A DNA stretch of 64,000 bases from an uncultured Microbacterium sp. (lineage in GTDB: Bacteria > Actinomycetota > Actinomycetes > Actinomycetales > Microbacteriaceae), in assembly GCA_913774845.1 (NCBI GenBank), contig CAJYJO010000020.1, positions 35,890 to 99,889 of the forward strand, in the 5' to 3' direction. Every line of letters starts with the position of its first letter. Position 1 is the stretch's first letter. Position numbers and translations under genes: made by a program. This document shows positions 1 through 64,000 of this stretch, one piece after another. The notes under the pieces are model-generated. The model had not been told where the DNA came from and did not search any database. It worked only from the letters and a program-made list of their open reading frames with translations.

Positions 1-1084
1 CGCGGTCGCCGTCAACGAGGCGCTGCGGCGCGCGGGCGTCGAGAAGGACGCGGTCGACGAGGTCGTCATGGGCTGCATCGCCCAGAACGGCCCCGACGCC
101 TACAACGCCCGTCGTGTCGCGCTCGCTGCGGGTCTGCCGACGCGCGTTCCCGCCTTCACCGTGAACCGCCTGTGCGGTTCGGGTCTGCAGGCGGTCTGGT
201 CGGCGGCCCAGGAGCTTCGCTGGGGCGGCATCGACGTCGCCGTGGCGGGCGGTGACGAGAGCATGTCGCGCACGCCGTTCCTCGACTACGGCGCGCGCGG
301 CAACGCGCGGCTCGGCGACCGCACCCTGCTCGACGGCACCCTCGCGATCCTCACCGACCCCTTCAGCGGCCGGCACATGGGCACGACGGCCGAGGTCGTG
401 GCATCCCGGTACTCCGTCTCGCGCGAGGAGCAGGACGCCTTCGCCGTCGAGAGCCAGCGGCGGGCCGCGACGGATGCCGCTCGCGCGGCCTTCGCTGACG
501 AGATCGTGCCCGTGACGACCGGCGGCAAGCGGCCGGTCGAGGTCACGATCGACGAACACCCGCGGCCGGGGACGACCCTCGAGACGTTGGCGGGCCTGCG
601 CCCGGTGTTCGAGGAAGACGGGTCGGTCACCGCCGGGAATTCCTCGGGCATCAATGACGGCGCCGCCGCGACCGTGCTGATGCGCGAGGACGACGTGCGC
701 GATCGGGGCCTTACGGGTCTGGCGACGCTCGAGGCCGTGACGACCGCGGGCGTCGACCCCGAGATCATGGGCTACGCCCCGGTCCTCGCCCTGCAGCGGC
801 TGTGGAAGCGGACGGGGCTCACCCCCGCCGACGTCGACGTGATCGAGCTGAACGAGGCGTTCGCCGCGCAGGCGGTCGCGGTGATCCGCGACGCGGGTCT
901 CGACCCGGCGAAGGTGAACCCGTACGGCGGGGCGATCGCCCTGGGCCACCCGGTCGGCGCGACGGGCGCGATCCTCACCGTGCGTGCGGCCCTCGACCTG
1001 CAGCGCCGCGACCTCGAGTACGCGGTCGTGACGATGTGCATCGGCGGCGGCCAGGCCCTCGCGGCGCTGCTGCGGCGGTACTGA
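1..1084 (+). CDS. Acetyl-CoA C-acyltransferase (thiolase), 5' truncated by window edge
   Basis: Thiolases cleave 3-ketoacyl-CoA to acetyl-CoA and a shortened acyl-CoA, or run the condensation. The frame is open from base 2, so the true start lies upstream; about 360 residues are visible of a usual ~390. All four catalytic signatures are present: nucleophile Cys in [17 protein letters not shown], the His in GHPVGATG, and the second Cys in MCIGGGQ at the C-terminus. It should therefore be an active degradative or biosynthetic thiolase, unlike the altered thiolase at 14986-16089. It stands apart from the acyl-CoA dehydrogenase/hydratase/ETF genes 5 kb downstream but fits the same acyl-CoA oxidation theme. 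Substrate chain length cannot be read from the sequence. Confidence 0.93.
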
Positions 1085-1154
1085 CCCGGTCGCGCGCTCG
1101 CTGTCGCGCTGGCGTGCGCGTTCGCGCGGATGCCGACCCGGGGATACTGGGCGC

Positions 1155-1871
1155 ATGAGTGTCTTCCTTCTCGGCGGCGGGCGCGATGTCGCGCGCTGCG
1201 GTGATCTGCTGCGTCCCTTCGTCGCCGAGGCGCGGGAGCGCGCCGGCGATCGGCCGACCGTGATCGCGGTGCTGCTCGTGCTCGAGGCCGGCGACGACTC
1301 CTCCCTTCCCCGTCACCGGGCGATGCTCGAGGCGGCCGGGGCGGCGCCGGACGAGGTACGCGTCGAGTCGATCGTCGAGGGGGAGTCCTTCGACGGTGCG
1401 GCTGTCGACGCCGACGCCCTCTTCGTCGGCGGCGGCCTCACCCCGGCGTACCAGGCGGCGGTGGGCCCGATCCGGGATGCCGTGACCGACCGTGTCCGCC
1501 AAGGGATGCCGTATGCCGGGTTCTCGGCGGGCGCGGCCATCGCGGCCGGACCCGCGCTCGTCGGCGGATACCGCGTGGGCGGGGTCGAGGTCGTGTCGGA
1601 GGATGCCGGTGAAGAGCTCGACGAGGTCGAGGTGCGCCCGGGCCTCGGGCTCCTGGACTTCGCCGTCGACGTGCACGCCGCGCAGTGGGGCACCCTCTCG
1701 CGTCTCATCGCCGCGGTCGAGGCGGGGCTCGTCTCCGACGGCGTGGCGATCGATGAGCACACCGCTCTGGTCATCTCGGCGCAGGCCGCCCCGGCCGTCC
1801 ACGGCAGTGGTCAGGTCTGGCGCGTGGAGTCCGCGGCATCCGGGGCCCACGTTCAGGTGCTCCGCGCCTGA
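1155..1871 (+). CDS. Peptidase S51 / cyanophycinase-like serine hydrolase
   Basis: A 238-residue cytoplasmic protein with the class-I glutamine-amidotransferase-like fold of the S51 peptidases (dipeptidase E, cyanophycinase). Visible signs are an N-terminal strand FLLGGGRDV, a glycine-rich segment [12 protein letters not shown], the nucleophile elbow GFSAGAAIA near residue 125 with Ser in the nucleophile position, and [13 protein letters not shown] near residue 175, where the family has its catalytic His. There is no signal peptide. S51 enzymes cleave after Asp; the actual substrate is not deducible here. The ATG start lies 70 bp after the thiolase stop and has no strong Shine-Dalgarno. It converges on the nucleotidase gene, with a palindrome and a terminator between them. 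Confidence 0.75.
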
Positions 1872-1890
1872 CGCTCCGCCCGTTGTCGCC

Positions 1891-1954
1891 GCGTGAGTCG
1901 CCAGAATATGTCGCTTGCGCGGGCACCGAAGCGACACATTCTGGCGACTCGCGC
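1891..1954. repeat. Long near-perfect intergenic palindrome
   Basis: Inverted repeat between convergent genes. The arms 1895-1916 and 1929-1950 are 22 bp with one mismatch, extended by three or four further pairs outward (including a G:T) and closed by a 12-nt loop. The arm core reads GTCGCCAGAATATGTCGCTT. It is far longer than a normal terminator stem and has no T run. It sits directly before the terminator at 1960-1993. Confidence 0.85.
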
Positions 1955-1959
1955 GAAGG

Positions 1960-1993
1960 GGAACGGCCCCCACCCGAGGGTGAGGGCCGTTCC
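1960..1993. terminator. Bidirectional terminator hairpin
   Basis: 15-bp stem with one mismatch and a CGAG tetraloop (arm GGAACGGCCCCCACC, partner GGTGAGGGCCGTTCC). It lies 13 bp beyond the stop of the minus-strand nucleotidase and about 90 bp beyond the S51 gene, so it can serve both convergent genes. Confidence 0.75.
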
Positions 1994-2006
1994 GGAGGGC
2001 CGTGCG

Positions 2007-5000
2007 TCAGGCGGTGCGGCGGCGACGCAGTGCGAAGGCGAGACCGCCCGCGACCACGAGCATCCCGCCCGCGAGGGCGATGCCCCAGGGGCCCTGAGCG
2101 CCGGTCGCGGCGAGGGTGCCCTTGCGGACGACCTCGATCGCGACCGCGGGGAGCACCGTGCCGTCGGCGCGCGTGACGACGACCGTGTGCTGGCCCGGCG
2201 CGAGCGCCGCGGGGACGGTGACGCGGAAGGTCACCGCGCCCGACGCGTCGGCGGCGGGGATGCCGGTGACCACCGTCGGCGTGCTGTTCAGCGTGGCCGA
2301 GACCTGCTCGCCCGCGCGCAGACCCGTGACCGTGACCGTGAACGACCCGCCCTGCTCCACCCGCGAGACGCTCGCGGTGACGGTGACCGCGGCCGGAGCG
2401 GCGGTCGGCTCCGTCGTCGGTGCGGTGCTCGGCTGACCGGTCGCCCCGGACGTCGGGGTCGCGGTGGGCGTCGGGCCCGTGGTCGGCGCGACGGTGGGCG
2501 TAGGCGTGACGGTGGGCGTAGGCGTGACGGTGGGCGTGGGCGTGACCGTCGGGGTCGGGGTCGGGCTCGGCGTGCCGGTCCCCTCGTCGACCGGCTTCGA
2601 GCCGGTCAGGTACGCCCGGCCGAGCGGCGACGGCGCGACGCTCTTCTTCGCGGTGAAGAAGTCGACCGTGGCCTGCAGGTCGATCTGACCCGAGTCGGCC
2701 TTGCCCGTGCCCTGCGCGAAGGCGGTGAAGTTGTCGCCGCCGGCCGCGAGGAACGAGTTGGTGACGACGCGGTACGACGCCGCGGGGTCGATCGCCTTCC
2801 CGTTCAGCTGGATGGTCTTGATCCGCGAGCCCGCGGCCGCGGACGGGTCGTACTCGAAGGTGAAGCCCTTGGAGACGCCGAGCGCGAGGACCGGGCGCGA
2901 GGCGCCCGACGGCTGCCACTGCTGCTCGAGCACCTGCTTGAGCTGTGCGCCGGTGAGCGACAGCGTCACCAGCGTGTTGCCGAAGGGCTGCACGTTCGCC
3001 GCCTCGCGGTACGAGACCGAGCCGTTGTCCGAGCCGTACAACAGGTCGGCGCGCAGACCGCCGGGGTTCATGAACGCGATCTGCGCGTCCTGCCCGTTGA
3101 ACGAGGGGTTCTCGCTCGTGGCCCACAGGTACACGTCCGCGACGGTGTTGCCGAGCGTCGAGTACTGGCCGCGGTCCTCGTTGCCCGAACCGTTCTTCGC
3201 GCGGGTGATGTCGGCCGTGATCTTGCCGACCTCGACCTGGCCCTTGGTGTCGGCGGTGGCCTTGGCATCCGCCACGATCTTCGCTGTTGCCGCCTGGGGG
3301 TACGCGATGTACTGCGTGACGGCGGGCTCGAGCAGAGCGCGCACGCCCGGGGTGATCGAGACGAGCTTGCCGGCGGCATCCAGGTCGATGTCGAGCGTGC
3401 CCAGGTTCGTGCCGTACTGGCCGGTCTGGATCACCGAGCGTCCGCCGATGCTGCACGCGTACTTCTGGTGCGTGTGCGCCGAGACGATCGCGTCCACGTC
3501 GCTCGACGCTCCGCGCACGAGGTCGCCGAAGTCGCCCGACTCGGTGGCGATCTTGGTGCAGTCGGTGCCCTCCGAGCCCTCGTGGGCGAGCAGGATCACG
3601 ATGTCGGCGCCCGCGGCGCGCGCGTTCTTCGCCTCGCGATTGGCGGCCTCGACCTGATCGCCGAACTCGATCGTGCTGATCTTCGACGGGTCGACCATGC
3701 CGGCCGTCTGACGCGTCACGGTGCCGACGAACGCGACCTTCGTGGCGCCCACCTGCTTGATCGTGTACGGCTTCAGGGCGGGGGTCTTCGTGCCCTTCTG
3801 GTAGACGTTCGCGCCCAGGGCGAAGTCGCTCGACGCGCCGGTGTTGCCGCCGTAGGCGGGGATCACGCGGTCGGTCAGGTCGGCGAAGCCGCGGTCGAAC
3901 TCGTGGTTGCCCACCGCGCTGACGTCGAGGGTCGCGGCCTTCAACGCCTTGATGGTGGGGGTGTCCTGGTCGATGAACGACTCGAACGCGCTCGCGCCGA
4001 TGTTGTCACCCGCCGACACGAACAGGGTGTTCGGGTTCTGCTGGCGGTACTTCTCCACCGCCCCGGCGAGAACGCCGGCGCCCGCCACGCCGCCGCTCTC
4101 CTGGAGCAGACGACCGTGGAAGTCGTTGATCGTGAGGATCTGCAGGTCGGGCGTCTTCGGCTGCGTCGGGCGCACCTCGAAGACGGTCGTGGTGCCCGAG
4201 ACCTCGTTGCCGGTGACCAGCAGCGGAACGCCCGTGGGGGAGCGCAGGGCCGAGACGAACGCGATGCCCTCGGGGCCCAGGTCGCCCGCGGCGGCCGTCT
4301 TGACGTCGGCCGAGGCGTTGCGGTTGTTGACGTAGGTGACGTAGGCGGGCGCCTTCGGGTCGGTGATGTCGTAGACCATCACGCCGCCCGCGCGCTCGAG
4401 GCCGATGAAGGCGTACGTGCGCCCGTCCACCACACCGATCGTGACGTTCTCGGGCTCGGGGCCCTTGTCGTCGCTGCGGTCGTCGACGGTGTTGTTGTCG
4501 TTCGAGACGTTGAACAGCTGCGGCGCGACCTCCTTGAGCTTCTGCTCGAACTGGTCGCCCGAGTCGAAGACGAGCGCACCCTTGGTGTCCCAGATCGAGA
4601 AGGAGCGGCCGCCGTAGGCGTAGAGCTCGCTGTAGCAGCCGTCGGCGGTCTTGCCGAGGTCGGTGACGACCTTCAGTCGGCCGAGGTCGGTGTCGGCGGA
4701 GCGGCCGGCCAGCGGCGAGGTGGCACAGACCGCACCGAGGCCGTTCTTACCGAGGTCTTTGACCCTGGCTTCGTCCGTGAACGTGCCCCACTCGCGGCCG
4801 TCGCCCTCGTTCGCGGTGACGAGGTAGGTCGCAGCCTTGCCGTTGGCGATGGCCGAGTACGACGCGATCCCGTCGGGCATGTACAGGCCCTTGAGGCCCG
4901 CGACGGTGCGGATGTTCACGCCGTCCTTGTCGCTCGGGTCGAGTCCGACGGTGCCCCAGTCCTTGTAGCCGAGGGGCAGGATGCCGGTCACTTCGGCCTT

Positions 5001-5846
5001 CGTCAGGTCCACCGTCGCGACGGCGTTGTTCTCCTGCAGGGTGACGTAGGCCACGGTGCCGTCGGTGGTGATGTACTCCGGCTCGAGGTTGCGCGAGACG
5101 CGGTTGGTCGACAGGGTCGCGGCATCCTGCCCCGGGGCGGCGACGTCGGGGCCGAAGACGCGCACCTTGGAGTCGAGCGTCTTGCTGCCGCCGGGCTCGA
5201 AGGCGCGGAAGCCCGCCGTCTTGACGGCGCTCTGAGCGGGGGCGGCCAGGGCGGACGACAGCGCGATGACGCTGACCGAGCCCTCGGGGTCGACCGAGAA
5301 GTCCGCCGCCGGCTCGCCTTCGTTGGCGACGACGGCGTAGGAGCCGTCCTTCGAGAAGGTCACCATGTCGGGGAGCGCGCCGACGGTGACCTCGCCGAGC
5401 TTGGCGCTTGCGGCATCCGTCTTGTTGGCGTCGAAGAAGACGAGATGACCGGGTTCGGTCTTCGTGGTGGCCTCGAAGGCGATGACGCCGAGGCCGTCGT
5501 CGCGGACGGCGACCGAGTTGGCGACGCCGTTCGAGGAGATGTCGAACAGCTTGACCGGCTTCTTCGGGTCTCTGTTGTCGAGCACCGTCACCGTCCCGGC
5601 CTGCGCGTTGACGACGAAGAGGCGGTCACGGTAGGCCTGGACGATCTCGGCGGCGGACTGCTTGTACACGCCCGTGTCGTAGGAGCCGACCGGGGTGACG
5701 GACAGGGCCGCACCGGCGGCGCTGTTCGAGACGGGCTGCGGGACGATCGCGGCAGACGCCGCGGTGGCGCTCGACAGGGCGAGCGCGCACACCGCAGCGG
5801 TCGTCGCGGTGAACGCGGCGGCGCGGCGGAGGAAGGTCGAAGGCAT
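2007..5846 (-). CDS. Wall-anchored bifunctional choice-of-anchor-I / metallophosphatase 5'-nucleotidase
   Basis: A 1279-residue exported protein. The start is ATG 5846, preceded by GAGGA; an upstream in-frame ATG lacks a ribosome site. Residues 1-34 form a signal peptide (LRRAAAFTATTAAVCALAL). Residues ~40-560 look like the choice-of-anchor I beta-propeller that precedes such nucleotidases. From ~565 the metallophosphatase begins with LTINDFHGRLL, followed by GNHEFDRG and SAHTHQ metal-site motifs, then the 5'-nucleotidase C domain (MNPGGLRADL). A PTPTV-rich linker, an Ig-like domain, and the C-terminal LAATG plus hydrophobic helix and RRRR tail follow, which is a class-E-type sortase signal. 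It probably hydrolyses extracellular nucleotides for phosphate and nucleoside salvage. The gene is monocistronic. Confidence 0.88.
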   Translation of the reverse strand: MPSTFLRRAAAFTATTAAVCALALSSATAASAAIVPQPVSNSAAGAALSVTPVGSYDTGVYKQSAAEIVQAYRDRLFVVNAQAGTVTVLDNRDPKKPVKLFDISSNGVANSVAVRDDGLGVIAFEATTKTEPGHLVFFDANKTDAASAKLGEVTVGALPDMVTFSKDGSYAVVANEGEPAADFSVDPEGSVSVIALSSALAAPAQSAVKTAGFRAFEPGGSKTLDSKVRVFGPDVAAPGQDAATLSTNRVSRNLEPEYITTDGTVAYVTLQENNAVATVDLTKAEVTGILPLGYKDWGTVGLDPSDKDGVNIRTVAGLKGLYMPDGIASYSAIANGKAATYLVTANEGDGREWGTFTDEARVKDLGKNGLGAVCATSPLAGRSADTDLGRLKVVTDLGKTADGCYSELYAYGGRSFSIWDTKGALVFDSGDQFEQKLKEVAPQLFNVSNDNNTVDDRSDDKGPEPENVTIGVVDGRTYAFIGLERAGGVMVYDITDPKAPAYVTYVNNRNASADVKTAAAGDLGPEGIAFVSALRSPTGVPLLVTGNEVSGTTTVFEVRPTQPKTPDLQILTINDFHGRLLQESGGVAGAGVLAGAVEKYRQQNPNTLFVSAGDNIGASAFESFIDQDTPTIKALKAATLDVSAVGNHEFDRGFADLTDRVIPAYGGNTGASSDFALGANVYQKGTKTPALKPYTIKQVGATKVAFVGTVTRQTAGMVDPSKISTIEFGDQVEAANREAKNARAAGADIVILLAHEGSEGTDCTKIATESGDFGDLVRGASSDVDAIVSAHTHQKYACSIGGRSVIQTGQYGTNLGTLDIDLDAAGKLVSITPGVRALLEPAVTQYIAYPQAATAKIVADAKATADTKGQVEVGKITADITRAKNGSGNEDRGQYSTLGNTVADVYLWATSENPSFNGQDAQIAFMNPGGLRADLLYGSDNGSVSYREAANVQPFGNTLVTLSLTGAQLKQVLEQQWQPSGASRPVLALGVSKGFTFEYDPSAAAGSRIKTIQLNGKAIDPAASYRVVTNSFLAAGGDNFTAFAQGTGKADSGQIDLQATVDFFTAKKSVAPSPLGRAYLTGSKPVDEGTGTPSPTPTPTVTPTPTVTPTPTVTPTPTVAPTTGPTPTATPTSGATGQPSTAPTTEPTAAPAAVTVTASVSRVEQGGSFTVTVTGLRAGEQVSATLNSTPTVVTGIPAADASGAVTFRVTVPAALAPGQHTVVVTRADGTVLPAVAIEVVRKGTLAATGAQGPWGIALAGGMLVVAGGLAFALRRRRTA
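2491..2562 (-). repeat. 18-bp tandem repeat encoding the PTPTV linker
   Basis: Four units of 18 bp (plus-strand form ACGGTGGGCGTAGGCGTG). The first two are identical, the third differs at one base and the fourth has drifted. They encode the Pro-Thr linker between nucleotidase and Ig-like domain. Such units can change copy number by slippage and so alter the stalk length of the wall protein. Confidence 0.85.
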
Positions 5847-5989
5847 GGCTGTGTCCTCGGGTTCGGGTGGGGATGCGATCGGCGCCAGCGGCGCGATCCT
5901 GTGGATTCTGCCTGGGTTCCGTGTCGGTCCGGTGAACGGGCGGAGAACGTGAGCGCGTGGCGTCCCGTCGGTGTTCAGGGCCCCTATCA

Positions 5990-6010
5990 ATTACTAGGAC
6001 GTCCAGCTAT
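5990..6010. promoter_or_regulatory. Candidate operator upstream of acyl-CoA dehydrogenase
   Basis: The segment ATTACTAGGACGTCCAGCTAT is centred on the perfect 8-bp palindrome GGACGTCC, with partial symmetry continuing outward. It lies about 45-65 bp before the dehydrogenase start, where a TetR-type repressor of acyl-CoA catabolism would act. The regulator is not identified. Confidence 0.4.
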
Positions 6011-6054
6011 TCTGGAGCACGCGACGAAGCCGTCGCTCCACGAAGGAGAGCCGC

Positions 6055-7218
6055 ATGGACACCACCCCTGCTCCCGCGCTCGACGCCCTGTCCGCCGACG
6101 AACGCGCCGCCATCCTCGACGCCGTCCGCGACTTCGCCGCGACCGAGCTCGCCCCGCATTCCCTCGAATGGGATGCCGAGAAGCACTTCCCCCGCGACGT
6201 CCTCCGCCGCGCGGGGGAGCTGGGTCTCGGCGGCGTCTACGTCAACGAGGACGTGGGCGGCGCCGGGTTGTCGCGCTCCGACGCGGTGGCGATCTTCGAG
6301 GAGCTCGCGTACGGCGACCCCACGGTGACGGCCTACATCACGATCCACAACATGGTCGCGTGGATGATCGACGCCTACGGCACCACCGCGCAACGCGAGC
6401 GCTGGCTGCCGGGCCTGGTCGCGATGGACGACCTCGGGGCATACTGCCTCACCGAGCCCGGGGCCGGGTCCGACGCCGCGGCCATCACCACCTCCGCGAT
6501 CCGCCACGGCGACACCTACGTTCTCACGGGCGTGAAGCAGTTCATCTCGGGGGCGGGAGCGGCATCCGTCTACGTCGTCATGGCCCGGACGGGCGAGCCG
6601 GGCGCGCGGGGGATCAGCGCTTTCCTCGTGCCCGCCGACGCCGCGGGACTGTCGTTCGGCCCGAACGAGAAGAAGATGGGCTGGAACGCCCAGCCCACCC
6701 GCGCCGTCGTCCTCGACGAGGTGCGCGTGCCGGCCGAGAACCTGCTCGGCGGCGAAGGCCGCGGGTTCTCGATCGCGATGACGGCCCTCAACGGCGGGCG
6801 GCTGAACATCGCCACGTGCTCGATCGGCGGGGCACGCTGGGCGTTGGACCGCGCGGTCGCCTACGTGCACGAGCGCTTCACGTTCGGCGAGGCGCTCGCC
6901 GAGAAGCAGTCGGTGGTGTTCGCGGTCGCCGACATGGCCACCGAGCTCGAGGCGGCGCGGCTGCTCGTGGGCGACGGTGCGGCGGCGCTGGATGCCGGGG
7001 CGCCCGACACCGCGACCCGCTGCGCCATGGCGAAGCGCTTCGCCACCGACGTCGGCTTCCGCGTCGCCAACGAGGCGCTTCAGCTGCACGGCGGCTACGG
7101 CTACCTGCAGGACTACGGCATCGAGAAGGTCGTGCGCGATCTACGCGTGCACCAGATCCTCGAGGGCACGAACGAGATCATGCGCCTGATCGTCGGCCGG
7201 AGCGTGCTGGCCGCGTGA
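6055..7218 (+). CDS. Acyl-CoA dehydrogenase, isobutyryl-CoA dehydrogenase-like
   Basis: A 387-residue FAD enzyme with the length and full motif set of acyl-CoA dehydrogenases: [13 protein letters not shown] near 125, KQFISGAGA near 160, [10 protein letters not shown] near 208, [14 protein letters not shown] near 243, [13 protein letters not shown] near 343 and [12 protein letters not shown] near 366, which carries the catalytic Glu position of ACAD8. The KxFISGAG, GWNxQPTRAV and LNGGRxNIA segments are those of isobutyryl-CoA dehydrogenase, so valine catabolism (isobutyryl-CoA to methacrylyl-CoA) is the best guess. Electrons would go to the ETF encoded 2-4 kb downstream. The start has GAAGGAGAG 6 nt upstream. 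A palindromic candidate operator precedes it. Confidence 0.9.
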
Positions 7219-7239
7219 GGGCTCTGGCCCCTGTTCGGC

Positions 7240-7342
7240 TTCTCTCCCCGGATCTGGGGCGGATCTCGCCGCTCGGGGCGGACTTCTCCCGCCCCGAATG
7301 GCCGGATCCGCCCCGAACCCGCGGCGAGTCGCCGGGAGAAGA
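7240..7342. repeat. Complex intergenic inverted repeat
   Basis: Nested inverted repeats between the dehydrogenase and hydratase genes. An inner hairpin is TCGGGGCG / CGCCCCGA with a 9-nt loop, flanked by GGGGCGGAT / ATCCGCCCC and by outer arms TCTCCCCGG-like / CCGGGAGAA. The whole ~100-bp block is close to self-complementary. Nothing coding is seen here. It may act as a terminator or be a small mobile palindrome. Confidence 0.6.
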
Positions 7343-7441
7343 ATGGATGCCGATGTCTTGCGGCAAGACCCTCGGTCGATGTCGGAGGGGCGTGCGAGCA
7401 TGCGAGGGCGGGGTCGTCCGCACCGTCACGACAGGAGTGAA

Positions 7442-8230
7442 ATGACTGATCAGGATGCCGGGTACGAGACGATCCGCGTCGAGCAGCGCGGCCGCGTCGG
7501 GTGGATCACCCTCGACCGCCCCGAGGCGCTGAATGCGCTGAACGTGCGGACGATGACCGAGGTCGTCGCCGCAGCCGAGGCGTTCGACGCCGACGAGGGC
7601 GTCGGGGCGATCGTCGTGACCGGCAGCGAGAAGGCCTTCGCGGCCGGCGCCGACATCAAGGAGATGGAGCAGAAGTCGGGCCTCGACATGATGCTCACCG
7701 ACCACTTCGGCGGCTGGGCGCGCTTCGCCGCCGTGCGGACGCCGGTGATCGCCGCGGTCTCGGGATACGCCCTCGGCGGCGGGTGCGAGCTCGCGCTCAT
7801 GTGCGACGTGATCCTGGCGTCCGACCGCGCGAGGTTCGGGCAGCCCGAGGTGCAGCTGGGCGTGATCCCCGGGATGGGCGGCACGCAGCGGCTCGTCCGC
7901 GCGCTCGGGTACTACAAGGCCGCCGAGCTCGTGCTCACCGGCCGCATGATCGACGCCGCCGAGGCCGAGCGCGGCGGGCTGGTCTCGCGCGTGGTCCCCG
8001 CGGCCGACCTGCTCGACGAGGCTGAGACGCTCGCCCGCACCATCGCCGAGAAGCCCCTGCCGGCCCTCTACGCCGCCAAGGCCGCCCTCGACGTCGCTCT
8101 CGAGTCCACGCTCGCCGAGGGCGTGCGCTTCGAACGTCAGGCGTTCGCGGCCCTCTTCGACACGGCCGACCAGAAGGAGGGGATGGCGGCCTTCCGCGAG
8201 AAGCGGTCGCCGTCGTTCACCCACCGATGA
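7442..8230 (+). CDS. Enoyl-CoA hydratase/isomerase family protein
   Basis: A 262-residue crotonase-fold enzyme that adds water to 2-enoyl-CoA; next to an isobutyryl-CoA dehydrogenase it may hydrate methacrylyl-CoA. The oxyanion-hole segments are [11 protein letters not shown] near 66-76 and [16 protein letters not shown] near 107-122, with catalytic Glu residues in GGCEL and [16 protein letters not shown]. The start is ATG 7442 with ACAGGAG 5 nt upstream; longer in-frame starts run into the intergenic repeat and encode nothing family-like. The gene is close to convergent with the MarR gene, whose stop is 4 bp away. Confidence 0.92.
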
Positions 8231-8234
8231 GAGA

Positions 8235-8762
8235 TCACAGCGGATCGGGCACCGGTGAGGGGTCGGCGAAGTCGCCGGCGCCCTTGCGGAAGCGCGCGAT
8301 GATCCGCACCAGCGCCGTCGCGTCCGCGTCGTCGAGGCCCAGGTCGGCGAACACCGCGTTCAGCGCGGCCGTGGCGTCGTCGACTCGTCGGCGGCCGTCG
8401 TCGGTGAGCACGAGTAGCGCGGCGCGACCATCCGTGGGGTGCGGCTCGCGCGTCACCAAGCCGTCACGGGCGAGGCGCTCCACCGTGTTGGTGACGCTCG
8501 TCGGGTGCACCTGCAGGCGCGCGATGGCGCTGGCCATCGGCATCCGCCCCTCGCGCGTGAACGCGAGCAGCCGCAGCATCTCGAACCGCGAGAACGACAG
8601 GTCGAAGGGCTTCAGCGCCCGCTCGATGGATGCCATGAGCAACTGGTGCGCACGGATCACCGAGGTCACGACCGTCATGCCGTCGGCCGCGTCGTCCCAC
8701 CCGTGCGCGAGCCACTGGCGTTTGGCCTCGGCGATCGGGTCGACCGGCAGTCGTCGCGTCAT
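8235..8762 (-). CDS. MarR-family transcriptional regulator
   Basis: A 175-residue winged-helix repressor. The recognition region is SFSRFEMLRLLAF ... MPMASAIARLQVHPTSVTNTVERLARDGLV, followed by the MarR wing HPTDGRAALLVLTDDGRR. The N-terminal ~30 residues and the C-terminal helix would form the dimer interface. A strong GAGGAGG lies 5 nt before ATG 8762. It is divergent from etfB, so control of the ETF/cytochrome genes or of itself is plausible. No clear symmetrical operator is seen because the divergent region is filled with tandem repeats. The ligand is unknown; CoA thioesters or aromatic acids are common for the family. Confidence 0.9.
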   Translation of the reverse strand: MTRRLPVDPIAEAKRQWLAHGWDDAADGMTVVTSVIRAHQLLMASIERALKPFDLSFSRFEMLRLLAFTREGRMPMASAIARLQVHPTSVTNTVERLARDGLVTREPHPTDGRAALLVLTDDGRRRVDDATAALNAVFADLGLDDADATALVRIIARFRKGAGDFADPSPVPDPL

Positions 8763-8828
8763 CGGTCCTCCTCGCGTTTCACGGTACCGCTCGCTCGGCT
8801 CGGGCACGTGGCTTCCGGTCCCTTCGGC

Positions 8829-8953
8829 GAGCTCAGGGAGCTCGCGGGAGCGGTGGCTGAGCTCGAGAGGTTCAGGGGCCTCGCGTGAGCGGTGGCCGAG
8901 CTCGAGAGGCTCAGGGACCTCGCGGGAGCGGTGGCTGAGCCTGTCGAAGCCCC
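8829..8953. repeat. 39-bp imperfect tandem repeats in marR-etfB intergenic region
   Basis: Two 39-bp units (8859-8897 and 8898-8936) with few differences, flanked by partial copies on both sides. The shared core is GCGGGAGCGGTGGCTGAG. The last partial copy ends in GAGCCTGTCGAAGC. The array fills half of the 258-bp divergent region. It looks like a short intergenic repeat family rather than an operator array. Confidence 0.75.
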
Positions 8954-9020
8954 CGCGCCCCGCACCCATCCGCTGCCGCGAGGCCGCGGCATCCGTCCCC
9001 CCACCGAAGGAGCCAGGTCG

Positions 9021-9797
9021 ATGAAGATCGTGGTGCTGATCAAAGAGGTCCCCGACACCTGGGGCGAGCGACGGCTCGACCTCGAGACCGGACTCGCCGA
9101 CCGTGCCGCGTCGGCCGGGGTGCTCGACGAGATCGACGAGCGCGCGGTCGAAGCCGCCCTCGCCCACGCCGACGCGCACCCCGGCACCGAGATCGTGGTT
9201 CTCGCCATGGCGCCCGCCTCGGCGGCGGCGACCGTGCGCAAAGCCCTCGCGATGGGGGCGACCTCCGCGGTGCACGTGGTCGACGACGCCCTGCGCGGGT
9301 CCGACCTGCTGCTCACCGCCGACGTGCTCGCGGCCGCCGTCCGGCGCACGGGTTTCGACCTCGTCATCGCGGGCAACGTCTCGACCGACGGCGGTGGCGG
9401 AGTCATCCCGGCGATGGTCGCCGAACTGCTCGGCGTGCCGCAGCTCACCGCGCTCTCGAGCATCGAGGTGACCGACGACGCCGTATCTGGCGACCGCGTG
9501 AGCGATGCCGGGACGCTGCGGGTCTCGGCATCCCTGCCCGCGGTCGTCTCCGTCACCGAGGCGCTGCCCGAAGGGCGGTTCACCACGTTCAAGGGCATCA
9601 TGGCGGCCAAGAAGAAGCCGTACGAAACCCTGAATGCCGCCGAGCTCGGCGTCGAGGCCGAGGATCCCGCCCAGGCGCGGTACATCATGCTGTCGGTCGC
9701 CGAGCGGCCGCCGCGAGAAGCCGGGACGAAGATCGTCGACGAGGGCGACGCGGGCGAGAAGCTCGCGGCCTTCCTCGTGGCCGAGGGGGTGGCGTGA
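9021..9797 (+). CDS. etfB: Electron transfer flavoprotein beta subunit
   Basis: A 258-residue ETF beta subunit. It begins MKIVVLIKEVPDTWGERRL, typical of the family, and continues with the AMP-binding-fold segments VVLAMAPASAAATVRKALAMGA and the NVSTDGGGGVIPAMVAELLG region. The conserved C-terminal segment FTTFKGIMAAKKKPYETLNA is also present. With etfA it forms the FAD/AMP heterodimer that accepts electrons from acyl-CoA dehydrogenases such as the one at 6055-7218. ATG 9021 has GAAGGAG upstream. The stop overlaps the etfA start (TGATG), showing translational coupling. Confidence 0.95.
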   Translation: MKIVVLIKEVPDTWGERRLDLETGLADRAASAGVLDEIDERAVEAALAHADAHPGTEIVVLAMAPASAAATVRKALAMGATSAVHVVDDALRGSDLLLTADVLAAAVRRTGFDLVIAGNVSTDGGGGVIPAMVAELLGVPQLTALSSIEVTDDAVSGDRVSDAGTLRVSASLPAVVSVTEALPEGRFTTFKGIMAAKKKPYETLNAAELGVEAEDPAQARYIMLSVAERPPREAGTKIVDEGDAGEKLAAFLVAEGVA

Positions 9798-10762
9798 TGG
9801 GCGTCGCACTCGTGCTGCTGGAGGTGCTGCCGTCGGGAGCGCTCGCCGCGTCGTCCGCGGGGCTGCTCACGGCCGCGGCCGGGGTGGGGGAGCCCGTCGC
9901 GGTGATCGCCGCCCCTGCGACGGCGCTCGATCGCGCCGCGGCGGAGGCCGCGGAGCTCGGGGCGGTGCGCGTCCTCACCGCTGAGACCGACCCCGAGATG
10001 CTCACCGGGCCGGTCGTCGACGCTCTCGCCGCCGCGGTGGCGGCGGAGGGTCCCGAGCTCGTGCTGGCGTCCCACGCGATCGAAGCGCGCGACGCTCTCG
10101 CCCGCCTGGCGGCGCGGTTGCGGCTGCCCCTGGCGACCGACGTCGTCGGCATCGCGCGCGACGACCTCGGCGTGGTGGCGCACCACTCGGCGTTCGGCGG
10201 GGCGTTCACCGTCGACGGGGCGCCGACGTTCGGACCTCTCGTCGCCACCCTGCGTCCGGGAGCCGTCGAGGGGCGCCTCGACCCGCACCGGCTCGTCGTT
10301 CGGGGCCTCGAGGTGCCGGCATCCGCGACGCCCTGCGCCCGCGTCGAGGCGTTCACCGAGACGGCCGCGCCCTCGACGCGACCCGAGCTGCGCGGGGCGG
10401 CCGCGGTGGTCGCCGGGGGCCGCGGCGTGGGATCCAAGGACGACTTCGCCCTGGTCGAGCGGCTCGCCGACGCGCTCGGCGCGGCCGTCGGCGCCTCACG
10501 AGCGGCCGTCGACGCCGGCTACGTACCCGCGACCGCGCAGGTCGGGCAGACCGGGGTGTCGGTGTCGCCGAGGCTCTACGTCGCGCTGGGGATCTCGGGT
10601 GCCATCCAGCACCGCGCCGGCATGCAGACCGCCCGCACGATCGTCGCGATCGACAAGAACCCCGACGCGCCGATCTTCGACATCGCCGACTTCGGTATCG
10701 TCGGAGACCTGTTCACCGTCGTCCCGCAACTCATCAGCGCGCTCGAGGCCCACAAGAAATAG
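9797..10762 (+). CDS. etfA: Electron transfer flavoprotein alpha subunit
   Basis: A 321-residue ETF alpha subunit and FAD carrier. The C-terminal FAD domain is clear: VVAGGRGVGSKDDFALVERLADALGAAVGASRAAVDAGY, then VGQTGVSVSPRLYVALGISGAIQHRAGMQTARTIVAIDKNPDAPIF. These include the conserved Arg/Ser/Gln/His contacts to FAD. The N-terminal half is the ETF fold, with less conservation. The start chosen is ATG 9797, which overlaps the etfB stop by one base; GTG 9794 is an alternative. It is followed with no gap by the cytochrome b gene, which suggests a functional link. Confidence 0.95.
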   Translation: MGVALVLLEVLPSGALAASSAGLLTAAAGVGEPVAVIAAPATALDRAAAEAAELGAVRVLTAETDPEMLTGPVVDALAAAVAAEGPELVLASHAIEARDALARLAARLRLPLATDVVGIARDDLGVVAHHSAFGGAFTVDGAPTFGPLVATLRPGAVEGRLDPHRLVVRGLEVPASATPCARVEAFTETAAPSTRPELRGAAAVVAGGRGVGSKDDFALVERLADALGAAVGASRAAVDAGYVPATAQVGQTGVSVSPRLYVALGISGAIQHRAGMQTARTIVAIDKNPDAPIFDIADFGIVGDLFTVVPQLISALEAHKK

Positions 10763-12616
10763 ATGGCGTCCACACCCCGCACCCCGCGTCGCGGGCTGCC
10801 GCGCGTCCCCGGCGGGGAGCCGTGGCCGCCCGCGGTCTCCGACATGCCCTCGGCGGGCGACGCCGACGGCTCCGCCGTCACGCCGCCGAACACCGGCGCG
10901 CCGGTGGTGGATGCGGGGGAGCGCAGCGGATTCGGAGCTGAGGCGCTCGAGCGTCCGCTTCCGGTGGACGGGTCCGCATCCGGTGAGGCGGTGGATGATG
11001 CCGTCCCGGCGGAGGTGGACGCCGGGGCGAGCAGCGTGCGCCGGGGGTTGCCGCGTGAGCCGGGCGGAGAGCCGTGGCCGCCGGCATCCGGCGGTTCTCG
11101 CGCGCCGGTGGTGGATGCGGGGGAGCGCAGCGGATTCGGATCCGAGGTGCCCGAGCGTCCGCTTCCGGTGGACGGGTCCGCATCCGGTGAGGCGGTGGAT
11201 GCCGAGGTGAGTGCCGTTCCGGCGGAGGTGGACGCCGGGGTGAGCAGCGTGCGCCGGGGGTTGCCGCGTGAGCCGGGCGGGGAGCCGTGGCCGCCGGCAT
11301 CCGCCATTCCAGCTGCTGCTGCGCGGCCCGGAACCGTAGCGGAATCGGAGGATCGCAGCGGAATCGGAGATTCTGAGCCCGTGGGTCCGAGCCTGGTGAG
11401 CACGTCCGAATCCGGTGCACCTGCCGCGACCCCGGCGCCCGAGAGGGTGAACACAGCCGGCCCGGGGGCTGAGACCGTGACGGGTGCCGACCACGCCGCC
11501 GGGAGCCACGCCCCGCCCTCAGAGGATGCGTCCGAGGCGGCGCCCGCCCGCCCGCCCCTGACCGTTCCGCGCACCGTCTGGCCCGGCGCCGCGGCCCGAC
11601 TCCGGGCGACCCCGCCCGCCGGCGCGCCCCGACCCGCCGGGGCCCGACCCACCGGCACGGCCCGACCCGCCCGGGGGACCTCGGGGCCCGTCGCCCTCGG
11701 CGACTACTCGCCTGTCCACCTGCTCGGCTCGGCCGCCGTGCTCGGGGTCTTCGCGCTCGCCCTCGTCGGCATCGCGGTACTGCTCGCGCGCTTCGTGCTC
11801 GCACTCGGGCCGGGCCAGGACTTCCTCGCCGCTTTCCCCGGCGAGTACCACCTGCCCGAGTCCGCACCCGTCGGCATCCCGGCCTGGCTGAACTGGTCGC
11901 ACTTCCTCAACAGCTTCTTCCTCCTGCTGATCATCCGCACCGGCTGGCAGGTACGGCGCGAGAAGCGACCCGCCGCGTTCTGGTCGCCGCGGAACAACAA
12001 GAAGCGTCGCATCAGTCTCGCCCTGTGGTTCCACCAGGCGCTCGACATCCTGTGGATCGCGAACGGCGTCGTCTTCGTCGTGCTGCTGTTCACCACCGGG
12101 CAGTGGATGCGCATCGTGCCGACCTCGTGGGAGGTCTTCCCGAACGCCCTCTCGGCCGCCCTCCAGTACGCCTCGCTCGACTGGCCGACCGAGAACGGGT
12201 GGGTGAACTACAACAGCCTGCAGCAGCTGTCGTACTTCGCCATCACCTTCGTGGCGGCGCCGCTCGCGATCGTCAGCGGCGTGCGTCTTTCAGGCGTCTG
12301 GCCGAAGGATGCCGAGAAGCTGAACCGGCTGTACCCCATCGAATGGGCGCGCAAGGTGCACTTCCCCACGATGCTCTTCTTCGTGGCGTTCATCGTCGTG
12401 CACGTCTCGCTCGTGCTGGCCACGGGCGCGCTGCGCAATCTCAACCACATGTACGCCGCCCGCGGCTCGGTCGACCCCGGGGCGTACACGAGCGACCCGA
12501 CGGGCCTGCTGATCTTCGCGGCATCCCTCCTGGTGATGGCCGCCGCGTGGGTGGCCGCGCGTCCCGCCGTGCTCGTGCCGATCGCGCGCCTGTTCGGCGA
12601 GGTCAAGCAGCGCTGA
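10763..12616 (+). CDS. Cytochrome b/b6-domain membrane protein with repetitive N-terminal tail
   Basis: A 617-residue protein starting directly after the etfA stop. Residues 1-300 are Pro/Gly/Ala-rich, low in complexity, and carry three copies of a motif RRGLPRxPGGEPWPP. From ~312 there are four or five transmembrane helices (SAAVLGVFALALVGIAVLLA; FLNSFFLLLIIRTGW; ALDILWIANGVVFVVLLF; SYFAITFVAAPLAIVSGV; MLFFVAFIVVHVSLVLATGA). His residues in WSHFLN, WFHQALD, VHFPTM and VVHVSL could ligate b-type hemes, as in cytochrome b561/thiosulfate-reductase B proteins. Inference: it may pass electrons from reduced ETF into the membrane quinone pool. The tail is probably cytoplasmic and disordered. Confidence 0.8.
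   Translation: MASTPRTPRRGLPRVPGGEPWPPAVSDMPSAGDADGSAVTPPNTGAPVVDAGERSGFGAEALERPLPVDGSASGEAVDDAVPAEVDAGASSVRRGLPREPGGEPWPPASGGSRAPVVDAGERSGFGSEVPERPLPVDGSASGEAVDAEVSAVPAEVDAGVSSVRRGLPREPGGEPWPPASAIPAAAARPGTVAESEDRSGIGDSEPVGPSLVSTSESGAPAATPAPERVNTAGPGAETVTGADHAAGSHAPPSEDASEAAPARPPLTVPRTVWPGAAARLRATPPAGAPRPAGARPTGTARPARGTSGPVALGDYSPVHLLGSAAVLGVFALALVGIAVLLARFVLALGPGQDFLAAFPGEYHLPESAPVGIPAWLNWSHFLNSFFLLLIIRTGWQVRREKRPAAFWSPRNNKKRRISLALWFHQALDILWIANGVVFVVLLFTTGQWMRIVPTSWEVFPNALSAALQYASLDWPTENGWVNYNSLQQLSYFAITFVAAPLAIVSGVRLSGVWPKDAEKLNRLYPIEWARKVHFPTMLFFVAFIVVHVSLVLATGALRNLNHMYAARGSVDPGAYTSDPTGLLIFAASLLVMAAAWVAARPAVLVPIARLFGEVKQR
10897..11303 (+). repeat. ~200-bp in-frame tandem duplication inside the cytochrome b gene
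   Basis: Units 10897-11090 and 11101-11303 are almost identical over roughly 190 bp, separated by 10 bp, with a 9-bp indel near VDDAVPAEVDAG / VDAEVSAVPAEVDAG. Each unit ends with the RRGLPREPGGEPWPP motif; a third, older motif copy lies at the gene start. Confidence 0.85.
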
Positions 12617-12634
12617 CGCGTCGCATCCGCCGAC

Positions 12635-12705
12635 ATCACACGTTCGGCGCGAGATCACCCCTTCGCGGGCCCGCGTTCGCTGTGATCTCGCGCCGATCGT
12701 GTGAT
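12635..12705. repeat. 24-bp-arm intergenic palindrome
   Basis: Arms 12635-12658 and 12682-12705 are complementary over 24 bp with a single mismatch (core GGCGCGAGATCAC). The 23-nt loop contains the self-complementary CGCGGGCCCGCG. It lies between the convergent cytochrome b and TetR genes. It resembles the 1891-1954 palindrome in size and position but not in sequence. Confidence 0.85.
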
Positions 12706-12725
12706 CTCGGGGGTCGCGCGAGCGC

Positions 12726-13271
12726 TCAGACGCGCGCGCGGAGGCCGGACGCGATCAGGTCGAGGCCGAACGTGAAATCGTCGGACTTCAGGCCCGAGGC
12801 GCCGTCGCGCGCGCCGGCGCTGTCGTACTGCAGGCGCTGCTGCTCGTGCCAGACGAAGCCGAGCACGTAGTGCAGCACGGTCGTCGCGACCCGGCGGGCG
12901 GTGTCGGCGTCGAAGCCCGCGGCGGTGACGGCGGCAGCAAGCCGGCCGTGTGCCAGCGAAGACCCGAGACCGAGAGCGAGGGTGCTCGAGACCACTTCGG
13001 CGCCGTCGCGGTAGGCCAGCAGGGCGTCGCGCAGGGCGTTCGCCTCGAGGCGCAGGTCGTCGGGGGTTCCGGATGCCATCCGCCCGACGATCCGGTCCGA
13101 GAGCTCCGCGAGCAGGGTCTGCTTGTTCGGGAAGTGCCAGTACAGGGCGCTGGGCTGCACCTCGAGCGTGGTCGCGAGGCGGCGCATCGTGAGGTCGGGG
13201 AGGCCGTGATCGTCGAGGATCCGCAGGGCGGTGCGGGCGACGTCGTCGGCGGAGTGCCCTCGGGGTGACAT
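12726..13271 (-). CDS. bioQ: TetR-family repressor, BioQ-like
   Basis: A 181-residue TetR regulator. The N-terminal helix-turn-helix is ARTALRILDDHGLPDLTMRRLATTLEVQPSALYWHFPNKQTLLAELSD, residues ~12-60, and the remainder is a ligand/dimer domain. It is divergent from bioY. The 56-bp gap contains two 13-bp TGAAC-N3-GTTCA palindromes, the type of operator described for BioQ, the actinobacterial biotin repressor. A TATACT box lies 7 nt before the ATG, so the mRNA may be leaderless. Operator 1 overlaps this promoter, which implies autoregulation. The bioQ name rests on context plus operator, not on a sequence search. Confidence 0.8.
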   Translation of the reverse strand: MSPRGHSADDVARTALRILDDHGLPDLTMRRLATTLEVQPSALYWHFPNKQTLLAELSDRIVGRMASGTPDDLRLEANALRDALLAYRDGAEVVSSTLALGLGSSLAHGRLAAAVTAAGFDADTARRVATTVLHYVLGFVWHEQQRLQYDSAGARDGASGLKSDDFTFGLDLIASGLRARV

Positions 13272-13278
13272 GCGTCCG

Positions 13279-13313
13279 AGTATAGTGAACGCCGTTCAGG
13301 TGAACACCGTTCA
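13279..13313. promoter_or_regulatory. Divergent bioQ/bioY promoters with two tandem BioQ-type operators
   Basis: Overlapping -10 boxes: TATACT on the minus strand (13279-13284, 7 nt from the repressor start) and TATAGT on the plus strand (13281-13286). Operator 1, TGAACGCCGTTCA, is 13286-13298; operator 2, TGAACACCGTTCA, is 13301-13313. They are spaced 15 bp centre to centre. Bound repressor would block both promoters. Confidence 0.8.
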
Positions 13314-13326
13314 GGAAGGGCGCACC

Positions 13327-13923
13327 ATGACCCGCACCCTCGATGCGACCGATCTCGCCCGCGTCGCCGTCTTCGCCGCGCTCATCGTGGTGCTGGGACT
13401 GCCCGGGAGCTTCCCCGTGTTCGGCGGGGTGCCCATCACCGCCCAGACGCTCGGCGTCATGCTGGCGGGGGCCGTGCTCGGCCCCTGGCTCGGCGCCCTG
13501 TCGGTGACGGTCGTCCTCGCGCTCACGGCGGCGGGCCTCCCTCTGCTCGCGGGAGGGCGCGGCGGCCTCGGCGTCTTCTTCGGCCCCTCCGCGGGCTACG
13601 CGCTCGGGTGGATCCTCGGGGCGATCGTCGTGGGTCTCCTCGTCCACGCCGGAGGGCGGCGCCCCGTCGTGTGGCGCACCGCCCTCGCGATGATCGCGGG
13701 TGGTGTCGGGGCGATCTATGCGATCGGCATCCCCGTGCAGAGTGCTGTCACGCGCCTTCCGCTCGGAGAGACGGCGTTGACGAGCCTTGTCTTCGTGCCC
13801 GGCGATCTGCTCAAGGCCGCGCTCGCGACCGCCGTCGTCGCCGCGCTCGTGCGGGCGTACCCGCGCGGATTCCGCCGCGCGTGGACGCGACCGGCGGCGG
13901 CGCCCGCGGCCGCCACGGCGTGA
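13327..13923 (+). CDS. bioY: Biotin transporter substrate-binding S component BioY
   Basis: A 198-residue six-helix membrane protein, the biotin-binding S component of an ECF transporter. Family features are VFAALIVVLGLPGSFPVFGGVPITAQTLGVML near residues 15-45, the following GAVLGPWLGALSV, and GGLGVFFGPSAGYALGWILGA around 80-100. It works with the BioM ATPase and BioN coupling protein encoded downstream in the same run of genes. The start at ATG 13327 has GGAAGGG 7 nt upstream. It is repressible through the two operators in front. Its stop overlaps the GTG start of the AMP-ligase, which ties that enzyme to biotin-dependent expression. Confidence 0.94.
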   Translation: MTRTLDATDLARVAVFAALIVVLGLPGSFPVFGGVPITAQTLGVMLAGAVLGPWLGALSVTVVLALTAAGLPLLAGGRGGLGVFFGPSAGYALGWILGAIVVGLLVHAGGRRPVVWRTALAMIAGGVGAIYAIGIPVQSAVTRLPLGETALTSLVFVPGDLLKAALATAVVAALVRAYPRGFRRAWTRPAAAPAAATA

Positions 13924-14999
13924 TCGTCGTCCTCGACGGCGACGACGGGCGGCTCGTCGAGCGCATCGCCGCGACCCGTGCCGACGGAGACGCCGTGCTG
14001 ATCGCCGATCCGCGCTGGAGCGCCGAACAACGCGCGAGCGTGGAGCGGGTGGCATCCGGGATCGACGACGCGGATGCCACGGCCTGGGCGACCCTGACCT
14101 CGGGCAGCACCGGCGCGGCGCGCATCGTGCGGCGGACGGCCGCATCCTGGACGGACTCCTTCGCGGCGGTGAGCGCGCTCCTGGAAGCGGGACCGGACGA
14201 CGTCGTGGCCCTCTCCGCCCCGCCGTCGTCGTCGCTAACCCTGTTCTCTCTCGCGCACGCACTCGAGGGCGGTCCGCGGCCGGTGCTGGGCCGCGATCCC
14301 GCCGCGACGCTCCTGCACGCGACGCCCGAGGGCTTGCGCGCCGTGCTCGAGGACGGCTCCCTGCCGCGGCTGCGCCTCGCCCTCGTCGGCGGATCCCGCC
14401 TCGACCCGTCGTTGCGCGAGCGCGCCGACGCCGCCGGCATGAGGGTCGTGTCGTACTACGGGGCGGCGGAGCTGTCGTTCGTCGCCGTCGACACCGGCGA
14501 CGGGCTGCGCGCGTTCCCGGGGGTGGAACTCGACGTGCGGAGCGGCGAGGTGTGGGTGCGCTCCGCGTTCGTGGCATCCGGCTACCTCGGAGCGGACGGC
14601 CCGCTGCGCCGCGACGGGGCGTGGGCCACCGTCGGCGATCGCGCCGAGCTGCAGGACGGACGACTGCGCCTGCATGGCCGTGCCGACGACGCGATCCTCA
14701 GCGCCTCGGCGACCGTCATCCCCCACGAGGTCGAGCAGGTGCTGCGCACGATCCCCGGTGTGCGCGACGCCGTCGTGTTCGGGATGCCGCGCCCCCGCGT
14801 GGGCGCGTTGGTCGCCGCGTTCGTGGAGGGGCCGGATGCCGACCCGGCCGCCGTCCGATCCGCGGCCGCCGCCCTGCTCGCCCCCGCTCATCGTCCGCGA
14901 CGCTGGGCGTTCGGGGAGATCCCGCGGACGCCCTCGGGGAAGCCCGCGCGCGCCGAGGTGGCGCGGCTGATGGAGGGCGAGCGTGATGGCCGACACTGA
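13920..14999 (+). CDS. Short AMP-forming acyl-CoA ligase in the biotin operon
   Basis: A 359-residue member of the adenylate-forming superfamily. Motifs: P-loop TLTSGSTGAARIVRR near 58, YYGAAELSFVA near 180, VGDRAELQDGRLRLHGRADDAI near 240 (Val where TGD is usual), and the C-terminal catalytic Lys in PRTPSGKPAR. The P-loop sits only ~58 residues from the start, so most of the N-terminal subdomain of typical ~500-residue ligases is absent, as in short actinobacterial MenE-type enzymes. The GTG start overlaps the bioY stop. Together with the next gene it mirrors Bacillus subtilis yhfU-yhfT-yhfS (bioY, ligase, thiolase), a predicted biotin-regulated set of unsettled function. The substrate may be a biotin-related or pimelate-like acid (inference). 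Confidence 0.8.
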   Translation: MIVVLDGDDGRLVERIAATRADGDAVLIADPRWSAEQRASVERVASGIDDADATAWATLTSGSTGAARIVRRTAASWTDSFAAVSALLEAGPDDVVALSAPPSSSLTLFSLAHALEGGPRPVLGRDPAATLLHATPEGLRAVLEDGSLPRLRLALVGGSRLDPSLRERADAAGMRVVSYYGAAELSFVAVDTGDGLRAFPGVELDVRSGEVWVRSAFVASGYLGADGPLRRDGAWATVGDRAELQDGRLRLHGRADDAILSASATVIPHEVEQVLRTIPGVRDAVVFGMPRPRVGALVAAFVEGPDADPAAVRSAAAALLAPAHRPRRWAFGEIPRTPSGKPARAEVARLMEGERDGRH

Positions 15000-16089
15000 C
15001 CCCGTCGTCGTCGCGGCGCAGCGCAGCCCCCTCGCGGTTCGGGGGCGCGGCCTCGCCCGCCTCGACGCGGGCGCTCTCGCCGGCGAGGTCGTCGCGGCGG
15101 TCGTGGTCGACGCGGGATCCCCGCCGGTCGCCGACGTGATCCTCGGCAACTGCACCGGCCCGGGCGGCAATCTCGGCCGCATCGCCGCCCTCGCGGCCGG
15201 CCTCGGGATCGGCGTCCCCGGGGGCACCGTCGACCGGCAGTGCGGGAGCGGACTCGCGGCGATCGGGGATGCCGCACTGGCGACGCGCGCCGACGGTCGG
15301 ACCCGCGTGGCGGGCGGGGTCGAGAGCGCCTCGACCGCTCCCGTCCGTGTGCATGACGGGACGCCCTTCTCGCGAGCGCCCTTCGCTCCCGCGGGCTTCG
15401 CCGACCCCGACATGCTGCGCGCCGCCGACGACCTGGCCGCCCACGACGGTCTGTCGCGCGCTCGGCAGGACGCCTACGCGCAGCGCAGCCACGCGCGGGC
15501 GACGACCGCGCGAGCGGCCGGACGCTTCGACGCCGAGATCGTGCCCGTGGCGGGGATGACCGGCGATGAGGGCATCGGCGTCTCCGCGGCGGCGTGGGCA
15601 CGTCTTGCGCCGCTCGTGGACGGCGGCACCGTCACCGCCGCGACCTCCACGCGCATCGGCGACGGGGCGGCGGCGGTCGTGATCGCCCCCGCCGGATCGG
15701 CGCCGGGGCTCGCGATCCGCGCCACCGCCGTCGTGGGCTGCGACCCGGCCCTCCCCGGCATCGGGGCCGCGCCCGCGATCGAGGCCGCCCTCACCCAGGC
15801 GGGGCTGAGCCTCCCCGATGTCACCGCGATCGAGCTCGTCGAGGCGTTCGCCGCGCAGAGCATCGCCGTCCTGTCGCGCCTCGGCCTCGGCGACGACGAC
15901 GCGCGCGTCTGCACCGAGGGCGGCGCGCTGGCCCTGGGGCACCCGTGGGGAGCCAGCGGAGCGGTGGCGGTCGTGCGCCTGTTCTCGCGGCTCGTCCGCG
16001 CCGGGGCCCCGGCGGGCACGGTGGGGCTCGCCGCGGCATCCGTCGGCGGCGGCCTCGGCGTCGCCGCGGTGTTCGAGGTCGTGCGGTGA
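14986..16089 (+). CDS. Thiolase-family protein with altered catalytic motifs (biotin operon)
   Basis: A 367-residue thiolase-fold protein. The nucleophile Cys is kept (DRQCGSGLAAIGD near 82) and so is the His (LALGHPWGASGA near 318). However, the NEAF motif reads VEAFAAQ (Asn to Val near 285), and the C-terminal CIGGG motif reads SVGGGLG (Cys to Ser near 352). Both changed residues serve the oxyanion hole or the acid/base step in classical thiolases, so ordinary Claisen chemistry should be impaired; acyl transfer or hydrolysis from the nucleophile Cys is still conceivable. ATG 14986 overlaps the ligase by 14 bp. The upstream thiolase at 1-1084 has all motifs intact, a useful internal comparison. 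Confidence 0.85.
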   Translation: MADTDPVVVAAQRSPLAVRGRGLARLDAGALAGEVVAAVVVDAGSPPVADVILGNCTGPGGNLGRIAALAAGLGIGVPGGTVDRQCGSGLAAIGDAALATRADGRTRVAGGVESASTAPVRVHDGTPFSRAPFAPAGFADPDMLRAADDLAAHDGLSRARQDAYAQRSHARATTARAAGRFDAEIVPVAGMTGDEGIGVSAAAWARLAPLVDGGTVTAATSTRIGDGAAAVVIAPAGSAPGLAIRATAVVGCDPALPGIGAAPAIEAALTQAGLSLPDVTAIELVEAFAAQSIAVLSRLGLGDDDARVCTEGGALALGHPWGASGAVAVVRLFSRLVRAGAPAGTVGLAAASVGGGLGVAAVFEVVR

Positions 16090-16243
16090 GGGTGCTGCGC
16101 TGTCGGGGGCTGAGCGCCCGGCTCGCTGCTCGAGCCCGTGCGGTGAGGGTCCTGCGCCGCGGCGGCCTCGGCGTCGCCGCGGTGCTCGAGGTCGTCCGGT
16201 GAGCGTCGTGCGCTGCCGGGGGCTGAGCGCGCGGCTCGACGAC
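16048..16243 (+). repeat. 113-bp-offset tandem duplication spanning thiolase 3' end and bioM 5' end
   Basis: Segment ~16048-16130 recurs at ~16161-16243. Both copies encode the thiolase tail GGLGVAAVxEVVR and stop, followed by a bioM-like start reading CRGLSARL. The first bioM start is a decayed remnant and the second thiolase tail is orphaned. Point differences show the duplication is not recent. Confidence 0.85.
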
Positions 16244-16885
16244 CGCGAGGTGCTGCACGATGTCGCCCTCGACCTCGGAGCCCGCACCATCGCCATCGTC
16301 GGCGACAACGGCTCGGGGAAATCCACCTTCGCCCGTGTCGCCGCCGGTCTCGTGCGGCGGGCGTCGGGAGACCTCGAGGTGCTCGGGATCGACCCGGAGA
16401 AGGATGCCGCCGCCCTCCGCCGTCGCGTCGCCCTCGTGCTCAGCAACCCCGACGCGCAGATCGTCATGCCGACCGTCGCGGAGGACGTCGCCCTGTCTCT
16501 CCGCCCCCTCCGTCTCTCGCGCCAGGAACGCGCCCGCCGCGTCGCCGCGGCGCTCGAACATTTCGGGCTGGACGCACTCGCCGATCGTCCCGCCCACGAC
16601 CTGTCCGGGGGCCAGAAGCAGCTCCTCGCCCTGTGCGGTGCGTTCGTGCGCGCGCCCGACCTCGTCGTCGCCGACGAGCCGACGGCGTTCCTCGACGCGC
16701 GCAACGCCCGCACCGTCGCCGACCACCTCCTCGCCGACACCGGGCACGTGCTCGTCGTCGTCACGCACGACCTCGCCCTGGCACGCCGGTGCGAGGAGGC
16801 CGTGCTCTTCGCGGACGGTCGGGTCGCGGCATCCGGTACCGCGGACGAGGTCGTCGACGCCTACAAGAGGGCCCTGGCGTGCTGA
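16199..16885 (+). CDS. bioM: ECF transporter ATPase, BioM type
   Basis: A 228-residue ABC ATPase that powers BioY-mediated biotin uptake. The Walker A is VGDNGSGKSTFARVAAG near 35, the Q-loop VLSNPDAQIVMPTVAEDV near 82 is typical of CbiO/EcfA ATPases, the signature is HDLSGGQKQLLAL near 138, the Walker B is LVVADEPTAF, and the switch His lies in VVTHDLALA. GTG 16199 is chosen because it overlaps the orphan TGA of the duplicated thiolase tail and gives MSVVRCRGLSARLDDREVL, a normal ABC beginning. It overlaps bioN by 7 nt. Confidence 0.9.
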   Translation: MSVVRCRGLSARLDDREVLHDVALDLGARTIAIVGDNGSGKSTFARVAAGLVRRASGDLEVLGIDPEKDAAALRRRVALVLSNPDAQIVMPTVAEDVALSLRPLRLSRQERARRVAAALEHFGLDALADRPAHDLSGGQKQLLALCGAFVRAPDLVVADEPTAFLDARNARTVADHLLADTGHVLVVVTHDLALARRCEEAVLFADGRVAASGTADEVVDAYKRALAC

Positions 16886-17487
16886 CGATGTACCGCGCCG
16901 GCGCGGGATGGATGCACCGGATGCCGCCGGGCCCGAAGCTCGTTCTCTTCGCGGTCGTGGCGGTGGTCGTCGCGGCGCTTCCGCCGGTGTGGGCCGCGGT
17001 GCCGATTGCGGTGGGCGTTCCGCTCATCGTGTATGCCGCGGCCGGAATGGGTGTCGGAGAGGGCTTGCGCGCCCTCGGCGGTCAGGCGTGGGCGCTCCGC
17101 TGGATGATCGCCATCACGGCGGCGGGGCAGCTGATCTTCCTCGGACCCGAGCCGGCCGCGGCGAACACCGCGCGGGTGGCGGCCGCTGTGCTCGTCGCGG
17201 GGGTGCTTCCGCTCACGACCCCCGTTTCGGCGATGCTCGACGCGCTCGAGAGGGGAGCGCGGCCGCTGCGTCTCGTCGGCATCGACCCGGCGCGCGTCGC
17301 CCTGCTGTGGATGGTGACGCTCACGACCATCCCCGTCCTGGCCCGTCACGCCGCGGAGGTGCGCGACGCCCAGCGGGCGCGCGGGCTCCGTCCGTCGCTC
17401 CTGCGCGGAACCCTGCCGTTCCTCGTCGTCGCCCTGCGCCACGCCGACGACCTGGGCGACGCGCTCGCCGCCCGCGGCATCCGCTGA
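16879..17487 (+). CDS. bioN: ECF transporter transmembrane coupling protein, BioN type
   Basis: A 202-residue CbiQ/EcfT-family membrane protein. Helices include LVLFAVVAVVVAALPPVWAAV and PIAVGVPLIVYAAAG near the N-terminus. The two Ala-Arg-Gly coupling motifs that contact the ATPase are present in AQRARGLRP near 168 and in the C-terminal AARGIR. GTG 16879 is preferred because AAGAGG-like purines lie 8 nt upstream; ATG 16888 is three codons later and possible. This ends the biotin operon. Its final codons GGCATCCGCTGA are copied in the repeat array immediately downstream. Confidence 0.88.
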   Translation: MLTMYRAGAGWMHRMPPGPKLVLFAVVAVVVAALPPVWAAVPIAVGVPLIVYAAAGMGVGEGLRALGGQAWALRWMIAITAAGQLIFLGPEPAAANTARVAAAVLVAGVLPLTTPVSAMLDALERGARPLRLVGIDPARVALLWMVTLTTIPVLARHAAEVRDAQRARGLRPSLLRGTLPFLVVALRHADDLGDALAARGIR

Positions 17488-17490
17488 TCC

Positions 17491-17935
17491 GCCCTCGTCC
17501 CACTTCTGGTCGGTGCGGGCGTCGCGTTGGGGGCGTGGCATCCGCTGGCTTGATTCCCCTTGTCCCACTTTTGGTCGGTGCGGGCGTCTCCCATCGACCA
17601 TATGTGGGACACGCACCCCTATAAGTGGGACGAGGGGGTACGGGCGAGGGGCAGAGCGAGTCAGCCTCGCGTGGCGTGGCCCGCGGCATCCGCTGACGTG
17701 ACCACCCTCGTCCCACTTATGGTCGGTGCAAGCTCCTCTCACCGGCCATATGTGGGACATGCACTCCTATAAGTGGGACGAGGGGGGCCAGGCGAGGGGG
17801 CAGAGCGAGTCAGCCTCGCGTGGCGTGGTGGCGGCATCCGCTGACGTGACCACCCTCGTCCCACTTATGGTCGGTGCAAGCTCCTCTCACCGGCCATATC
17901 TGGGACAAGCACCCCTATAAGTGGGACGAGGGGGG
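17491..17935. repeat. 148-bp tandem array of multi-stem palindromes downstream of bioN
   Basis: Palindromes start at 17562, 17710 and 17858 (spacing exactly 148 bp), with a truncated copy at 17497. In the last two the outer arms are CCTCGTCCCACTTAT / ATAAGTGGGACGAGG, enclosing an inner hairpin ATGGTCGGTG / CACCGGCCAT and an extra GTGGGAC. The spacers contain copies of the bioN end (GGCATCCGCTGA) followed by CGTGACCACC. No coding signal is convincing. The region separates convergent bioN and cofE. Confidence 0.9.
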
Positions 17936-17950
17936 TCCAGGCGAGGGGGC

Positions 17951-18010
17951 GGAGCGCGAGGCGCAGAGCGCGAGGCGCAGAGCGCGAGGCGCAGAGCGCG
18001 CGAGGCAGAG
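17951..18010. repeat. 14-bp GC-rich minisatellite before cofE stop
   Basis: Three units of GCGCAGAGCGCGAG-type sequence, with the related GGAGCGCGAG in front, run up to the cofE stop codon. It is simple-sequence DNA. Nothing else is seen in 17936-18015. Confidence 0.75.
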
Positions 18011-18015
18011 GGCTG

Positions 18016-18768
18016 TCAGTCGCGCGCGACGCGGCCCGCGGCGAAACCCGCGGCGTACGCCTCGTCGGCACCCTGGCGGAACATGTCGCGCGCGGGGTCG
18101 CGCACGATCGAACGGGCGCCGGGCAGGTCGAGCTCGCCCACCAGATCGCCGCGCCCGCGCACGATCGCGACGGGTCGACGCGCGGCCTTCCCCTTGACGA
18201 GGTCGGTGGCGGCGGCGATCTCGTCGGCCACGCACGGCAGGGTCACCACGAGGGGGCGGCCCTCGGCATCCGTGGTCCCGCGCAGGTCCTCGAAGACGTG
18301 CACGCCCGCGGCGCCGATCGCGTGATCGGTCTGGCCCTCGCGCCACGCGCGGCCGAGGGTGTCGGTGATGATGACGCCGACGCGAGCGACGGCGCGCAGG
18401 CCCTCGGCCAGTCGTCGCGCCGAGGCGTCGGGATCGACCGGCAGCAGCAGCACGGTCCCCTCAGGGGTGTTGCTGGCGTCGACCCCGGCTGCGGCCGAGA
18501 CGATCCCCAGCGGGTTCTCGACGATGCGCGTCACGTGCCCAGTGGGGGAGGTGCGGGATGCCACGAGCCGCACCGTCTCGCGCGTGATGGCGTCCTCGCG
18601 GTCGGCGGCCTCGATGATGCGGCCCTCTGCCTTCGAGACGATCTTGCTGGTGACGACCACGATGTCGCCGTCCCGCAGGGGCTCGGAGACCGCATCCCGG
18701 ATCACCCGGACGAGATCGGCGCCGCGGGTGATCTCGGGGATGCCGTCGAGGGCCCAGATCTGCAGCAC
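18016..18768 (-). CDS. cofE: Coenzyme F420-0:L-glutamate ligase
   Basis: A 250-residue CofE/FbiB-N protein that adds gamma-linked glutamates to F420-0 using GTP. Conserved blocks, in order: [18 protein letters not shown] near 37, [20 protein letters not shown] near 85, [21 protein letters not shown] near 135, and [21 protein letters not shown] near 180. The start is GTG 18768 ([13 protein letters not shown]), 1 nt after the stop of the GNAT gene, so the two are coupled. It lacks the C-terminal nitroreductase-like domain of mycobacterial FbiB. No other F420 biosynthesis gene is in the window. Confidence 0.9.
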
Positions 18769-18769
18769 G

Positions 18770-19276
18770 TCAGCGGACGAAGCGCACCTCGGTGAGCTCC
18801 TCACCGAGGAAGGGCTGCACCTGCGAGGCGCCGTCGAGCGAGAAGCCGTTGCGCGTGTAGAACCGGTGCGCGCGCGGGTTGTCGTCGGCGACCCAGAGGT
18901 ACAGGCCCTCGCCTTCCTCGACGGCGGCGTCGAACAGCTGCTGTCCGATGCCGGTGCCGTGGAAGGCGTCGAGCAGGTAGATGAAGTACAGCTCGCGCTC
19001 GCGCGGGGCGTCGTCGTCACGCGCGGGGCCGGAGCCGACGAAACCGACGATCTCACCGTCGACGAGGGCGGCGTGCATGCGATAGCCGTCGCCCTGGGCG
19101 GCCCAGTGCGTCCACAGCTCGGCCATGCGCCGGGGGGAGACGGCCTCGAGCGCCGCCGTGCTGATGAGGTGGTCGTAGGTCTCGTGCCAGCAGGTGGCGT
19201 GCACGCGGCCCAGGGCCTCGGCATCCACATCTCTTACCGGACGGACGACGATGTCGGTACGGGTTTGCGCAGTCAT
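18770..19276 (-). CDS. GNAT-family N-acetyltransferase
   Basis: A 168-residue GNAT acetyltransferase. The fold is visible: an N-terminal strand [14 protein letters not shown], a central strand [22 protein letters not shown] that includes the acetyl-CoA-binding GTGIG loop near residue 108, and the C-terminal [19 protein letters not shown] near 130-148. The acceptor cannot be read. It is co-oriented with cofE (1-nt gap). Start ATG 19276 gives the usual family length. Confidence 0.9.
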
Positions 19277-19381
19277 GGCGTGACTCTACGCGCGGGTCAC
19301 GCCCGGGTGAAATCGGATGCCGTCGCCCCTGCGATGCGCTATGCGCGGTCGCCTGTCAGAGACGCGTGCGACGATCGCCCC

Positions 19382-20317
19382 ATGCCGGATCGCCTCGCGT
19401 TGACCTCGGTCGAGGGGCGCATCGACGCCGCCGCCCGCCGCCTCCTCGCCTCGGCGCCCACCTCGGGGGCGCGGGCCCGGCTCGTGGAGTTCGGCGTCTT
19501 CGTGCTCAAGCAGGCGTGGGCGTGCGTGTTCGGCGCGGCGTTCCTCGTCGTCGTGGTCGCGGCGAAGCTCTGGTATCCCGACGATGCCGCCCTGGCGCGC
19601 AACGACGCTCTGACGATCGCCGCGATCCTCATCCAGGTCGCGATGATCGCGGGCCGGCTCGAGACGCTGCGCGAGCTCCGCGTGGTGGTGCTGTTCCACC
19701 TCGTCGGGACCGTGATGGAGCTGTTCAAGACCGACGTCGGGTCGTGGGCCTATGCCGCCGACGGCGTCCTGCGGGTGGGCGGCGTTCCGCTGTACAGCGG
19801 GTTCATGTACGCCGCGGTCGGCAGCTACATGGTGCGCGTGTACCGGTTGTTCGACCTGCGCTTCGAGCGGTATCCGCGCCGGTGGCTCACGGCGATCGTC
19901 GCCGTGCTCATCTACGTGAACTTCTTCACCCATCACTGGATCGTCGATCTGCGCTGGGTGCTCATCGCGGCCGTGGTGCTGCTCTGGGCGCGCACGCGCA
20001 TGCACTTCCGCTTCTTCCGCGGCACGTTCCGGATGCCGCTGCTCCTGGCGTTCGCGGGAGTGGCGGTGTTCATCTGGCTCGCCGAGAACATCGCGACCTT
20101 CGCCGGCGCGTGGGTGTATCCGTCGCAGGTGGGCGGGTGGCATCCGGTCGACGCGTCGAAGCTCACCTCGTGGTTCCTGTTGATGATCGTCTCGGTCGTG
20201 CTCGTGACCTGGGTCTACCCGCCGAGGCCGCCCGACCGGTCGGCGACCGCGGACTTGTCGGAACAGGACAACGAGATGGAGGATCCCTCGTCGGATCGCT
20301 ACGCTCGCCCCTCGTGA
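19382..20317 (+). CDS. DUF817-family integral membrane protein
   Basis: A 311-residue protein with about eight hydrophobic helices, for example FVLKQAWACVFGAAFLVVVV near 45, DALTIAAILIQVAMIAG near 75, GFMYAAVGSYMVRVYRLFDL near 140, WLTAIVAVLIYVNFFTHHW near 170 and LTSWFLLMIVSVVLVTWVY near 265. The EFGVFVLKQAWAC, MELFKTDVGSWAY and FFTHHW segments match my recollection of DUF817 (COG3739) proteins, whose role is unknown. ATG 19382 starts the protein; its stop overlaps the GTG start of the thioesterase, so they are probably co-expressed. Confidence 0.8.
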   Translation: MPDRLALTSVEGRIDAAARRLLASAPTSGARARLVEFGVFVLKQAWACVFGAAFLVVVVAAKLWYPDDAALARNDALTIAAILIQVAMIAGRLETLRELRVVVLFHLVGTVMELFKTDVGSWAYAADGVLRVGGVPLYSGFMYAAVGSYMVRVYRLFDLRFERYPRRWLTAIVAVLIYVNFFTHHWIVDLRWVLIAAVVLLWARTRMHFRFFRGTFRMPLLLAFAGVAVFIWLAENIATFAGAWVYPSQVGGWHPVDASKLTSWFLLMIVSVVLVTWVYPPRPPDRSATADLSEQDNEMEDPSSDRYARPS

Positions 20318-20874
20318 ACGTCCTCTGGCGCACCCTGCTCGTGCTCTTCCGTGCCCGCCTCCGCCTGCGTCGGGAGGGCCCGGTCGACCCGAACGCGGTC
20401 GGCCGGATGCGCATCCGGGTGCTGCCGACCGACATCGACCTGCTGCGTCACCTCAACAATGGCCGGTACCTGTCGCTGTTCGACCTCGGGCGCTGGGACC
20501 TGCTCACCCGCAGCGGCCTGATGGCCGCCATGACGAAGCAGGGCTGGTACGCCGTCGTCGCCGCCGAGACGATCACGTTCCGCCGATCGCTCGAGCTGTG
20601 GCAGCGCTTCGAGCTCGAGACGCGCCTCATCGGTCACGACGACCGCGCCGTGTACCTCGAGCACCGCGCGCTCGTGGGCGGCGAGATCTACGCCCGGGCG
20701 ATCATCCGCGCGCGCATCCTCCGCCGCTCGGGCGGCACGGTGCCGCACGACGAGCTGTTCGCCGCCGTCGGTCGCCCCGAGGGGCTGCCCGACATCGAGT
20801 CGTGGGTCCACGACTGGGCGGAGGGCTCGTCGCTGCCGTCGACGCGTCGGCCCGCGCCGAGCGTGTGGAGCTGA
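20314..20874 (+). CDS. Hotdog-fold acyl-CoA thioesterase-like protein
   Basis: A 186-residue protein of the 4HBT/thioesterase-like family. The conserved active-site strand is VLPTDIDLLRHLNNGRYLSLFD near residues 33-54, with Asp and Asn-Asn-Gly-Arg-Tyr, followed by AETITFRRSLELWQRFELETRLIGHDDRAVYLEHRAL, the typical second half of the hotdog. The GTG start overlaps the DUF817 stop (GTGA). The substrate is unknown. Confidence 0.85.
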   Translation: MNVLWRTLLVLFRARLRLRREGPVDPNAVGRMRIRVLPTDIDLLRHLNNGRYLSLFDLGRWDLLTRSGLMAAMTKQGWYAVVAAETITFRRSLELWQRFELETRLIGHDDRAVYLEHRALVGGEIYARAIIRARILRRSGGTVPHDELFAAVGRPEGLPDIESWVHDWAEGSSLPSTRRPAPSVWS

Positions 20875-20883
20875 GCCGACGGC

Positions 20884-21861
20884 TCAGCGCCCGAAGCGGG
20901 CGTCGAGCCAGGCGACCTGCTTGACGAAGTGGCGGTAGCCGCCGCCCTCGTGGCCGTTGTAGGGGTACACCTCGATCGCCGAGTCTTCGGATGCCACCGC
21001 GTGGTACGCCGCGAACACGCCCGACGGCAGCACGATGTCGTCCATCAGCCCGACCGAGAAGTACGCCGGTGCCGTGATGCGCCGCGCGAGGATCGCCCCG
21101 TCGACGTACGACACCGTCTGCAGGGCGCGTTCGGCGTCGTCGCGGTGCACCGAGAGGTACCGCGTGATCTCGGTGAAGGGCGGCAGGGGCGTGCGCAGGA
21201 TGGCGTTCGGGAAGTCGCAGAGGAACGGCACGTCGGGGAGCACCGCGGCGACCGCGTCGGCGGCGAGGGCCGCCGCGGCGATCGAGAGCCCGCCGCCCTG
21301 GCTCACCCCGGTGACCGCGACACGGTCGGGGTCGACTCCCGGGAGGCTCCGCACCACGTCGACCAGGCGAACGGCGTCGGTGATGAGGCGCCGGTAGTAG
21401 TAGTCGTGGGGATCCCGGATGCCGCGGGTCATGACCCCGGGGAAGGCTGCGGCCGAGCCGTGCGCGTCGGGGGTGACGCCCACACTCCAGCTCGACCCCT
21501 GCCCGCGGGTGTCCATGATGACGTGGACGTAACCGGCGTTGGCCCAGGTGACGCGCTCGCCGGGGAGTCCGCGCCCTCCGCCGTACCCGATGTACTCGAT
21601 CACGGCGGGGAGCACCTCGTCTCCCGGGGGTCGGACGATCCACCCGCGGATCTCGTCGCCCGCGAAGCCGCTGAAGGTGAGGTCCTCGATGCGCAGCGCC
21701 TTCAGCGGAGCGTCCGCCGGGGTGATCCGCGGCGCCGTCGCCGCCGCGCGGGCCTCGTTCAGCGTCGCGTCCCAGAACGTCTCGAGGGCGTCGGGCGCGG
21801 GGAGCTCGGGGCGGTAGGCGTGCAGGGCCTCGAGGGGCATATCGGTGAGGGTCACGGCCAT
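20884..21861 (-). CDS. CE7 acetylxylan esterase / cephalosporin-C deacetylase family
   Basis: A 325-residue alpha/beta hydrolase that removes acetyl groups from xylan oligomers. The three CE7 signatures are present: MDTRGQGSSW near 105, the nucleophile elbow VAVTGVSQGGGLS near 180, and the catalytic His in NGHEGGGYRHF near 301. The charge-relay Asp is probably in the SVGLMDDIVLPSG segment near 262. There is no signal peptide, as usual for CE7, so it acts on imported oligosaccharides. ATG 21861 with CAGGAG upstream is the start; longer in-frame starts have no family-like sequence. It is divergent from the GH43-GH51 enzyme, fitting arabinoxylan use. Confidence 0.9.
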   Translation of the reverse strand: MAVTLTDMPLEALHAYRPELPAPDALETFWDATLNEARAAATAPRITPADAPLKALRIEDLTFSGFAGDEIRGWIVRPPGDEVLPAVIEYIGYGGGRGLPGERVTWANAGYVHVIMDTRGQGSSWSVGVTPDAHGSAAAFPGVMTRGIRDPHDYYYRRLITDAVRLVDVVRSLPGVDPDRVAVTGVSQGGGLSIAAAALAADAVAAVLPDVPFLCDFPNAILRTPLPPFTEITRYLSVHRDDAERALQTVSYVDGAILARRITAPAYFSVGLMDDIVLPSGVFAAYHAVASEDSAIEVYPYNGHEGGGYRHFVKQVAWLDARFGR

Positions 21862-22042
21862 GGGGTTCTCCTGACGGTTCGGTCCGACAGTAGCGAAACG
21901 GCCGGGCATCTGGTCCGGCAGGCCCGCGATCCGGCCGGGGTCGCCTGCGATGTGAAGCCTCACACCATCGAACCGGTTGTCTCGATCACGATTGCGAAAC
22001 GCGCTTGACGGACGGAAGGCGAAGCCCAGATGATTGCGCATA

Positions 22043-22054
22043 GTTAGCGCTCAC
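22043..22054. promoter_or_regulatory. LacI-type operator between esterase and arabinofuranosidase genes
   Basis: GTTAGCGCTCAC is a 12-bp palindrome with one mismatched pair around a central GCGC, close to the GTTAGCGCTAAC form used by many actinobacterial LacI-family sugar repressors. It lies 56 bp before the GH43-GH51 start. The regulator gene is not in the window. Confidence 0.6.
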
Positions 22055-22109
22055 ATCTGCGCGACGTTCACCGGCCCCTGCCGGACACCCATCGTCGAGG
22101 AGGACGAGT

Positions 22110-25100
22110 ATGGTGCTGCCCCGATCCCGGTCGATCGACCGGAATCCCCGACGAGCCGGCCGCCGCGCCGGCTCGCTGCTCGCCGCGGCAGCGGTCGTTC
22201 TGAGCGGGATCGTTCCCGCCGCAGCCGCCTCCGCGGCACCGCTGCCCACACCGCTGGCGTCGTACGACTTCGGCGCGACCACGGGCACCACCGTGCCCGA
22301 CGCGTCGGGCCACGGACACGACGCGGTCATCCGCGGCACCGGGTCGAGCATCGAGGGCGACGCCCTCTCGCTCCCGGGCGGAGCGAACGGCTCGTCCGCC
22401 GCGTACGTCGAGCTCCCCACGGGCCTGTTCGACGACCACGACACGGTGACCGTCTCGGCCTGGCTGCAGGACCGCACCGGCGCCGGCAACCAGGCGGCGA
22501 TGTTCTTCGGCACGACCGAGAACCTGCCCTCGCAGTACTGGCTGCTCAACCCCTCCAACCCCGCCGGTCAGGTGAAGTCGGTGCTCACCGACGGCCCCGT
22601 CGGCACCCAGCCGTGGACGATCGAGCGGGGTATCGCACCGACGAACGCCGCGCGCGGCATCCCCGGGCCGGTCGCGACCGGCGAGTGGGCGCTGTACACC
22701 ACGGTCATCACGCCCACCTCGATCACCGGGTACCTCGACGGCACAAAGATCGGCACCGTCGCGACCTCGCGCACCGTCAGCGACTTCGGCTCGGGTCTGG
22801 TGTCGTACATCGGCAAGTCCAGCTACCCCGACCGCATCTGGAAAGGCGGGGTGCGCGACGTCGCCATCTTCGACAGCGCCCTCACCGACGACGACGTGAA
22901 GGCCCTCGTCGACGCCGGGACTCCGTCGAACCAGGACGACGTGGATGCCGCGGCCGCGGCCCTCGCGATCCCCGGTGCCGACGACGTGCGCGGCAACGTG
23001 ACGCTGCCCACGACCGGTCGTGAGGGCACGGCCGTCGCGTGGGAGTCCTCCGACGCCGCGGTCGTGACCGCCACCGGCGAGGTCACCCGCCCGGCCACCG
23101 GCGCCGCGGCGAAGAGCGTGACGCTCACCGCGACCGTGACCAAGGGCTCGAGCACCGCCGAGCGCACCTTCACCGTCAGCGTGCAGCCCCTCCCCGAGAA
23201 GGAGGAGCTGGGCGCCTACTTCTTCCCGTTCTTCACCGGGGAGAGCAGCACCACCGACGAGGAGATCTCGTTCGCGACCAGCCGCGGGGACGACCCGAAG
23301 AGCTGGCTGACACTGAACGACGGCAAGCCGGTGCTCACCTCCGACCAGGGCGAGCAGGGTATCCGCGACCCGTTCGTGATGCGCTCGCCCGACGGCGACC
23401 GCTTCTACATGCTGTCCACGGACCTGAACATGTTCGACCTGTACAACGGCGACTTCGGACGCGCGCAGGAGGTCGGCAGCCGCAAGCTGAACGTCTGGCA
23501 GTCCGACGACCTCGTCTCCTGGAGCCCGCTGCGGCAGATCACGGTGTCGAGCGAGCTGGCCGGCAACACCTGGGCTCCCGAGGCCACCTGGGACCCCGAC
23601 CGGGGGGAGTACGTCGTCTACTGGGCGTCGAACCTCTACCCCAGCGCCGCGACCTCCGGCCGTCGGGCCGCCGACAGCTACAACCGCATGATGATGGTCA
23701 CCACGCGCGACTTCGTCACCTTCAGCGAGCCGCAGCCGTGGGTCGACGTCAAGCGCGGAGCCGGCAAGGGCACGATCGACGCCACCGTCGTCCGCGACGG
23801 CGACACCTACTACCGCTTCATCAAGGACGAGGCGAGCATGACGGTGCGCCAGGAGCGCTCCACCGACCTGACCGCGACCGTGACCGGTTCGCTGCCCACG
23901 ACCACGTCTGCCCCCGGCTGGCAGCTCGTGAAGGAGCAGATCGGCGTCGGCCAGCCCAACCCCTGGGGCGGTACTTTCACCAACGGCGAGGGCCCGACGG
24001 TGTTCGCCGACAACGCCGAGGCCGGCCACTGGTTCATGCTCATCGACCAGCCCAGCTACCACGGCGGCAAGGGCTACATGATGTTCGAGACCCGCGACAT
24101 CGCCTCGGGGAACTGGACGTCGGTGCCCGACGCGCAGCTGCCCGACCGTCCGCGTCACGGCACGGTCATGCCGATCACGGCCACCGAGCAGCAGCGCCTG
24201 CTCGCCGCCTACCCCACCGATGAGACCGCCGACTACACCATCACCGCCGACGCGGCGAGGCAGGGCGCGCAGATCGACGACGCGATGTACGGCGTCTTCT
24301 TCGAGGACATCAACAACGCCGCCGACGGCGGCCTGTACGCCGAACTCGTGCGCAACCGCTCCTTCGAGTTCCTGCCCGTCGACAACCGCGGCTTCACCGG
24401 CATGACGGCGTGGACGCCGGTCGGGCTCGGCGGCGGTTCGGGCTCGGCGAAGCCGGTGAACGACGACAAGCGCATGAACGAGCGCAACCGCACCTACCTG
24501 CAGCTCGACCTCGACGGCGGCTCGGGGACGTACGGCGTGGAGAACGCCGGATTCGACACGGGCATCGCCCTCGTCAAGGGCGAGCAGTACAACGTGTCGT
24601 TCTGGGCCCGTACGACGGCGACGAACGGCACCCCCGTCTCGCTCGTGCTGCGCGGCGCCGACGGCACCGCGCTCTCGGAGACGCTCACGAAGATCGCGGG
24701 TGGCGACCAGTGGCTGAAATACGAGGGCACGGTCACGGCATCCGCCACCACCGACGCTGCTCGTCTGCTCGTGCAGGCGGCGGGCCCGGGAACGCTCCGC
24801 CTCGACGAGGTCTCGGTGTTCCCGAAGGACACCTTCATGGGCCGCGCGAACGGTCTGCGCAAGGACATCGCGCAGAAGATCGCCGACCTGCACCCGAAGT
24901 TCGTGCGCTTCCCCGGCGGCTGCATCGTCAACGTCAACAGCCACGAGGACTACTCGGCGGACTCGAACTACGAGCGCGCCCGGTCGTACCAGTGGAAGGA
25001 CAGCGTCGGCCCGGTCGAGACCCGCGCCACCAACGCCAACTTCTGGGGCTACAACCAGTCGCTGGGCCTGGGCTACTACGAGTACTTCCAGTTCGCGGAA

Positions 25101-27644
25101 GACATCGGCGCCAAGCCCGTGCCCGACGTGCCGGCCCTGTTGAACGGGTGCGGTCAGGCTCTCCAGCCCACCGATCCCGCGCTGCTGCAGCGCCACATCC
25201 AGGACACGCTCGACCTGATCGAGTTCGCCAAGGGCGACGTCACCACGACCTGGGGCAAGCTCCGCGCCGACATGGGGCACCCCGCCCCGTTCGAGCTCGA
25301 CCGCATCGAGATCGGCAACGAGGAGAACTACCCCGAGGCGTTCATGGCGAACTTCGTGGCGTTCCGGGATGCCATCAAGGCGAAGTACCCCGACATGACC
25401 CTCATCAGCAACTCGGGTCCTGACGCCGAAGGCGCGAACTTCGAGAAGCACTGGGCGCAGAACAAGGCCGAGAAGGTCGACATGGTGGACGAGCACTACT
25501 ACCGCGACCCGTCGTGGTTCCTCACCCACAACCAGCGCTACGACTCCTACGACCGCAACGGACCGAAGGTGTGGATCGGTGAGTACGCCTCGCGCGACAA
25601 CCGCTTCTTCAACGCGCTGTCCGAGGCGGCCTACATGACGGGCCTGGAGCGCAACGCCGACGTGGTCAAGATGGCCTCCTACGCACCCCTGCTCGCCGAC
25701 GTCAGCAACACGCAGTGGCGTCCGGACCTCATCTGGTTCGATCGCGACCAGGTGTGGGGCTCGGCCAACTACGAGGTGCAGAAGCTGTTCATGGCGAACG
25801 TGGGCGACCGCGTCGTGCCGACCACGGCGACCGGGGATCTGGCATCCACCACCCTCGCCGGAGCCGTCGGACTGTCGACGTGGAGCACCTCGGCGCGCTA
25901 CGACGACGTCAAGGTCACCGCGCCCGACGGGTCGACGCTCTTCGCGGACGACTTCTCCGACAAGAACGACGACGGCTGGACGAAGCTCGCGAACGCGGGC
26001 TCGTGGTCGGCGGCCGACGGCAGCTACGTGCAGTCGTCGACGACGGCGAACAACACGCTCGTCGCCGGCCCGAAGCTCACGGCGACCGACTACGACGTGT
26101 CGCTCAAGGCCACCAAGCTGGCCGGGGCCGAGGGCTTCCTCGTCGGCTTCGGCGTGCAGGGCTCCTCCGACTACCTGTGGTGGAACCTCGGCGGCTTCGG
26201 CAACTCCCGCAGCGTCGTGGAGAAGGCCGTGGGTGGAGCGAAGTCGATCGTCGCCGACACCGGCACGCCGCGCATCGAGACGAACCGCACCTACGATCTG
26301 CGCATCCAGGTGCGCGGCCCGCAGGTGACGCTCTTCGTCGACGGGGCGCAGCAGGGGCAGTTCACCAACACCGCGGTGGAGCCCTTCGCGCAGGTGATGA
26401 CGAAGGACGAGGCGTCGGGCGACGTGATCCTCAAGGTCGTCAACGCCCAGGCCAAGGCGGCCGAGACGAGCATCGACCTCGGGGGACTGTCGGTGCAGCC
26501 CACCGCCGACGTGACGACCCTCGAAGCGGCGCCGGGCGCGGTCAACACCGCCACCGAGACGCCGGTCGCGCCGAAGACCTCGACGATGCAGGTGTCCGGG
26601 TCGTTCACGCACTCGTTCGCGCCCTACTCGGTCACGTTCGTCCGCATGCACACCCGTCCGGCCGACACCACGGCGCCCACGGTGACGGTCTCGACCTCGC
26701 CGGCCGTGGCCGACGGGGCCGAGGGCTGGTACGTCTCGCAGCCCACGGTGACCGCGACGGCGAAGGACGAGGTCGACGCGTCCCCCCGTCTGCGCGTCAG
26801 CACCGACGGAGGCGAGACGTGGGCCCCCTACACCGGCCCCGTGACCCCCGCCGACGGCTCGTGGGACCTTGCTTTCGAGGCCATCGACGCCGCCGGCAAC
26901 GTCTCGCCGACGACGAAGGTCGCTCTCAAGGTCGACCGCACCGTGCCGACCATCGCCGCCGACGTGGATGCCACGGCCCGAACGGTCCGGCTCACGGCGA
27001 GCGATGCGGTCTCGGGCGTGGCCCGCGTGGAGTACCGCGTGGGCGAGGCGGCGACGTGGACCACCGTCGCCGGTACCGAGTCGGTCGTCACGGTCGGCGA
27101 GGACGCCACGACGGTGTCGTACCGCGCGGTCGACGTGGCCGGCAACGTCAGCGGCACCGGGTCGACCTCGGTGGGCGCGGAGGCGGGCGAGCCGACTCTG
27201 TCGGTGGCCGGCGACCTCGTCGCGGGCGGCGTCATCACCGTCTCGGGCACCGGGTGGCCGGCCGACGCCGACGGTGTGCTGGAGCTGCACTCGACCCCGG
27301 TCGAGCTCGGCACCGTGCGCACCGACGCAGCGGGCGCGTTCCGCGTGAACGTGACGCTGCCCGCCGACGTCACGGGATCGCACCGGGTCGTCGCCCGCAT
27401 CGGCGGGGTCGAGGCCGCGGTCGCGGTCGAGATCCGCGCGGCGGCGACGCCCGGCGGCACCGGGGGCGTCCTTCCCACGCCGGGAGCCTCGGCGGCTCCG
27501 GGTGTCTCGACCGGCGGTGCCCCGTCGCCGCTCGCGGTGACCGGCGGCGTCGTCTCCGGCGGTGCACTCGTGCTGGGTCTGCTGGCGGTGCTGATCGGTG
27601 CGGCGATGAAGCGTCGCCGCCGGGCGGTGGGCGGTGACGCCTGA
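22110..27644 (+). CDS. Wall-anchored multidomain arabinofuranosidase: LamG, Ig, GH43, GH51, accessory domains, LAVTG anchor
   Basis: An 1844-residue exported protein. A signal peptide spans 1-~44 (RAGSLLAAAAVVLSGIVPAA). A LamG-like domain follows (~48-270), then an atrophied Ig domain (~277-360) and a GH43-type propeller (~365-695), with RDPFVMRSPDGDRF and NTWAPEATWD holding the usual acid residues. GH51 (~710-1247) has YGVFFEDINNAADGGLYAEL, RFPGGC, acid/base Glu in EIGNEENY near 1067 and nucleophile Glu in VWIGEYAS near 1155. A further LamG-like domain (~1275-1470) and Ig-like domains lead to LAVTG, a hydrophobic helix and KRRRR. It should release arabinose from arabinoxylan or arabinan at the cell surface. 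A GAGGAGG lies before the ATG. Confidence 0.88.
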   Translation: MVLPRSRSIDRNPRRAGRRAGSLLAAAAVVLSGIVPAAAASAAPLPTPLASYDFGATTGTTVPDASGHGHDAVIRGTGSSIEGDALSLPGGANGSSAAYVELPTGLFDDHDTVTVSAWLQDRTGAGNQAAMFFGTTENLPSQYWLLNPSNPAGQVKSVLTDGPVGTQPWTIERGIAPTNAARGIPGPVATGEWALYTTVITPTSITGYLDGTKIGTVATSRTVSDFGSGLVSYIGKSSYPDRIWKGGVRDVAIFDSALTDDDVKALVDAGTPSNQDDVDAAAAALAIPGADDVRGNVTLPTTGREGTAVAWESSDAAVVTATGEVTRPATGAAAKSVTLTATVTKGSSTAERTFTVSVQPLPEKEELGAYFFPFFTGESSTTDEEISFATSRGDDPKSWLTLNDGKPVLTSDQGEQGIRDPFVMRSPDGDRFYMLSTDLNMFDLYNGDFGRAQEVGSRKLNVWQSDDLVSWSPLRQITVSSELAGNTWAPEATWDPDRGEYVVYWASNLYPSAATSGRRAADSYNRMMMVTTRDFVTFSEPQPWVDVKRGAGKGTIDATVVRDGDTYYRFIKDEASMTVRQERSTDLTATVTGSLPTTTSAPGWQLVKEQIGVGQPNPWGGTFTNGEGPTVFADNAEAGHWFMLIDQPSYHGGKGYMMFETRDIASGNWTSVPDAQLPDRPRHGTVMPITATEQQRLLAAYPTDETADYTITADAARQGAQIDDAMYGVFFEDINNAADGGLYAELVRNRSFEFLPVDNRGFTGMTAWTPVGLGGGSGSAKPVNDDKRMNERNRTYLQLDLDGGSGTYGVENAGFDTGIALVKGEQYNVSFWARTTATNGTPVSLVLRGADGTALSETLTKIAGGDQWLKYEGTVTASATTDAARLLVQAAGPGTLRLDEVSVFPKDTFMGRANGLRKDIAQKIADLHPKFVRFPGGCIVNVNSHEDYSADSNYERARSYQWKDSVGPVETRATNANFWGYNQSLGLGYYEYFQFAEDIGAKPVPDVPALLNGCGQALQPTDPALLQRHIQDTLDLIEFAKGDVTTTWGKLRADMGHPAPFELDRIEIGNEENYPEAFMANFVAFRDAIKAKYPDMTLISNSGPDAEGANFEKHWAQNKAEKVDMVDEHYYRDPSWFLTHNQRYDSYDRNGPKVWIGEYASRDNRFFNALSEAAYMTGLERNADVVKMASYAPLLADVSNTQWRPDLIWFDRDQVWGSANYEVQKLFMANVGDRVVPTTATGDLASTTLAGAVGLSTWSTSARYDDVKVTAPDGSTLFADDFSDKNDDGWTKLANAGSWSAADGSYVQSSTTANNTLVAGPKLTATDYDVSLKATKLAGAEGFLVGFGVQGSSDYLWWNLGGFGNSRSVVEKAVGGAKSIVADTGTPRIETNRTYDLRIQVRGPQVTLFVDGAQQGQFTNTAVEPFAQVMTKDEASGDVILKVVNAQAKAAETSIDLGGLSVQPTADVTTLEAAPGAVNTATETPVAPKTSTMQVSGSFTHSFAPYSVTFVRMHTRPADTTAPTVTVSTSPAVADGAEGWYVSQPTVTATAKDEVDASPRLRVSTDGGETWAPYTGPVTPADGSWDLAFEAIDAAGNVSPTTKVALKVDRTVPTIAADVDATARTVRLTASDAVSGVARVEYRVGEAATWTTVAGTESVVTVGEDATTVSYRAVDVAGNVSGTGSTSVGAEAGEPTLSVAGDLVAGGVITVSGTGWPADADGVLELHSTPVELGTVRTDAAGAFRVNVTLPADVTGSHRVVARIGGVEAAVAVEIRAAATPGGTGGVLPTPGASAAPGVSTGGAPSPLAVTGGVVSGGALVLGLLAVLIGAAMKRRRRAVGGDA

Positions 27645-27660
27645 CGTCTGAGCGGTGACG

Positions 27661-27696
27661 GAGGTGCCCCGGTCGCGGACGCGGCCGTGGCACCTC
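27661..27696. terminator. Hairpin between convergent GH51 and NADH oxidoreductase genes
   Basis: GAGGTGCC / GGCACCTC, an 8-bp perfect stem, encloses a GC-rich partly self-complementary loop. It lies 16 bp beyond the arabinofuranosidase stop and 18 bp beyond the stop of the opposing gene. Probably a bidirectional terminator. Confidence 0.6.
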
Positions 27697-27713
27697 TCGT
27701 CTCCGCTCGCTCC

Positions 27714-28334
27714 TCAGTCGGACGCGGCCAGCCGCCGTGCGCGCGCGACGCCGTCGGCGATCGCCTCCTCGGCGGCGGGGTCCCAGGTGCGGTCGAGGAT
27801 GAGAGAGCGCACGTCGCGCACGCCGATCGTGCGCAGGAAGAACTCGACGAAGGCGACCTGGTGATCGAAGATCGACCCCGGGGTCGGTCCGTCTTCGCCG
27901 TAGTACTGTCCGCGGACGAACACGATGTCCGCGCGCGCGACGTCCACCGCCGGTCCGAAGTGCACGCCGTCGTACGTGAAGAGCAGGTTGCGCTGGGCGG
28001 CGAGGTCGATCAGCTGCTTCAGCTTGTACGGGATCGACCAGTTCCACATCGGCACGCCCAGCACGATGCGATCGGCCTCGCGGATCCGGCGCGCGAGCGC
28101 GTCGATCTTCTCCCACGCGCGCGCTTCCGCGGCATCCAGGTCCTCCCCATCGACCCACTTGTACTTCGCGGCGATGACGCTCTCGTCGAACTCCGGAAGA
28201 TCCTCGCGCCAGACGTCGAGCGTGTCGACCTCGGTTTCCGGATGCCGCTCGCGCAGCGTCTCGATGAGGGCGGCCGCGATCGTGACGGAGGCGCCGTCGT
28301 GCCGCGGGGAGGAGATGATGTGGAGGATTCGCAT
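27714..28334 (-). CDS. FMN-dependent NADH:quinone oxidoreductase / azoreductase family
   Basis: A 206-residue flavodoxin-fold protein. It begins MRILHIISSPRHDGASVTIA, with the SSPR phosphate-binding loop, then has GVPMWNWSIPYKLKQLIDL near 95, the classic AzoR substrate/FMN loop, and VFVRGQYYGEDG near 143. It should reduce quinones or azo compounds with NADH as a two-electron detoxifying enzyme. ATG 28334 is chosen because upstream in-frame sequence is GC-rich repeat without family character. Single gene, convergent to the arabinofuranosidase. Confidence 0.88.
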   Translation of the reverse strand: MRILHIISSPRHDGASVTIAAALIETLRERHPETEVDTLDVWREDLPEFDESVIAAKYKWVDGEDLDAAEARAWEKIDALARRIREADRIVLGVPMWNWSIPYKLKQLIDLAAQRNLLFTYDGVHFGPAVDVARADIVFVRGQYYGEDGPTPGSIFDHQVAFVEFFLRTIGVRDVRSLILDRTWDPAAEEAIADGVARARRLAASD

Positions 28335-28688
28335 GCCGCCAGTGTCGCGTGCCCGTTCCTGCTCGGCGGCCGCTTGACGCCGACCGGTGCCGCACTCACG
28401 CCGGGCCACGCGGACTCGTCGAACTCCTGAGGGGCAGGCGTTCGCCCGGCGGTGCCCGCGGCCTGACGCGAGGAGCGGCCCCTGCCGCCGAGGAATCTCC
28501 GGAGTTTCACGACGGCCGGTTACGGCGCCGCCCCGCGCCCACGCCGAAGCGCCGGTTGCCGGGAGCTCAGGAGTCACGCGCCGCCCCGGCCGCCGGGCGC
28601 CCCGACGAAGCTCCGACCGCCCCGCGCCCACGACGAAGCCCCGGCCGCCGAGAGCGACCGGGGCTTCGGAGTACCCGGGGGGAGGGGA
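28335..28688. other. 354-bp intergenic region with direct repeats
   Basis: No gene is seen. It contains the upstream region of the NADH oxidoreductase gene, a direct repeat of CCGCCCCGCGCCCACG (at 28530-28545 and again near 28618), related CCGGCCGCCG blocks, and the protease terminator at its right end. Confidence 0.6.
28634..28668 (-). terminator. Terminator of the S1 protease gene
   Basis: An 11-bp perfect stem CGAAGCCCCGG / CCGGGGCTTCG with a 13-nt loop, starting 20 bp beyond the protease stop on the minus strand. Confidence 0.75.
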
Positions 28689-29813
28689 TCAGCTGGTGAG
28701 GAGCGTCAGGCCGTAGGTCTGCAGGATCTCGTTGACGGGCTGGAAGTAGGTCGTCCCGCCCGAGGTGCAGTCGCCGGATCCGCCGGAGGTGACGCCCTGC
28801 GCCTGGTTGCCGGCGAGGAGCGAGCCGCCGGAGTCGCCCGGCTCGGCGCAGACGTTCGTGCGGATGAGGCCCGACACCGAACCCTGCGGGTAGCGCACGG
28901 TGGAGTTGAAGCCCTGGATCTGCCCGCAGTGCCATCCGGTCGTCGATCCCGAGCGGCAGACGGTCGCGCCGACCGCGGCCTGGGTGGAGCCCTTCACCGC
29001 GACCGCGCCACCGGCGTAGTCCATGACCTGGCCGACCGGGGTGTGGTTGGGGGTGGCGACCCAGGCGTAGTCGTTTCCGGGGAAGGACGAACCGCGGAAG
29101 GTGCCGTAGTTCGTGCTGTCGCCGGTGACGCCGCAGTGTCCGGCGGTGACGAAGCCGCCCTGCACGGCGAAGCCGACGGAGCAGCGGCTGGAGTTGTTGA
29201 TGAAGTACGACATGCCGCCGCGGATCGTGGCGAACGTCTCGGGCGCCTCGACACCGGTCTGCAGGCGCACGGCGTCGGCCGGGGCGTCGAGCGTGGCGAC
29301 GAAGTCGGCCGCTGCCTGGTCGCCGCCAGAGACGACGTCGACGACGAGGTCGTTCGCCTCGACGTCGATCCACCAGGAGGGGATGACGTCGGGCACCGGG
29401 CTGGCCTCGATCTGCGCCGCGATGGCCTCGAGGTCGGCGAGCGAGTGCTCGGCCGCGACGGGCACGGCGCCCGCGTCGGCCGCGGCTTCGCGAGCGGCAT
29501 CGGTGGTCGCGGCGGCGTACACGGTGCGCGTCGACTCGTCGAGCCAGGTGCCCGCGAAGGCGTCGCCGGATGCGGCCTCGACCTCGTCGGCGGTGCCGGC
29601 CGCGTCGGCCTGGAAACGCAGGACGTCCTGGGCTCCCGCGACATCGGTGCCGAGGTCGGCGGCCATCGCCTCGAGCAGCTGCGCGTCGACGCCGTCGACG
29701 GCGGCACCCGTGGGGGCGGCCGGGGTCTGCGCCAGCGCGGGGGCGGTGGCGGCGGTGGTCAGGAACAGGCCGAGCGCGGCAGCGCCGACGACCGTCTTCG
29801 AGAATCGGTTCAC
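28689..29813 (-). CDS. Secreted S1 family serine protease (streptogrisin/alpha-lytic type) with propeptide
   Basis: A 374-residue exported protease. Signal peptide 1-~28 (MNRFSKTVVGAAALGLFLTT). A ~150-residue acidic propeptide follows (TWLDESTRTVYAAATTD, WWIDVEANDLVVDVVSG, like the alpha-lytic pro-region). The mature domain from ~200 begins IRGGMSYFINNSSRCSVGFAV, and the triad is His in FVTAGHCG, Asp in NDYAWV and Ser in EPGDSGGSL. Six Cys residues allow three disulfides. GTG 29813 is preferred, with GGAAGG 10 nt upstream; ATG 29831 would add MEGHSN but lacks a ribosome site. It is divergent from the PutA-like gene, with 234 bp between. Likely a nutritional exoprotease. Confidence 0.92.
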   Translation of the reverse strand: MNRFSKTVVGAAALGLFLTTAATAPALAQTPAAPTGAAVDGVDAQLLEAMAADLGTDVAGAQDVLRFQADAAGTADEVEAASGDAFAGTWLDESTRTVYAAATTDAAREAAADAGAVPVAAEHSLADLEAIAAQIEASPVPDVIPSWWIDVEANDLVVDVVSGGDQAAADFVATLDAPADAVRLQTGVEAPETFATIRGGMSYFINNSSRCSVGFAVQGGFVTAGHCGVTGDSTNYGTFRGSSFPGNDYAWVATPNHTPVGQVMDYAGGAVAVKGSTQAAVGATVCRSGSTTGWHCGQIQGFNSTVRYPQGSVSGLIRTNVCAEPGDSGGSLLAGNQAQGVTSGGSGDCTSGGTTYFQPVNEILQTYGLTLLTS

Positions 29814-30034
29814 GTTGGAGTGACCTTCCATCCAGGGGGGGATAAATGGTGGGTACCCGCGGACATATAAACACGACCGGGCCGGAAAGCGAAGGAATTC
29901 CTCCACATTGGTGATCCCGGTACAAAAATGTCGGCCATTCGGGGGACACTCCCCACGACCCGGGCGACACGGCCCCCGCGACCCCGATCCGCGGGTTGCG
30001 CGGCGGGCCGTCCGGCCGTCGCCCGCCCGGTCTT

Positions 30035-30040
30035 TAGGCT
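30035..30040 (+). promoter_or_regulatory. -10 box of an apparently leaderless PutA-like mRNA
   Basis: TAGGCT is followed by 7 nt and then the ATG at 30048. There is no Shine-Dalgarno. This spacing fits a leaderless transcript. Confidence 0.55.
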
Positions 30041-30047
30041 GACGGGC

Positions 30048-33000
30048 ATGAGCACGAACGACCCCGGCAGCACCGGTCCTGCGCTCTCCGCCGACCTCGC
30101 CTCGCGCGCCGCGGCCGCGTCCGCGGCATTCGCTCCGCGCGCCGACGCCCTCGCTCCGGCACGCCGGGGCGAACTGCCGGTCGACCCCGATGCGGCGGCC
30201 TTCGTCGCCGCCGCGGTCGACGGCGTCCTGCGTCCCGAGAGCATGAGTGCCGCCGCCGCCGCGCTGCATCGTCTCGCCGGGGAGATCCCCGCCTCGCTGC
30301 CGTGGTTCGTGCGCGGGGCCCTGCACCTCGGCGGTGCCGTCGCTCCCGTGCTGCCGACGCCCGCCGTGCCCCTCGCGCGGCGCGCCCTGCGAGACCTGCT
30401 GGGCGCTCTCGTGTTCGACGCCCGCCCCGAGCACCTCGGCGCGGAGCTCGCCGCGTCGACGTCCGACGGCGTCGTCCTCGACCTGCGCCTGGACGGCCCC
30501 GCGGTGCTCGGCGACACCGCCGCGCGCCGCCGGCTCGACGGCATCCGCTCCCTCGTCTCGCGCGAGGACGTCGATCGCGTGTCGTTCGCCGTCGCCGACG
30601 TGGTGCCGGGGCTCTCCCGGTGGGACTTCGACGCCGACGTCGAGCACGCCGCGGAGCGGGTGCTTCCGGTGCTCCTCGCCGCGGCGACGGCGGGAACCCA
30701 CGTGACGCTCGTGGCTCCCGGCCGCGACGAGCTCGATCTCACCGTCGCGGTGCTCACGCGCGTGCTCGAGGAACCCGGTCTGCTCGACCTGCACGCCGGT
30801 ATCGCGCTCCCCGTCGCCGCGGCCGAGACGCTCGACGCGGTCCGCGAGCTGGCCGCGTGGGCGCGCGTTCGCGTGAGCGCCGGCGGCGGGCGTCTGACGG
30901 TGCGTCTGAGCGATGAGCTCGCCGATGTCCCGGATGCCGTCCGCGCGGCCCGCCACGGGTGGCTCGCCCCGGTCGCCACGGCGCGCGACGAGGTGGACGC
31001 CCTGCTCGTGCGCGCGCTGCGCGAGGCGCTCGGCGACCGCGGCCGCGAGGGCTTCGCCGTCGAGGTCGCCACCGCCGACCCCGAGCGCGCCGCTCTCGCC
31101 CTCGCTCTCGCCGCCGACGCCGCCCCGGTCGAGGACGGCCCGGCCGACGTGCTGCGCCTGGTCGTTCCGCGCGGCGCCGCCTGGCGGCCCGACCGCTCGC
31201 ACGTCGTCTCGGCGGCCGCGGTGCATCCCGACGACCTGGACGCGGTCTCGGCCCGGCTCGCGTCGCGCTACGCCGCGGAACTCGCCGAGGCCGCCGCCCT
31301 CCCCGTCGCCGTTCCCACCGACGGCACCACCGAGCCCGCCGACGAGGTCCCCGAGACCCGTGCCGTGTCCGCACGCGTGCAGCGGGCCGTCGACGCCGCC
31401 GCCGTGCCGCCCCCGGCTCCCCGGCCCGCCCAGCGGCGCGGAGACGACGATCCTGCGATCCTGCGCGACCGCGCCGACGACGACACCGCCGAGCCCGGAC
31501 TCACGCAGGCGGTGCTGGGCATCGCGCGGGAGGCCGTGGCATCCGGGGACACCTCCGCCCTGGGACCGGACGTGCAGCAGATGCTCTTCGGTGGACAGGC
31601 CTTCGTCGACACCGCGGTCTTCTCGGCGCGCGAGAGCGCCGAACTCGCCGGCGGGGCGCCCGGGTTCCGCAACGCCGCCGACACCGACCCGACGGTCGCC
31701 GAGGATCGCGCCTGGGCGTTGGCGGCCTTGCGCGGCGTCGCCGCGTCCACCGCGGGCGACGCCACCGCCGCCGCGGGCCGCGTCGACGACGAGGCGGGGC
31801 TGGACGCCGTCATCGAGCGCGTACGGGCGGCGGCCGAGCCGTGGGGCGCGCTCGCCGCTGCCGACCGCGCCGCCGTGCTGCAGTCGGCCGCGCGAACGCT
31901 CGGGCAGCGTCGCGCCGAGTTCGTCGAGGTGCTCGCCTCCGAGGGCGGGGCGCTCCTGACCGAGGCCGACGCCGAGGTGAGCCAGGCGGTCGACGCCGCG
32001 GCCTACTACGCGGCGACCGCCAAGGAGCTCGACCGCGTGCCGGGTGCGGTGTTCGTCCCCGATCGGGTCAGCGTCGTCGCCCCGCGCTGGAACGCCCCTG
32101 TCGGTCTGTGCGCCGCCGAGACGCTCGCGGCGCTCGCCGCCGGGTCCGGTGTGGTCCTCACCCCCTCCCCGCGCGCCCGCCGTGCCGGCGCCGTCGTCGC
32201 GGAAGCGCTGTGGGCGGCGGGGGTGCCGCGCGACCTGCTCGCCTACGTCGATCTCAACGAAGACGCCTCGGGGCGCGCGCTCATCGTGCACCCCGGCGTG
32301 GACCGCGTGCTGCTCGCCGGCGCCCGCGCGACCGCGGAGCGCTTCGCCTCGTGGCGACCCGCGCTGCCCCTCCAGGCGCTCACCGCGGGGCGCAACGCCG
32401 TGATCGTGACCCCGTCGGCCGATCTCGATGCCGCCGTCGCCGACATCGTCGCGAGTGCCTTCGCCCGGGCGGGGCAGGCCGCCACCGCGGTGTCTCTGGT
32501 GATCCTCGTCGGCGCTGTGGCGCGCTCGACGGCGTTCCACGATCAGCTCAAGGACGCCGTGTCGTCGCTGCGGGTCGGTCCCGCCGACGACCCGCTGTCC
32601 GACATCGGCCCGCTCGTCGAGGAGCCGACCGGTGAGGTGCGCCGCGCGCTGACCGTGCTCGGCGAGGGCGAGCGCTGGCTCGTCGAACCGCGCGAGCTCG
32701 ACCTCGGTGCCGAGACCGCGGGTCGGTTCTGGTCGCCCGGGGTGCGCACGGGTGTGACGGCCGGTTCCCACCTGACGCGCGCGGCGGTCGCGGCGCCCGT
32801 GCTCGGCATCCTGCATGCCCCCACCGTGACGCGCGCGATCGACCTGCAGAACGCGATCGGTTCCGGGTTCCTCGCGGGGCTCCATACGCGCGACTCCGCC
32901 GACCTCGAGCTGTGGCTCGACACGGCGGAGGCGGCGGTCCTGCGCGCGAACCGACCGTCTCCGGGCGGCGTGGTGCAGCGCGAGCCGCTCGGCGGCTGGG

Positions 33001-33761
33001 GCGAGGCGAGTGTCGGCGACGGGGCGATGGCGGGCGGTCCGAACCGCCTCGTGACGCTCGGGTCGTGGCGGCCGAGCGCCGGTGGGGCGTCGTCGTCGAC
33101 CCTGCACCTGCGCGGACTCGACAGCCGCATCACGGCCCTCATCGAGGCCGCGCAGCCGACGCTCTCGTACGAGGCCTTCGACTGGCTGCGCCGCGGTGCG
33201 CTGTCGGACGCCGTCGCGTGGGACCGCGAGTTCGGTCGCGTGCGAGACGTGTCGCGGCTCGGCGTCGAACGCAACCTCCGTCGCTACCGTCCGGTCGACG
33301 TCGCGGTGCGGGCGACGGGCGACGCGTCCTGGCAGGCGGTGCTGCGCGTCCTGGTCGCGGCGGTGCGGTCGGGCTCGTCCTTCTCGCTCAGCACCCCGGT
33401 GGGCCTGCCCGCGGCGGTGCGGCACCTGCTGGGCGACAGCGGCGTGGCCGTGTCGGTCGAGACCGACGCCGAGTGGCTGCAGCGTCTCGCCGGTGGAGGG
33501 ACGGATGCCGCGGACGCCGACGCCCTCGCGGGCGTTCCGCTTCCGCCGCGGATCCGCCTGGTGGGCCCGGCCGAGACCGTCGCGACGCTTCGTGCGGCGG
33601 TGGCCGAGGTCGCGGGTGCCGACCTTTCGCGCACGGTGTTCGCCGACGAGGTCACGACCGCCGGCCGGCTGGAGCTGCTGCCCTTCCTGCGCGAGCAGGC
33701 GGTGTCGATCGGCGCGTTCCGGTTCGGGCGGGTCGACGGCTGGAGCGGCGAGGTCATCTGA
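30048..33761 (+). CDS. PutA-like protein with degenerate proline dehydrogenase and P5C dehydrogenase domains
   Basis: A 1237-residue intact protein with the full architecture of trifunctional-length actinobacterial PutA: N-terminal ~420-residue ProDH-like domain, linker (ending FRNAADTDPTVAEDRAW), ~500-residue ALDH-like domain, and C-terminal extension. The fold-defining segments align but the catalytic ones do not. Where I expect MEEYRDLDLT there is APGRDELDLT; LVKGA is replaced by LSDELA; the RRLxEN flavin/proline motif is replaced by SARLAS. In ALDH, GQRCSAL reads GQAATAV (Cys lost), ETGGQNA reads LTAGRNA (Glu lost), and EFFGPVLG reads AVAAPVLG. It is probably a pseudoenzyme with a structural or regulatory role. 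Codon use matches its neighbours and there is no frameshift, so it is under selection as protein. Confidence 0.8.
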   Translation: MSTNDPGSTGPALSADLASRAAAASAAFAPRADALAPARRGELPVDPDAAAFVAAAVDGVLRPESMSAAAAALHRLAGEIPASLPWFVRGALHLGGAVAPVLPTPAVPLARRALRDLLGALVFDARPEHLGAELAASTSDGVVLDLRLDGPAVLGDTAARRRLDGIRSLVSREDVDRVSFAVADVVPGLSRWDFDADVEHAAERVLPVLLAAATAGTHVTLVAPGRDELDLTVAVLTRVLEEPGLLDLHAGIALPVAAAETLDAVRELAAWARVRVSAGGGRLTVRLSDELADVPDAVRAARHGWLAPVATARDEVDALLVRALREALGDRGREGFAVEVATADPERAALALALAADAAPVEDGPADVLRLVVPRGAAWRPDRSHVVSAAAVHPDDLDAVSARLASRYAAELAEAAALPVAVPTDGTTEPADEVPETRAVSARVQRAVDAAAVPPPAPRPAQRRGDDDPAILRDRADDDTAEPGLTQAVLGIAREAVASGDTSALGPDVQQMLFGGQAFVDTAVFSARESAELAGGAPGFRNAADTDPTVAEDRAWALAALRGVAASTAGDATAAAGRVDDEAGLDAVIERVRAAAEPWGALAAADRAAVLQSAARTLGQRRAEFVEVLASEGGALLTEADAEVSQAVDAAAYYAATAKELDRVPGAVFVPDRVSVVAPRWNAPVGLCAAETLAALAAGSGVVLTPSPRARRAGAVVAEALWAAGVPRDLLAYVDLNEDASGRALIVHPGVDRVLLAGARATAERFASWRPALPLQALTAGRNAVIVTPSADLDAAVADIVASAFARAGQAATAVSLVILVGAVARSTAFHDQLKDAVSSLRVGPADDPLSDIGPLVEEPTGEVRRALTVLGEGERWLVEPRELDLGAETAGRFWSPGVRTGVTAGSHLTRAAVAAPVLGILHAPTVTRAIDLQNAIGSGFLAGLHTRDSADLELWLDTAEAAVLRANRPSPGGVVQREPLGGWGEASVGDGAMAGGPNRLVTLGSWRPSAGGASSSTLHLRGLDSRITALIEAAQPTLSYEAFDWLRRGALSDAVAWDREFGRVRDVSRLGVERNLRRYRPVDVAVRATGDASWQAVLRVLVAAVRSGSSFSLSTPVGLPAAVRHLLGDSGVAVSVETDAEWLQRLAGGGTDAADADALAGVPLPPRIRLVGPAETVATLRAAVAEVAGADLSRTVFADEVTTAGRLELLPFLREQAVSIGAFRFGRVDGWSGEVI

Positions 33762-33853
33762 CCCGTCCTCCGCGGCTGCCGCCGCTCGGGCCGGGGCACC
33801 GGAGAAGGGGACTCCGCAGCAGCCGTGCATCGCTCGGGCCGGCCGGCCGCCGC

Positions 33854-33859
33854 TACCGT
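33854..33859 (+). promoter_or_regulatory. -10 box of an apparently leaderless pxpA mRNA
   Basis: TACCGT, 6 nt before the pxpA ATG at 33866, with no Shine-Dalgarno between them. Confidence 0.55.
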
Positions 33860-33865
33860 GGCACC

Positions 33866-34618
33866 ATGCGCGTGGACCTCAACGCCGACCTCGGCGAGAC
33901 CGTCGCTGGCGTCCCCACCGCCGACGACGAGGCGATGTTCGCCGTGATCTCGAGTGCGAACGTCGCCTGCGGCGCTCACGCGGGCGACGCGGCCTCGATG
34001 AGGGATGCCGTCGAGCGCGCCGCCCGCTTCGGCGTCGCCGTCGGCGCGCACCCCTCGTACGACGACCGCGCCCACTTCGGACGCGCCCGCCGCGACCCCG
34101 CGCCGGCCGACCTCCGTGCGAGCGTCGCCGCGCAGCTGGACGCGCTCGCCGCGGCGGGGGCCGACATCCGATACGTCAAACCGCACGGGGCGCTCTACCA
34201 CGCCGTGATCGACGATCCGCCGCAGGCCCGCGCCGTCACCGCCGCCGTCGCCGACCTGTCGGCGCGACTCGGACGCGCGCTGCCCGTGCTCGGCATGACC
34301 GGCGCGATCGCCGAGGCCGCGGCATCCGCGGGTCTGCCCTTCGTGCACGAGGCGTTCCTCGATCGCGGCTACACCGCCCGGGGCTCCCTCGTGCCGCGGG
34401 GCGAGCCGGGCGCCCTCGTCGACGACCCCGCCGTCGTCGCCGACCGCGCGCTGCGCCTCGTCCGCGCGGGCGAGGTCGAGGCCGTCGACGGGACGCGCAT
34501 CGCGGTGGACGCCGCGTCCCTGTGCCTGCACGGAGACACCCCGTCGGCGGTCGCGATGGCTCGCGCCGTGCGTGCGGCGCTCGACACCGCCGGGGTCACG
34601 GTGCGTGCCCCGTGGTGA
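33866..34618 (+). CDS. pxpA: 5-oxoprolinase subunit A (LamB/YcsF family)
   Basis: A 250-residue LamB/YcsF protein, part of the ATP-dependent 5-oxoprolinase PxpABC that opens pyroglutamate to glutamate. It starts MRVDLNADLGETVAG, the family hallmark with metal-binding Asp/Asn, then has SSANVACGAHAGD near 30, GAHPSYDD near 60, VKPHGALYHAV near 105, HEAFLDRGYTARGSLVPR near 165 and a C-terminal SLCLHGDTPSAV near 220. The stop overlaps the pxpBC start. Placed just upstream of rpoB on the same strand, but with its own promoter. Confidence 0.93.
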   Translation: MRVDLNADLGETVAGVPTADDEAMFAVISSANVACGAHAGDAASMRDAVERAARFGVAVGAHPSYDDRAHFGRARRDPAPADLRASVAAQLDALAAAGADIRYVKPHGALYHAVIDDPPQARAVTAAVADLSARLGRALPVLGMTGAIAEAAASAGLPFVHEAFLDRGYTARGSLVPRGEPGALVDDPAVVADRALRLVRAGEVEAVDGTRIAVDAASLCLHGDTPSAVAMARAVRAALDTAGVTVRAPW

Positions 34619-36150
34619 CCCTGCTGCCGATGGGGGAGCGGGCCCTGCTCGCCGAGGTCGCGGATCTCGCCGCCGTCCTGGCGCTGCACGCGGCCCTCGA
34701 CGCCGACGTCCTCGACGGCGTCGACGACCTCGTCCCCGCCGCCCGCACCGTGCTCGTCGTCTTCGACCCGGCGCGGGTGTCGTCCGAGACCATCGGGTCC
34801 TGGGTCCTCCGTGCGGCGGGGCGTGCCCCGGATGCCATCGCCCCCGGGCCTCTCGTCGAGGTGCCGGTGCGCTACGACGGCGCCGACCTCGACTCCACCG
34901 CCGAGCTCCTCGGCATCCCCGTGCCCGATCTCATGGCCCGCCACGCGGGGGTGGAGTGGACGGTGGCGTTCACCGGGTTCGCCCCGGGCTTCGCGTACCT
35001 GGTGAGCGCGGACTGGTCGTTCGACGTCCCGCGCCTGGCCGAGCCGCGCACGCGCGTGCCGGCGGGGGCGGTCGGGCTCGCGGGCGGGTTCAGCGGCGCC
35101 TACCCCCGCGAGACCCCCGGCGGCTGGCGGCTCATCGGGACCACCGACGCCGTGCTGTTCGACCCGGATGTCGCCGACCCCGTGCTCCTGCCCCCGCGGG
35201 CTCGCGTGCGGTTCGTTCCCGAGCGTGACCGCCTCACCGCCGCCTCCGCGTCGACCGAGGCGGCGGAGCCCGTCGGGGCTTCCCCCGCCGCGGCCCGCCC
35301 GGTCCTGCGGATCGACTCGCCCGGCGGCGCCACCACCGTGCAGGACCTCGGCCGACCCGGCCGCGCGGCGCTCGGGGTGGCCCGCTCCGGCGCCCTCGAC
35401 CGCACGGCGCTGCGTATCGCCAATCGGCTGGTCGGCAACGCGGAGGGCGCCGCGGGCCTCGAGATCACGATGGGCGGTTTCGCCGCGCGCGCCGCGACCG
35501 CCACGTGGGTCTGCGTGACCGGCGCGCTCGCCGACATCACCGTCGACGGACGGGCGGTGGATGCCTACGCACCCGTGCTCGTGCCCGCGGGGGCCGAGCT
35601 GCGCATCGGGGCCCCGCGTGCCGGGCTCCGCGCGTACCTCGTGGTGCGGGGTGGCATCCTCGCGCCCCGGGCGCTGGGCTCGCGGGCGCGGGACGCGCTG
35701 GCCGGTCTCGGCCCCGCGCCGCTGGCCGCCGGCGACGAACTGTCCGCCGGGGAGCCGGCATCCGTCGTCCCGCCCGTCGACTCCTTTCCCTGGACGGTCC
35801 CGCCGCCCTCGATCGACGTGCGCATCGCCCCGGGGCCCCGCGCCGACTGGTTCGCGCCCGGGGCGATCGACACGCTAGCGGACACGGCGTGGAGCGTGTC
35901 GCCGCACGCCGACCGCGTCGGCATCCGCCTCGACGGCCCCGCCCTCGCCCGCACGCGCCACGACGAACTGCCCAGCGAGGGCATGCGGCCCGGTGCGATC
36001 CAGGTGCCGCCGCACGGGCGCCCGGTCGTCCTGCTGGCCGACGGCCCCGTGACCGGCGGGTACCCCGTGATCGCCGTGGTGACGGATGCCGCACTGGACG
36101 CGCTCGCGCAGGTGCGGCCGGGCGATCGCGTGCGCTTCCGGCGCGTCTGA
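34615..36150 (+). CDS. pxpBC: Fused 5-oxoprolinase subunits B and C (KipI/KipA-type)
   Basis: A 511-residue single polypeptide joining two usually separate proteins. Residues 1-~205 are PxpB (KipI, allophanate-hydrolase subunit 1), with VEWTVAFTGFAPGFAYL near 114, RTRVPAGAVGLAGGFSGAYPR near 145 and TPGGWRLIGTT. After a linker, residues ~225-511 are PxpC (KipA, subunit 2), with LRIDSPGGATTVQDLGRPGR, GVARSGALDRTALRIANRLV and the C-terminal DELPSEGMRPGAIQVPPHGRPVVL. GTG 34615 gives a GTGA overlap with pxpA; GTG 34612 is an alternative. Fusion enforces 1:1 stoichiometry. Confidence 0.92.
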   Translation: MTLLPMGERALLAEVADLAAVLALHAALDADVLDGVDDLVPAARTVLVVFDPARVSSETIGSWVLRAAGRAPDAIAPGPLVEVPVRYDGADLDSTAELLGIPVPDLMARHAGVEWTVAFTGFAPGFAYLVSADWSFDVPRLAEPRTRVPAGAVGLAGGFSGAYPRETPGGWRLIGTTDAVLFDPDVADPVLLPPRARVRFVPERDRLTAASASTEAAEPVGASPAAARPVLRIDSPGGATTVQDLGRPGRAALGVARSGALDRTALRIANRLVGNAEGAAGLEITMGGFAARAATATWVCVTGALADITVDGRAVDAYAPVLVPAGAELRIGAPRAGLRAYLVVRGGILAPRALGSRARDALAGLGPAPLAAGDELSAGEPASVVPPVDSFPWTVPPPSIDVRIAPGPRADWFAPGAIDTLADTAWSVSPHADRVGIRLDGPALARTRHDELPSEGMRPGAIQVPPHGRPVVLLADGPVTGGYPVIAVVTDAALDALAQVRPGDRVRFRRV

Positions 36151-36226
36151 TCGGGCCCGCGGAGGGGAATGAGCGACGGGCGCACGCGGTTATACCGCAG
36201 GTCCGCAAACGCGTCAAGAATTCGAC

Positions 36227-36256
36227 TGGACACGGCGAGTCCTCCCGCGTATGCTT
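36227..36256 (+). promoter_or_regulatory. Probable rpoBC promoter
   Basis: TGGACA (36227-36232) and TATGCT (36251-36256) with an 18-bp spacer, giving a leader of about 160 nt before rpoB. The rest of 36151-36423 shows no gene. Confidence 0.55.
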
Positions 36257-36423
36257 GGACTTTGCGCTCCTCGATTCCCCCTGCCCTCATATGGTGGTCG
36301 GCTGAGCCTGCCCGTCCCCGCTTCACCGCGGTGTGCGGCGAGCAGGTTTTCGGGGCAGGAACGCACTCCACCTGACGACAAGGAATCACGAGCCCCTCGC
36401 CCGGGCTTCTGGAGGTTATTCCC

Positions 36424-39921
<3,498 letters not shown>

Positions 39922-39977
39922 GCTTCCAGCTCAGCGACCCAGCTCAGATTTCAGAGAATTCCGACACAGGAGAACCA

Positions 39978-42900
39978 GTGCTCGAATCAACCACTTTCGA
40001 TCAGATCCGTATCGGTCTGGCCACCGCCGACGACATCCGTCGTTGGTCCTTCGGTGAGGTCAAGAAGCCCGAGACGATCAACTACCGCACGCTGAAGCCC
40101 GAGAAGGACGGTCTCTTCGGCGAGCAGATCTTCGGACCCTCCCGCGACTGGGAGTGCGCCTGCGGCAAGTACAAGCGCGTCCGCTTCAAGGGCATCGTCT
40201 GCGAGCGCTGCGGCGTCGAGGTCACCAAGAGCTCGGTCCGTCGCGAGCGCATGGGCCACATCGAGCTCGCCGCGCCCGTCACGCACATCTGGTACTTCAA
40301 GGGCGTGCCCTCGCGCCTGGGCTACCTGCTCGACATGGCGCCGAAGGACCTCGAGAAGGTCATCTACTTCGCCGCCTACATGGTCATCTCGGTCGACGAG
40401 GATGCTCGTCACCGCGACCTGGCCACGCAGGAGAACAACATCCGTCTCGAGCTCAAGACGCTCGGCGACCGTCGTGACGCCCGCATCGCGGCGCGCATGG
40501 CCAAGCTGGAGGAAGAGCTCGCCGCCCTCGAGGCGGAGGGTGCCAAGGCCGACCAGAAGAAGAAGGTCAAGGACGCCGCCGAGAAGGACATGACGGCGGC
40601 CCGCAAGAACGCCGACGAGCAGATCGCCAAGCTCGAGCGCGTGTGGGAGGACTTCCGCACGCTCGAGGTGGGCGCCCTGAAGCCCGAGGACGACGTCTTC
40701 CACGAGCTCCAGGACCGCTTCGGTCAGTACTTCGAGGCTCACATGGGTGCGGAGTCGATCAAGCGTCGCCTCGAAACCTTCGACCTGCAGGCCGAGGCCG
40801 ACAGCCTCCACCTGCAGATCTCGGAGGGTAAGGGCCAGCGCAAGATCCGTGCGATCAAGCGCCTGAAGGTCGTCAACTCGTTCCTGCAGACCGGCATGAC
40901 GCCGGCCTCGATGGTGCTCGACGTCGTCCCGGTGATCCCGCCGGAGCTTCGTCCCATGGTCCAGCTCGACGGTGGCCGTTTCGCCACCTCCGACCTCAAC
41001 GACCTCTACCGTCGCGTGATCAACCGCAACAACCGCCTCCGTCGCCTGATCGACCTCGGTGCCCCCGAGATCATCGTCAACAACGAGAAGCGCATGCTGC
41101 AGGAGGCCGTTGACGCCCTGTTCGACAACGGCCGCCGTGGTCGCCCCGTCACCGGTACCGGCAACCGCGCCCTGAAGTCCCTGAGCGACATGCTCAAGGG
41201 TAAGCAGGGACGTTTCCGCCAGAACCTGCTCGGAAAGCGCGTCGACTACTCGGGTCGTTCGGTCATCATCGTCGGACCGCAGCTGAAGCTGCACCAGTGC
41301 GGTCTGCCCAAGCAGATGGCGCTCGAGCTGTTCAAGCCGTTCGTGATCAAGCGCCTGATCGACCTCGGTCACTCGCAGAACATCAAGGCCGCCAAGCGCG
41401 CCGTCGAGCGCTACCGTCCCGAGGTCTGGGACGTGCTCGAGGAGATCATCCGCGAGCGTCCCGTGCTGCTGAACCGTGCACCCACCCTGCACCGTCTCGG
41501 CATCCAGGCGTTCGAGCCGCAGCTCGTCGAGGGCAAGGCCATCCAGCTGCACCCGCTCGTGTGCGCGGCGTTCAACGCCGACTTCGACGGTGACCAGATG
41601 GCCGTGCACCTGCCGCTGTCGGTCGAGGCCCAGGCCGAGGCCCGCGTGCTGATGCTCGCCTCGAACAACATCCTGAAGCCCTCGGACGGCCGTCCGGTGA
41701 CCCTGCCCTCGCAGGACATGATCATCGGTCTGCACCACCTCACCACCCTCAAGGAGGGTGCCGTGGGCGAGGGCCGCGCGTTCGGTTCCGTGGGCGAGGC
41801 GATCCTGGCCAAGGACGAGGGCACCCTCGACCTGCAGGCCAAGGCGCGCATCCGCATCCCCGGTCTGACCTTCCTCGAGGGCCAGGCTCCCGAGGGCTAC
41901 GAGGTGCACGGTCTCGTCGACGCCTCCCTGGGCCAGGCGATCTTCAACGACACGCTCCCCAAGGGCTACCCGTTCGTCCGCGAGCAGGCCGACAAGGGCA
42001 AGCTGTCGCAGATCGTCAACAAGCTGGCCGAGGAGTACCCGAAGACCGAGGTCGCGGCATCCCTCGACCGCATCAAGGACGCGGGCTTCTACTGGGCCAC
42101 GCGCTCGGGTGTCACGGTCGCGCTGAGCGACATCCTGACCCCGCCGAACAAGGCGGAGATCGTCGCCGGCTACGAGAAGCAGGCCGCGAAGGTCCAGGGG
42201 CAGTACGAGAAGGGTCTCACCACCGACGCCGAGCGTCGTCAGGAGCTCATCAAGATCTGGACCGAGGCCACCGACGAGGTCCAGAAGGCGATGCGGGACA
42301 ACTTCCCCGCCGACAACACCATCAACCGCATGGTCTCGTCGGGCGCCCGTGGTAACTGGCTGCAGATCCGCAACATCGCGGGTATGCGTGGTCTGGTGAA
42401 CAACCCCAAGGGTGAGATCATCCCGCGTCCGATCATCTCCTCGTACCGCGAGGGTCTGTCGGTCGCCGAGTACTTCATCGCGACGCACGGTGCCCGTAAG
42501 GGTCTGGCCGACACGGCCCTCCGTACGGCCGACTCGGGCTACCTCACGCGTCGTCTCGTCGACGTCTCGCAGGATGTCATCATCCGCGAGGAGGACTGCG
42601 GCACGTCGAAGGGCCTCGAGCTCCCGATCGCCGCGGCCGACTCGACCGGTTCGCTGGTGAAGGACGCCAACGTCGAGAACTCGGTGTTCGCCCGCACGCT
42701 CGCCACGGCGGTCGTCGACCCGCAGGGCACCGTGCTGGCCGAGGCCGGCGACGACGTGGGCGACGTGCTCATCGACAAGCTGGTCGCCGGTGGCGTCGAG
42801 ACGATCAAGGTCCGCTCCGTGCTGACCTGCGACTCGGCGGTCGGCGTCTGCGCGAAGTGCTACGGCCGTTCGCTGGCCACCGGCAAGATCGTCGATATCG

Positions 42901-43853
42901 GCGAGGCCGTCGGCATCATCGCGGCCCAGTCGATCGGTGAGCCCGGTACCCAGCTGACGATGCGTACGTTCCACACCGGTGGTTCCGCGTCGGCCGACGA
43001 CATCACGCAGGGTCTGCCCCGCGTGCAGGAGCTGTTCGAGGCGCGTACCCCCAAGGGTGCGTCCCCGATCGCCGAGGCCGACGGTCGCGTCACGATCGAC
43101 GAGACCGAGAAGGCCAAGAAGGTCATCCTCACGCCCGACAACGGCGACGAGCCGGTGGTCTACCCCGTCCTGAAGCGTGCGACGCTCCTGGTCGAGGACG
43201 GCCAGCACGTCGCGGTCGGCGAGCCCCTCCAGGTCGGAACGCTCGACCCCAAGGAGGTCATGCGCGTGCAGGGTGCCCGCGAGGTGCAGAAGTACCTCGT
43301 CAACGGCGTCCAGGGCGTGTACCGCTCGCAGGGTGTGCCGATCCACGACAAGCACATCGAGGTCATCGTCCGGCAGATGCTCCGCAAGGTCACCGTCGTC
43401 GACCACGGCGACACCGACCTGCTGCCCGGTGAGATGGTGGACTTCAAGCGCTACCAGACCATCAACCGCGAGACGGTCGGCGAGGGCAAGCGCCCCGCGT
43501 CGGGTCGTCCCGAGCTGATGGGTATCACCAAGGCGTCGCTGGCGACCGAGTCGTGGCTGTCGGCCGCGTCGTTCCAGGAGACCACCCGCGTCCTGACGCA
43601 GGCGGCCATGGAGGGCAAGAGCGACCCGCTCGTCGGCCTCAAGGAGAACGTCATCATCGGAAAGCTCATCCCCGCCGGAACCGGTCTTGCGAAGTACCGC
43701 AACGTCACGGTCGAGGCGACGGAGGAGGCCAAGAGCGAGCGGTACCCCAACCGCATCTTCGCCTCGGACGGCGCGTACAGCGACGCCGACCTGAGCTACG
43801 TCGACTTCGACAGCTTCTCGACGGACGACTTCACGCCCGGTACGTACAACTGA
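39978..43853 (+). CDS. rpoC: DNA-directed RNA polymerase subunit beta'
   Basis: A 1291-residue beta' subunit. The start is GTG 39978 with ACAGGAGA upstream. The N-terminal zinc ribbon has CACGKY and CERCGVEV; the catalytic metal loop is [13 protein letters not shown] near residue 530; the bridge helix/trigger loop region has [19 protein letters not shown] and the following [26 protein letters not shown]; the second zinc site is [14 protein letters not shown]. The C-terminus ends after [21 protein letters not shown]. Two strong hairpins follow directly. Confidence 0.99.
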
Positions 43854-43859
43854 TTGAGG

Positions 43860-43893
43860 CGAGAGGAGAGCGAGCTCGCTCGCTCTCCTCTCG
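43860..43893 (+). terminator. First rpoBC terminator
   Basis: A perfect 15-bp stem CGAGAGGAGAGCGAG with CTCG tetraloop, starting 7 bp after the rpoC stop. A short T-containing tract follows. Confidence 0.85.
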
Positions 43894-43935
43894 TCGATCG
43901 ATGGATGCCGAGCCCCGGCGCGGCATCCTGATCCC

Positions 43936-43967
43936 CGAAGGCCCCCGGCTCGCGCCGGGGGCCTTCG
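43936..43967 (+). terminator. Second tandem rpoBC terminator
   Basis: A perfect 14-bp stem CGAAGGCCCCCGGC / GCCGGGGGCCTTCG with TCGC tetraloop, 42 bp beyond the first. It ensures that polymerase-operon transcription does not enter the accessory genes. Confidence 0.85.
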
Positions 43968-44036
43968 TCGTGCTCGCGGCGTGTCGAGACGCGGCTCCGG
44001 CGGGGGAGTGCGCCTACCGTTGTCACGGAGGAACGC

Positions 44037-44636
44037 ATGGCCCGGATCGGTGGACGAAGCCTGTGGTTGGCATGGCCCGTGGGGCTGTTGTGCGCGGCCG
44101 CCGTGTCGGGGTTGGGCCTGCTCGCCGCCCCCGGGATCCCCGGGGCGGTCGGCTTCGTCGGCGACACCTTGCGCGCGGCGACGAGCACGCCGGCCGTGAC
44201 CGCCACGGCCGCACCCACGCCGGCGTCGGACTGCCGCCATCTGTACTCGCAGCCGATGTGGTCGTCGCTCGTCTGGTCGCCCGAGGCGCTGCTGACGCAG
44301 CGTCGTACGCCCCCGCTGTCGACGCCCGAGGCGGTGGCGGCCGCGTCGCCCGCGGTGGTCGTGACGTGCCACTGGCGGGGAGAGGGCGGCCGTTCTCTCG
44401 AGACGACGGTCTCGACCGTCTCCGCCGAGGGCTCCGCCGCGGTCGTGTCGACGTTGACGGGGCAGGGGTTCGCGTGCACGAGCGAGGCGGAGGCGGTGCA
44501 CTGCGAGCGCACGACAGCCGGGGTGACCGAGGTGCACGACCTGCTCGGTGACCGGTGGGTGTCGTCGACCCTCACGGGCTGGGAACCGGTCGGCTACGCC
44601 GAGACGGTGGCATCCCACGCCTTCTTCGGGGAGTGA
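44037..44636 (+). CDS. Exported protein of unknown function, paralogue of the opposing lipoprotein
   Basis: A 199-residue protein with an N-terminal membrane anchor or signal (WLAWPVGLLCAAAVSGLGLL, residues ~10-30), a short Thr/Ala/Pro linker, then a ~135-residue domain with Cys residues in SDCRHLY, VTCHWRG, GFACTSE and VHCERT. The same framework (DCR, CxWR, GFxC, CE, then W/P-x-GY near the end) occurs in the convergent gene at 44644-45231, so they are paralogues. A ribosome site CGGAGGAA lies before ATG 44037. I do not recognise the family; an extracytoplasmic disulfide-bonded domain is likely. Confidence 0.75.
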   Translation: MARIGGRSLWLAWPVGLLCAAAVSGLGLLAAPGIPGAVGFVGDTLRAATSTPAVTATAAPTPASDCRHLYSQPMWSSLVWSPEALLTQRRTPPLSTPEAVAAASPAVVVTCHWRGEGGRSLETTVSTVSAEGSAAVVSTLTGQGFACTSEAEAVHCERTTAGVTEVHDLLGDRWVSSTLTGWEPVGYAETVASHAFFGE

Positions 44637-44643
44637 CCGGGCC

Positions 44644-45231
44644 TCAGCCGAAGATCGACGAGATGATGCTGCCGGTGTAGCCCGTCGGGGCCAGGTTGGA
44701 GTACTGGGTGTCGATCAGGACATCGTCACGCCAGTAGAGCGTGCGCCCGTCGTTGACCGGGTAGGTGTCGTTGATCCAGGTCTTCTCGCACCGTGTGCCG
44801 GCGTCGGGGGTGTAGCAGCTGAACCCCTGCGTCGCGACGAGGTCGTTGAGCATGTCGAGCGCGGGGCCGCGATCCATGCGCGAGATGCGGGTCGTCAGAC
44901 CCGTGGTGTCGGCTGCCGGGTCGCGCCAGATGCACGTGAGGGAACCGTCGGACTGCACCCCGGAGGGGCCGAGTGCGGGATCGTTCAACGGGGTCGAGCC
45001 CAGCTGCGCCAGCACGTCGGCGGACAGCATCGAGCGGCAGTCGGCGGGGATGCGCACGGCGGGCGCGGTCTGCGTGATCGTGGGGATGGGCGTGGGGCTC
45101 GTGGACACCACGGGCGGCGCGGAGGCGGTCGGCGCCGCGTCGTCGGCGGCGGGCGCGCACGCGGTCAGGGCGGCCAGGACGGCACCGACGACGACGGCGG
45201 TGAGGGCCGGACGGAACACGCGACGGGACAT
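44644..45231 (-). CDS. Putative lipoprotein of unknown function, paralogue of 44037-44636
   Basis: A 195-residue lipoprotein. The signal sequence ends in a lipobox, VLAALTACAPAADD, with the lipidated Cys at residue 25. A Thr/Pro linker and a domain with four Cys follow (ADCRSML, LTCIWRD, GFSCYTP, TRCEKT). The order and spacing match the neighbouring plus-strand gene. Near the end both share a W- or L-rich stretch followed by PxGY. ATG 45231 has TAGGGT 6 nt upstream and no ribosome site, suggesting a leaderless mRNA. Function unknown; surface location is inferred. Confidence 0.78.
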   Translation of the reverse strand: MSRRVFRPALTAVVVGAVLAALTACAPAADDAAPTASAPPVVSTSPTPIPTITQTAPAVRIPADCRSMLSADVLAQLGSTPLNDPALGPSGVQSDGSLTCIWRDPAADTTGLTTRISRMDRGPALDMLNDLVATQGFSCYTPDAGTRCEKTWINDTYPVNDGRTLYWRDDVLIDTQYSNLAPTGYTGSIISSIFG

Positions 45232-45237
45232 GGGAAC

Positions 45238-45243
45238 ACCCTA
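45238..45243 (-). promoter_or_regulatory. -10 box of an apparently leaderless lipoprotein mRNA
   Basis: TAGGGT on the minus strand, 6 nt before ATG 45231. Confidence 0.5.
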
Positions 45244-45350
45244 AGGCGCACCACCGACACGGTCGAGACGGACTTCCGACGGCACGCCTGCGCGATCGGC
45301 CGCCTCGCGCGGGATAGCCTGGCGCCGCCATCACCGCGTGAGGAGACCCC

Positions 45351-46436
45351 ATGAGCGACCACCAGTCGTACGGCGACCCCGTCGCTGAACCGAACGACTC
45401 CTACGGCGACCCCGTCGCCGAGCCGAAGGACGAGGCGCACGACGTCGTCGGCCGCGCCCACGAGGGGCTCGCCGACGCCGAGGCCGCCCGCCGCGACTCC
45501 GTCGACCCGGACGCTGCCGCCGCCGCCTGGGACGAGCGCGAGCAGCACGAGCGCGACGCCGCGTCCGCCGTCGCCGACCGTCGCGAGCACCCGGCGCCCG
45601 TCGTGCACGACGCCTCCCCGGTGCCGCCGCAGCAGAACGCATCCTCGTCCGTCGACCTCGACGACGAAGACGCGCGCTGGGCGGCCTACGCCGCCTCGGC
45701 CGAGCCGGAGCACCACGCCGCGACCGCTCGTCACGACGTCGACCCCGCTCGTCGCGACGAGGCGCAGACCACCGTCTACCCGGCGGCCGGAGCCGCGGTC
45801 GCCGCGGGTGCCGCCACCGCCGGTTCGGCCGCCGTCGCCGACGAGCCGGCCCGGTCCACCGGCGCTCAGCAGCCCATCTTCGTGCAGGCGCCCCAGGCGC
45901 CCCGCCCGCGCGGCAACCGCGGTGCGGCCGGGGCGATCGGTCTGCTCGCCGCTCTCGTCTTCGCCGCGCTGTACCTCGCCGCGATCCTGGGCCTGCAGCT
46001 GCTGACGGGCGAGACGCAGGCCGCCGACCTCGGGTCCGCCGCCCTCGCCGCCCTCACCACCTGGGGCCTGTGGGTGCCTACGGTGGCGTTCTACTTCGGG
46101 TTCTGGTTCCTCGGCGCCCTGATCAACCGCGGACGCTGGGGCCACTGGGTGGTCTGGGGTCTCCTGGTCGGTGTCGTGGCCTGGGCCGGACACCTGCTCG
46201 GCGTGCTCTTCGCCGCACCGTTCTGGATGATCACGGCGCGCCAGTCGTTCGAGCTCCTGCAGGACAACGTGCTCGCACCGCTCGCGATCGTCGCCTTCGT
46301 GCTCGGCCGGGAGCTGACCATCTGGTTCGGCGCGTGGGTGTCGAAGCGCGGTCGCCGCGTGACCGAGATCAACGCCGAGGCGCAGCGCGAGTACGAGCGC
46401 ACGCTCGAGGCCGGCCCGCAGCTCGCGCACCGCTGA
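45351..46436 (+). CDS. Four-helix membrane protein with long acidic N-terminal tail, unknown function
   Basis: A 361-residue protein. It opens with a duplicated SYGDPVAEPxD unit (residues ~5-26) and a ~180-residue acidic, Ala/Asp/Glu-rich tail. Helices begin at ~197: GAIGLLAALVFAALYLAAIL, LWVPTVAFYFGFWFLGALI, WVVWGLLVGVVAWAGHLLGV and LAPLAIVAFVLGRELTIWFG. A conserved-looking RELTIWFGAWVSKRGR segment closes the protein. ATG 45351 with GAGGAGA upstream. The next gene, 10 bp away, is also a membrane protein. The family is not recognised. Confidence 0.75.
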   Translation: MSDHQSYGDPVAEPNDSYGDPVAEPKDEAHDVVGRAHEGLADAEAARRDSVDPDAAAAAWDEREQHERDAASAVADRREHPAPVVHDASPVPPQQNASSSVDLDDEDARWAAYAASAEPEHHAATARHDVDPARRDEAQTTVYPAAGAAVAAGAATAGSAAVADEPARSTGAQQPIFVQAPQAPRPRGNRGAAGAIGLLAALVFAALYLAAILGLQLLTGETQAADLGSAALAALTTWGLWVPTVAFYFGFWFLGALINRGRWGHWVVWGLLVGVVAWAGHLLGVLFAAPFWMITARQSFELLQDNVLAPLAIVAFVLGRELTIWFGAWVSKRGRRVTEINAEAQREYERTLEAGPQLAHR

Positions 46437-46446
46437 GCGCGATGAC

Positions 46447-46929
46447 ATGACCGACGAACCGCGACCGGCCGGGGTGACCCCGCCGGTCGCGGTCGTCTTC
46501 GCCACGGTGACCTTCGTGGCGTCGGCGATCGCGGCTCTCGGGGTGGCGAGTCTCGTGCTCGACGCCGACGTCATCCCCGTCCGCGGCCTCGGCGTCGTCC
46601 CGGGCGCGATCGGTCTGCTGGCGGCGACGGCGTCCTTCGCCGGGGTTCTCCTGTGGTCGCTCCGGCCGCAGCCGCCCACGTACCTCTCCGCGGTGCCGTG
46701 CGCGATCGCGGTATACGTCGGCGAGGTGCTCGGCATCATCATCGGAGCGCTGGTGAGCGGAGCCGATCCCGCGCGGGGGCTCGCCGCGGCGGGGAGCGTG
46801 GCGCTGGGCTTCGCCGGACCGGTCCTCGCGGGCGCCGGCCTGCTGTCGGCGCTGCTCGGGGTCTTCCTGGTGCGGGCACGGTCGAGCGGTCCGCGGTGGG
46901 GCTGGGAAGACGACGACGACCGGTCCTGA
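46447..46929 (+). CDS. Small four-helix membrane protein, unknown function
   Basis: A 160-residue protein with hydrophobic segments VAVVFATVTFVASAIAALGVA, IGLLAATASFAGVLLWSL, AIAVYVGEVLGIIIGALV and LGFAGPVLAGAGLLSALLGVF, and a charged C-terminus GWEDDDDRS. It follows the previous gene by 10 bp on the same strand and is probably co-transcribed. No recognised domain. Confidence 0.65.
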   Translation: MTDEPRPAGVTPPVAVVFATVTFVASAIAALGVASLVLDADVIPVRGLGVVPGAIGLLAATASFAGVLLWSLRPQPPTYLSAVPCAIAVYVGEVLGIIIGALVSGADPARGLAAAGSVALGFAGPVLAGAGLLSALLGVFLVRARSSGPRWGWEDDDDRS

Positions 46930-46972
46930 CGTCGTCCGCCGTGGCATCCCTCTGCTCCCGGGCGTGTCGGGC

Positions 46973-46978
46973 TAGCGT
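46973..46978 (+). promoter_or_regulatory. -10 box of an apparently leaderless mRNA
   Basis: TAGCGT, then 7 nt, then GTG 46986; no Shine-Dalgarno. It helps to fix the start of the next gene. Confidence 0.55.
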
Positions 46979-46985
46979 AGGGGTC

Positions 46986-47648
46986 GTGGAGCGGTCGCTC
47001 GAGAACCAGGTCGGTCAGGCGGTGGACGCCTGGCTGCGCTGGTTGCCCCGGTGGGAGCCCGCGAACCATCGCGGCCGCGTCGCGCCCTGCCGGCGGTGCT
47101 TCGGCTCGCCCGTGCTCTCGGCGGCGGGGCTCGGTGCCGACGTGCCCCACGGCGTGCAGCACGGGCTGTCCACCCGCATCAAGGGCATCGTCGACCACGC
47201 CGTCGCCGAGTACACCTCCCGCAATCTCCCCATGCTGCAGGCGGAGCTCGATCAGCAGGCCGAACGCAACCGCCGCCGCACGTACCGGCCGGCCGAGGGT
47301 CTCGAACCCGAGTTCGAGGGGATGCCGCTGGATCCCGATCCCGAGCCGGGAGCACCGTTCCTGTTCACGCTCTCGGGTCTGGCCGCCGAAGAGGATGCCG
47401 GCATCCCGGCCCTGCCGCCGCTGTCCGACGCGGCGAAGGCGGCGCTCCGGCAGGAGGTCGGGCTCGCCGACGACTACGCGAACATGATCGGTCGCGAGGT
47501 GTGCACGATCCTGCTGCACCACCGCCTGCGCATCCAGGCGGCCGTCGCGGAGTACGTGGAGCCGCAGATCGCGGCTCTTCTGGATGATCTGACCCGGTCG
47601 TTGGACGCGCCGTTCGATCCGCGGGAGTCCGAGCCGCCGGCATCCTGA
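46986..47648 (+). CDS. Conserved-looking cytoplasmic protein of unknown function
   Basis: A 220-residue soluble protein. GTG 46986 is chosen from the TAGCGT box 7 nt upstream; it gives MERSLENQVGQAVDAWLRWLP. A CRRC pair near residue 36 could bind metal. The middle is acidic and Pro-rich (FEGMPLDPDPEPGAPFLF), the C-terminal half helical (YANMIGREVCTILLHHRLRIQ). There is no signal peptide or membrane segment. It lies 102 bp before the kinase gene on the same strand. I do not recognise it. Confidence 0.65.
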   Translation: MERSLENQVGQAVDAWLRWLPRWEPANHRGRVAPCRRCFGSPVLSAAGLGADVPHGVQHGLSTRIKGIVDHAVAEYTSRNLPMLQAELDQQAERNRRRTYRPAEGLEPEFEGMPLDPDPEPGAPFLFTLSGLAAEEDAGIPALPPLSDAAKAALRQEVGLADDYANMIGREVCTILLHHRLRIQAAVAEYVEPQIAALLDDLTRSLDAPFDPRESEPPAS

Positions 47649-47750
47649 GCGGTTGTGGATGATCGCGCGGTCGAGTCAGGCTGTTTTGTTAGCATCGACG
47701 GGTTGTCCGCTCGCCGATCCGCGGACGTCGTCGTTTCGGGAGGGGGCTCG

Positions 47751-48887
47751 ATGCCGCAGCGGCTTCCGTCGTCGCCGCCCATCCTGCCCGGGCTGGCGTA
47801 CATCCGACCCCTCGGGTCGGGCGGTTTCGCCGACGTCTTCCTCTACGGCCAGGACATGCCCCGCCGAGACGTCGCGGTGAAGGTGCTGCCGAGCGACGTT
47901 CGCGACGCCGACCTGTTGCGCATGTTCAACGCCGAGGCCGACGTGCTGGCCCACCTCTCGGCCCACCCCTCGATCGTGACGGTCTACCAGGCGGGCATCT
48001 CCGCCGACGGGCGCCCCTACATCGTGATGGAGTTCTGCCCCGGCTCGCTCGCCCAGCGCTACCGGGTCGAGCGCATCCCGCTCGCCGAGGTGCTGTCCAT
48101 CGGCGTGCGCATGGCGGGTGCCCTCGAGTCCGCGCACCACGCCGGTCTCATCCACCGCGACGTGAAGCCGAGCAACATCCTCGTCACCACCTTCGGCGCC
48201 CCGGTCCTGGCCGACTTCGGCATCTCGTCGTCCCTCGTGCGTCAGAGCGCCGACGAGATGATGGCGATGTCGGTGCCGTGGAGCGCGCCGGAGGTCGTGG
48301 CCGAGCAGACGGCGGGAACGGTCGCGAGCGAGGTCTGGAGCCTCGGGGCGACGGTGTACTCCCTGCTCGCGGGACAGAGCCCGTTCGAGCGGCGCGAGAA
48401 GGGCCAGAACTCGCGCGAGCAGCTGCGCCGACGCATCGCGCGCGCCTCGTACACCCCGATCTCCCGCAGCGACGTCCCCGAGGCCCTGCAGACGGTGCTG
48501 GCGGCATCCATGTCGCGCAACCCGTCCGACCGGCACCCCAGCGCGCGCGCGTTCGGCGAAGCGTTGCAGGCGGTGCAGGTCGAGGTGGGCCTGCCGTCCA
48601 CGCCCCTCGAGGTCCCCGCCGCCGAGTGGGCTCCCGCCGCACGCGCGGTCGACTTCGGCGACGGAACCCTCCGCGGACCCGCACGATCGCGCATCGAGCG
48701 CGAGGGCTCGCGCAAGCTCCGCAACCCCTCGGGCGTGGCCGGTTACGCCCGCGATGAAGACACCGACATCGCCACCCCCGCCTCGCCCGTGTCGCGGGCC
48801 CTGCCGTGGGTGCTGGCCTCCGCCACCCTCGTGACCGCGGGAGCCGTCGTGGTGGCGGCGCTGTTCGCCGTGGGGGTGCTGCGATGA
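47751..48887 (+). CDS. Membrane-anchored serine/threonine protein kinase
   Basis: A 378-residue Hanks-type kinase. The complete catalytic set is present: P-loop LGSGGFADVFLYG near 20, VAVKVL Lys, Glu of helix C in FNAEADVLAHL, HRDVKPSNILV near 136, LADFGIS near 155, SAPEVV, and EVWSLGATVYSLLAG. Residues ~275-350 form a juxtamembrane linker, then one helix (ALPWVLASATLVTAGAVVVAA) near the C-terminus with only a few outside residues, so no PASTA sensor. ATG 47751 follows GGGAGGGGG; a TTG at 47703 with TAGCAT 7 nt upstream is an alternative leaderless start. First gene of the operon running to 62241. Confidence 0.93.
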   Translation: MPQRLPSSPPILPGLAYIRPLGSGGFADVFLYGQDMPRRDVAVKVLPSDVRDADLLRMFNAEADVLAHLSAHPSIVTVYQAGISADGRPYIVMEFCPGSLAQRYRVERIPLAEVLSIGVRMAGALESAHHAGLIHRDVKPSNILVTTFGAPVLADFGISSSLVRQSADEMMAMSVPWSAPEVVAEQTAGTVASEVWSLGATVYSLLAGQSPFERREKGQNSREQLRRRIARASYTPISRSDVPEALQTVLAASMSRNPSDRHPSARAFGEALQAVQVEVGLPSTPLEVPAAEWAPAARAVDFGDGTLRGPARSRIEREGSRKLRNPSGVAGYARDEDTDIATPASPVSRALPWVLASATLVTAGAVVVAALFAVGVLR

Positions 48888-51800
48888 GGCGGCGCACGAT
48901 CGTGGGAATGGCCGCGACCCTGGTCACCGCGGCGCTCGTCGTCACGGCGAGTGTCGTGTGGCCCGGACTCGACGCTCAGCAGACACCCGAGGTCGACACC
49001 TCGGTGTGGGCCCTGCAGACCGGCGACGGCCAGCGGTACGCGCGCGTCAACACCGCCGTCGGCGAACTCGACACCGTGCGCGCCGCGGGAAACCCGAGCC
49101 AGGTGGCGCAGGGCAGCGACGGCGCATACCTGTTCACCGACAGCTACAGCAAACTGACCCGGATCGACGAGGCGCAGCCGATCGACCTGCAGCAGGAGCA
49201 GCTCGAGGCGGCACCCGACACCCCGCCCGGCACCACGTCGGTCGCGACGGCGGGCGACTTCGCCGTCTACCGGACCGACACCGGCACGCTCTTCGCCAGT
49301 CGTCTCAGCCGTGCGGGCCAGGCCACCACCGAGCTCGACCCCTTCGGCACCGCCGGGCAAGACGATGCGCCCGCCTACACGGCCGATGCCATCGCCCTCG
49401 ACGCCCGCGGCATGCTCTTCGCCTACTCCTCGGCCGACGGTTCCGTCATCCGCTACGACATCGACGCCGATGAGCTGCGCGGGCGCGACGCCCTCGACGC
49501 CGAGGCCGCGGCCCCGGTCCTCTCGGCCGCGGGCGACACCTGGGTCCTCGTCGACGCCGACGCCGGTCGCGTGTGGGTGCGCGGAGCCGAACCCACGAGC
49601 ATCGACCTCGCCGACCAGGTCGTCGTGGGCGACGCCGACGCCACGGCCGACGCGGTGTACGTCGCCGACGACCAGGCGCTGTGGACGGTGCCCGCCGACG
49701 GCTCCGCACCCCGCCGCGAGATCGGCGTCGCCGGCAATGTGCTCGGTCAGCCCGCGCGTCCGCTGTCGCACCAGGGCGTCGCCTACGCAGCATGGCTCCT
49801 CCCCGGCGACGCGCGCGGCACGCTCTGGCGGTCCGATCAGGGCGAGACCGCCCTCGACTACGCCGGGGCGACCATGCCCGACCAGCGTCGGGACTACGCC
49901 GGGGCGACCATGCCCGACCAGCGTCGGCCGGTGTTCGTCGCGACCGATCACGCGGTCATCCTCAACGAGACGCGCACCGGGTGGGTCTGGACCGTCCCCG
50001 ACGGGGCGCTCGTCGCGTCGAGCCAGAACTGGTCGCTCGACGACCGCACCGAGCAGACCGCGGTGCAGAGCGAAGAGCAGCTCAGCGTCGTGCTCGACCC
50101 GAAGCCGCCGATCGCCGAGCCCGACGCGTTCGGGGTGCGCGCCGGACGCCTGGTGACCCTCCCCGTTCTGCTCAACGACCACGACCCGAACGAAGACGTC
50201 CTCAGCATCGTCGCCGAGAGCGTCACCGGTCTCGACCCCGGGTTCGGGACTCTCTCGGTCACCGACTCGGGCCAGCAGTTGGCCGTGCGCGTCGCTGCGA
50301 ACGCGACCGGCAGCGCCACCTTCAGCTACGCCGTCACCGACGGCACTGCCGCCGACGGGCTCACCTCCGCTGCGACCACGGTCACTCTCACCGTCTCGGG
50401 AGCGGAAGCCAACACCGCGCCGGTGTGGTGCGGGGTCGAGAAGTGCCTCCAGCCCTGGCCCGTACCCGAGGTCGCCCGCGGCGGCACCGTCACGGTGCCG
50501 GTGCTGCCCGGCTGGGTCGACCCCGACGGCGACCCGCTGCTCCTGCTGTCGGTCGACAACCCCGGGGGCGTCGGCACGGTCGCGGCGACGCCGTCCGGCG
50601 AGGTCGTCTACCAGCACGCCGACGACGGCTCGGGCGGTGAACAGAACATCCAGCTCGATGTGACGGTCGCCGACACCCGGGGCGCGACCACCACCAAGCC
50701 CCTCGTCATCCGGGTGGCGCCCGATCCCGGCCTCGCCGTGCAGTCCTTCGCCGTCATCGACACCGCCGGGTCCTCGCTCCCCGTCGACGTCGGCCCGCAC
50801 GTGACCGGCACCGCGGGAGACGTCTCGCTCACGTCGGTGCGTGTCCTCGACGACGCGGCCGCGACGGCCACCGTCGTCGGCGGGAGCACGACCTTCGACT
50901 TCTCGGCGACGCAGCCGGGCGTGTACCGGGTCGACTTCACCGTCAACGGCGGCGGCCGCGACGCCAACGGCACCGCGCGCATCACCCTTCTCCCGCCCGA
51001 CGCCCCCGCGCAGCTGTCGACCTCCCCCGTCGTGGCGTTCGTCCGCCCGCAAGAGGACGCCACCCTCGACGTGTTCAGCGCCGTGTCCAACCCGACCGGC
51101 CGGGTCCTGCTGCTGAGCGATGTGGGGGCCACCGCCGAAGAGGGCGCCTCCCTCACCGTCGACACGGTCGGGCAGAACGACCTACGCGTCTCGGGCAGCA
51201 CTCCCGACGGTGCGGCGGGGCTGCTCGGAACCGTGTCGTACACCGTCAGCGACGGCACCGACGACGAGGGGTCGCGGGTCGCCGGTGAGGCCACGGTCTA
51301 CCTGTTGCCGCCCGCCCCCGAGATCGCCCCCATCGCGGTCGACGACACCGTGACCGTGCGTGCTGGGGCGCAGGTCGACATCCCGGTGCTCGACAACGAC
51401 ATCTCGCCCGCCGGCGGACGGCCCACGATCGACCCCGCGAGCGTCCAGGCGCGCCCCGCCAGCGACGCCCTGGCCTTCGCGTCCGGCGGACTGCTGCGCT
51501 ACCTCGCACCCACCACCCCGGGCGCCTACGAGGTCACCTACCGCGTCTACACCACCGGTACGCCGGCGCTGTGGGACGAAGCCACCGTGCGCATCACCGT
51601 GCTCGGCGGCGAGGCGAATCGGGCGCCCCTGCCCGACACCCTCGAGGGGCGCGTGCTCAGCGGCAGCACCACCTCGATCGACTTCCACGGCTTCGGCGTC
51701 GATCCCGACGGCGACGCCGTGACGCTCGACCGCATCGTCCAGCAGCCCGACCGGGGCACGGCATCCATCTCTCCCGACGGGTCGTCGATCCTCTACTCGT

Positions 51801-54800
51801 CGATCCCCGGCGACCGCGGACAGGTGTCGTTCCGCTACCGCGTCTCCGACTCCGCCGGCGCCTCGGGCGAGGGCACGGTGCGCATCGGTGTCCTGGATGC
51901 CGAGGCCAACCCCAGCCCGATCACCTTCACCGACTACGTGCAGGTGCAGGCCGGCCCCGACCGCACCATCCGCGTCGCGCCGTTGGCCAACGACATCGAC
52001 CCCACCCAGGGGCGCCTGACGCTGACCGGCGTGCGACCCGATCTCCCCGAGAAACTCGTCGACGGCACCGACAACGCCGAGTACTCGCGGCTCGACGGCT
52101 TCATCCAGACCGTCACCGACACCGGGGTCGTGCTGCGCGCCGGCGAGCAGCCGGGCACGATGTCGTTCCTCTACGACGTCATGAGCGATTCGGGCAACAC
52201 CGGCCGCGGTCTCATCGTCGTCAAGGTCGTGCGCGAGAGCGTGCCCGACTTCCCCGTCGTCAGCGACACCGTCCTCACCGTCGAGAACCGCGACGACTTC
52301 TCCACCGGCATCGACGTCATCGCCGGCAAGGCCACCTGGTCGGGCGGGGAGATCGGCGATCTCGCCGTGTCGCTGTGGGGCACCCCGACGGGCGTCCGGC
52401 TCGACGGGCGGCAGATCTCCGGTGAGCTTCCCGCCACCCGCCGCATCATCCCGTTCGCGGTCACCGGCCGGGTCGGCGATGCCGACGTCACGACCTACGC
52501 GTTCCTGCGGGTGCCCGGGGACGACGACCTGACCCTCGCGCTGCGTCCCGGCGCGGCGCAGCGGGTCGACGAACTCGCCTCCGTGCAGTTCGACATGGCG
52601 GCGCTCGTGGCGTTGCCGCGCCGCGCGACTCTCGAGGTGGGCGCCGAGGTCTCGACGACGGGTATCCGGGCCGAGGGCCGATGCTCGGTCTCGGGCTCGG
52701 TCGTCACCTACGACGCCGGGACCGGCTCGCCTTGGACCGACGCCTGCCGCGTGCCCGTCCGGGTGGCGGGGAGCGAGGAGTGGACGGTGCTCTCGGTGCC
52801 GATCGGCGTGGTCGCTCGCGACCCGCAGCCCGAGCTGCGCCCCGGCGCCCTGAGCGTGGGCCCCGGCGAGACGGCGACGTTCGATCTGCGCAACATGACC
52901 TCCTGGCAGCTCGGCCGCGAGGACTGGGCGGGCATCCGCTACGCCGTGGAGTACTCCGGCTCCGCCTTCTCGGTGTCGCTCGACGGCTCGACGGTCACCG
53001 TCACGGGCAACGACCGTGCCGTGCCCGGCACCGAGAACGCCGCGCTCATCTCCGTCACCAGCCACACCGCCGTCGCCCCGGCGCGACTCGTCCTCCGGGT
53101 CGGTGCCGCCCCCTCGACCCTGCCGCAGGGCGGCACGACGTCGCAGCAGTGCTCGCAGGCGTCGGGCACCAGCTGCTCCGTCACCGTGGTCGGTGCCAGC
53201 GGCGAGGTCAACCCGCTGCCCCGCACACCGCTGGAGGTCGTGGCGGTTCGCCCGACGGCCGCCTGCACGGGCGTCTCGTTCGATGTGGGGTCGTCGTCCA
53301 GCATCGTGGCCTCCTGGAGCCAGGACGCCCCCGGCGCCTCCTGCAGCGCCAGCGTGACCCTCCGCGACGCGCAGGGTCGCACCACGGCGTCCACTCGCGA
53401 CGCCCGCGTCGTGCTCGACCTGCTCGGGTACCCCCGGCCGCCCGCCAGCGTGCGCCAGACCGCGTTCGCCGACGGTTCGCTCACGCTCCGGGTCGACCCG
53501 GGCGAGGCCGGCCGCGCGTACCCGGGCATCTCGGGCTTCACGGTCCGCACCAACGGACAGATCGTCGGTCAGTGCGCCGCCGACGGGTCCTGCCCGCCGA
53601 TCCCGGCGCCCAACGGCGAGCAGCGCGAGTACGTCGTCACGGCGGTGAACTCGGTCGGGGAGTCCCGCGGTGCCGTCCGCACCTCCGGCTGGGCCTACCG
53701 CGCGCCGAACAAGCCGGGGGCGCTGGAGTTCACCCCCGTGCAGACCAACGGCGAGGGCAACGTGGCCGATCTCGTGGTCACGGGCGTCGACGGCGCCGAG
53801 ACGGGGACGCTCGAGATCTCCAGCCCGGTCGGCGACAAGATCCAGGTCAGCGTCCAACGCAACCAGGACACCGTGCAGGTGCGTCGCTTCAACGTCGGTT
53901 CCAACGACGCCACCAGCATCACGGTCCGTCCCATCTCGCGCTTCACCACCCCGCCGGGGCTCGGAGGCGCGGCCAACGGCAGCGAGCTCGTGGGGACCGC
54001 TCACGGTGTCGGCACGGCGCAGAACCTCGCTCTGAACCTCACCTCCCGGTCGACGGGGAACCAGCAGTCCACCGTCATCGCCGACGCCTCGGCGCAGCCC
54101 AACGGCTCCGACGTCGAGCTGAAATACGACATCGTCGAGGGACGCTTCCGCTGCCAGCCCGGCACGGGATCGACCCACGAGGAGTTCCCGGGCAAGAACG
54201 ACGGCGAGAGCTACGATTTCACCGTCTGCGTCGAGACGTTCTTCCGCGGCCAGTCGTACGGGACGGTGTCGGCGACGCAGAACGTCCGCGTGGCGCAGGA
54301 TACGAGTCCGCCGACGGGCTACACGTTCTCCGTCGAGCCGCGACCGAGCGTCCGGGACAACACCGCGCGCTGGTACTTCAAGGACCAGATCCAGGCGGGC
54401 AGCGAGCCGCCGAACAAGAACGTCGTGAAGTTCGAGAACTGGGGCCCGGGCTCGACCGTCTTCGATCGAGACCCCGGCATCCGCGCGTACTTCGAGCACA
54501 AGGACTGGTTGACGCAGTCCGAGCGCGGCGACGTCAAGCCCGCATCCGGAAGCGCCCCCTACCAGGTGCAGGCGTCGTGGGATGTGAAGCAGGGCGGCTG
54601 TGTCGCCGGCGGCACGCTGACGGCGACGGGATCGTCCTCCGAGAAGGGGACCGTCTCGTTCGATTACTCCAACGTCCAGTACTACGGCGACGGTCTGCTC
54701 GCCCTGACGAAGGATGCCGACAACCCGCGCAAGGTGCCGGCCGGGGCCAAGACCGTCCGCGGGATCTCCGTCAGCGTGACCTGGCCCGACGCGTGGGGGC

Positions 54801-54850
54801 TGCGCGGCGTCTCGAACGAGTCGTTCGGTGGCACCTGCACCCCCAACTGA
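48884..54850 (+). CDS. Very large exported Ig-like repeat protein of the kinase/MoxR operon
   Basis: A 1988-residue protein beginning with a signal anchor (IVGMAATLVTAALVVTASVVW). Residues ~35-400 look like an irregular beta-propeller (repeated TxxGDFAVYRTDTGTLFA-like strands). From ~405 about ten Ig/cadherin-like domains of ~95 residues follow, several with VxVLxNDxxxxGxxLTI-type beginnings (LVTLPVLLNDHDPNEDVLSI, VDIPVLDNDISPAGGRP, RVAPLANDIDPTQGRL). Fibronectin-like segments lie near the C-terminus. The ATG overlaps the kinase stop (ATGA). It is probably an extracytoplasmic scaffold whose assembly is controlled by the neighbouring kinase and MoxR ATPase. Contains a recent 36-bp tandem duplication. 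Confidence 0.85.
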   Translation: MRRRTIVGMAATLVTAALVVTASVVWPGLDAQQTPEVDTSVWALQTGDGQRYARVNTAVGELDTVRAAGNPSQVAQGSDGAYLFTDSYSKLTRIDEAQPIDLQQEQLEAAPDTPPGTTSVATAGDFAVYRTDTGTLFASRLSRAGQATTELDPFGTAGQDDAPAYTADAIALDARGMLFAYSSADGSVIRYDIDADELRGRDALDAEAAAPVLSAAGDTWVLVDADAGRVWVRGAEPTSIDLADQVVVGDADATADAVYVADDQALWTVPADGSAPRREIGVAGNVLGQPARPLSHQGVAYAAWLLPGDARGTLWRSDQGETALDYAGATMPDQRRDYAGATMPDQRRPVFVATDHAVILNETRTGWVWTVPDGALVASSQNWSLDDRTEQTAVQSEEQLSVVLDPKPPIAEPDAFGVRAGRLVTLPVLLNDHDPNEDVLSIVAESVTGLDPGFGTLSVTDSGQQLAVRVAANATGSATFSYAVTDGTAADGLTSAATTVTLTVSGAEANTAPVWCGVEKCLQPWPVPEVARGGTVTVPVLPGWVDPDGDPLLLLSVDNPGGVGTVAATPSGEVVYQHADDGSGGEQNIQLDVTVADTRGATTTKPLVIRVAPDPGLAVQSFAVIDTAGSSLPVDVGPHVTGTAGDVSLTSVRVLDDAAATATVVGGSTTFDFSATQPGVYRVDFTVNGGGRDANGTARITLLPPDAPAQLSTSPVVAFVRPQEDATLDVFSAVSNPTGRVLLLSDVGATAEEGASLTVDTVGQNDLRVSGSTPDGAAGLLGTVSYTVSDGTDDEGSRVAGEATVYLLPPAPEIAPIAVDDTVTVRAGAQVDIPVLDNDISPAGGRPTIDPASVQARPASDALAFASGGLLRYLAPTTPGAYEVTYRVYTTGTPALWDEATVRITVLGGEANRAPLPDTLEGRVLSGSTTSIDFHGFGVDPDGDAVTLDRIVQQPDRGTASISPDGSSILYSSIPGDRGQVSFRYRVSDSAGASGEGTVRIGVLDAEANPSPITFTDYVQVQAGPDRTIRVAPLANDIDPTQGRLTLTGVRPDLPEKLVDGTDNAEYSRLDGFIQTVTDTGVVLRAGEQPGTMSFLYDVMSDSGNTGRGLIVVKVVRESVPDFPVVSDTVLTVENRDDFSTGIDVIAGKATWSGGEIGDLAVSLWGTPTGVRLDGRQISGELPATRRIIPFAVTGRVGDADVTTYAFLRVPGDDDLTLALRPGAAQRVDELASVQFDMAALVALPRRATLEVGAEVSTTGIRAEGRCSVSGSVVTYDAGTGSPWTDACRVPVRVAGSEEWTVLSVPIGVVARDPQPELRPGALSVGPGETATFDLRNMTSWQLGREDWAGIRYAVEYSGSAFSVSLDGSTVTVTGNDRAVPGTENAALISVTSHTAVAPARLVLRVGAAPSTLPQGGTTSQQCSQASGTSCSVTVVGASGEVNPLPRTPLEVVAVRPTAACTGVSFDVGSSSSIVASWSQDAPGASCSASVTLRDAQGRTTASTRDARVVLDLLGYPRPPASVRQTAFADGSLTLRVDPGEAGRAYPGISGFTVRTNGQIVGQCAADGSCPPIPAPNGEQREYVVTAVNSVGESRGAVRTSGWAYRAPNKPGALEFTPVQTNGEGNVADLVVTGVDGAETGTLEISSPVGDKIQVSVQRNQDTVQVRRFNVGSNDATSITVRPISRFTTPPGLGGAANGSELVGTAHGVGTAQNLALNLTSRSTGNQQSTVIADASAQPNGSDVELKYDIVEGRFRCQPGTGSTHEEFPGKNDGESYDFTVCVETFFRGQSYGTVSATQNVRVAQDTSPPTGYTFSVEPRPSVRDNTARWYFKDQIQAGSEPPNKNVVKFENWGPGSTVFDRDPGIRAYFEHKDWLTQSERGDVKPASGSAPYQVQASWDVKQGGCVAGGTLTATGSSSEKGTVSFDYSNVQYYGDGLLALTKDADNPRKVPAGAKTVRGISVSVTWPDAWGLRGVSNESFGGTCTPN
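49856..49927 (+). repeat. Exact 36-bp tandem duplication in the Ig-like protein
   Basis: Two identical 36-bp copies (49856-49891 and 49892-49927) encode DYAGATMPDQRR twice, in the propeller-like region. Exact identity suggests a recent event. Confidence 0.95.
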
Positions 54851-54884
54851 CTCCCCCTCAATCCGACCGACGAAGGACGACCCC

Positions 54885-55850
<966 letters not shown>

Positions 55851-55890
55851 CGGTGCCTCGCCGAGCCCTCGCCCTCGCGGGAGGTGACCG

Positions 55891-57252
55891 ATGCCCGACG
55901 TGAACCTCACGGAGTCGCGACTGACGCGCACCTCGTTCACCGGCTCGCGCACCTCGATCACGTCCACCTCGGTGCGCCGTCAACGGCGCATCGTCCGGGC
56001 CGTCGTGCGGATCACCGAGGCATGGCGGGTCACCACCCAGGCGGTCGCCGCCGCGGCGCGGTGGGCGGGTCGCACCGTGCGTCCGGCCGGGGCGGTCGCA
56101 GTCGCCGCGGTCGGAGGACTCTTCTTCGGTCTCGTGTTCGGGTGGGTCGAGTGGATGGTCGCCGGGTGCGCGGCGCTGCTCCTGCTCGCGATGAGCGTGC
56201 CGTTCCTCTTCGGTGCGCGCGCGTACGAGGTGGATCTCGTCCTCGCGCACGAGCGGGTGGTCGCCGGCACCGGGGTGACCGGTGAGATCGTGGTGCGCAA
56301 CGACAGTGCCCGCCCCGCGCTCCCGGGTCGACTCGACATCCCGGTCGGCAAGGGCCTGGTCGAGTTCGGGGTCCCGTTCCTGCGTCCCGGGCAGAGCACC
56401 GCCGAGCCGCTGGAGATCCCCGCCCTGCCGCGCGGTGTCGTGCGCGTGGGGCCGGTCACGACCGTGCGGAGCGACCCGGTGGGACTGCTGCGCCGCGAAC
56501 ACGCCTTCGACGACGTGCACGACCTGTACGTCCACCCGCGCACGGTGGGTCTGCCCTCCACGAGCGCGGGTCTCGTGCGCGACCTCGAGGGCAACGCCAC
56601 CCGGCGCCTGGTCGACGCCGACATGTCGTTCCACGCGATCCGCGAGTACGTTCCCGGCGACTCCCGCCGCCAGGTGCACTGGAAGTCGACGGCGAAGACC
56701 GGCCGCCTCATGGTGCGCCAGTACGAGGAGTCGCGCCGCTCGCGGATGGCCGTCGTGCTCGCCGCGGCGACGCAGGAGTACGCGGATGCCGACGAGTACG
56801 AGCTCGCGGTCTCGGCTGCGGCGTCGCTCGGGCTGCGTGCGGTGCGCGATGCGCGCGACATCGACATCGTCACCGGGAGCGAGATCCCGCGGGTCGTGAA
56901 GGGGCGACTGCGGGCGATCCGCCACGTGCCCGTCGTGTCGCCGCGGGCGATGCTCGACGGGTTCAGCGGGCTCGACCGGCACGAGAACACGATGGCCGTC
57001 GAAGACGTGTGCCGCCTCGCCGCCGAGGCCAACGAGCGCCTGTCGATCGCCTTCATGGTGGTGGGATCGTCGGTCCCGCTGGCACGCCTGCGGCAAGCCG
57101 CCCTCGCCTTCCCGTCCGACACCGCGGTCGCCGCCGTCATCTGCGACGAGCGCGCGCATCCGCGCATGCAGAGCGTCGCGGGTCTGACCGTGCTGACGAT
57201 CGGGACCCTCGACGACCTGTCGGGCCTGCTCGTGCGGGGGGCGACCTCGTGA
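55891..57252 (+). CDS. DUF58-domain membrane protein
   Basis: A 453-residue protein: a ~65-residue basic N-terminus, two transmembrane helices (~70-107: PAGAVAVAAVGGLFFGLVFG, MVAGCAALLLLAMSVPFLF), a beta-rich middle, and the DUF58 signature FHAIREYVPGDSRRQVHWKSTAKTGRLMVRQYE near 250, followed by a VWA-like half. DUF58 proteins are the regular MoxR partners. ATG 55891 with GGGAGGTGA upstream; the stop overlaps the next gene by 4 nt (GTGA). Confidence 0.92.
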   Translation: MPDVNLTESRLTRTSFTGSRTSITSTSVRRQRRIVRAVVRITEAWRVTTQAVAAAARWAGRTVRPAGAVAVAAVGGLFFGLVFGWVEWMVAGCAALLLLAMSVPFLFGARAYEVDLVLAHERVVAGTGVTGEIVVRNDSARPALPGRLDIPVGKGLVEFGVPFLRPGQSTAEPLEIPALPRGVVRVGPVTTVRSDPVGLLRREHAFDDVHDLYVHPRTVGLPSTSAGLVRDLEGNATRRLVDADMSFHAIREYVPGDSRRQVHWKSTAKTGRLMVRQYEESRRSRMAVVLAAATQEYADADEYELAVSAAASLGLRAVRDARDIDIVTGSEIPRVVKGRLRAIRHVPVVSPRAMLDGFSGLDRHENTMAVEDVCRLAAEANERLSIAFMVVGSSVPLARLRQAALAFPSDTAVAAVICDERAHPRMQSVAGLTVLTIGTLDDLSGLLVRGATS

Positions 57253-59759
57253 GCGCATCACGCGAACACCGCCGGCCCCTCCGGCGGGACCCCTCGTCCG
57301 TCCCGCGGTGGACCGCCGGCGGGCTCTACGTCCTCGCCAGCGTCGTGCTGGCCGCGGTCGCGGCATGGCCCGTGTACGCGACGGGCTCCTTCCTGGTGCT
57401 CGTGGGCGTCTCGGCGGTCGTCGCCGCCGGCATCGTCGCCCTCGTCGTGTGGCGCCGCTGGGGCGGGTGGATCCTCGCCGCGGCCCTGTCGATCGCGTTC
57501 GCCCTGCTCGCCGTGCCGCTGGCCGTGCCGTCGCGGCTGACGTCACCCCTCGATGTGCTCCGGGGGGTGGGCGAGTCGTTCGCCGGCGTCCTGCTGGCGT
57601 GGAAGGACCTCGTCACGGTCGACCTCCCGGTGGGCACGTACCGCAACCTGCTCATCCCGGCGCTCCTGGTGTTCCTCGTCGGGACGGCCCTGGCCCTCGC
57701 CCTGGCCGTGCGTACCGACCGGCGAGCGCCGGCAGCGGTGGTCGTGGGGTTGGCGATGACCGGCTTCGGTCTGTTCTTCGGCCGCACCTCCCCGAGCGCA
57801 CCGCTCGTGCTCGGCCCCCTCGTCCTGCCCGCGCCGGTGGAGACGGCGGTGGGTCTGAGCGCGCTGCTCGCCGCCGTGCTCTGGCTCGCCTGGCGGGCGC
57901 GCGACGAACGCGGACGAGCGCTGCGGCGTGCGAGCGACGTGTCGACCGTCGCGGTGGGCCGCAGCTCCACCGCCGCGGACCGCCGGCGCGCGGCGCTGGG
58001 TGCGACCATGCTCGCGATCGCCGTGGTGGCCACGGTGGCCGTCGTCCCGTGGGCGGCGCGCGACGCCGACCGGCAGGTGCTGCGTTCGATCGCGGGTCCC
58101 GAGCGGCAGATCGCCGAGGCCGTGAGCCCCCTGGCCGAGTACCGCGCCCTGTTCTCCGACGCCCGCTCCGGCGACGTGCTCTTCCGCGTCACCGGAGACG
58201 GGGCCCTGCCCGAACGCATCCGCATCGCCACTCTCGACGCCTACGACGGGGAGATCTTCCGCGCGTCGGGCGACGAGGGGGCGGGATTCGTCCGGCTTCC
58301 CTCCACCCGCGATGCGGGCGAGGGTCGTGCCGTGCAGGCCGACATCGAGATCGACGCCCTGAGCGGAATCTGGATGCCGACCGCCGGACGACTCTCCTCA
58401 GCCGAGTTCGAGGGCGACCGGCGTGGGCAGCTCGCCGACCGTTTCTACTACAGCGCCGACGCCGAGGCGGGCGTCCAGACCGCCGACGGGGGCGTGCGCT
58501 CCGGCGACCGGTACCGCCTCACCGGCGTCGAACCCGACGCCGAGGATCTCGCGTCGATGACGGCGCCCGGCGACACGGAGGGGATCGCCGGCGGTGACAA
58601 TCTGCGCCGCTGGGTCGACGAGCATGCCGCCGGTTCCGACGGTGCGGCTCTGCAATCGCTCGTGCAGCTCCTCCGCGAGCGCGGATACCTCAGCCACAGC
58701 CTCGCGCCGGAGGGGGCGGCCCCGCCCGCCTGGGCCGCGGACCTGCCGGGCTACCAGGTGCAGCCGAGCGCGTCCGGTCACTCGATCGCACGCGTGGACC
58801 GCATGTTCGAGCGGCTGCTCGAGCGCGAGGACGACCCGCGTGCGGCGGCATCCGACAACTACGTCGCCGCCGTCGGCGACGACGAGCAGTTCGCGGTCGC
58901 CGCGGCCCTCATCGCCCACGAGCTGGGGTTCCCGGCGCGCGTGGTCGTGGGGGCGCGGCTGGTGTCGACGGATTCCGCGCTCGCGACGTGCGAGGCAGGG
59001 GAGTGCCGAGCCCGCGATCTCAGCGCCTGGACCGAGGTACGCGGCGACGACGGTCGCTGGGCCGCCCTCGACGTGACGCCGCAGTGGGAGAAGTCCCCGA
59101 GCCTCGAGGTCACGCAGCAGCAGGACCCGGAGAACGTCACCGAGGTGCGCCCCGACACCGTCGAGGAGGTCGTCCCGCCCGAGCCGGTGCAGGAGGACAA
59201 CGCCAACGACGACGACAAGCGATCCGACGACGCGCTGGATCTCACCGCGTTGTGGGCTGTGCTGCGCGTGGTCGGCATCGCCGTGCTCGCCCTCCTCGTG
59301 CTGTTCGGTCCCTTCCTCGCGATCATCGTGGCCAAGGCGCTGCGCCGCCGCGGTCGTCGCCGCGATCCCGATCCGCGCTCGGCGATCGCCGGCGGATGGG
59401 ACGAGTACGTCGACGCGGGGGTCGATTCCGGTCGCACGGTTCCGCGCGCGCCGACTCGGCGAGAGGTGGCCGAGGCCTTCGAGACACCGGCCGGCACCCG
59501 CCTGGCCGACGACGCGGACCGCGCCGTGTTCTCCTCGGTCGCGGTGTCCGACGACGAGGTCTCCGCGTTCTGGCGCATCGTCGATGAGGAACGACGCGCG
59601 ATGACGCGTCAGCGAGGCTTCTGGCGACGCGTGCGCGCGGCCGTATCGTTGAGATCGTTCCTGCGGTTCCTCGCCCCGCGCCGTTCACGGCGGGGGACGC
59701 CGCACCGCGACGAGAGGGGGAAGCGTTCCACCGCCCAGGGGGGACGCGACACGACATGA
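57249..59759 (+). CDS. Transglutaminase-fold membrane protein with degenerate active site (TgpA-like)
   Basis: An 836-residue protein with six N-terminal helices (~15-275), a large extracytoplasmic domain, one C-terminal helix (LRVVGIAVLALLVLFGPFLAIIV near 680) and a ~140-residue cytoplasmic tail. The transglutaminase core is at ~530-615. Where active enzymes have GxCxxFA the sequence is GDDEQFAVAAAL, and where they have HAWVEV it is SAWTEV; only the Asp in ALDVTPQ remains. The Cys and His are therefore absent and cross-linking activity is unlikely. The GTG start overlaps DUF58; the stop overlaps the FHA gene. Confidence 0.85.
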   Translation: MSASREHRRPLRRDPSSVPRWTAGGLYVLASVVLAAVAAWPVYATGSFLVLVGVSAVVAAGIVALVVWRRWGGWILAAALSIAFALLAVPLAVPSRLTSPLDVLRGVGESFAGVLLAWKDLVTVDLPVGTYRNLLIPALLVFLVGTALALALAVRTDRRAPAAVVVGLAMTGFGLFFGRTSPSAPLVLGPLVLPAPVETAVGLSALLAAVLWLAWRARDERGRALRRASDVSTVAVGRSSTAADRRRAALGATMLAIAVVATVAVVPWAARDADRQVLRSIAGPERQIAEAVSPLAEYRALFSDARSGDVLFRVTGDGALPERIRIATLDAYDGEIFRASGDEGAGFVRLPSTRDAGEGRAVQADIEIDALSGIWMPTAGRLSSAEFEGDRRGQLADRFYYSADAEAGVQTADGGVRSGDRYRLTGVEPDAEDLASMTAPGDTEGIAGGDNLRRWVDEHAAGSDGAALQSLVQLLRERGYLSHSLAPEGAAPPAWAADLPGYQVQPSASGHSIARVDRMFERLLEREDDPRAAASDNYVAAVGDDEQFAVAAALIAHELGFPARVVVGARLVSTDSALATCEAGECRARDLSAWTEVRGDDGRWAALDVTPQWEKSPSLEVTQQQDPENVTEVRPDTVEEVVPPEPVQEDNANDDDKRSDDALDLTALWAVLRVVGIAVLALLVLFGPFLAIIVAKALRRRGRRRDPDPRSAIAGGWDEYVDAGVDSGRTVPRAPTRREVAEAFETPAGTRLADDADRAVFSSVAVSDDEVSAFWRIVDEERRAMTRQRGFWRRVRAAVSLRSFLRFLAPRRSRRGTPHRDERGKRSTAQGGRDTT

Positions 59760-61360
59760 CCGATTCGACCACGGTGGCTCTCGGAGCGACGTCGTTCGCG
59801 CTCGTCGTCGTGCTGTACGTGTGGTTCGCGCTCGCGCTGGCCGCCGTGTTCCGCAAGATGGACGAGCCCGCGTGGCAGGCCTGGGTGCCCGTGCTCAACG
59901 TGGCCACGGTGCTCAAGCGCGGTGGGTTCTCGCCGTGGCTCGTGCTGTTGAACATCGTCCCCTTCTTCGGGGCGGTGGCGTTCATCGCCGTGTTCATCGT
60001 GGCCGTGCACCGCATCAACACCGGCTTCGGCGTCGGCGGCGGGTACACCGTGGTCGGCGCGCTGTTCCCCGTCATCTGGGCCAGCATCCTCGGCTGGGGC
60101 TCAGCGCGGTACGCCGGTGCGCGGCAGTCCGAGCGTGTGAGCGAGGAGTCGACCCCGGTCCGCCGGGGTCGCGACTTCGACGGACCCTACGTCCCACTCA
60201 TCGGCGGGTGGACGCCCGAGCCCGCGCTCTCCTCCGATCCCGGGGCCCCGGCATCGCGTCCCGCCGCTTCCGACGCGCCGTCGGAGCCCGTCGTCCAACC
60301 GTTCGCGGCCCCCTCGGGCTCGCTCGCCGACGCCGTGCCCTCGACGAGCGACTGGGCGCCCCCGCTCGACCCGCGCCCGGTCTCGTTCGACGACCGCCAA
60401 GCTGCGCCTCCGGCCGCCGCTGCGGCTCCGGCCCCCGCCACGTCGGTCTTCGACGTGCTCGACGCCCTTCGCGACGGCGCGCCCGACGAGCAGCCTGATA
60501 GGGCGGTCCCGGATGCCGCGCCCCCGGCGTCGAACGCTCCCGCGGCCGCGTCGGCCGACGAAGAGCACCGCCGCCCCGCGACACCGTTCGCCGACGAGGA
60601 GCCGCCGACGCGTGCCGTTCCCGTCGTGACGCCCACGGCCGACATCCCGACCTGGTCCTCCCCGGCCCCCGCCGACGAGGCGCCCGCGGCGAACGAAGAG
60701 CCCGAGGTCGTGGCCCCGTGGGTCGGTCCTCCCCGTCGCACCGCGGCGTCGGACCCCTCGCCTCACGCGCCCATCACCGACATCCCCCTCACCCGGCCGG
60801 CGGCGGAGCCCGTCGCCGCGCCCCGCCCCGAGCCTACGGAACAAGGCGACGACTTCCCCGAGCTGTCCGAGGCGGTGTCGGCGGTGTCCGGAGCCCCCGA
60901 CGCCGGTTCGCCGCGTTCGGCTCGCACCTCCGTCTCGGCGCTGTACACGCAGCCCGAGGTGCCCGCGGTCTCGGCCGACGACGACTTCGACGCGCTTGAT
61001 CGCACGGTGGTGACCCGGCGAAAGCGCATCCCTTGGGCGCTGATCCCGCCCAGCGGCGCTTCCGTGGACATCACCTCCACCGTCGTCATCCTGGGTCGGC
61101 GTCCCGGCCCCGACGCCGCCCACCCCGACGCCCAGCTCGTCGCGATCTCGGACGAGACCCGGACCGTGTCGAAGACCCACGCCCGTCTCGAACTGCGCGG
61201 CGACACCTGGTACGTCACCGATCTGCACTCCACGAACGGGGTGCTGTTCGCGACGCTCATGGGAACCGAGGTCGAGGCGCCTCCCGGGGAGGAGATCGAG
61301 GCGGGTGAGCGGTTCTTCCTCGGCGACGCGGAGGTGCGCCTCTCGCGGAGCGACGCGTGA
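59756..61360 (+). CDS. Membrane protein with C-terminal FHA domain
   Basis: A 534-residue protein. Three or four N-terminal helices (~5-115) include a MDEPAWQAWVPVLNVATVLK segment typical of DUF5684-type proteins. A ~300-residue Pro/Ala/Glu-rich linker follows. The C-terminal FHA domain (~440-530) has ILGRRPG, TVSKTHARLEL and DLHSTNGVL with the phosphothreonine-binding Arg, Ser, His and Asn. A possible phosphosite DALDRTVVTRRKR precedes it. It should read phosphorylation by the operon's kinase at the membrane. ATG overlaps the previous stop (ATGA). Confidence 0.9.
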   Translation: MTDSTTVALGATSFALVVVLYVWFALALAAVFRKMDEPAWQAWVPVLNVATVLKRGGFSPWLVLLNIVPFFGAVAFIAVFIVAVHRINTGFGVGGGYTVVGALFPVIWASILGWGSARYAGARQSERVSEESTPVRRGRDFDGPYVPLIGGWTPEPALSSDPGAPASRPAASDAPSEPVVQPFAAPSGSLADAVPSTSDWAPPLDPRPVSFDDRQAAPPAAAAAPAPATSVFDVLDALRDGAPDEQPDRAVPDAAPPASNAPAAASADEEHRRPATPFADEEPPTRAVPVVTPTADIPTWSSPAPADEAPAANEEPEVVAPWVGPPRRTAASDPSPHAPITDIPLTRPAAEPVAAPRPEPTEQGDDFPELSEAVSAVSGAPDAGSPRSARTSVSALYTQPEVPAVSADDDFDALDRTVVTRRKRIPWALIPPSGASVDITSTVVILGRRPGPDAAHPDAQLVAISDETRTVSKTHARLELRGDTWYVTDLHSTNGVLFATLMGTEVEAPPGEEIEAGERFFLGDAEVRLSRSDA

Positions 61361-62241
61361 GCGGACCGGACGACCGCTCCGACGACCCCGACGAGGTGAC
61401 CATCTGGGCGGGGCGCCTGCGGTCGTGGCCGGCCAACCCGCCGGCCGAGGTCGACGCCGTCCCCGTCGAGGAGTCGCCGGACGACGACACCGTCCTCGTC
61501 GCGCCCGAGACGCCGGACGACGAGACGGCCCTGTCCGCGCGGCGCGGCGCCGAGGACGACACCGTCCTGTCATCGGGCGGGTTCGCTGCGGATGACACGG
61601 TGCTGTCGTCGCGTGAGGTCGCGGCGGATGACACGGTGCTGTCGTCGCGAGAGGTCGCGTTCGATGACACCGTGCGGTCGCCCTCCGCTCCCTCGGCTGA
61701 CCGCGTCGTCACGCCCCCGCCGGGTGGGTCTGATACGCGCCCCGAGGGCGGCGCTGTCCCGCCCGCGCCGGACGGCCCCCTCGGCGAGGCCACGGCGCGC
61801 TCCTCCAGGGCGGCCCCCGCGGCGCAGGTCGCCGACGACGTCGAGACGACCGCACCGCGACGCGCTTCGGCGGGCGACCTCGACGAGGCGACCCGGCGTC
61901 GGTCGTCAGGCGATTCCGGTGCGGATCCCGACACGGCCGCCGGCACCCGACGAGCTCGCCGGGCGTCGGTCGAGGCGACCGCCGAGCCCGAGACGGCGGT
62001 GCCGGGTGGCCAACGCGACGCCCGTTCTCCCGTTCCACTTCAGCGGGAGAGCTACGATCCGCGTCGAGACACCCCCGTCCGCGTCGAGCGCCGGGTCGAG
62101 ACGCGACCGCCCCGCCTCGAGGATGCCGCCGCGGTCCGCCCGCGCGCCCGCCGCGGCGCGGCACGGGTCATCGTCCTCGCCGTCATCGTCGGTGTCGTCG
62201 TCGTCGCGGCCGCGGTGGGCGCGGTCCTCCTGCTCGGCTGA
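61357..62241 (+). CDS. Tail-anchored protein with an array of DDTV motifs, putative kinase/FHA ligand
   Basis: A 294-residue mostly disordered protein of unknown family. The first 110 residues contain a run of acidic Asp-Asp-Thr-Val units: DDDTVLVA, DDETALSA, EDDTVLSS, ADDTVLSS, ADDTVLSS and FDDTVRSP. These resemble acidic Thr sites phosphorylated by actinobacterial Ser/Thr kinases and bound by FHA domains. A charged linker leads to one C-terminal helix (VIVLAVIVGVVVVAAAVGAV) ending almost at the C-terminus, so the body is cytoplasmic. The GTG start overlaps the FHA gene (GTGA). Role as phospho-acceptor is inference. Confidence 0.78.
   Translation: MSGPDDRSDDPDEVTIWAGRLRSWPANPPAEVDAVPVEESPDDDTVLVAPETPDDETALSARRGAEDDTVLSSGGFAADDTVLSSREVAADDTVLSSREVAFDDTVRSPSAPSADRVVTPPPGGSDTRPEGGAVPPAPDGPLGEATARSSRAAPAAQVADDVETTAPRRASAGDLDEATRRRSSGDSGADPDTAAGTRRARRASVEATAEPETAVPGGQRDARSPVPLQRESYDPRRDTPVRVERRVETRPPRLEDAAAVRPRARRGAARVIVLAVIVGVVVVAAAVGAVLLLG
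61588..61659 (+). repeat. 36-bp tandem repeat encoding DDTVLSS units
   Basis: Two near-identical 36-bp units (61588-61623, 61624-61659; one mismatch) each encode ADDTVLSSREVA, with weaker flanking copies. The DDTV array appears to grow by unit duplication. Confidence 0.85.
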
Positions 62242-62289
62242 GGCGCCCCTCGTCCGGGCGATCTCCCAGCCGCGGGAAGCGGCGGACGT

Positions 62290-62318
62290 TTGCCGCACCC
62301 CCGGAGAACGCGTATCAT
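62290..62318 (+). promoter_or_regulatory. str operon promoter
   Basis: TTGCCG (62290-62295), 17-bp spacer, TATCAT (62313-62318). Predicted transcript start near 62325, giving a leader of about 270 nt before rpsL. No tRNA or gene is seen in 62242-62598. Confidence 0.7.
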
Positions 62319-62430
62319 TGACCGGGTGTGCGTTCACGCGCGCCGTGTGTCATGCCCTCGGGTGTGTCGCTCGGATCAACGCTCGCACCATCTCAGGGAT
62401 CGGCCTGCGAACAGGTCGCCCCCACGGCAT

Positions 62431-62473
62431 ATCCACCACGAAGCGCGCGAGGTCATTCTCGCGCGGGGTGGAT
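62431..62473 (+). ncRNA. Two-tier hairpin in the rpsL 5' leader
   Basis: Outer pairing ATCCACC / GGTGGAT encloses CGCGCGAG / CTCGCGCG with a 6-nt loop GTCATT; 15 bp paired in total with one asymmetric internal loop. It lies midway in the leader, ~125 nt before the start codon. Confidence 0.55.
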
Positions 62474-62598
62474 CACACGTGAGCCCGACACGTCACGAAT
62501 CGCAAGATGAGCGGCATGGCGGGGGAGACACGACGCTGTCACCGTGCAGCACCCTGGGCGCCACCGCGAGGGAACGCCCAGCCAATCAAGGAGAGAAC

Positions 62599-62967
62599 GT
62601 GCCAACCATTCAGCAGTTGGTTCGCAAGGGCCGCTCGCCGAAGGTCTCGAAGACCAAGGCTCCCGCGCTGAAGTCGAACCCCCAGCAGGCCGGCGTGTGC
62701 ACCCGCGTGTACACCACGACCCCTAAGAAGCCGAACTCGGCCATGCGCAAGGTCGCCCGTGTGAAGCTGCGCAACGGCACCGAGGTCACCGCCTACATCC
62801 CCGGCGAGGGCCACAACCTGCAGGAGCACTCGCTCGTGCTCGTCCGCGGTGGTCGCGTCAAGGACCTCCCCGGTGTCCGTTACAAGATCGTCCGCGGTGC
62901 GCTCGACACCCAGGCTGTCAAGAACCGTAAGCAGGCTCGTAGCCGCTACGGCGCGAAGAAGGGCTGA
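62599..62967 (+). CDS. rpsL: 30S ribosomal protein S12
   Basis: A 122-residue S12, complete. GTG 62599 with AAGGAGAG upstream gives [15 protein letters not shown]. The decoding-centre block reads [19 protein letters not shown] with the wild-type Lys of streptomycin-sensitive strains, and the second block [20 protein letters not shown] is also unchanged. First gene of the str operon. Confidence 0.99.
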
Positions 62968-62972
62968 GAACC

Positions 62973-63443
62973 ATGCCTCGTAAGGGTCCTGCCCCGAAGC
63001 GTCCCGTCGTCAACGACCCGGTGTACGGCGCTCCCGTCGTCACCCAGCTGGTCAACAAGATCCTCGTCGACGGCAAGAAGTCCATCGCCGAGTCGATCGT
63101 CTACGAAGCCCTCAAGGGCGTCGAGGCGAAGAACAGCCAGGACGCCGTCGCCACGCTCAAGAAGGCGCTCGACAACGTCCGTCCCACCCTCGAGGTCAAG
63201 AGCCGCCGCGTCGGTGGCTCGACCTACCAGGTTCCCGTCGAGGTCAAGCCGCACCGTGCGAACACCCTCGCACTGCGCTGGCTCGTGAGCTACGCCAAGG
63301 GTCGTCGTGAGAAGACGATGACCGAGCGTCTGCAGAACGAGATCCTCGACGCCTCGAACGGCCTCGGTGCCGCGGTCAAGCGCCGCGAGGACACCCACAA
63401 GATGGCCGAGTCGAACCGCGCCTTCGCGCACTACCGCTGGTAA
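62973..63443 (+). CDS. rpsG: 30S ribosomal protein S7
   Basis: A 156-residue S7, the usual bacterial length. It starts [12 protein letters not shown] and has the conserved rRNA-binding [25 protein letters not shown] near 75-96, ending [15 protein letters not shown]. It lies 5 bp after rpsL. A strong hairpin lies between it and fusA. Confidence 0.99.
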
Positions 63444-63449
63444 AACCCG

Positions 63450-63488
63450 CGGAGGGTCCGTGACCGCACCCCGGTCGCGGACCCTCCG
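63450..63488 (+). terminator. Hairpin between rpsG and fusA
   Basis: A perfect 11-bp stem CGGAGGGTCCG / CGGACCCTCCG, with further imperfect pairing inside the 17-nt loop, starts 6 bp after the rpsG stop. It has no T run, so it may act as a partial terminator, processing site or mRNA stabiliser inside the operon. Confidence 0.65.
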
Positions 63489-63530
63489 ATGGGCCCGGCA
63501 TCAACCTCCCAACAGGTAAGGAAGACACCC

Positions 63531-64000
63531 GTGGCACAAGACGTGCTCACCGACCTGCACAAGGTCCGCAACATCGGCATCATGGCCCACATCGACGCCG
63601 GCAAGACCACGACGACCGAGCGCATCCTGTTCTACACGGGCGTCAACCACAAGATCGGTGAGACGCACGACGGTGCGGCTACCACCGACTGGATGGAGCA
63701 GGAGCAGGAGCGTGGCATCACGATCACCTCCGCTGCTGTGACCTGCTTCTGGGACAAGAACCAGATCAACATCATCGACACCCCCGGTCACGTCGACTTC
63801 ACCGTCGAGGTCGAGCGGTCGCTCCGCGTCCTCGACGGCGCCGTCGCCGTCTTCGATGGCAAGGAGGGCGTCGAGCCCCAGTCCGAGACCGTGTGGCGTC
63901 AGGCCGACAAGTACGACGTCCCCCGCATCTGCTTCGTCAACAAGATGGACAAGCTGGGCGCCGACTTCTACTTCACGGTCGACACCATCGTCAACCGCCT
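63531..64000 (+). CDS. fusA: Elongation factor G, 3' truncated by window edge
   Basis: The first ~156 residues of EF-G. GTG 63531 ([20 protein letters not shown]) has TAAGGAAG upstream. G1 is [13 protein letters not shown], the switch I region follows, G2/G3 are [10 protein letters not shown] and DTPGHVDF, and G4 is [11 protein letters not shown]. It catalyses ribosomal translocation. The gene continues past the window; tuf would be expected next. Confidence 0.98.

Follow-up and report, generated by a model that had tools for sequence, protein, structure and literature searches.

The locus considered here raises the question of whether a protein that has kept the layout of PutA and lost the catalytic residues of both its domains is still an enzyme, a gene in decay, or a product maintained for other work. 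PutA, an enzyme of proline breakdown, serves as a standard model of substrate channelling. The gene lies at positions 30048..33761 (+ strand, stop codon included) of the window, the whole 64,000-nucleotide stretch of DNA from an uncultured Microbacterium sp. that was analysed. An earlier note had argued for a maintained pseudoenzyme with six replaced motifs and, judged from the sequence, this reading of the protein is very probably right.

Domain layout and the two former active sites

The stop-free frame codes for 1237 aa and is followed by a stop. In Pfam the protein matched Aldedh with 209 bits (E 1.1e-61) and Pro_dh with 25 bits, below the cut-off of 27; the genome search gave 28.6 bits for Pro_dh, above the cut-off. 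The best PDB match was 5ux5 (473 bits), and the halves align at 120 and 349 bits. The uninterrupted frame in PutA order is thus borne out by the open frame and by the Pfam and PDB matches, and the product is, by homology, a type-B PutA homologue. ProDH, ALDH and C-terminal domain follow one another in a single chain, which is slightly longer than the 1100-1200 aa given for type-B PutA in PMC5293562. The ProDH-like half (residues 40-430, 30165..31337, +; Pro_dh match at residues 138-358) is followed by a linker segment (residues 482-530, 31491..31637, +), the ALDH-like domain matched by Aldedh (residues 580-992, 31785..33023, +) and the retained C-terminal domain of type-B PutA (33075..33758, +), which is conserved both in clade A, the clade of the window type, and in the five aligned dead genes outside it, dead meaning that the catalytic residues are lost. 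This domain carries the tail motif LLPFLREQAVSIGAFRFG (33675..33728, +); a similar motif occurs in PutA-1, active PutA-2 and the printed dead genes, and its PFLREQA is identical across the 22 rows of one alignment (A1). The NCBIfam PutA cut-offs were not reached by the protein, which is uninformative, because PutA-1 misses them too.

The residue counts refer to the 37 distinct aligned clade-A sequences, window included. In the ProDH half of the window, LDMEEF reads LVAPGR and VKGA reads SDEL; the Lys column holds Asp in 36/37 sequences and Gly in one, and the catalytic Tyr is likewise absent from all 37. The YLxRRLEE motif is lost across the clade: its first Arg survives in 2/37 sequences, its second in 9/37, the window among them, and its last Glu in 6/37. 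The ProDH residues Lys, Tyr, Arg-Arg and Glu, whose roles are taken from PMC12398946, are therefore not found as a set. The Asp of TDASY is kept in 37/37.

In the ALDH domain, GQKCSA has become GQAATA, ETSGK has become LTAGR and EYFGP has become AVAAP. The catalytic Cys is missing from 37/37 sequences (Ala in 35, Pro and Ser in one each), and its place is taken in the window by Ala812 (32481..32483, +). This column was fixed by alignment with solved structures as well as by column alignment: Ala812 stands opposite the Cys of 4q73 (GQRCS), and 6bsn reads GQRAS. The latter is presumably the C792A structure described in PMC5786444. Motif and column alignments place Leu778 (32379..32381, +) at the general-base Glu, which is likewise absent from all 37 sequences (Leu 24, Phe 12, Val 1), and Ala913 (32784..32786, +) at the Glu of the EFFGP loop, where Glu and Phe are each Ala in 36/37. 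The KPA Lys, the WNF Phe and the charged residue preceding the Cys are also replaced. Of the Cys/Glu/Asn set, Cys and Glu are lost and the oxyanion-hole Asn682 (32091..32093, +) is kept in 37/37. All six motif losses named in the earlier note are thus confirmed in the window and its clade. The motif written there as ETGG reads ETSGK in the PutA subfamily found here.

The chain resembles the C. freiburgense type-B PutA 5ux5 in domain order, length and C-terminal domain; unlike PutA of that type, it has neither the ALDH Cys and Glu nor the ProDH Lys, Tyr and Arg pair, and its ProDH half is diverging fast. A mere shift of the catalytic residues to nearby positions is not supported: a new Cys688 (32109..32111, +; VGLC in clade-A rows) replaces the last Pro of WNFPxAIP and is a type-II site, P688C, conserved in at least 95% of clade A, but nothing was seen that could stand in for the general base or cofactor residues. 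A sequencing or assembly artefact is excluded because the same losses recur in 37 distinct sequences.

Distribution in Microbacterium and traces of selection

The window type was found at 64% identity or more in 38 Microbacterium genomes, its own included, and the dead-gene clade is the M. testaceum group. PutA-1 is present in 38/38 genomes carrying the dead gene, and a DNA pattern for ETSGKNA occurs once in 37 of them and twice in G375. The second canonical putA for which the earlier note proposed a search was found in the genome of the window itself, where the only other Pro_dh match is PutA-1 (L061) with intact motifs. PutA-1 beside the dead form is equally predicted by plain redundancy. 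Elsewhere in Microbacterium, a PutA-2 with catalytic residues has the same neighbour genes as the dead gene. The window type is about 46-55% identical to PutA-2, groups with it in trees, and shares with it the neighbours, the TAGGCT start and a segment, STLHLRGLDSRI, that PutA-1 lacks. The tabulated catalytic residues are kept by 51 PutA-1 and 34 PutA-2 sequences, except for KPA Lys replaced by Ser in one PutA-2, and motifs were intact in 13/13 PutA-2-only genomes surveyed. A link to the downstream LamB/YcsF and carboxyltransferase genes and rpoBC was dropped in view of three other clade-A loci (L164, L165, L166) with 7.7-8.6 kb downstream, in which neither PxpA nor RpoB was matched.

After a long stem branch (0.6), the ALDH and C-terminal domains of clade A are under strong purifying selection and the ProDH half is relaxed. 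The dN/dS was 0.143 for ALDH (residues 561-1010), 0.214 for the C-terminal domain and 0.397 for the ProDH half (residues 1-430), from 665 usable pairs of 666 whose values are not independent; the window is one of the 37 sequences, and so is L052, which runs out of frame beyond residue 1083. PutA-1 from 27 clade-A genomes gave 0.119, 0.167 and 0.089, respectively. The 37 rows taken as active PutA-2 for dN/dS contain three, L086, L088 and L090, from other PutA families, and rows below 1050 aa were excluded from dN/dS and trees. Former ProDH motif columns are less conserved than the remainder (0.682 vs 0.739). Of 2000 neutrally simulated runs, 40 had no stop at 0.1 substitutions per site, 2 at 0.2 and none at 0.3; clade-A frames are mostly kept at a pairwise dS of roughly 0.7 (from medians). 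Two copies are frameshifted, that of G007 (L082) and L052 (same contig position as G198).

The linker around LGPDVQQMLFGGQ is near-invariant in the 37 clade-A sequences, and other groups are gapped or unconserved there; a DNA pattern for its VQQMLFGGQ hit one of 378 family genomes, the window's own. Upstream, a putative -10-like element of leaderless type, TAGGCT (30035..30040, +), stands 7 nt before the ATG in 14/14 printed clade-A upstreams, and the exact hexamer 6-7 nt before the start in 10/11 other PutA-2-locus genes examined. These upstreams were hand-chosen, and the PutA-2-locus script sought TANNNT 5-8 nt before the start codon. The leaderless-type promoter claimed earlier finds support at motif level only; a sigma-70 scan found nothing.

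Other dead PutA-2 genes and the number of origins

Five further genomes hold dead PutA-2 of four additional types. For the second lineage an ALDH dN/dS of 0.33 was obtained, which is not low; when its dead genes from G158 and G125 are compared, constraint is strongest in the C-terminal domain. The copies in G113 and G161 have diverged so far that they may be in decay, and the fetched stretch of G085 holds just a 78-aa PutA-like match. Maintenance by selection is less clear for dead genes outside clade A.

Trees differ on the relationship. FastTree with 133 rows united the 42 dead genes in a single clade (support 1.0, or 0.976 once motif columns were removed), and IQ-TREE with selected rows placed them in two groups. 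In a 44-row IQ-TREE run with a short search, L174 and L175 joined clade A, flagged as long branches; the placement of these two is unsure. In the 28-row set, from which L173, L174 and L175 were omitted, the one-clade tree was rejected without motif columns (p-AU 0.0026) but not with them (p-AU 0.137). Replacements identical to those of clade A were counted in 8/36 columns for L168, 13/35 for L177, 14/41 for L174 and 14/43 for L175, above the shuffle means of 3.7-5.1, and this excess favours common origin or convergence. Since each dead group falls together with the species group it belongs to, as judged by PutA-1, and with its own locus type, two separate inactivations are favoured over one, and are not claimed.

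A non-catalytic role and its alternatives

A pseudoenzyme is described in PMC10211241 as an enzyme homologue without conserved catalytic motifs. The window protein is such a homologue and, in clade A, it is kept by selection, which sets it apart from a pseudogene; clade-wide losses, the low ALDH dN/dS, frames intact in most members and the promoter-like element all uphold the maintained pseudoenzyme of the earlier note. The dead copy probably does a non-enzymatic job, because the gene mostly remains intact and a portion of the protein has hardly changed despite the lost working residues. That it is maintained, non-catalytic and working by binding, all three together, appears reasonably likely.

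In the M. testaceum group, this relative of PutA-2 has lost the catalytic residues of both domains, with PutA-1 alongside. For the exact role (subunit, regulator, sensor or scaffold) we infer the following. The non-catalytic protein would do its work with the ALDH/C-terminal half, most probably as the binder of a partner. Foremost among the candidates is PutA-1, which it would modulate in activity or assembly; such an action is put forward tentatively, as rather doubtful. A second candidate, a scaffold for glutamate-semialdehyde chemistry, is suggested by the dimethylargininase and ornithine aminotransferase genes that several genomes carry close to PutA-2 or the dead form. The sensor options raised earlier have become less likely, that for flavin because relaxation affects the ProDH half, and that for NAD because the KPA Lys and EFFGP Glu are lost. 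Structure model 1 (mean pLDDT 55) is confident mainly in the ProDH-like half, with predicted alternating strands and helices and many 10-residue blocks at pLDDT 85-92; its best Foldseek match was again 5ux5, but with a query TM of 0.27. Model 2, of the ALDH and C-terminal domains, is unusable (mean pLDDT 39).

A non-catalytic protein that binds P5C/glutamate-semialdehyde or proline as a sensor or buffer, in place of a protein partner, is unlikely. The whole-chain homology, the neighbouring genes just named and the proline bound in the GSAL site of B. japonicum PutA inactivated by C792A (PMC5786444) would agree with it, but with the WNF Phe, the EFFGP loop and the charged residue ahead of the Cys all replaced, the old ligand would be held differently. 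There is also a small chance that the old ALDH pocket, with Asn682 and the new Cys688, runs a different reaction. Both residues are conserved across clade A, and of 137 ALDH columns that never vary among active PutAs, 23 have become fixed for a different residue there (the active rows include L085, L086, L087, L088, L090 and L091, all six omitted from the residue table). However, the general base, KPA Lys and EFFGP Glu have been lost, neither Cys688 nor Asn682 is present in the five other dead genes, and the former active-site columns do not exceed the rest of the domain in conservation (0.919 vs 0.898, with 1658 of 10000 random sets as high). Slow decay of a pseudogene tolerated since PutA-1 does the job is improbable, for the relaxed ProDH half, the two frameshifted copies, the divergent G113 and G161 genes and the G085 remnant are set against the purifying selection on ALDH and C-terminal domains, the frames kept, the clade-wide linker motif and the conserved promoter-like element.

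The preferred reading, a maintained protein acting by binding, has a parallel in human ALDH16A1, which we take not to be a PutA-type ProDH fusion. It is likewise a pseudoenzyme of the ALDH superfamily, thought to act by protein binding, and is said to lack every catalytic residue, whereas the window type keeps the Asn (PMC10650815). It is conceivable, at fairly long odds, that PutA-2 had a non-catalytic job in its ALDH/C-terminal half, possibly on PutA-1, before its death as an enzyme, and that catalysis was lost independently in two or more lineages, each of which retained the job; if true, a bifunctional enzyme would have been converted repeatedly, at one locus, into a double pseudoenzyme.

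Such genes should not be annotated as proline dehydrogenases. Close relatives with an active, a dead or a frameshifted gene amount to a natural experiment, and a clade-wide PutA dead in both domains, yet constrained in its ALDH/C-terminal half, would allow the structural or regulatory functions of those domains to be told apart from catalysis.

Frame, domains and catalytic residues

The open reading at 30048–33761 (+ strand) was confirmed, so that the uninterrupted frame of 1237 aa described in the earlier note stands. The ALDH half of this dead gene, a PutA-like pseudoenzyme, gave an unmistakable Aldedh match (Pfam, E 1.1e-61), and the ProDH half gave a borderline Pro_dh match in the window protein (25 bits, cut-off 27) and 28.6 bits in the genome-wide search. 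Both halves align with the best solved relative, the PutA of Corynebacterium freiburgense (5ux5). A second canonical putA, for which a search had been proposed, is present: the one other Pro_dh match of the source genome is an intact PutA-1 (L061). The source genome is taken for a Microbacterium on the basis of the relatives found, which were M. testaceum, M. enclense, M. proteolyticum and other members of the genus.

Relative to active PutAs, PutA-1 among them, both domains have had their catalytic motifs replaced, as had been claimed for six motifs, but the loss is not complete: Asn is retained in the ALDH domain and the Asp of TDASY in the ProDH domain. The proposed search of related genomes for orthologues with the same losses succeeded in clade A, i.e., the Microbacterium genomes carrying the window-type dead gene, where Cys, Glu, Lys and Tyr are replaced throughout the 37 distinct aligned sequences. 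The catalytic Cys has become Ala (35 sequences), Pro (1) or Ser (1), the general-base Glu is Leu (24), Phe (12) or Val (1), the EFFGP Glu is Ala (36) or Ser (1), the ProDH Lys is Asp (36) or Gly (1), and the ProDH Tyr is missing from all 37. The tabulated catalytic residues are intact in 51 PutA-1 and 34 PutA-2 sequences, with the single exception of one PutA-2, in which the KPA Lys is Ser. Roles have been described for Cys844, Glu810, Asn707, Lys265, Tyr473 and Arg488/489 of S. meliloti PutA (PMC12398946), and B. japonicum PutA carrying the substitution C792A is reported to lack GSALDH activity (PMC5786444); according to the PDB alignments, the window protein naturally bears Ala at the place equivalent to that engineered substitution.

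Distribution and origin in the genus

Clade A comprises 38 genomes, eight from the first survey (the source genome included) and 30 of 44 chosen genomes, with at least 64% identity per aligned piece. PutA-1 is 85–94% identical to that of the source genome in 37 of them, the 38th being the source genome itself. Among the other 14 chosen genomes, the motifs of PutA-2 are intact in seven sister genomes (G118, G386, G144, G247, G342, G164 and G347) and in G340, five genomes carry dead PutA-2 of types other than clade A, and PutA-1 alone was detected in G088. The motifs were also intact in all 13 first-survey genomes having PutA-2 and no PutA-1 match, each with one ETSGKNA pattern. In G375, a clade-A genome, two such patterns were matched although one PutA-1 was found. 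Going only by pattern counts and one distant match, G271 likely belongs to clade A as well. For the wider census, two DNA patterns were used together with a search for PutA-1. That search found matches in 359 of 366 genomes (at 1e-100) and did not distinguish PutA-1 from PutA-2. The census may have overlooked members of clade A in which PutA-1 matched less strongly. The linker pattern occurred in one of 378 genomes sampled across the family (the source genome, seven non-clade-A genomes of the genus and 370 from other genera), namely the source genome.

Since active PutA-2 and dead genes have some neighbours in common, the dead gene is best read as a PutA-2 converted in place. One flank of these loci holds thioesterase and acetyltransferase genes, and the other either zinc alcohol dehydrogenase, dimethylargininase-type protein and ornithine aminotransferase genes or a LacI regulator with sugar-transport genes. 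The dead gene of M. testaceum StLB037 (L034) has arabinosylfuranosidase, dimethylargininase and ornithine aminotransferase genes after it, all on its own strand. Upstream of the dead gene, the window keeps the thioesterase, the acetyl xylan esterase and 1844-aa protein (20887–27644), and a divergent S1-type protease with alpha-lytic prodomain (28689–29813, − strand). Such a protease also adjoins the dead gene in locus L041, and relatives of the 1844-aa protein lie close to it in L041 and L165. Downstream, LamB/YcsF and carboxyltransferase-domain genes (33869–36150) separate the dead gene from rpoB/rpoC; no PxpA or RpoB matches were obtained in the other clade-A stretches checked.

The leaderless-type promoter proposed for the dead gene was borne out in part: TAGGCT lies 7 nt upstream of ATG in 14 of 14 clade-A upstream regions inspected, but a generic sigma-70 scan returned no promoter. 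Of 11 further genes at PutA-2 loci (four dead, seven active), 10 have the exact hexamer 6–7 nt ahead of the start codon, and L174 has TAGTGT instead; the single PutA-1 tested contained no such box. As it occurs at both dead and active genes, this putative promoter element seems to be ancestral and to have been retained after catalysis was lost.

PutA-2 genes that have an open frame but lack the catalytic Cys were also found in the near-identical G158 and G159 and in G125, G113 and G161, alongside PutA-1 with active motifs. The PutA-1 of G159 (L179, G159:C1:93000-98500) is split into two overlapping frames of 922 and 308 aa, and its PutA-2 is dead as well. Two origins of the dead PutA-2 genes are tentatively favoured. 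The REQ tail motif (FLREQ, FVREQ or YLREQ) is kept in those dead genes whose tails were inspected. Genome G034 (L080, G034:C1:567000-576000) presents the reverse of clade A, with PutA-1 broken into several frames and PutA-2 intact. In L171 (G085:C1:1607000-1617000), a 78-aa match at 5658–5891, perhaps a PutA-2 remnant, is the only PutA-like match in the stretch. In-frame TGA codons occur within PutA-1 matches of G058, G059 and G355 (two each) and G247 (one).

Selection and possible role

The dN/dS estimate recommended in the earlier note points to constraint on the ALDH domain, the median over 665 pairs of the 37 clade-A sequences being 0.143, beside 0.119 in PutA-1. The remaining clade-A values were 0.214 for the C-terminal domain, 0.308 for the linker and 0.397 for the ProDH half; those of PutA-1 (27 clade-A genomes, 351 pairs) were 0.167, 0.178 and 0.089, respectively. 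Active PutA-2 (666 pairs from 37 rows, of which three belong to other families) gave 0.246 for ALDH, 0.341 for the C-terminal domain, 0.478 for the linker and 0.250 for the ProDH half. When G158 is compared with G125, constraint is strongest on the C-terminal domain (0.262), followed by ALDH (0.329) and ProDH (0.390); the ALDH domain of this pair is thus less constrained than that of clade A.

Active PutAs are invariant at 137 ALDH columns, of which clade A keeps 81, has 23 fixed to a different residue and varies at 33; the corresponding figures for 108 ProDH columns are 27, 12 and 69. Clade A sits on a long stem branch, with 0.6 changes per column. Under neutral drift, stops would have entered the frame: among 2000 simulated copies, 40 had no stop at 0.1 substitutions per site, 2 at 0.2 and 0 at 0.3.

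No description of a dead PutA of this kind was found in the open-licence literature among the matches listed (titles and abstract starts). Nothing there joined a pseudoenzyme with proline dehydrogenase or M. testaceum with proline and PutA, and the search for catalytically inactive bacterial proline dehydrogenase paralogs yielded nothing but beta-grasp fold work. Pseudoenzymes of the ALDH superfamily, such as ALDH16A1, are already known (PMC10650815). Conservation at the former ALDH motif columns is about that of the remaining domain, and no higher, so that a re-purposed ALDH pocket is a possible explanation and no more. The C-terminal domain of type-B PutA aids ALDH activity and channelling (R. 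capsulatus PutA, PMC5293562); because it survives the loss of ALDH chemistry, it may work in trans or play a purely structural role. The reading that we favour is that the ALDH/C-terminal half probably serves in binding; PutA-1 would be the first candidate partner, though a rather doubtful one.
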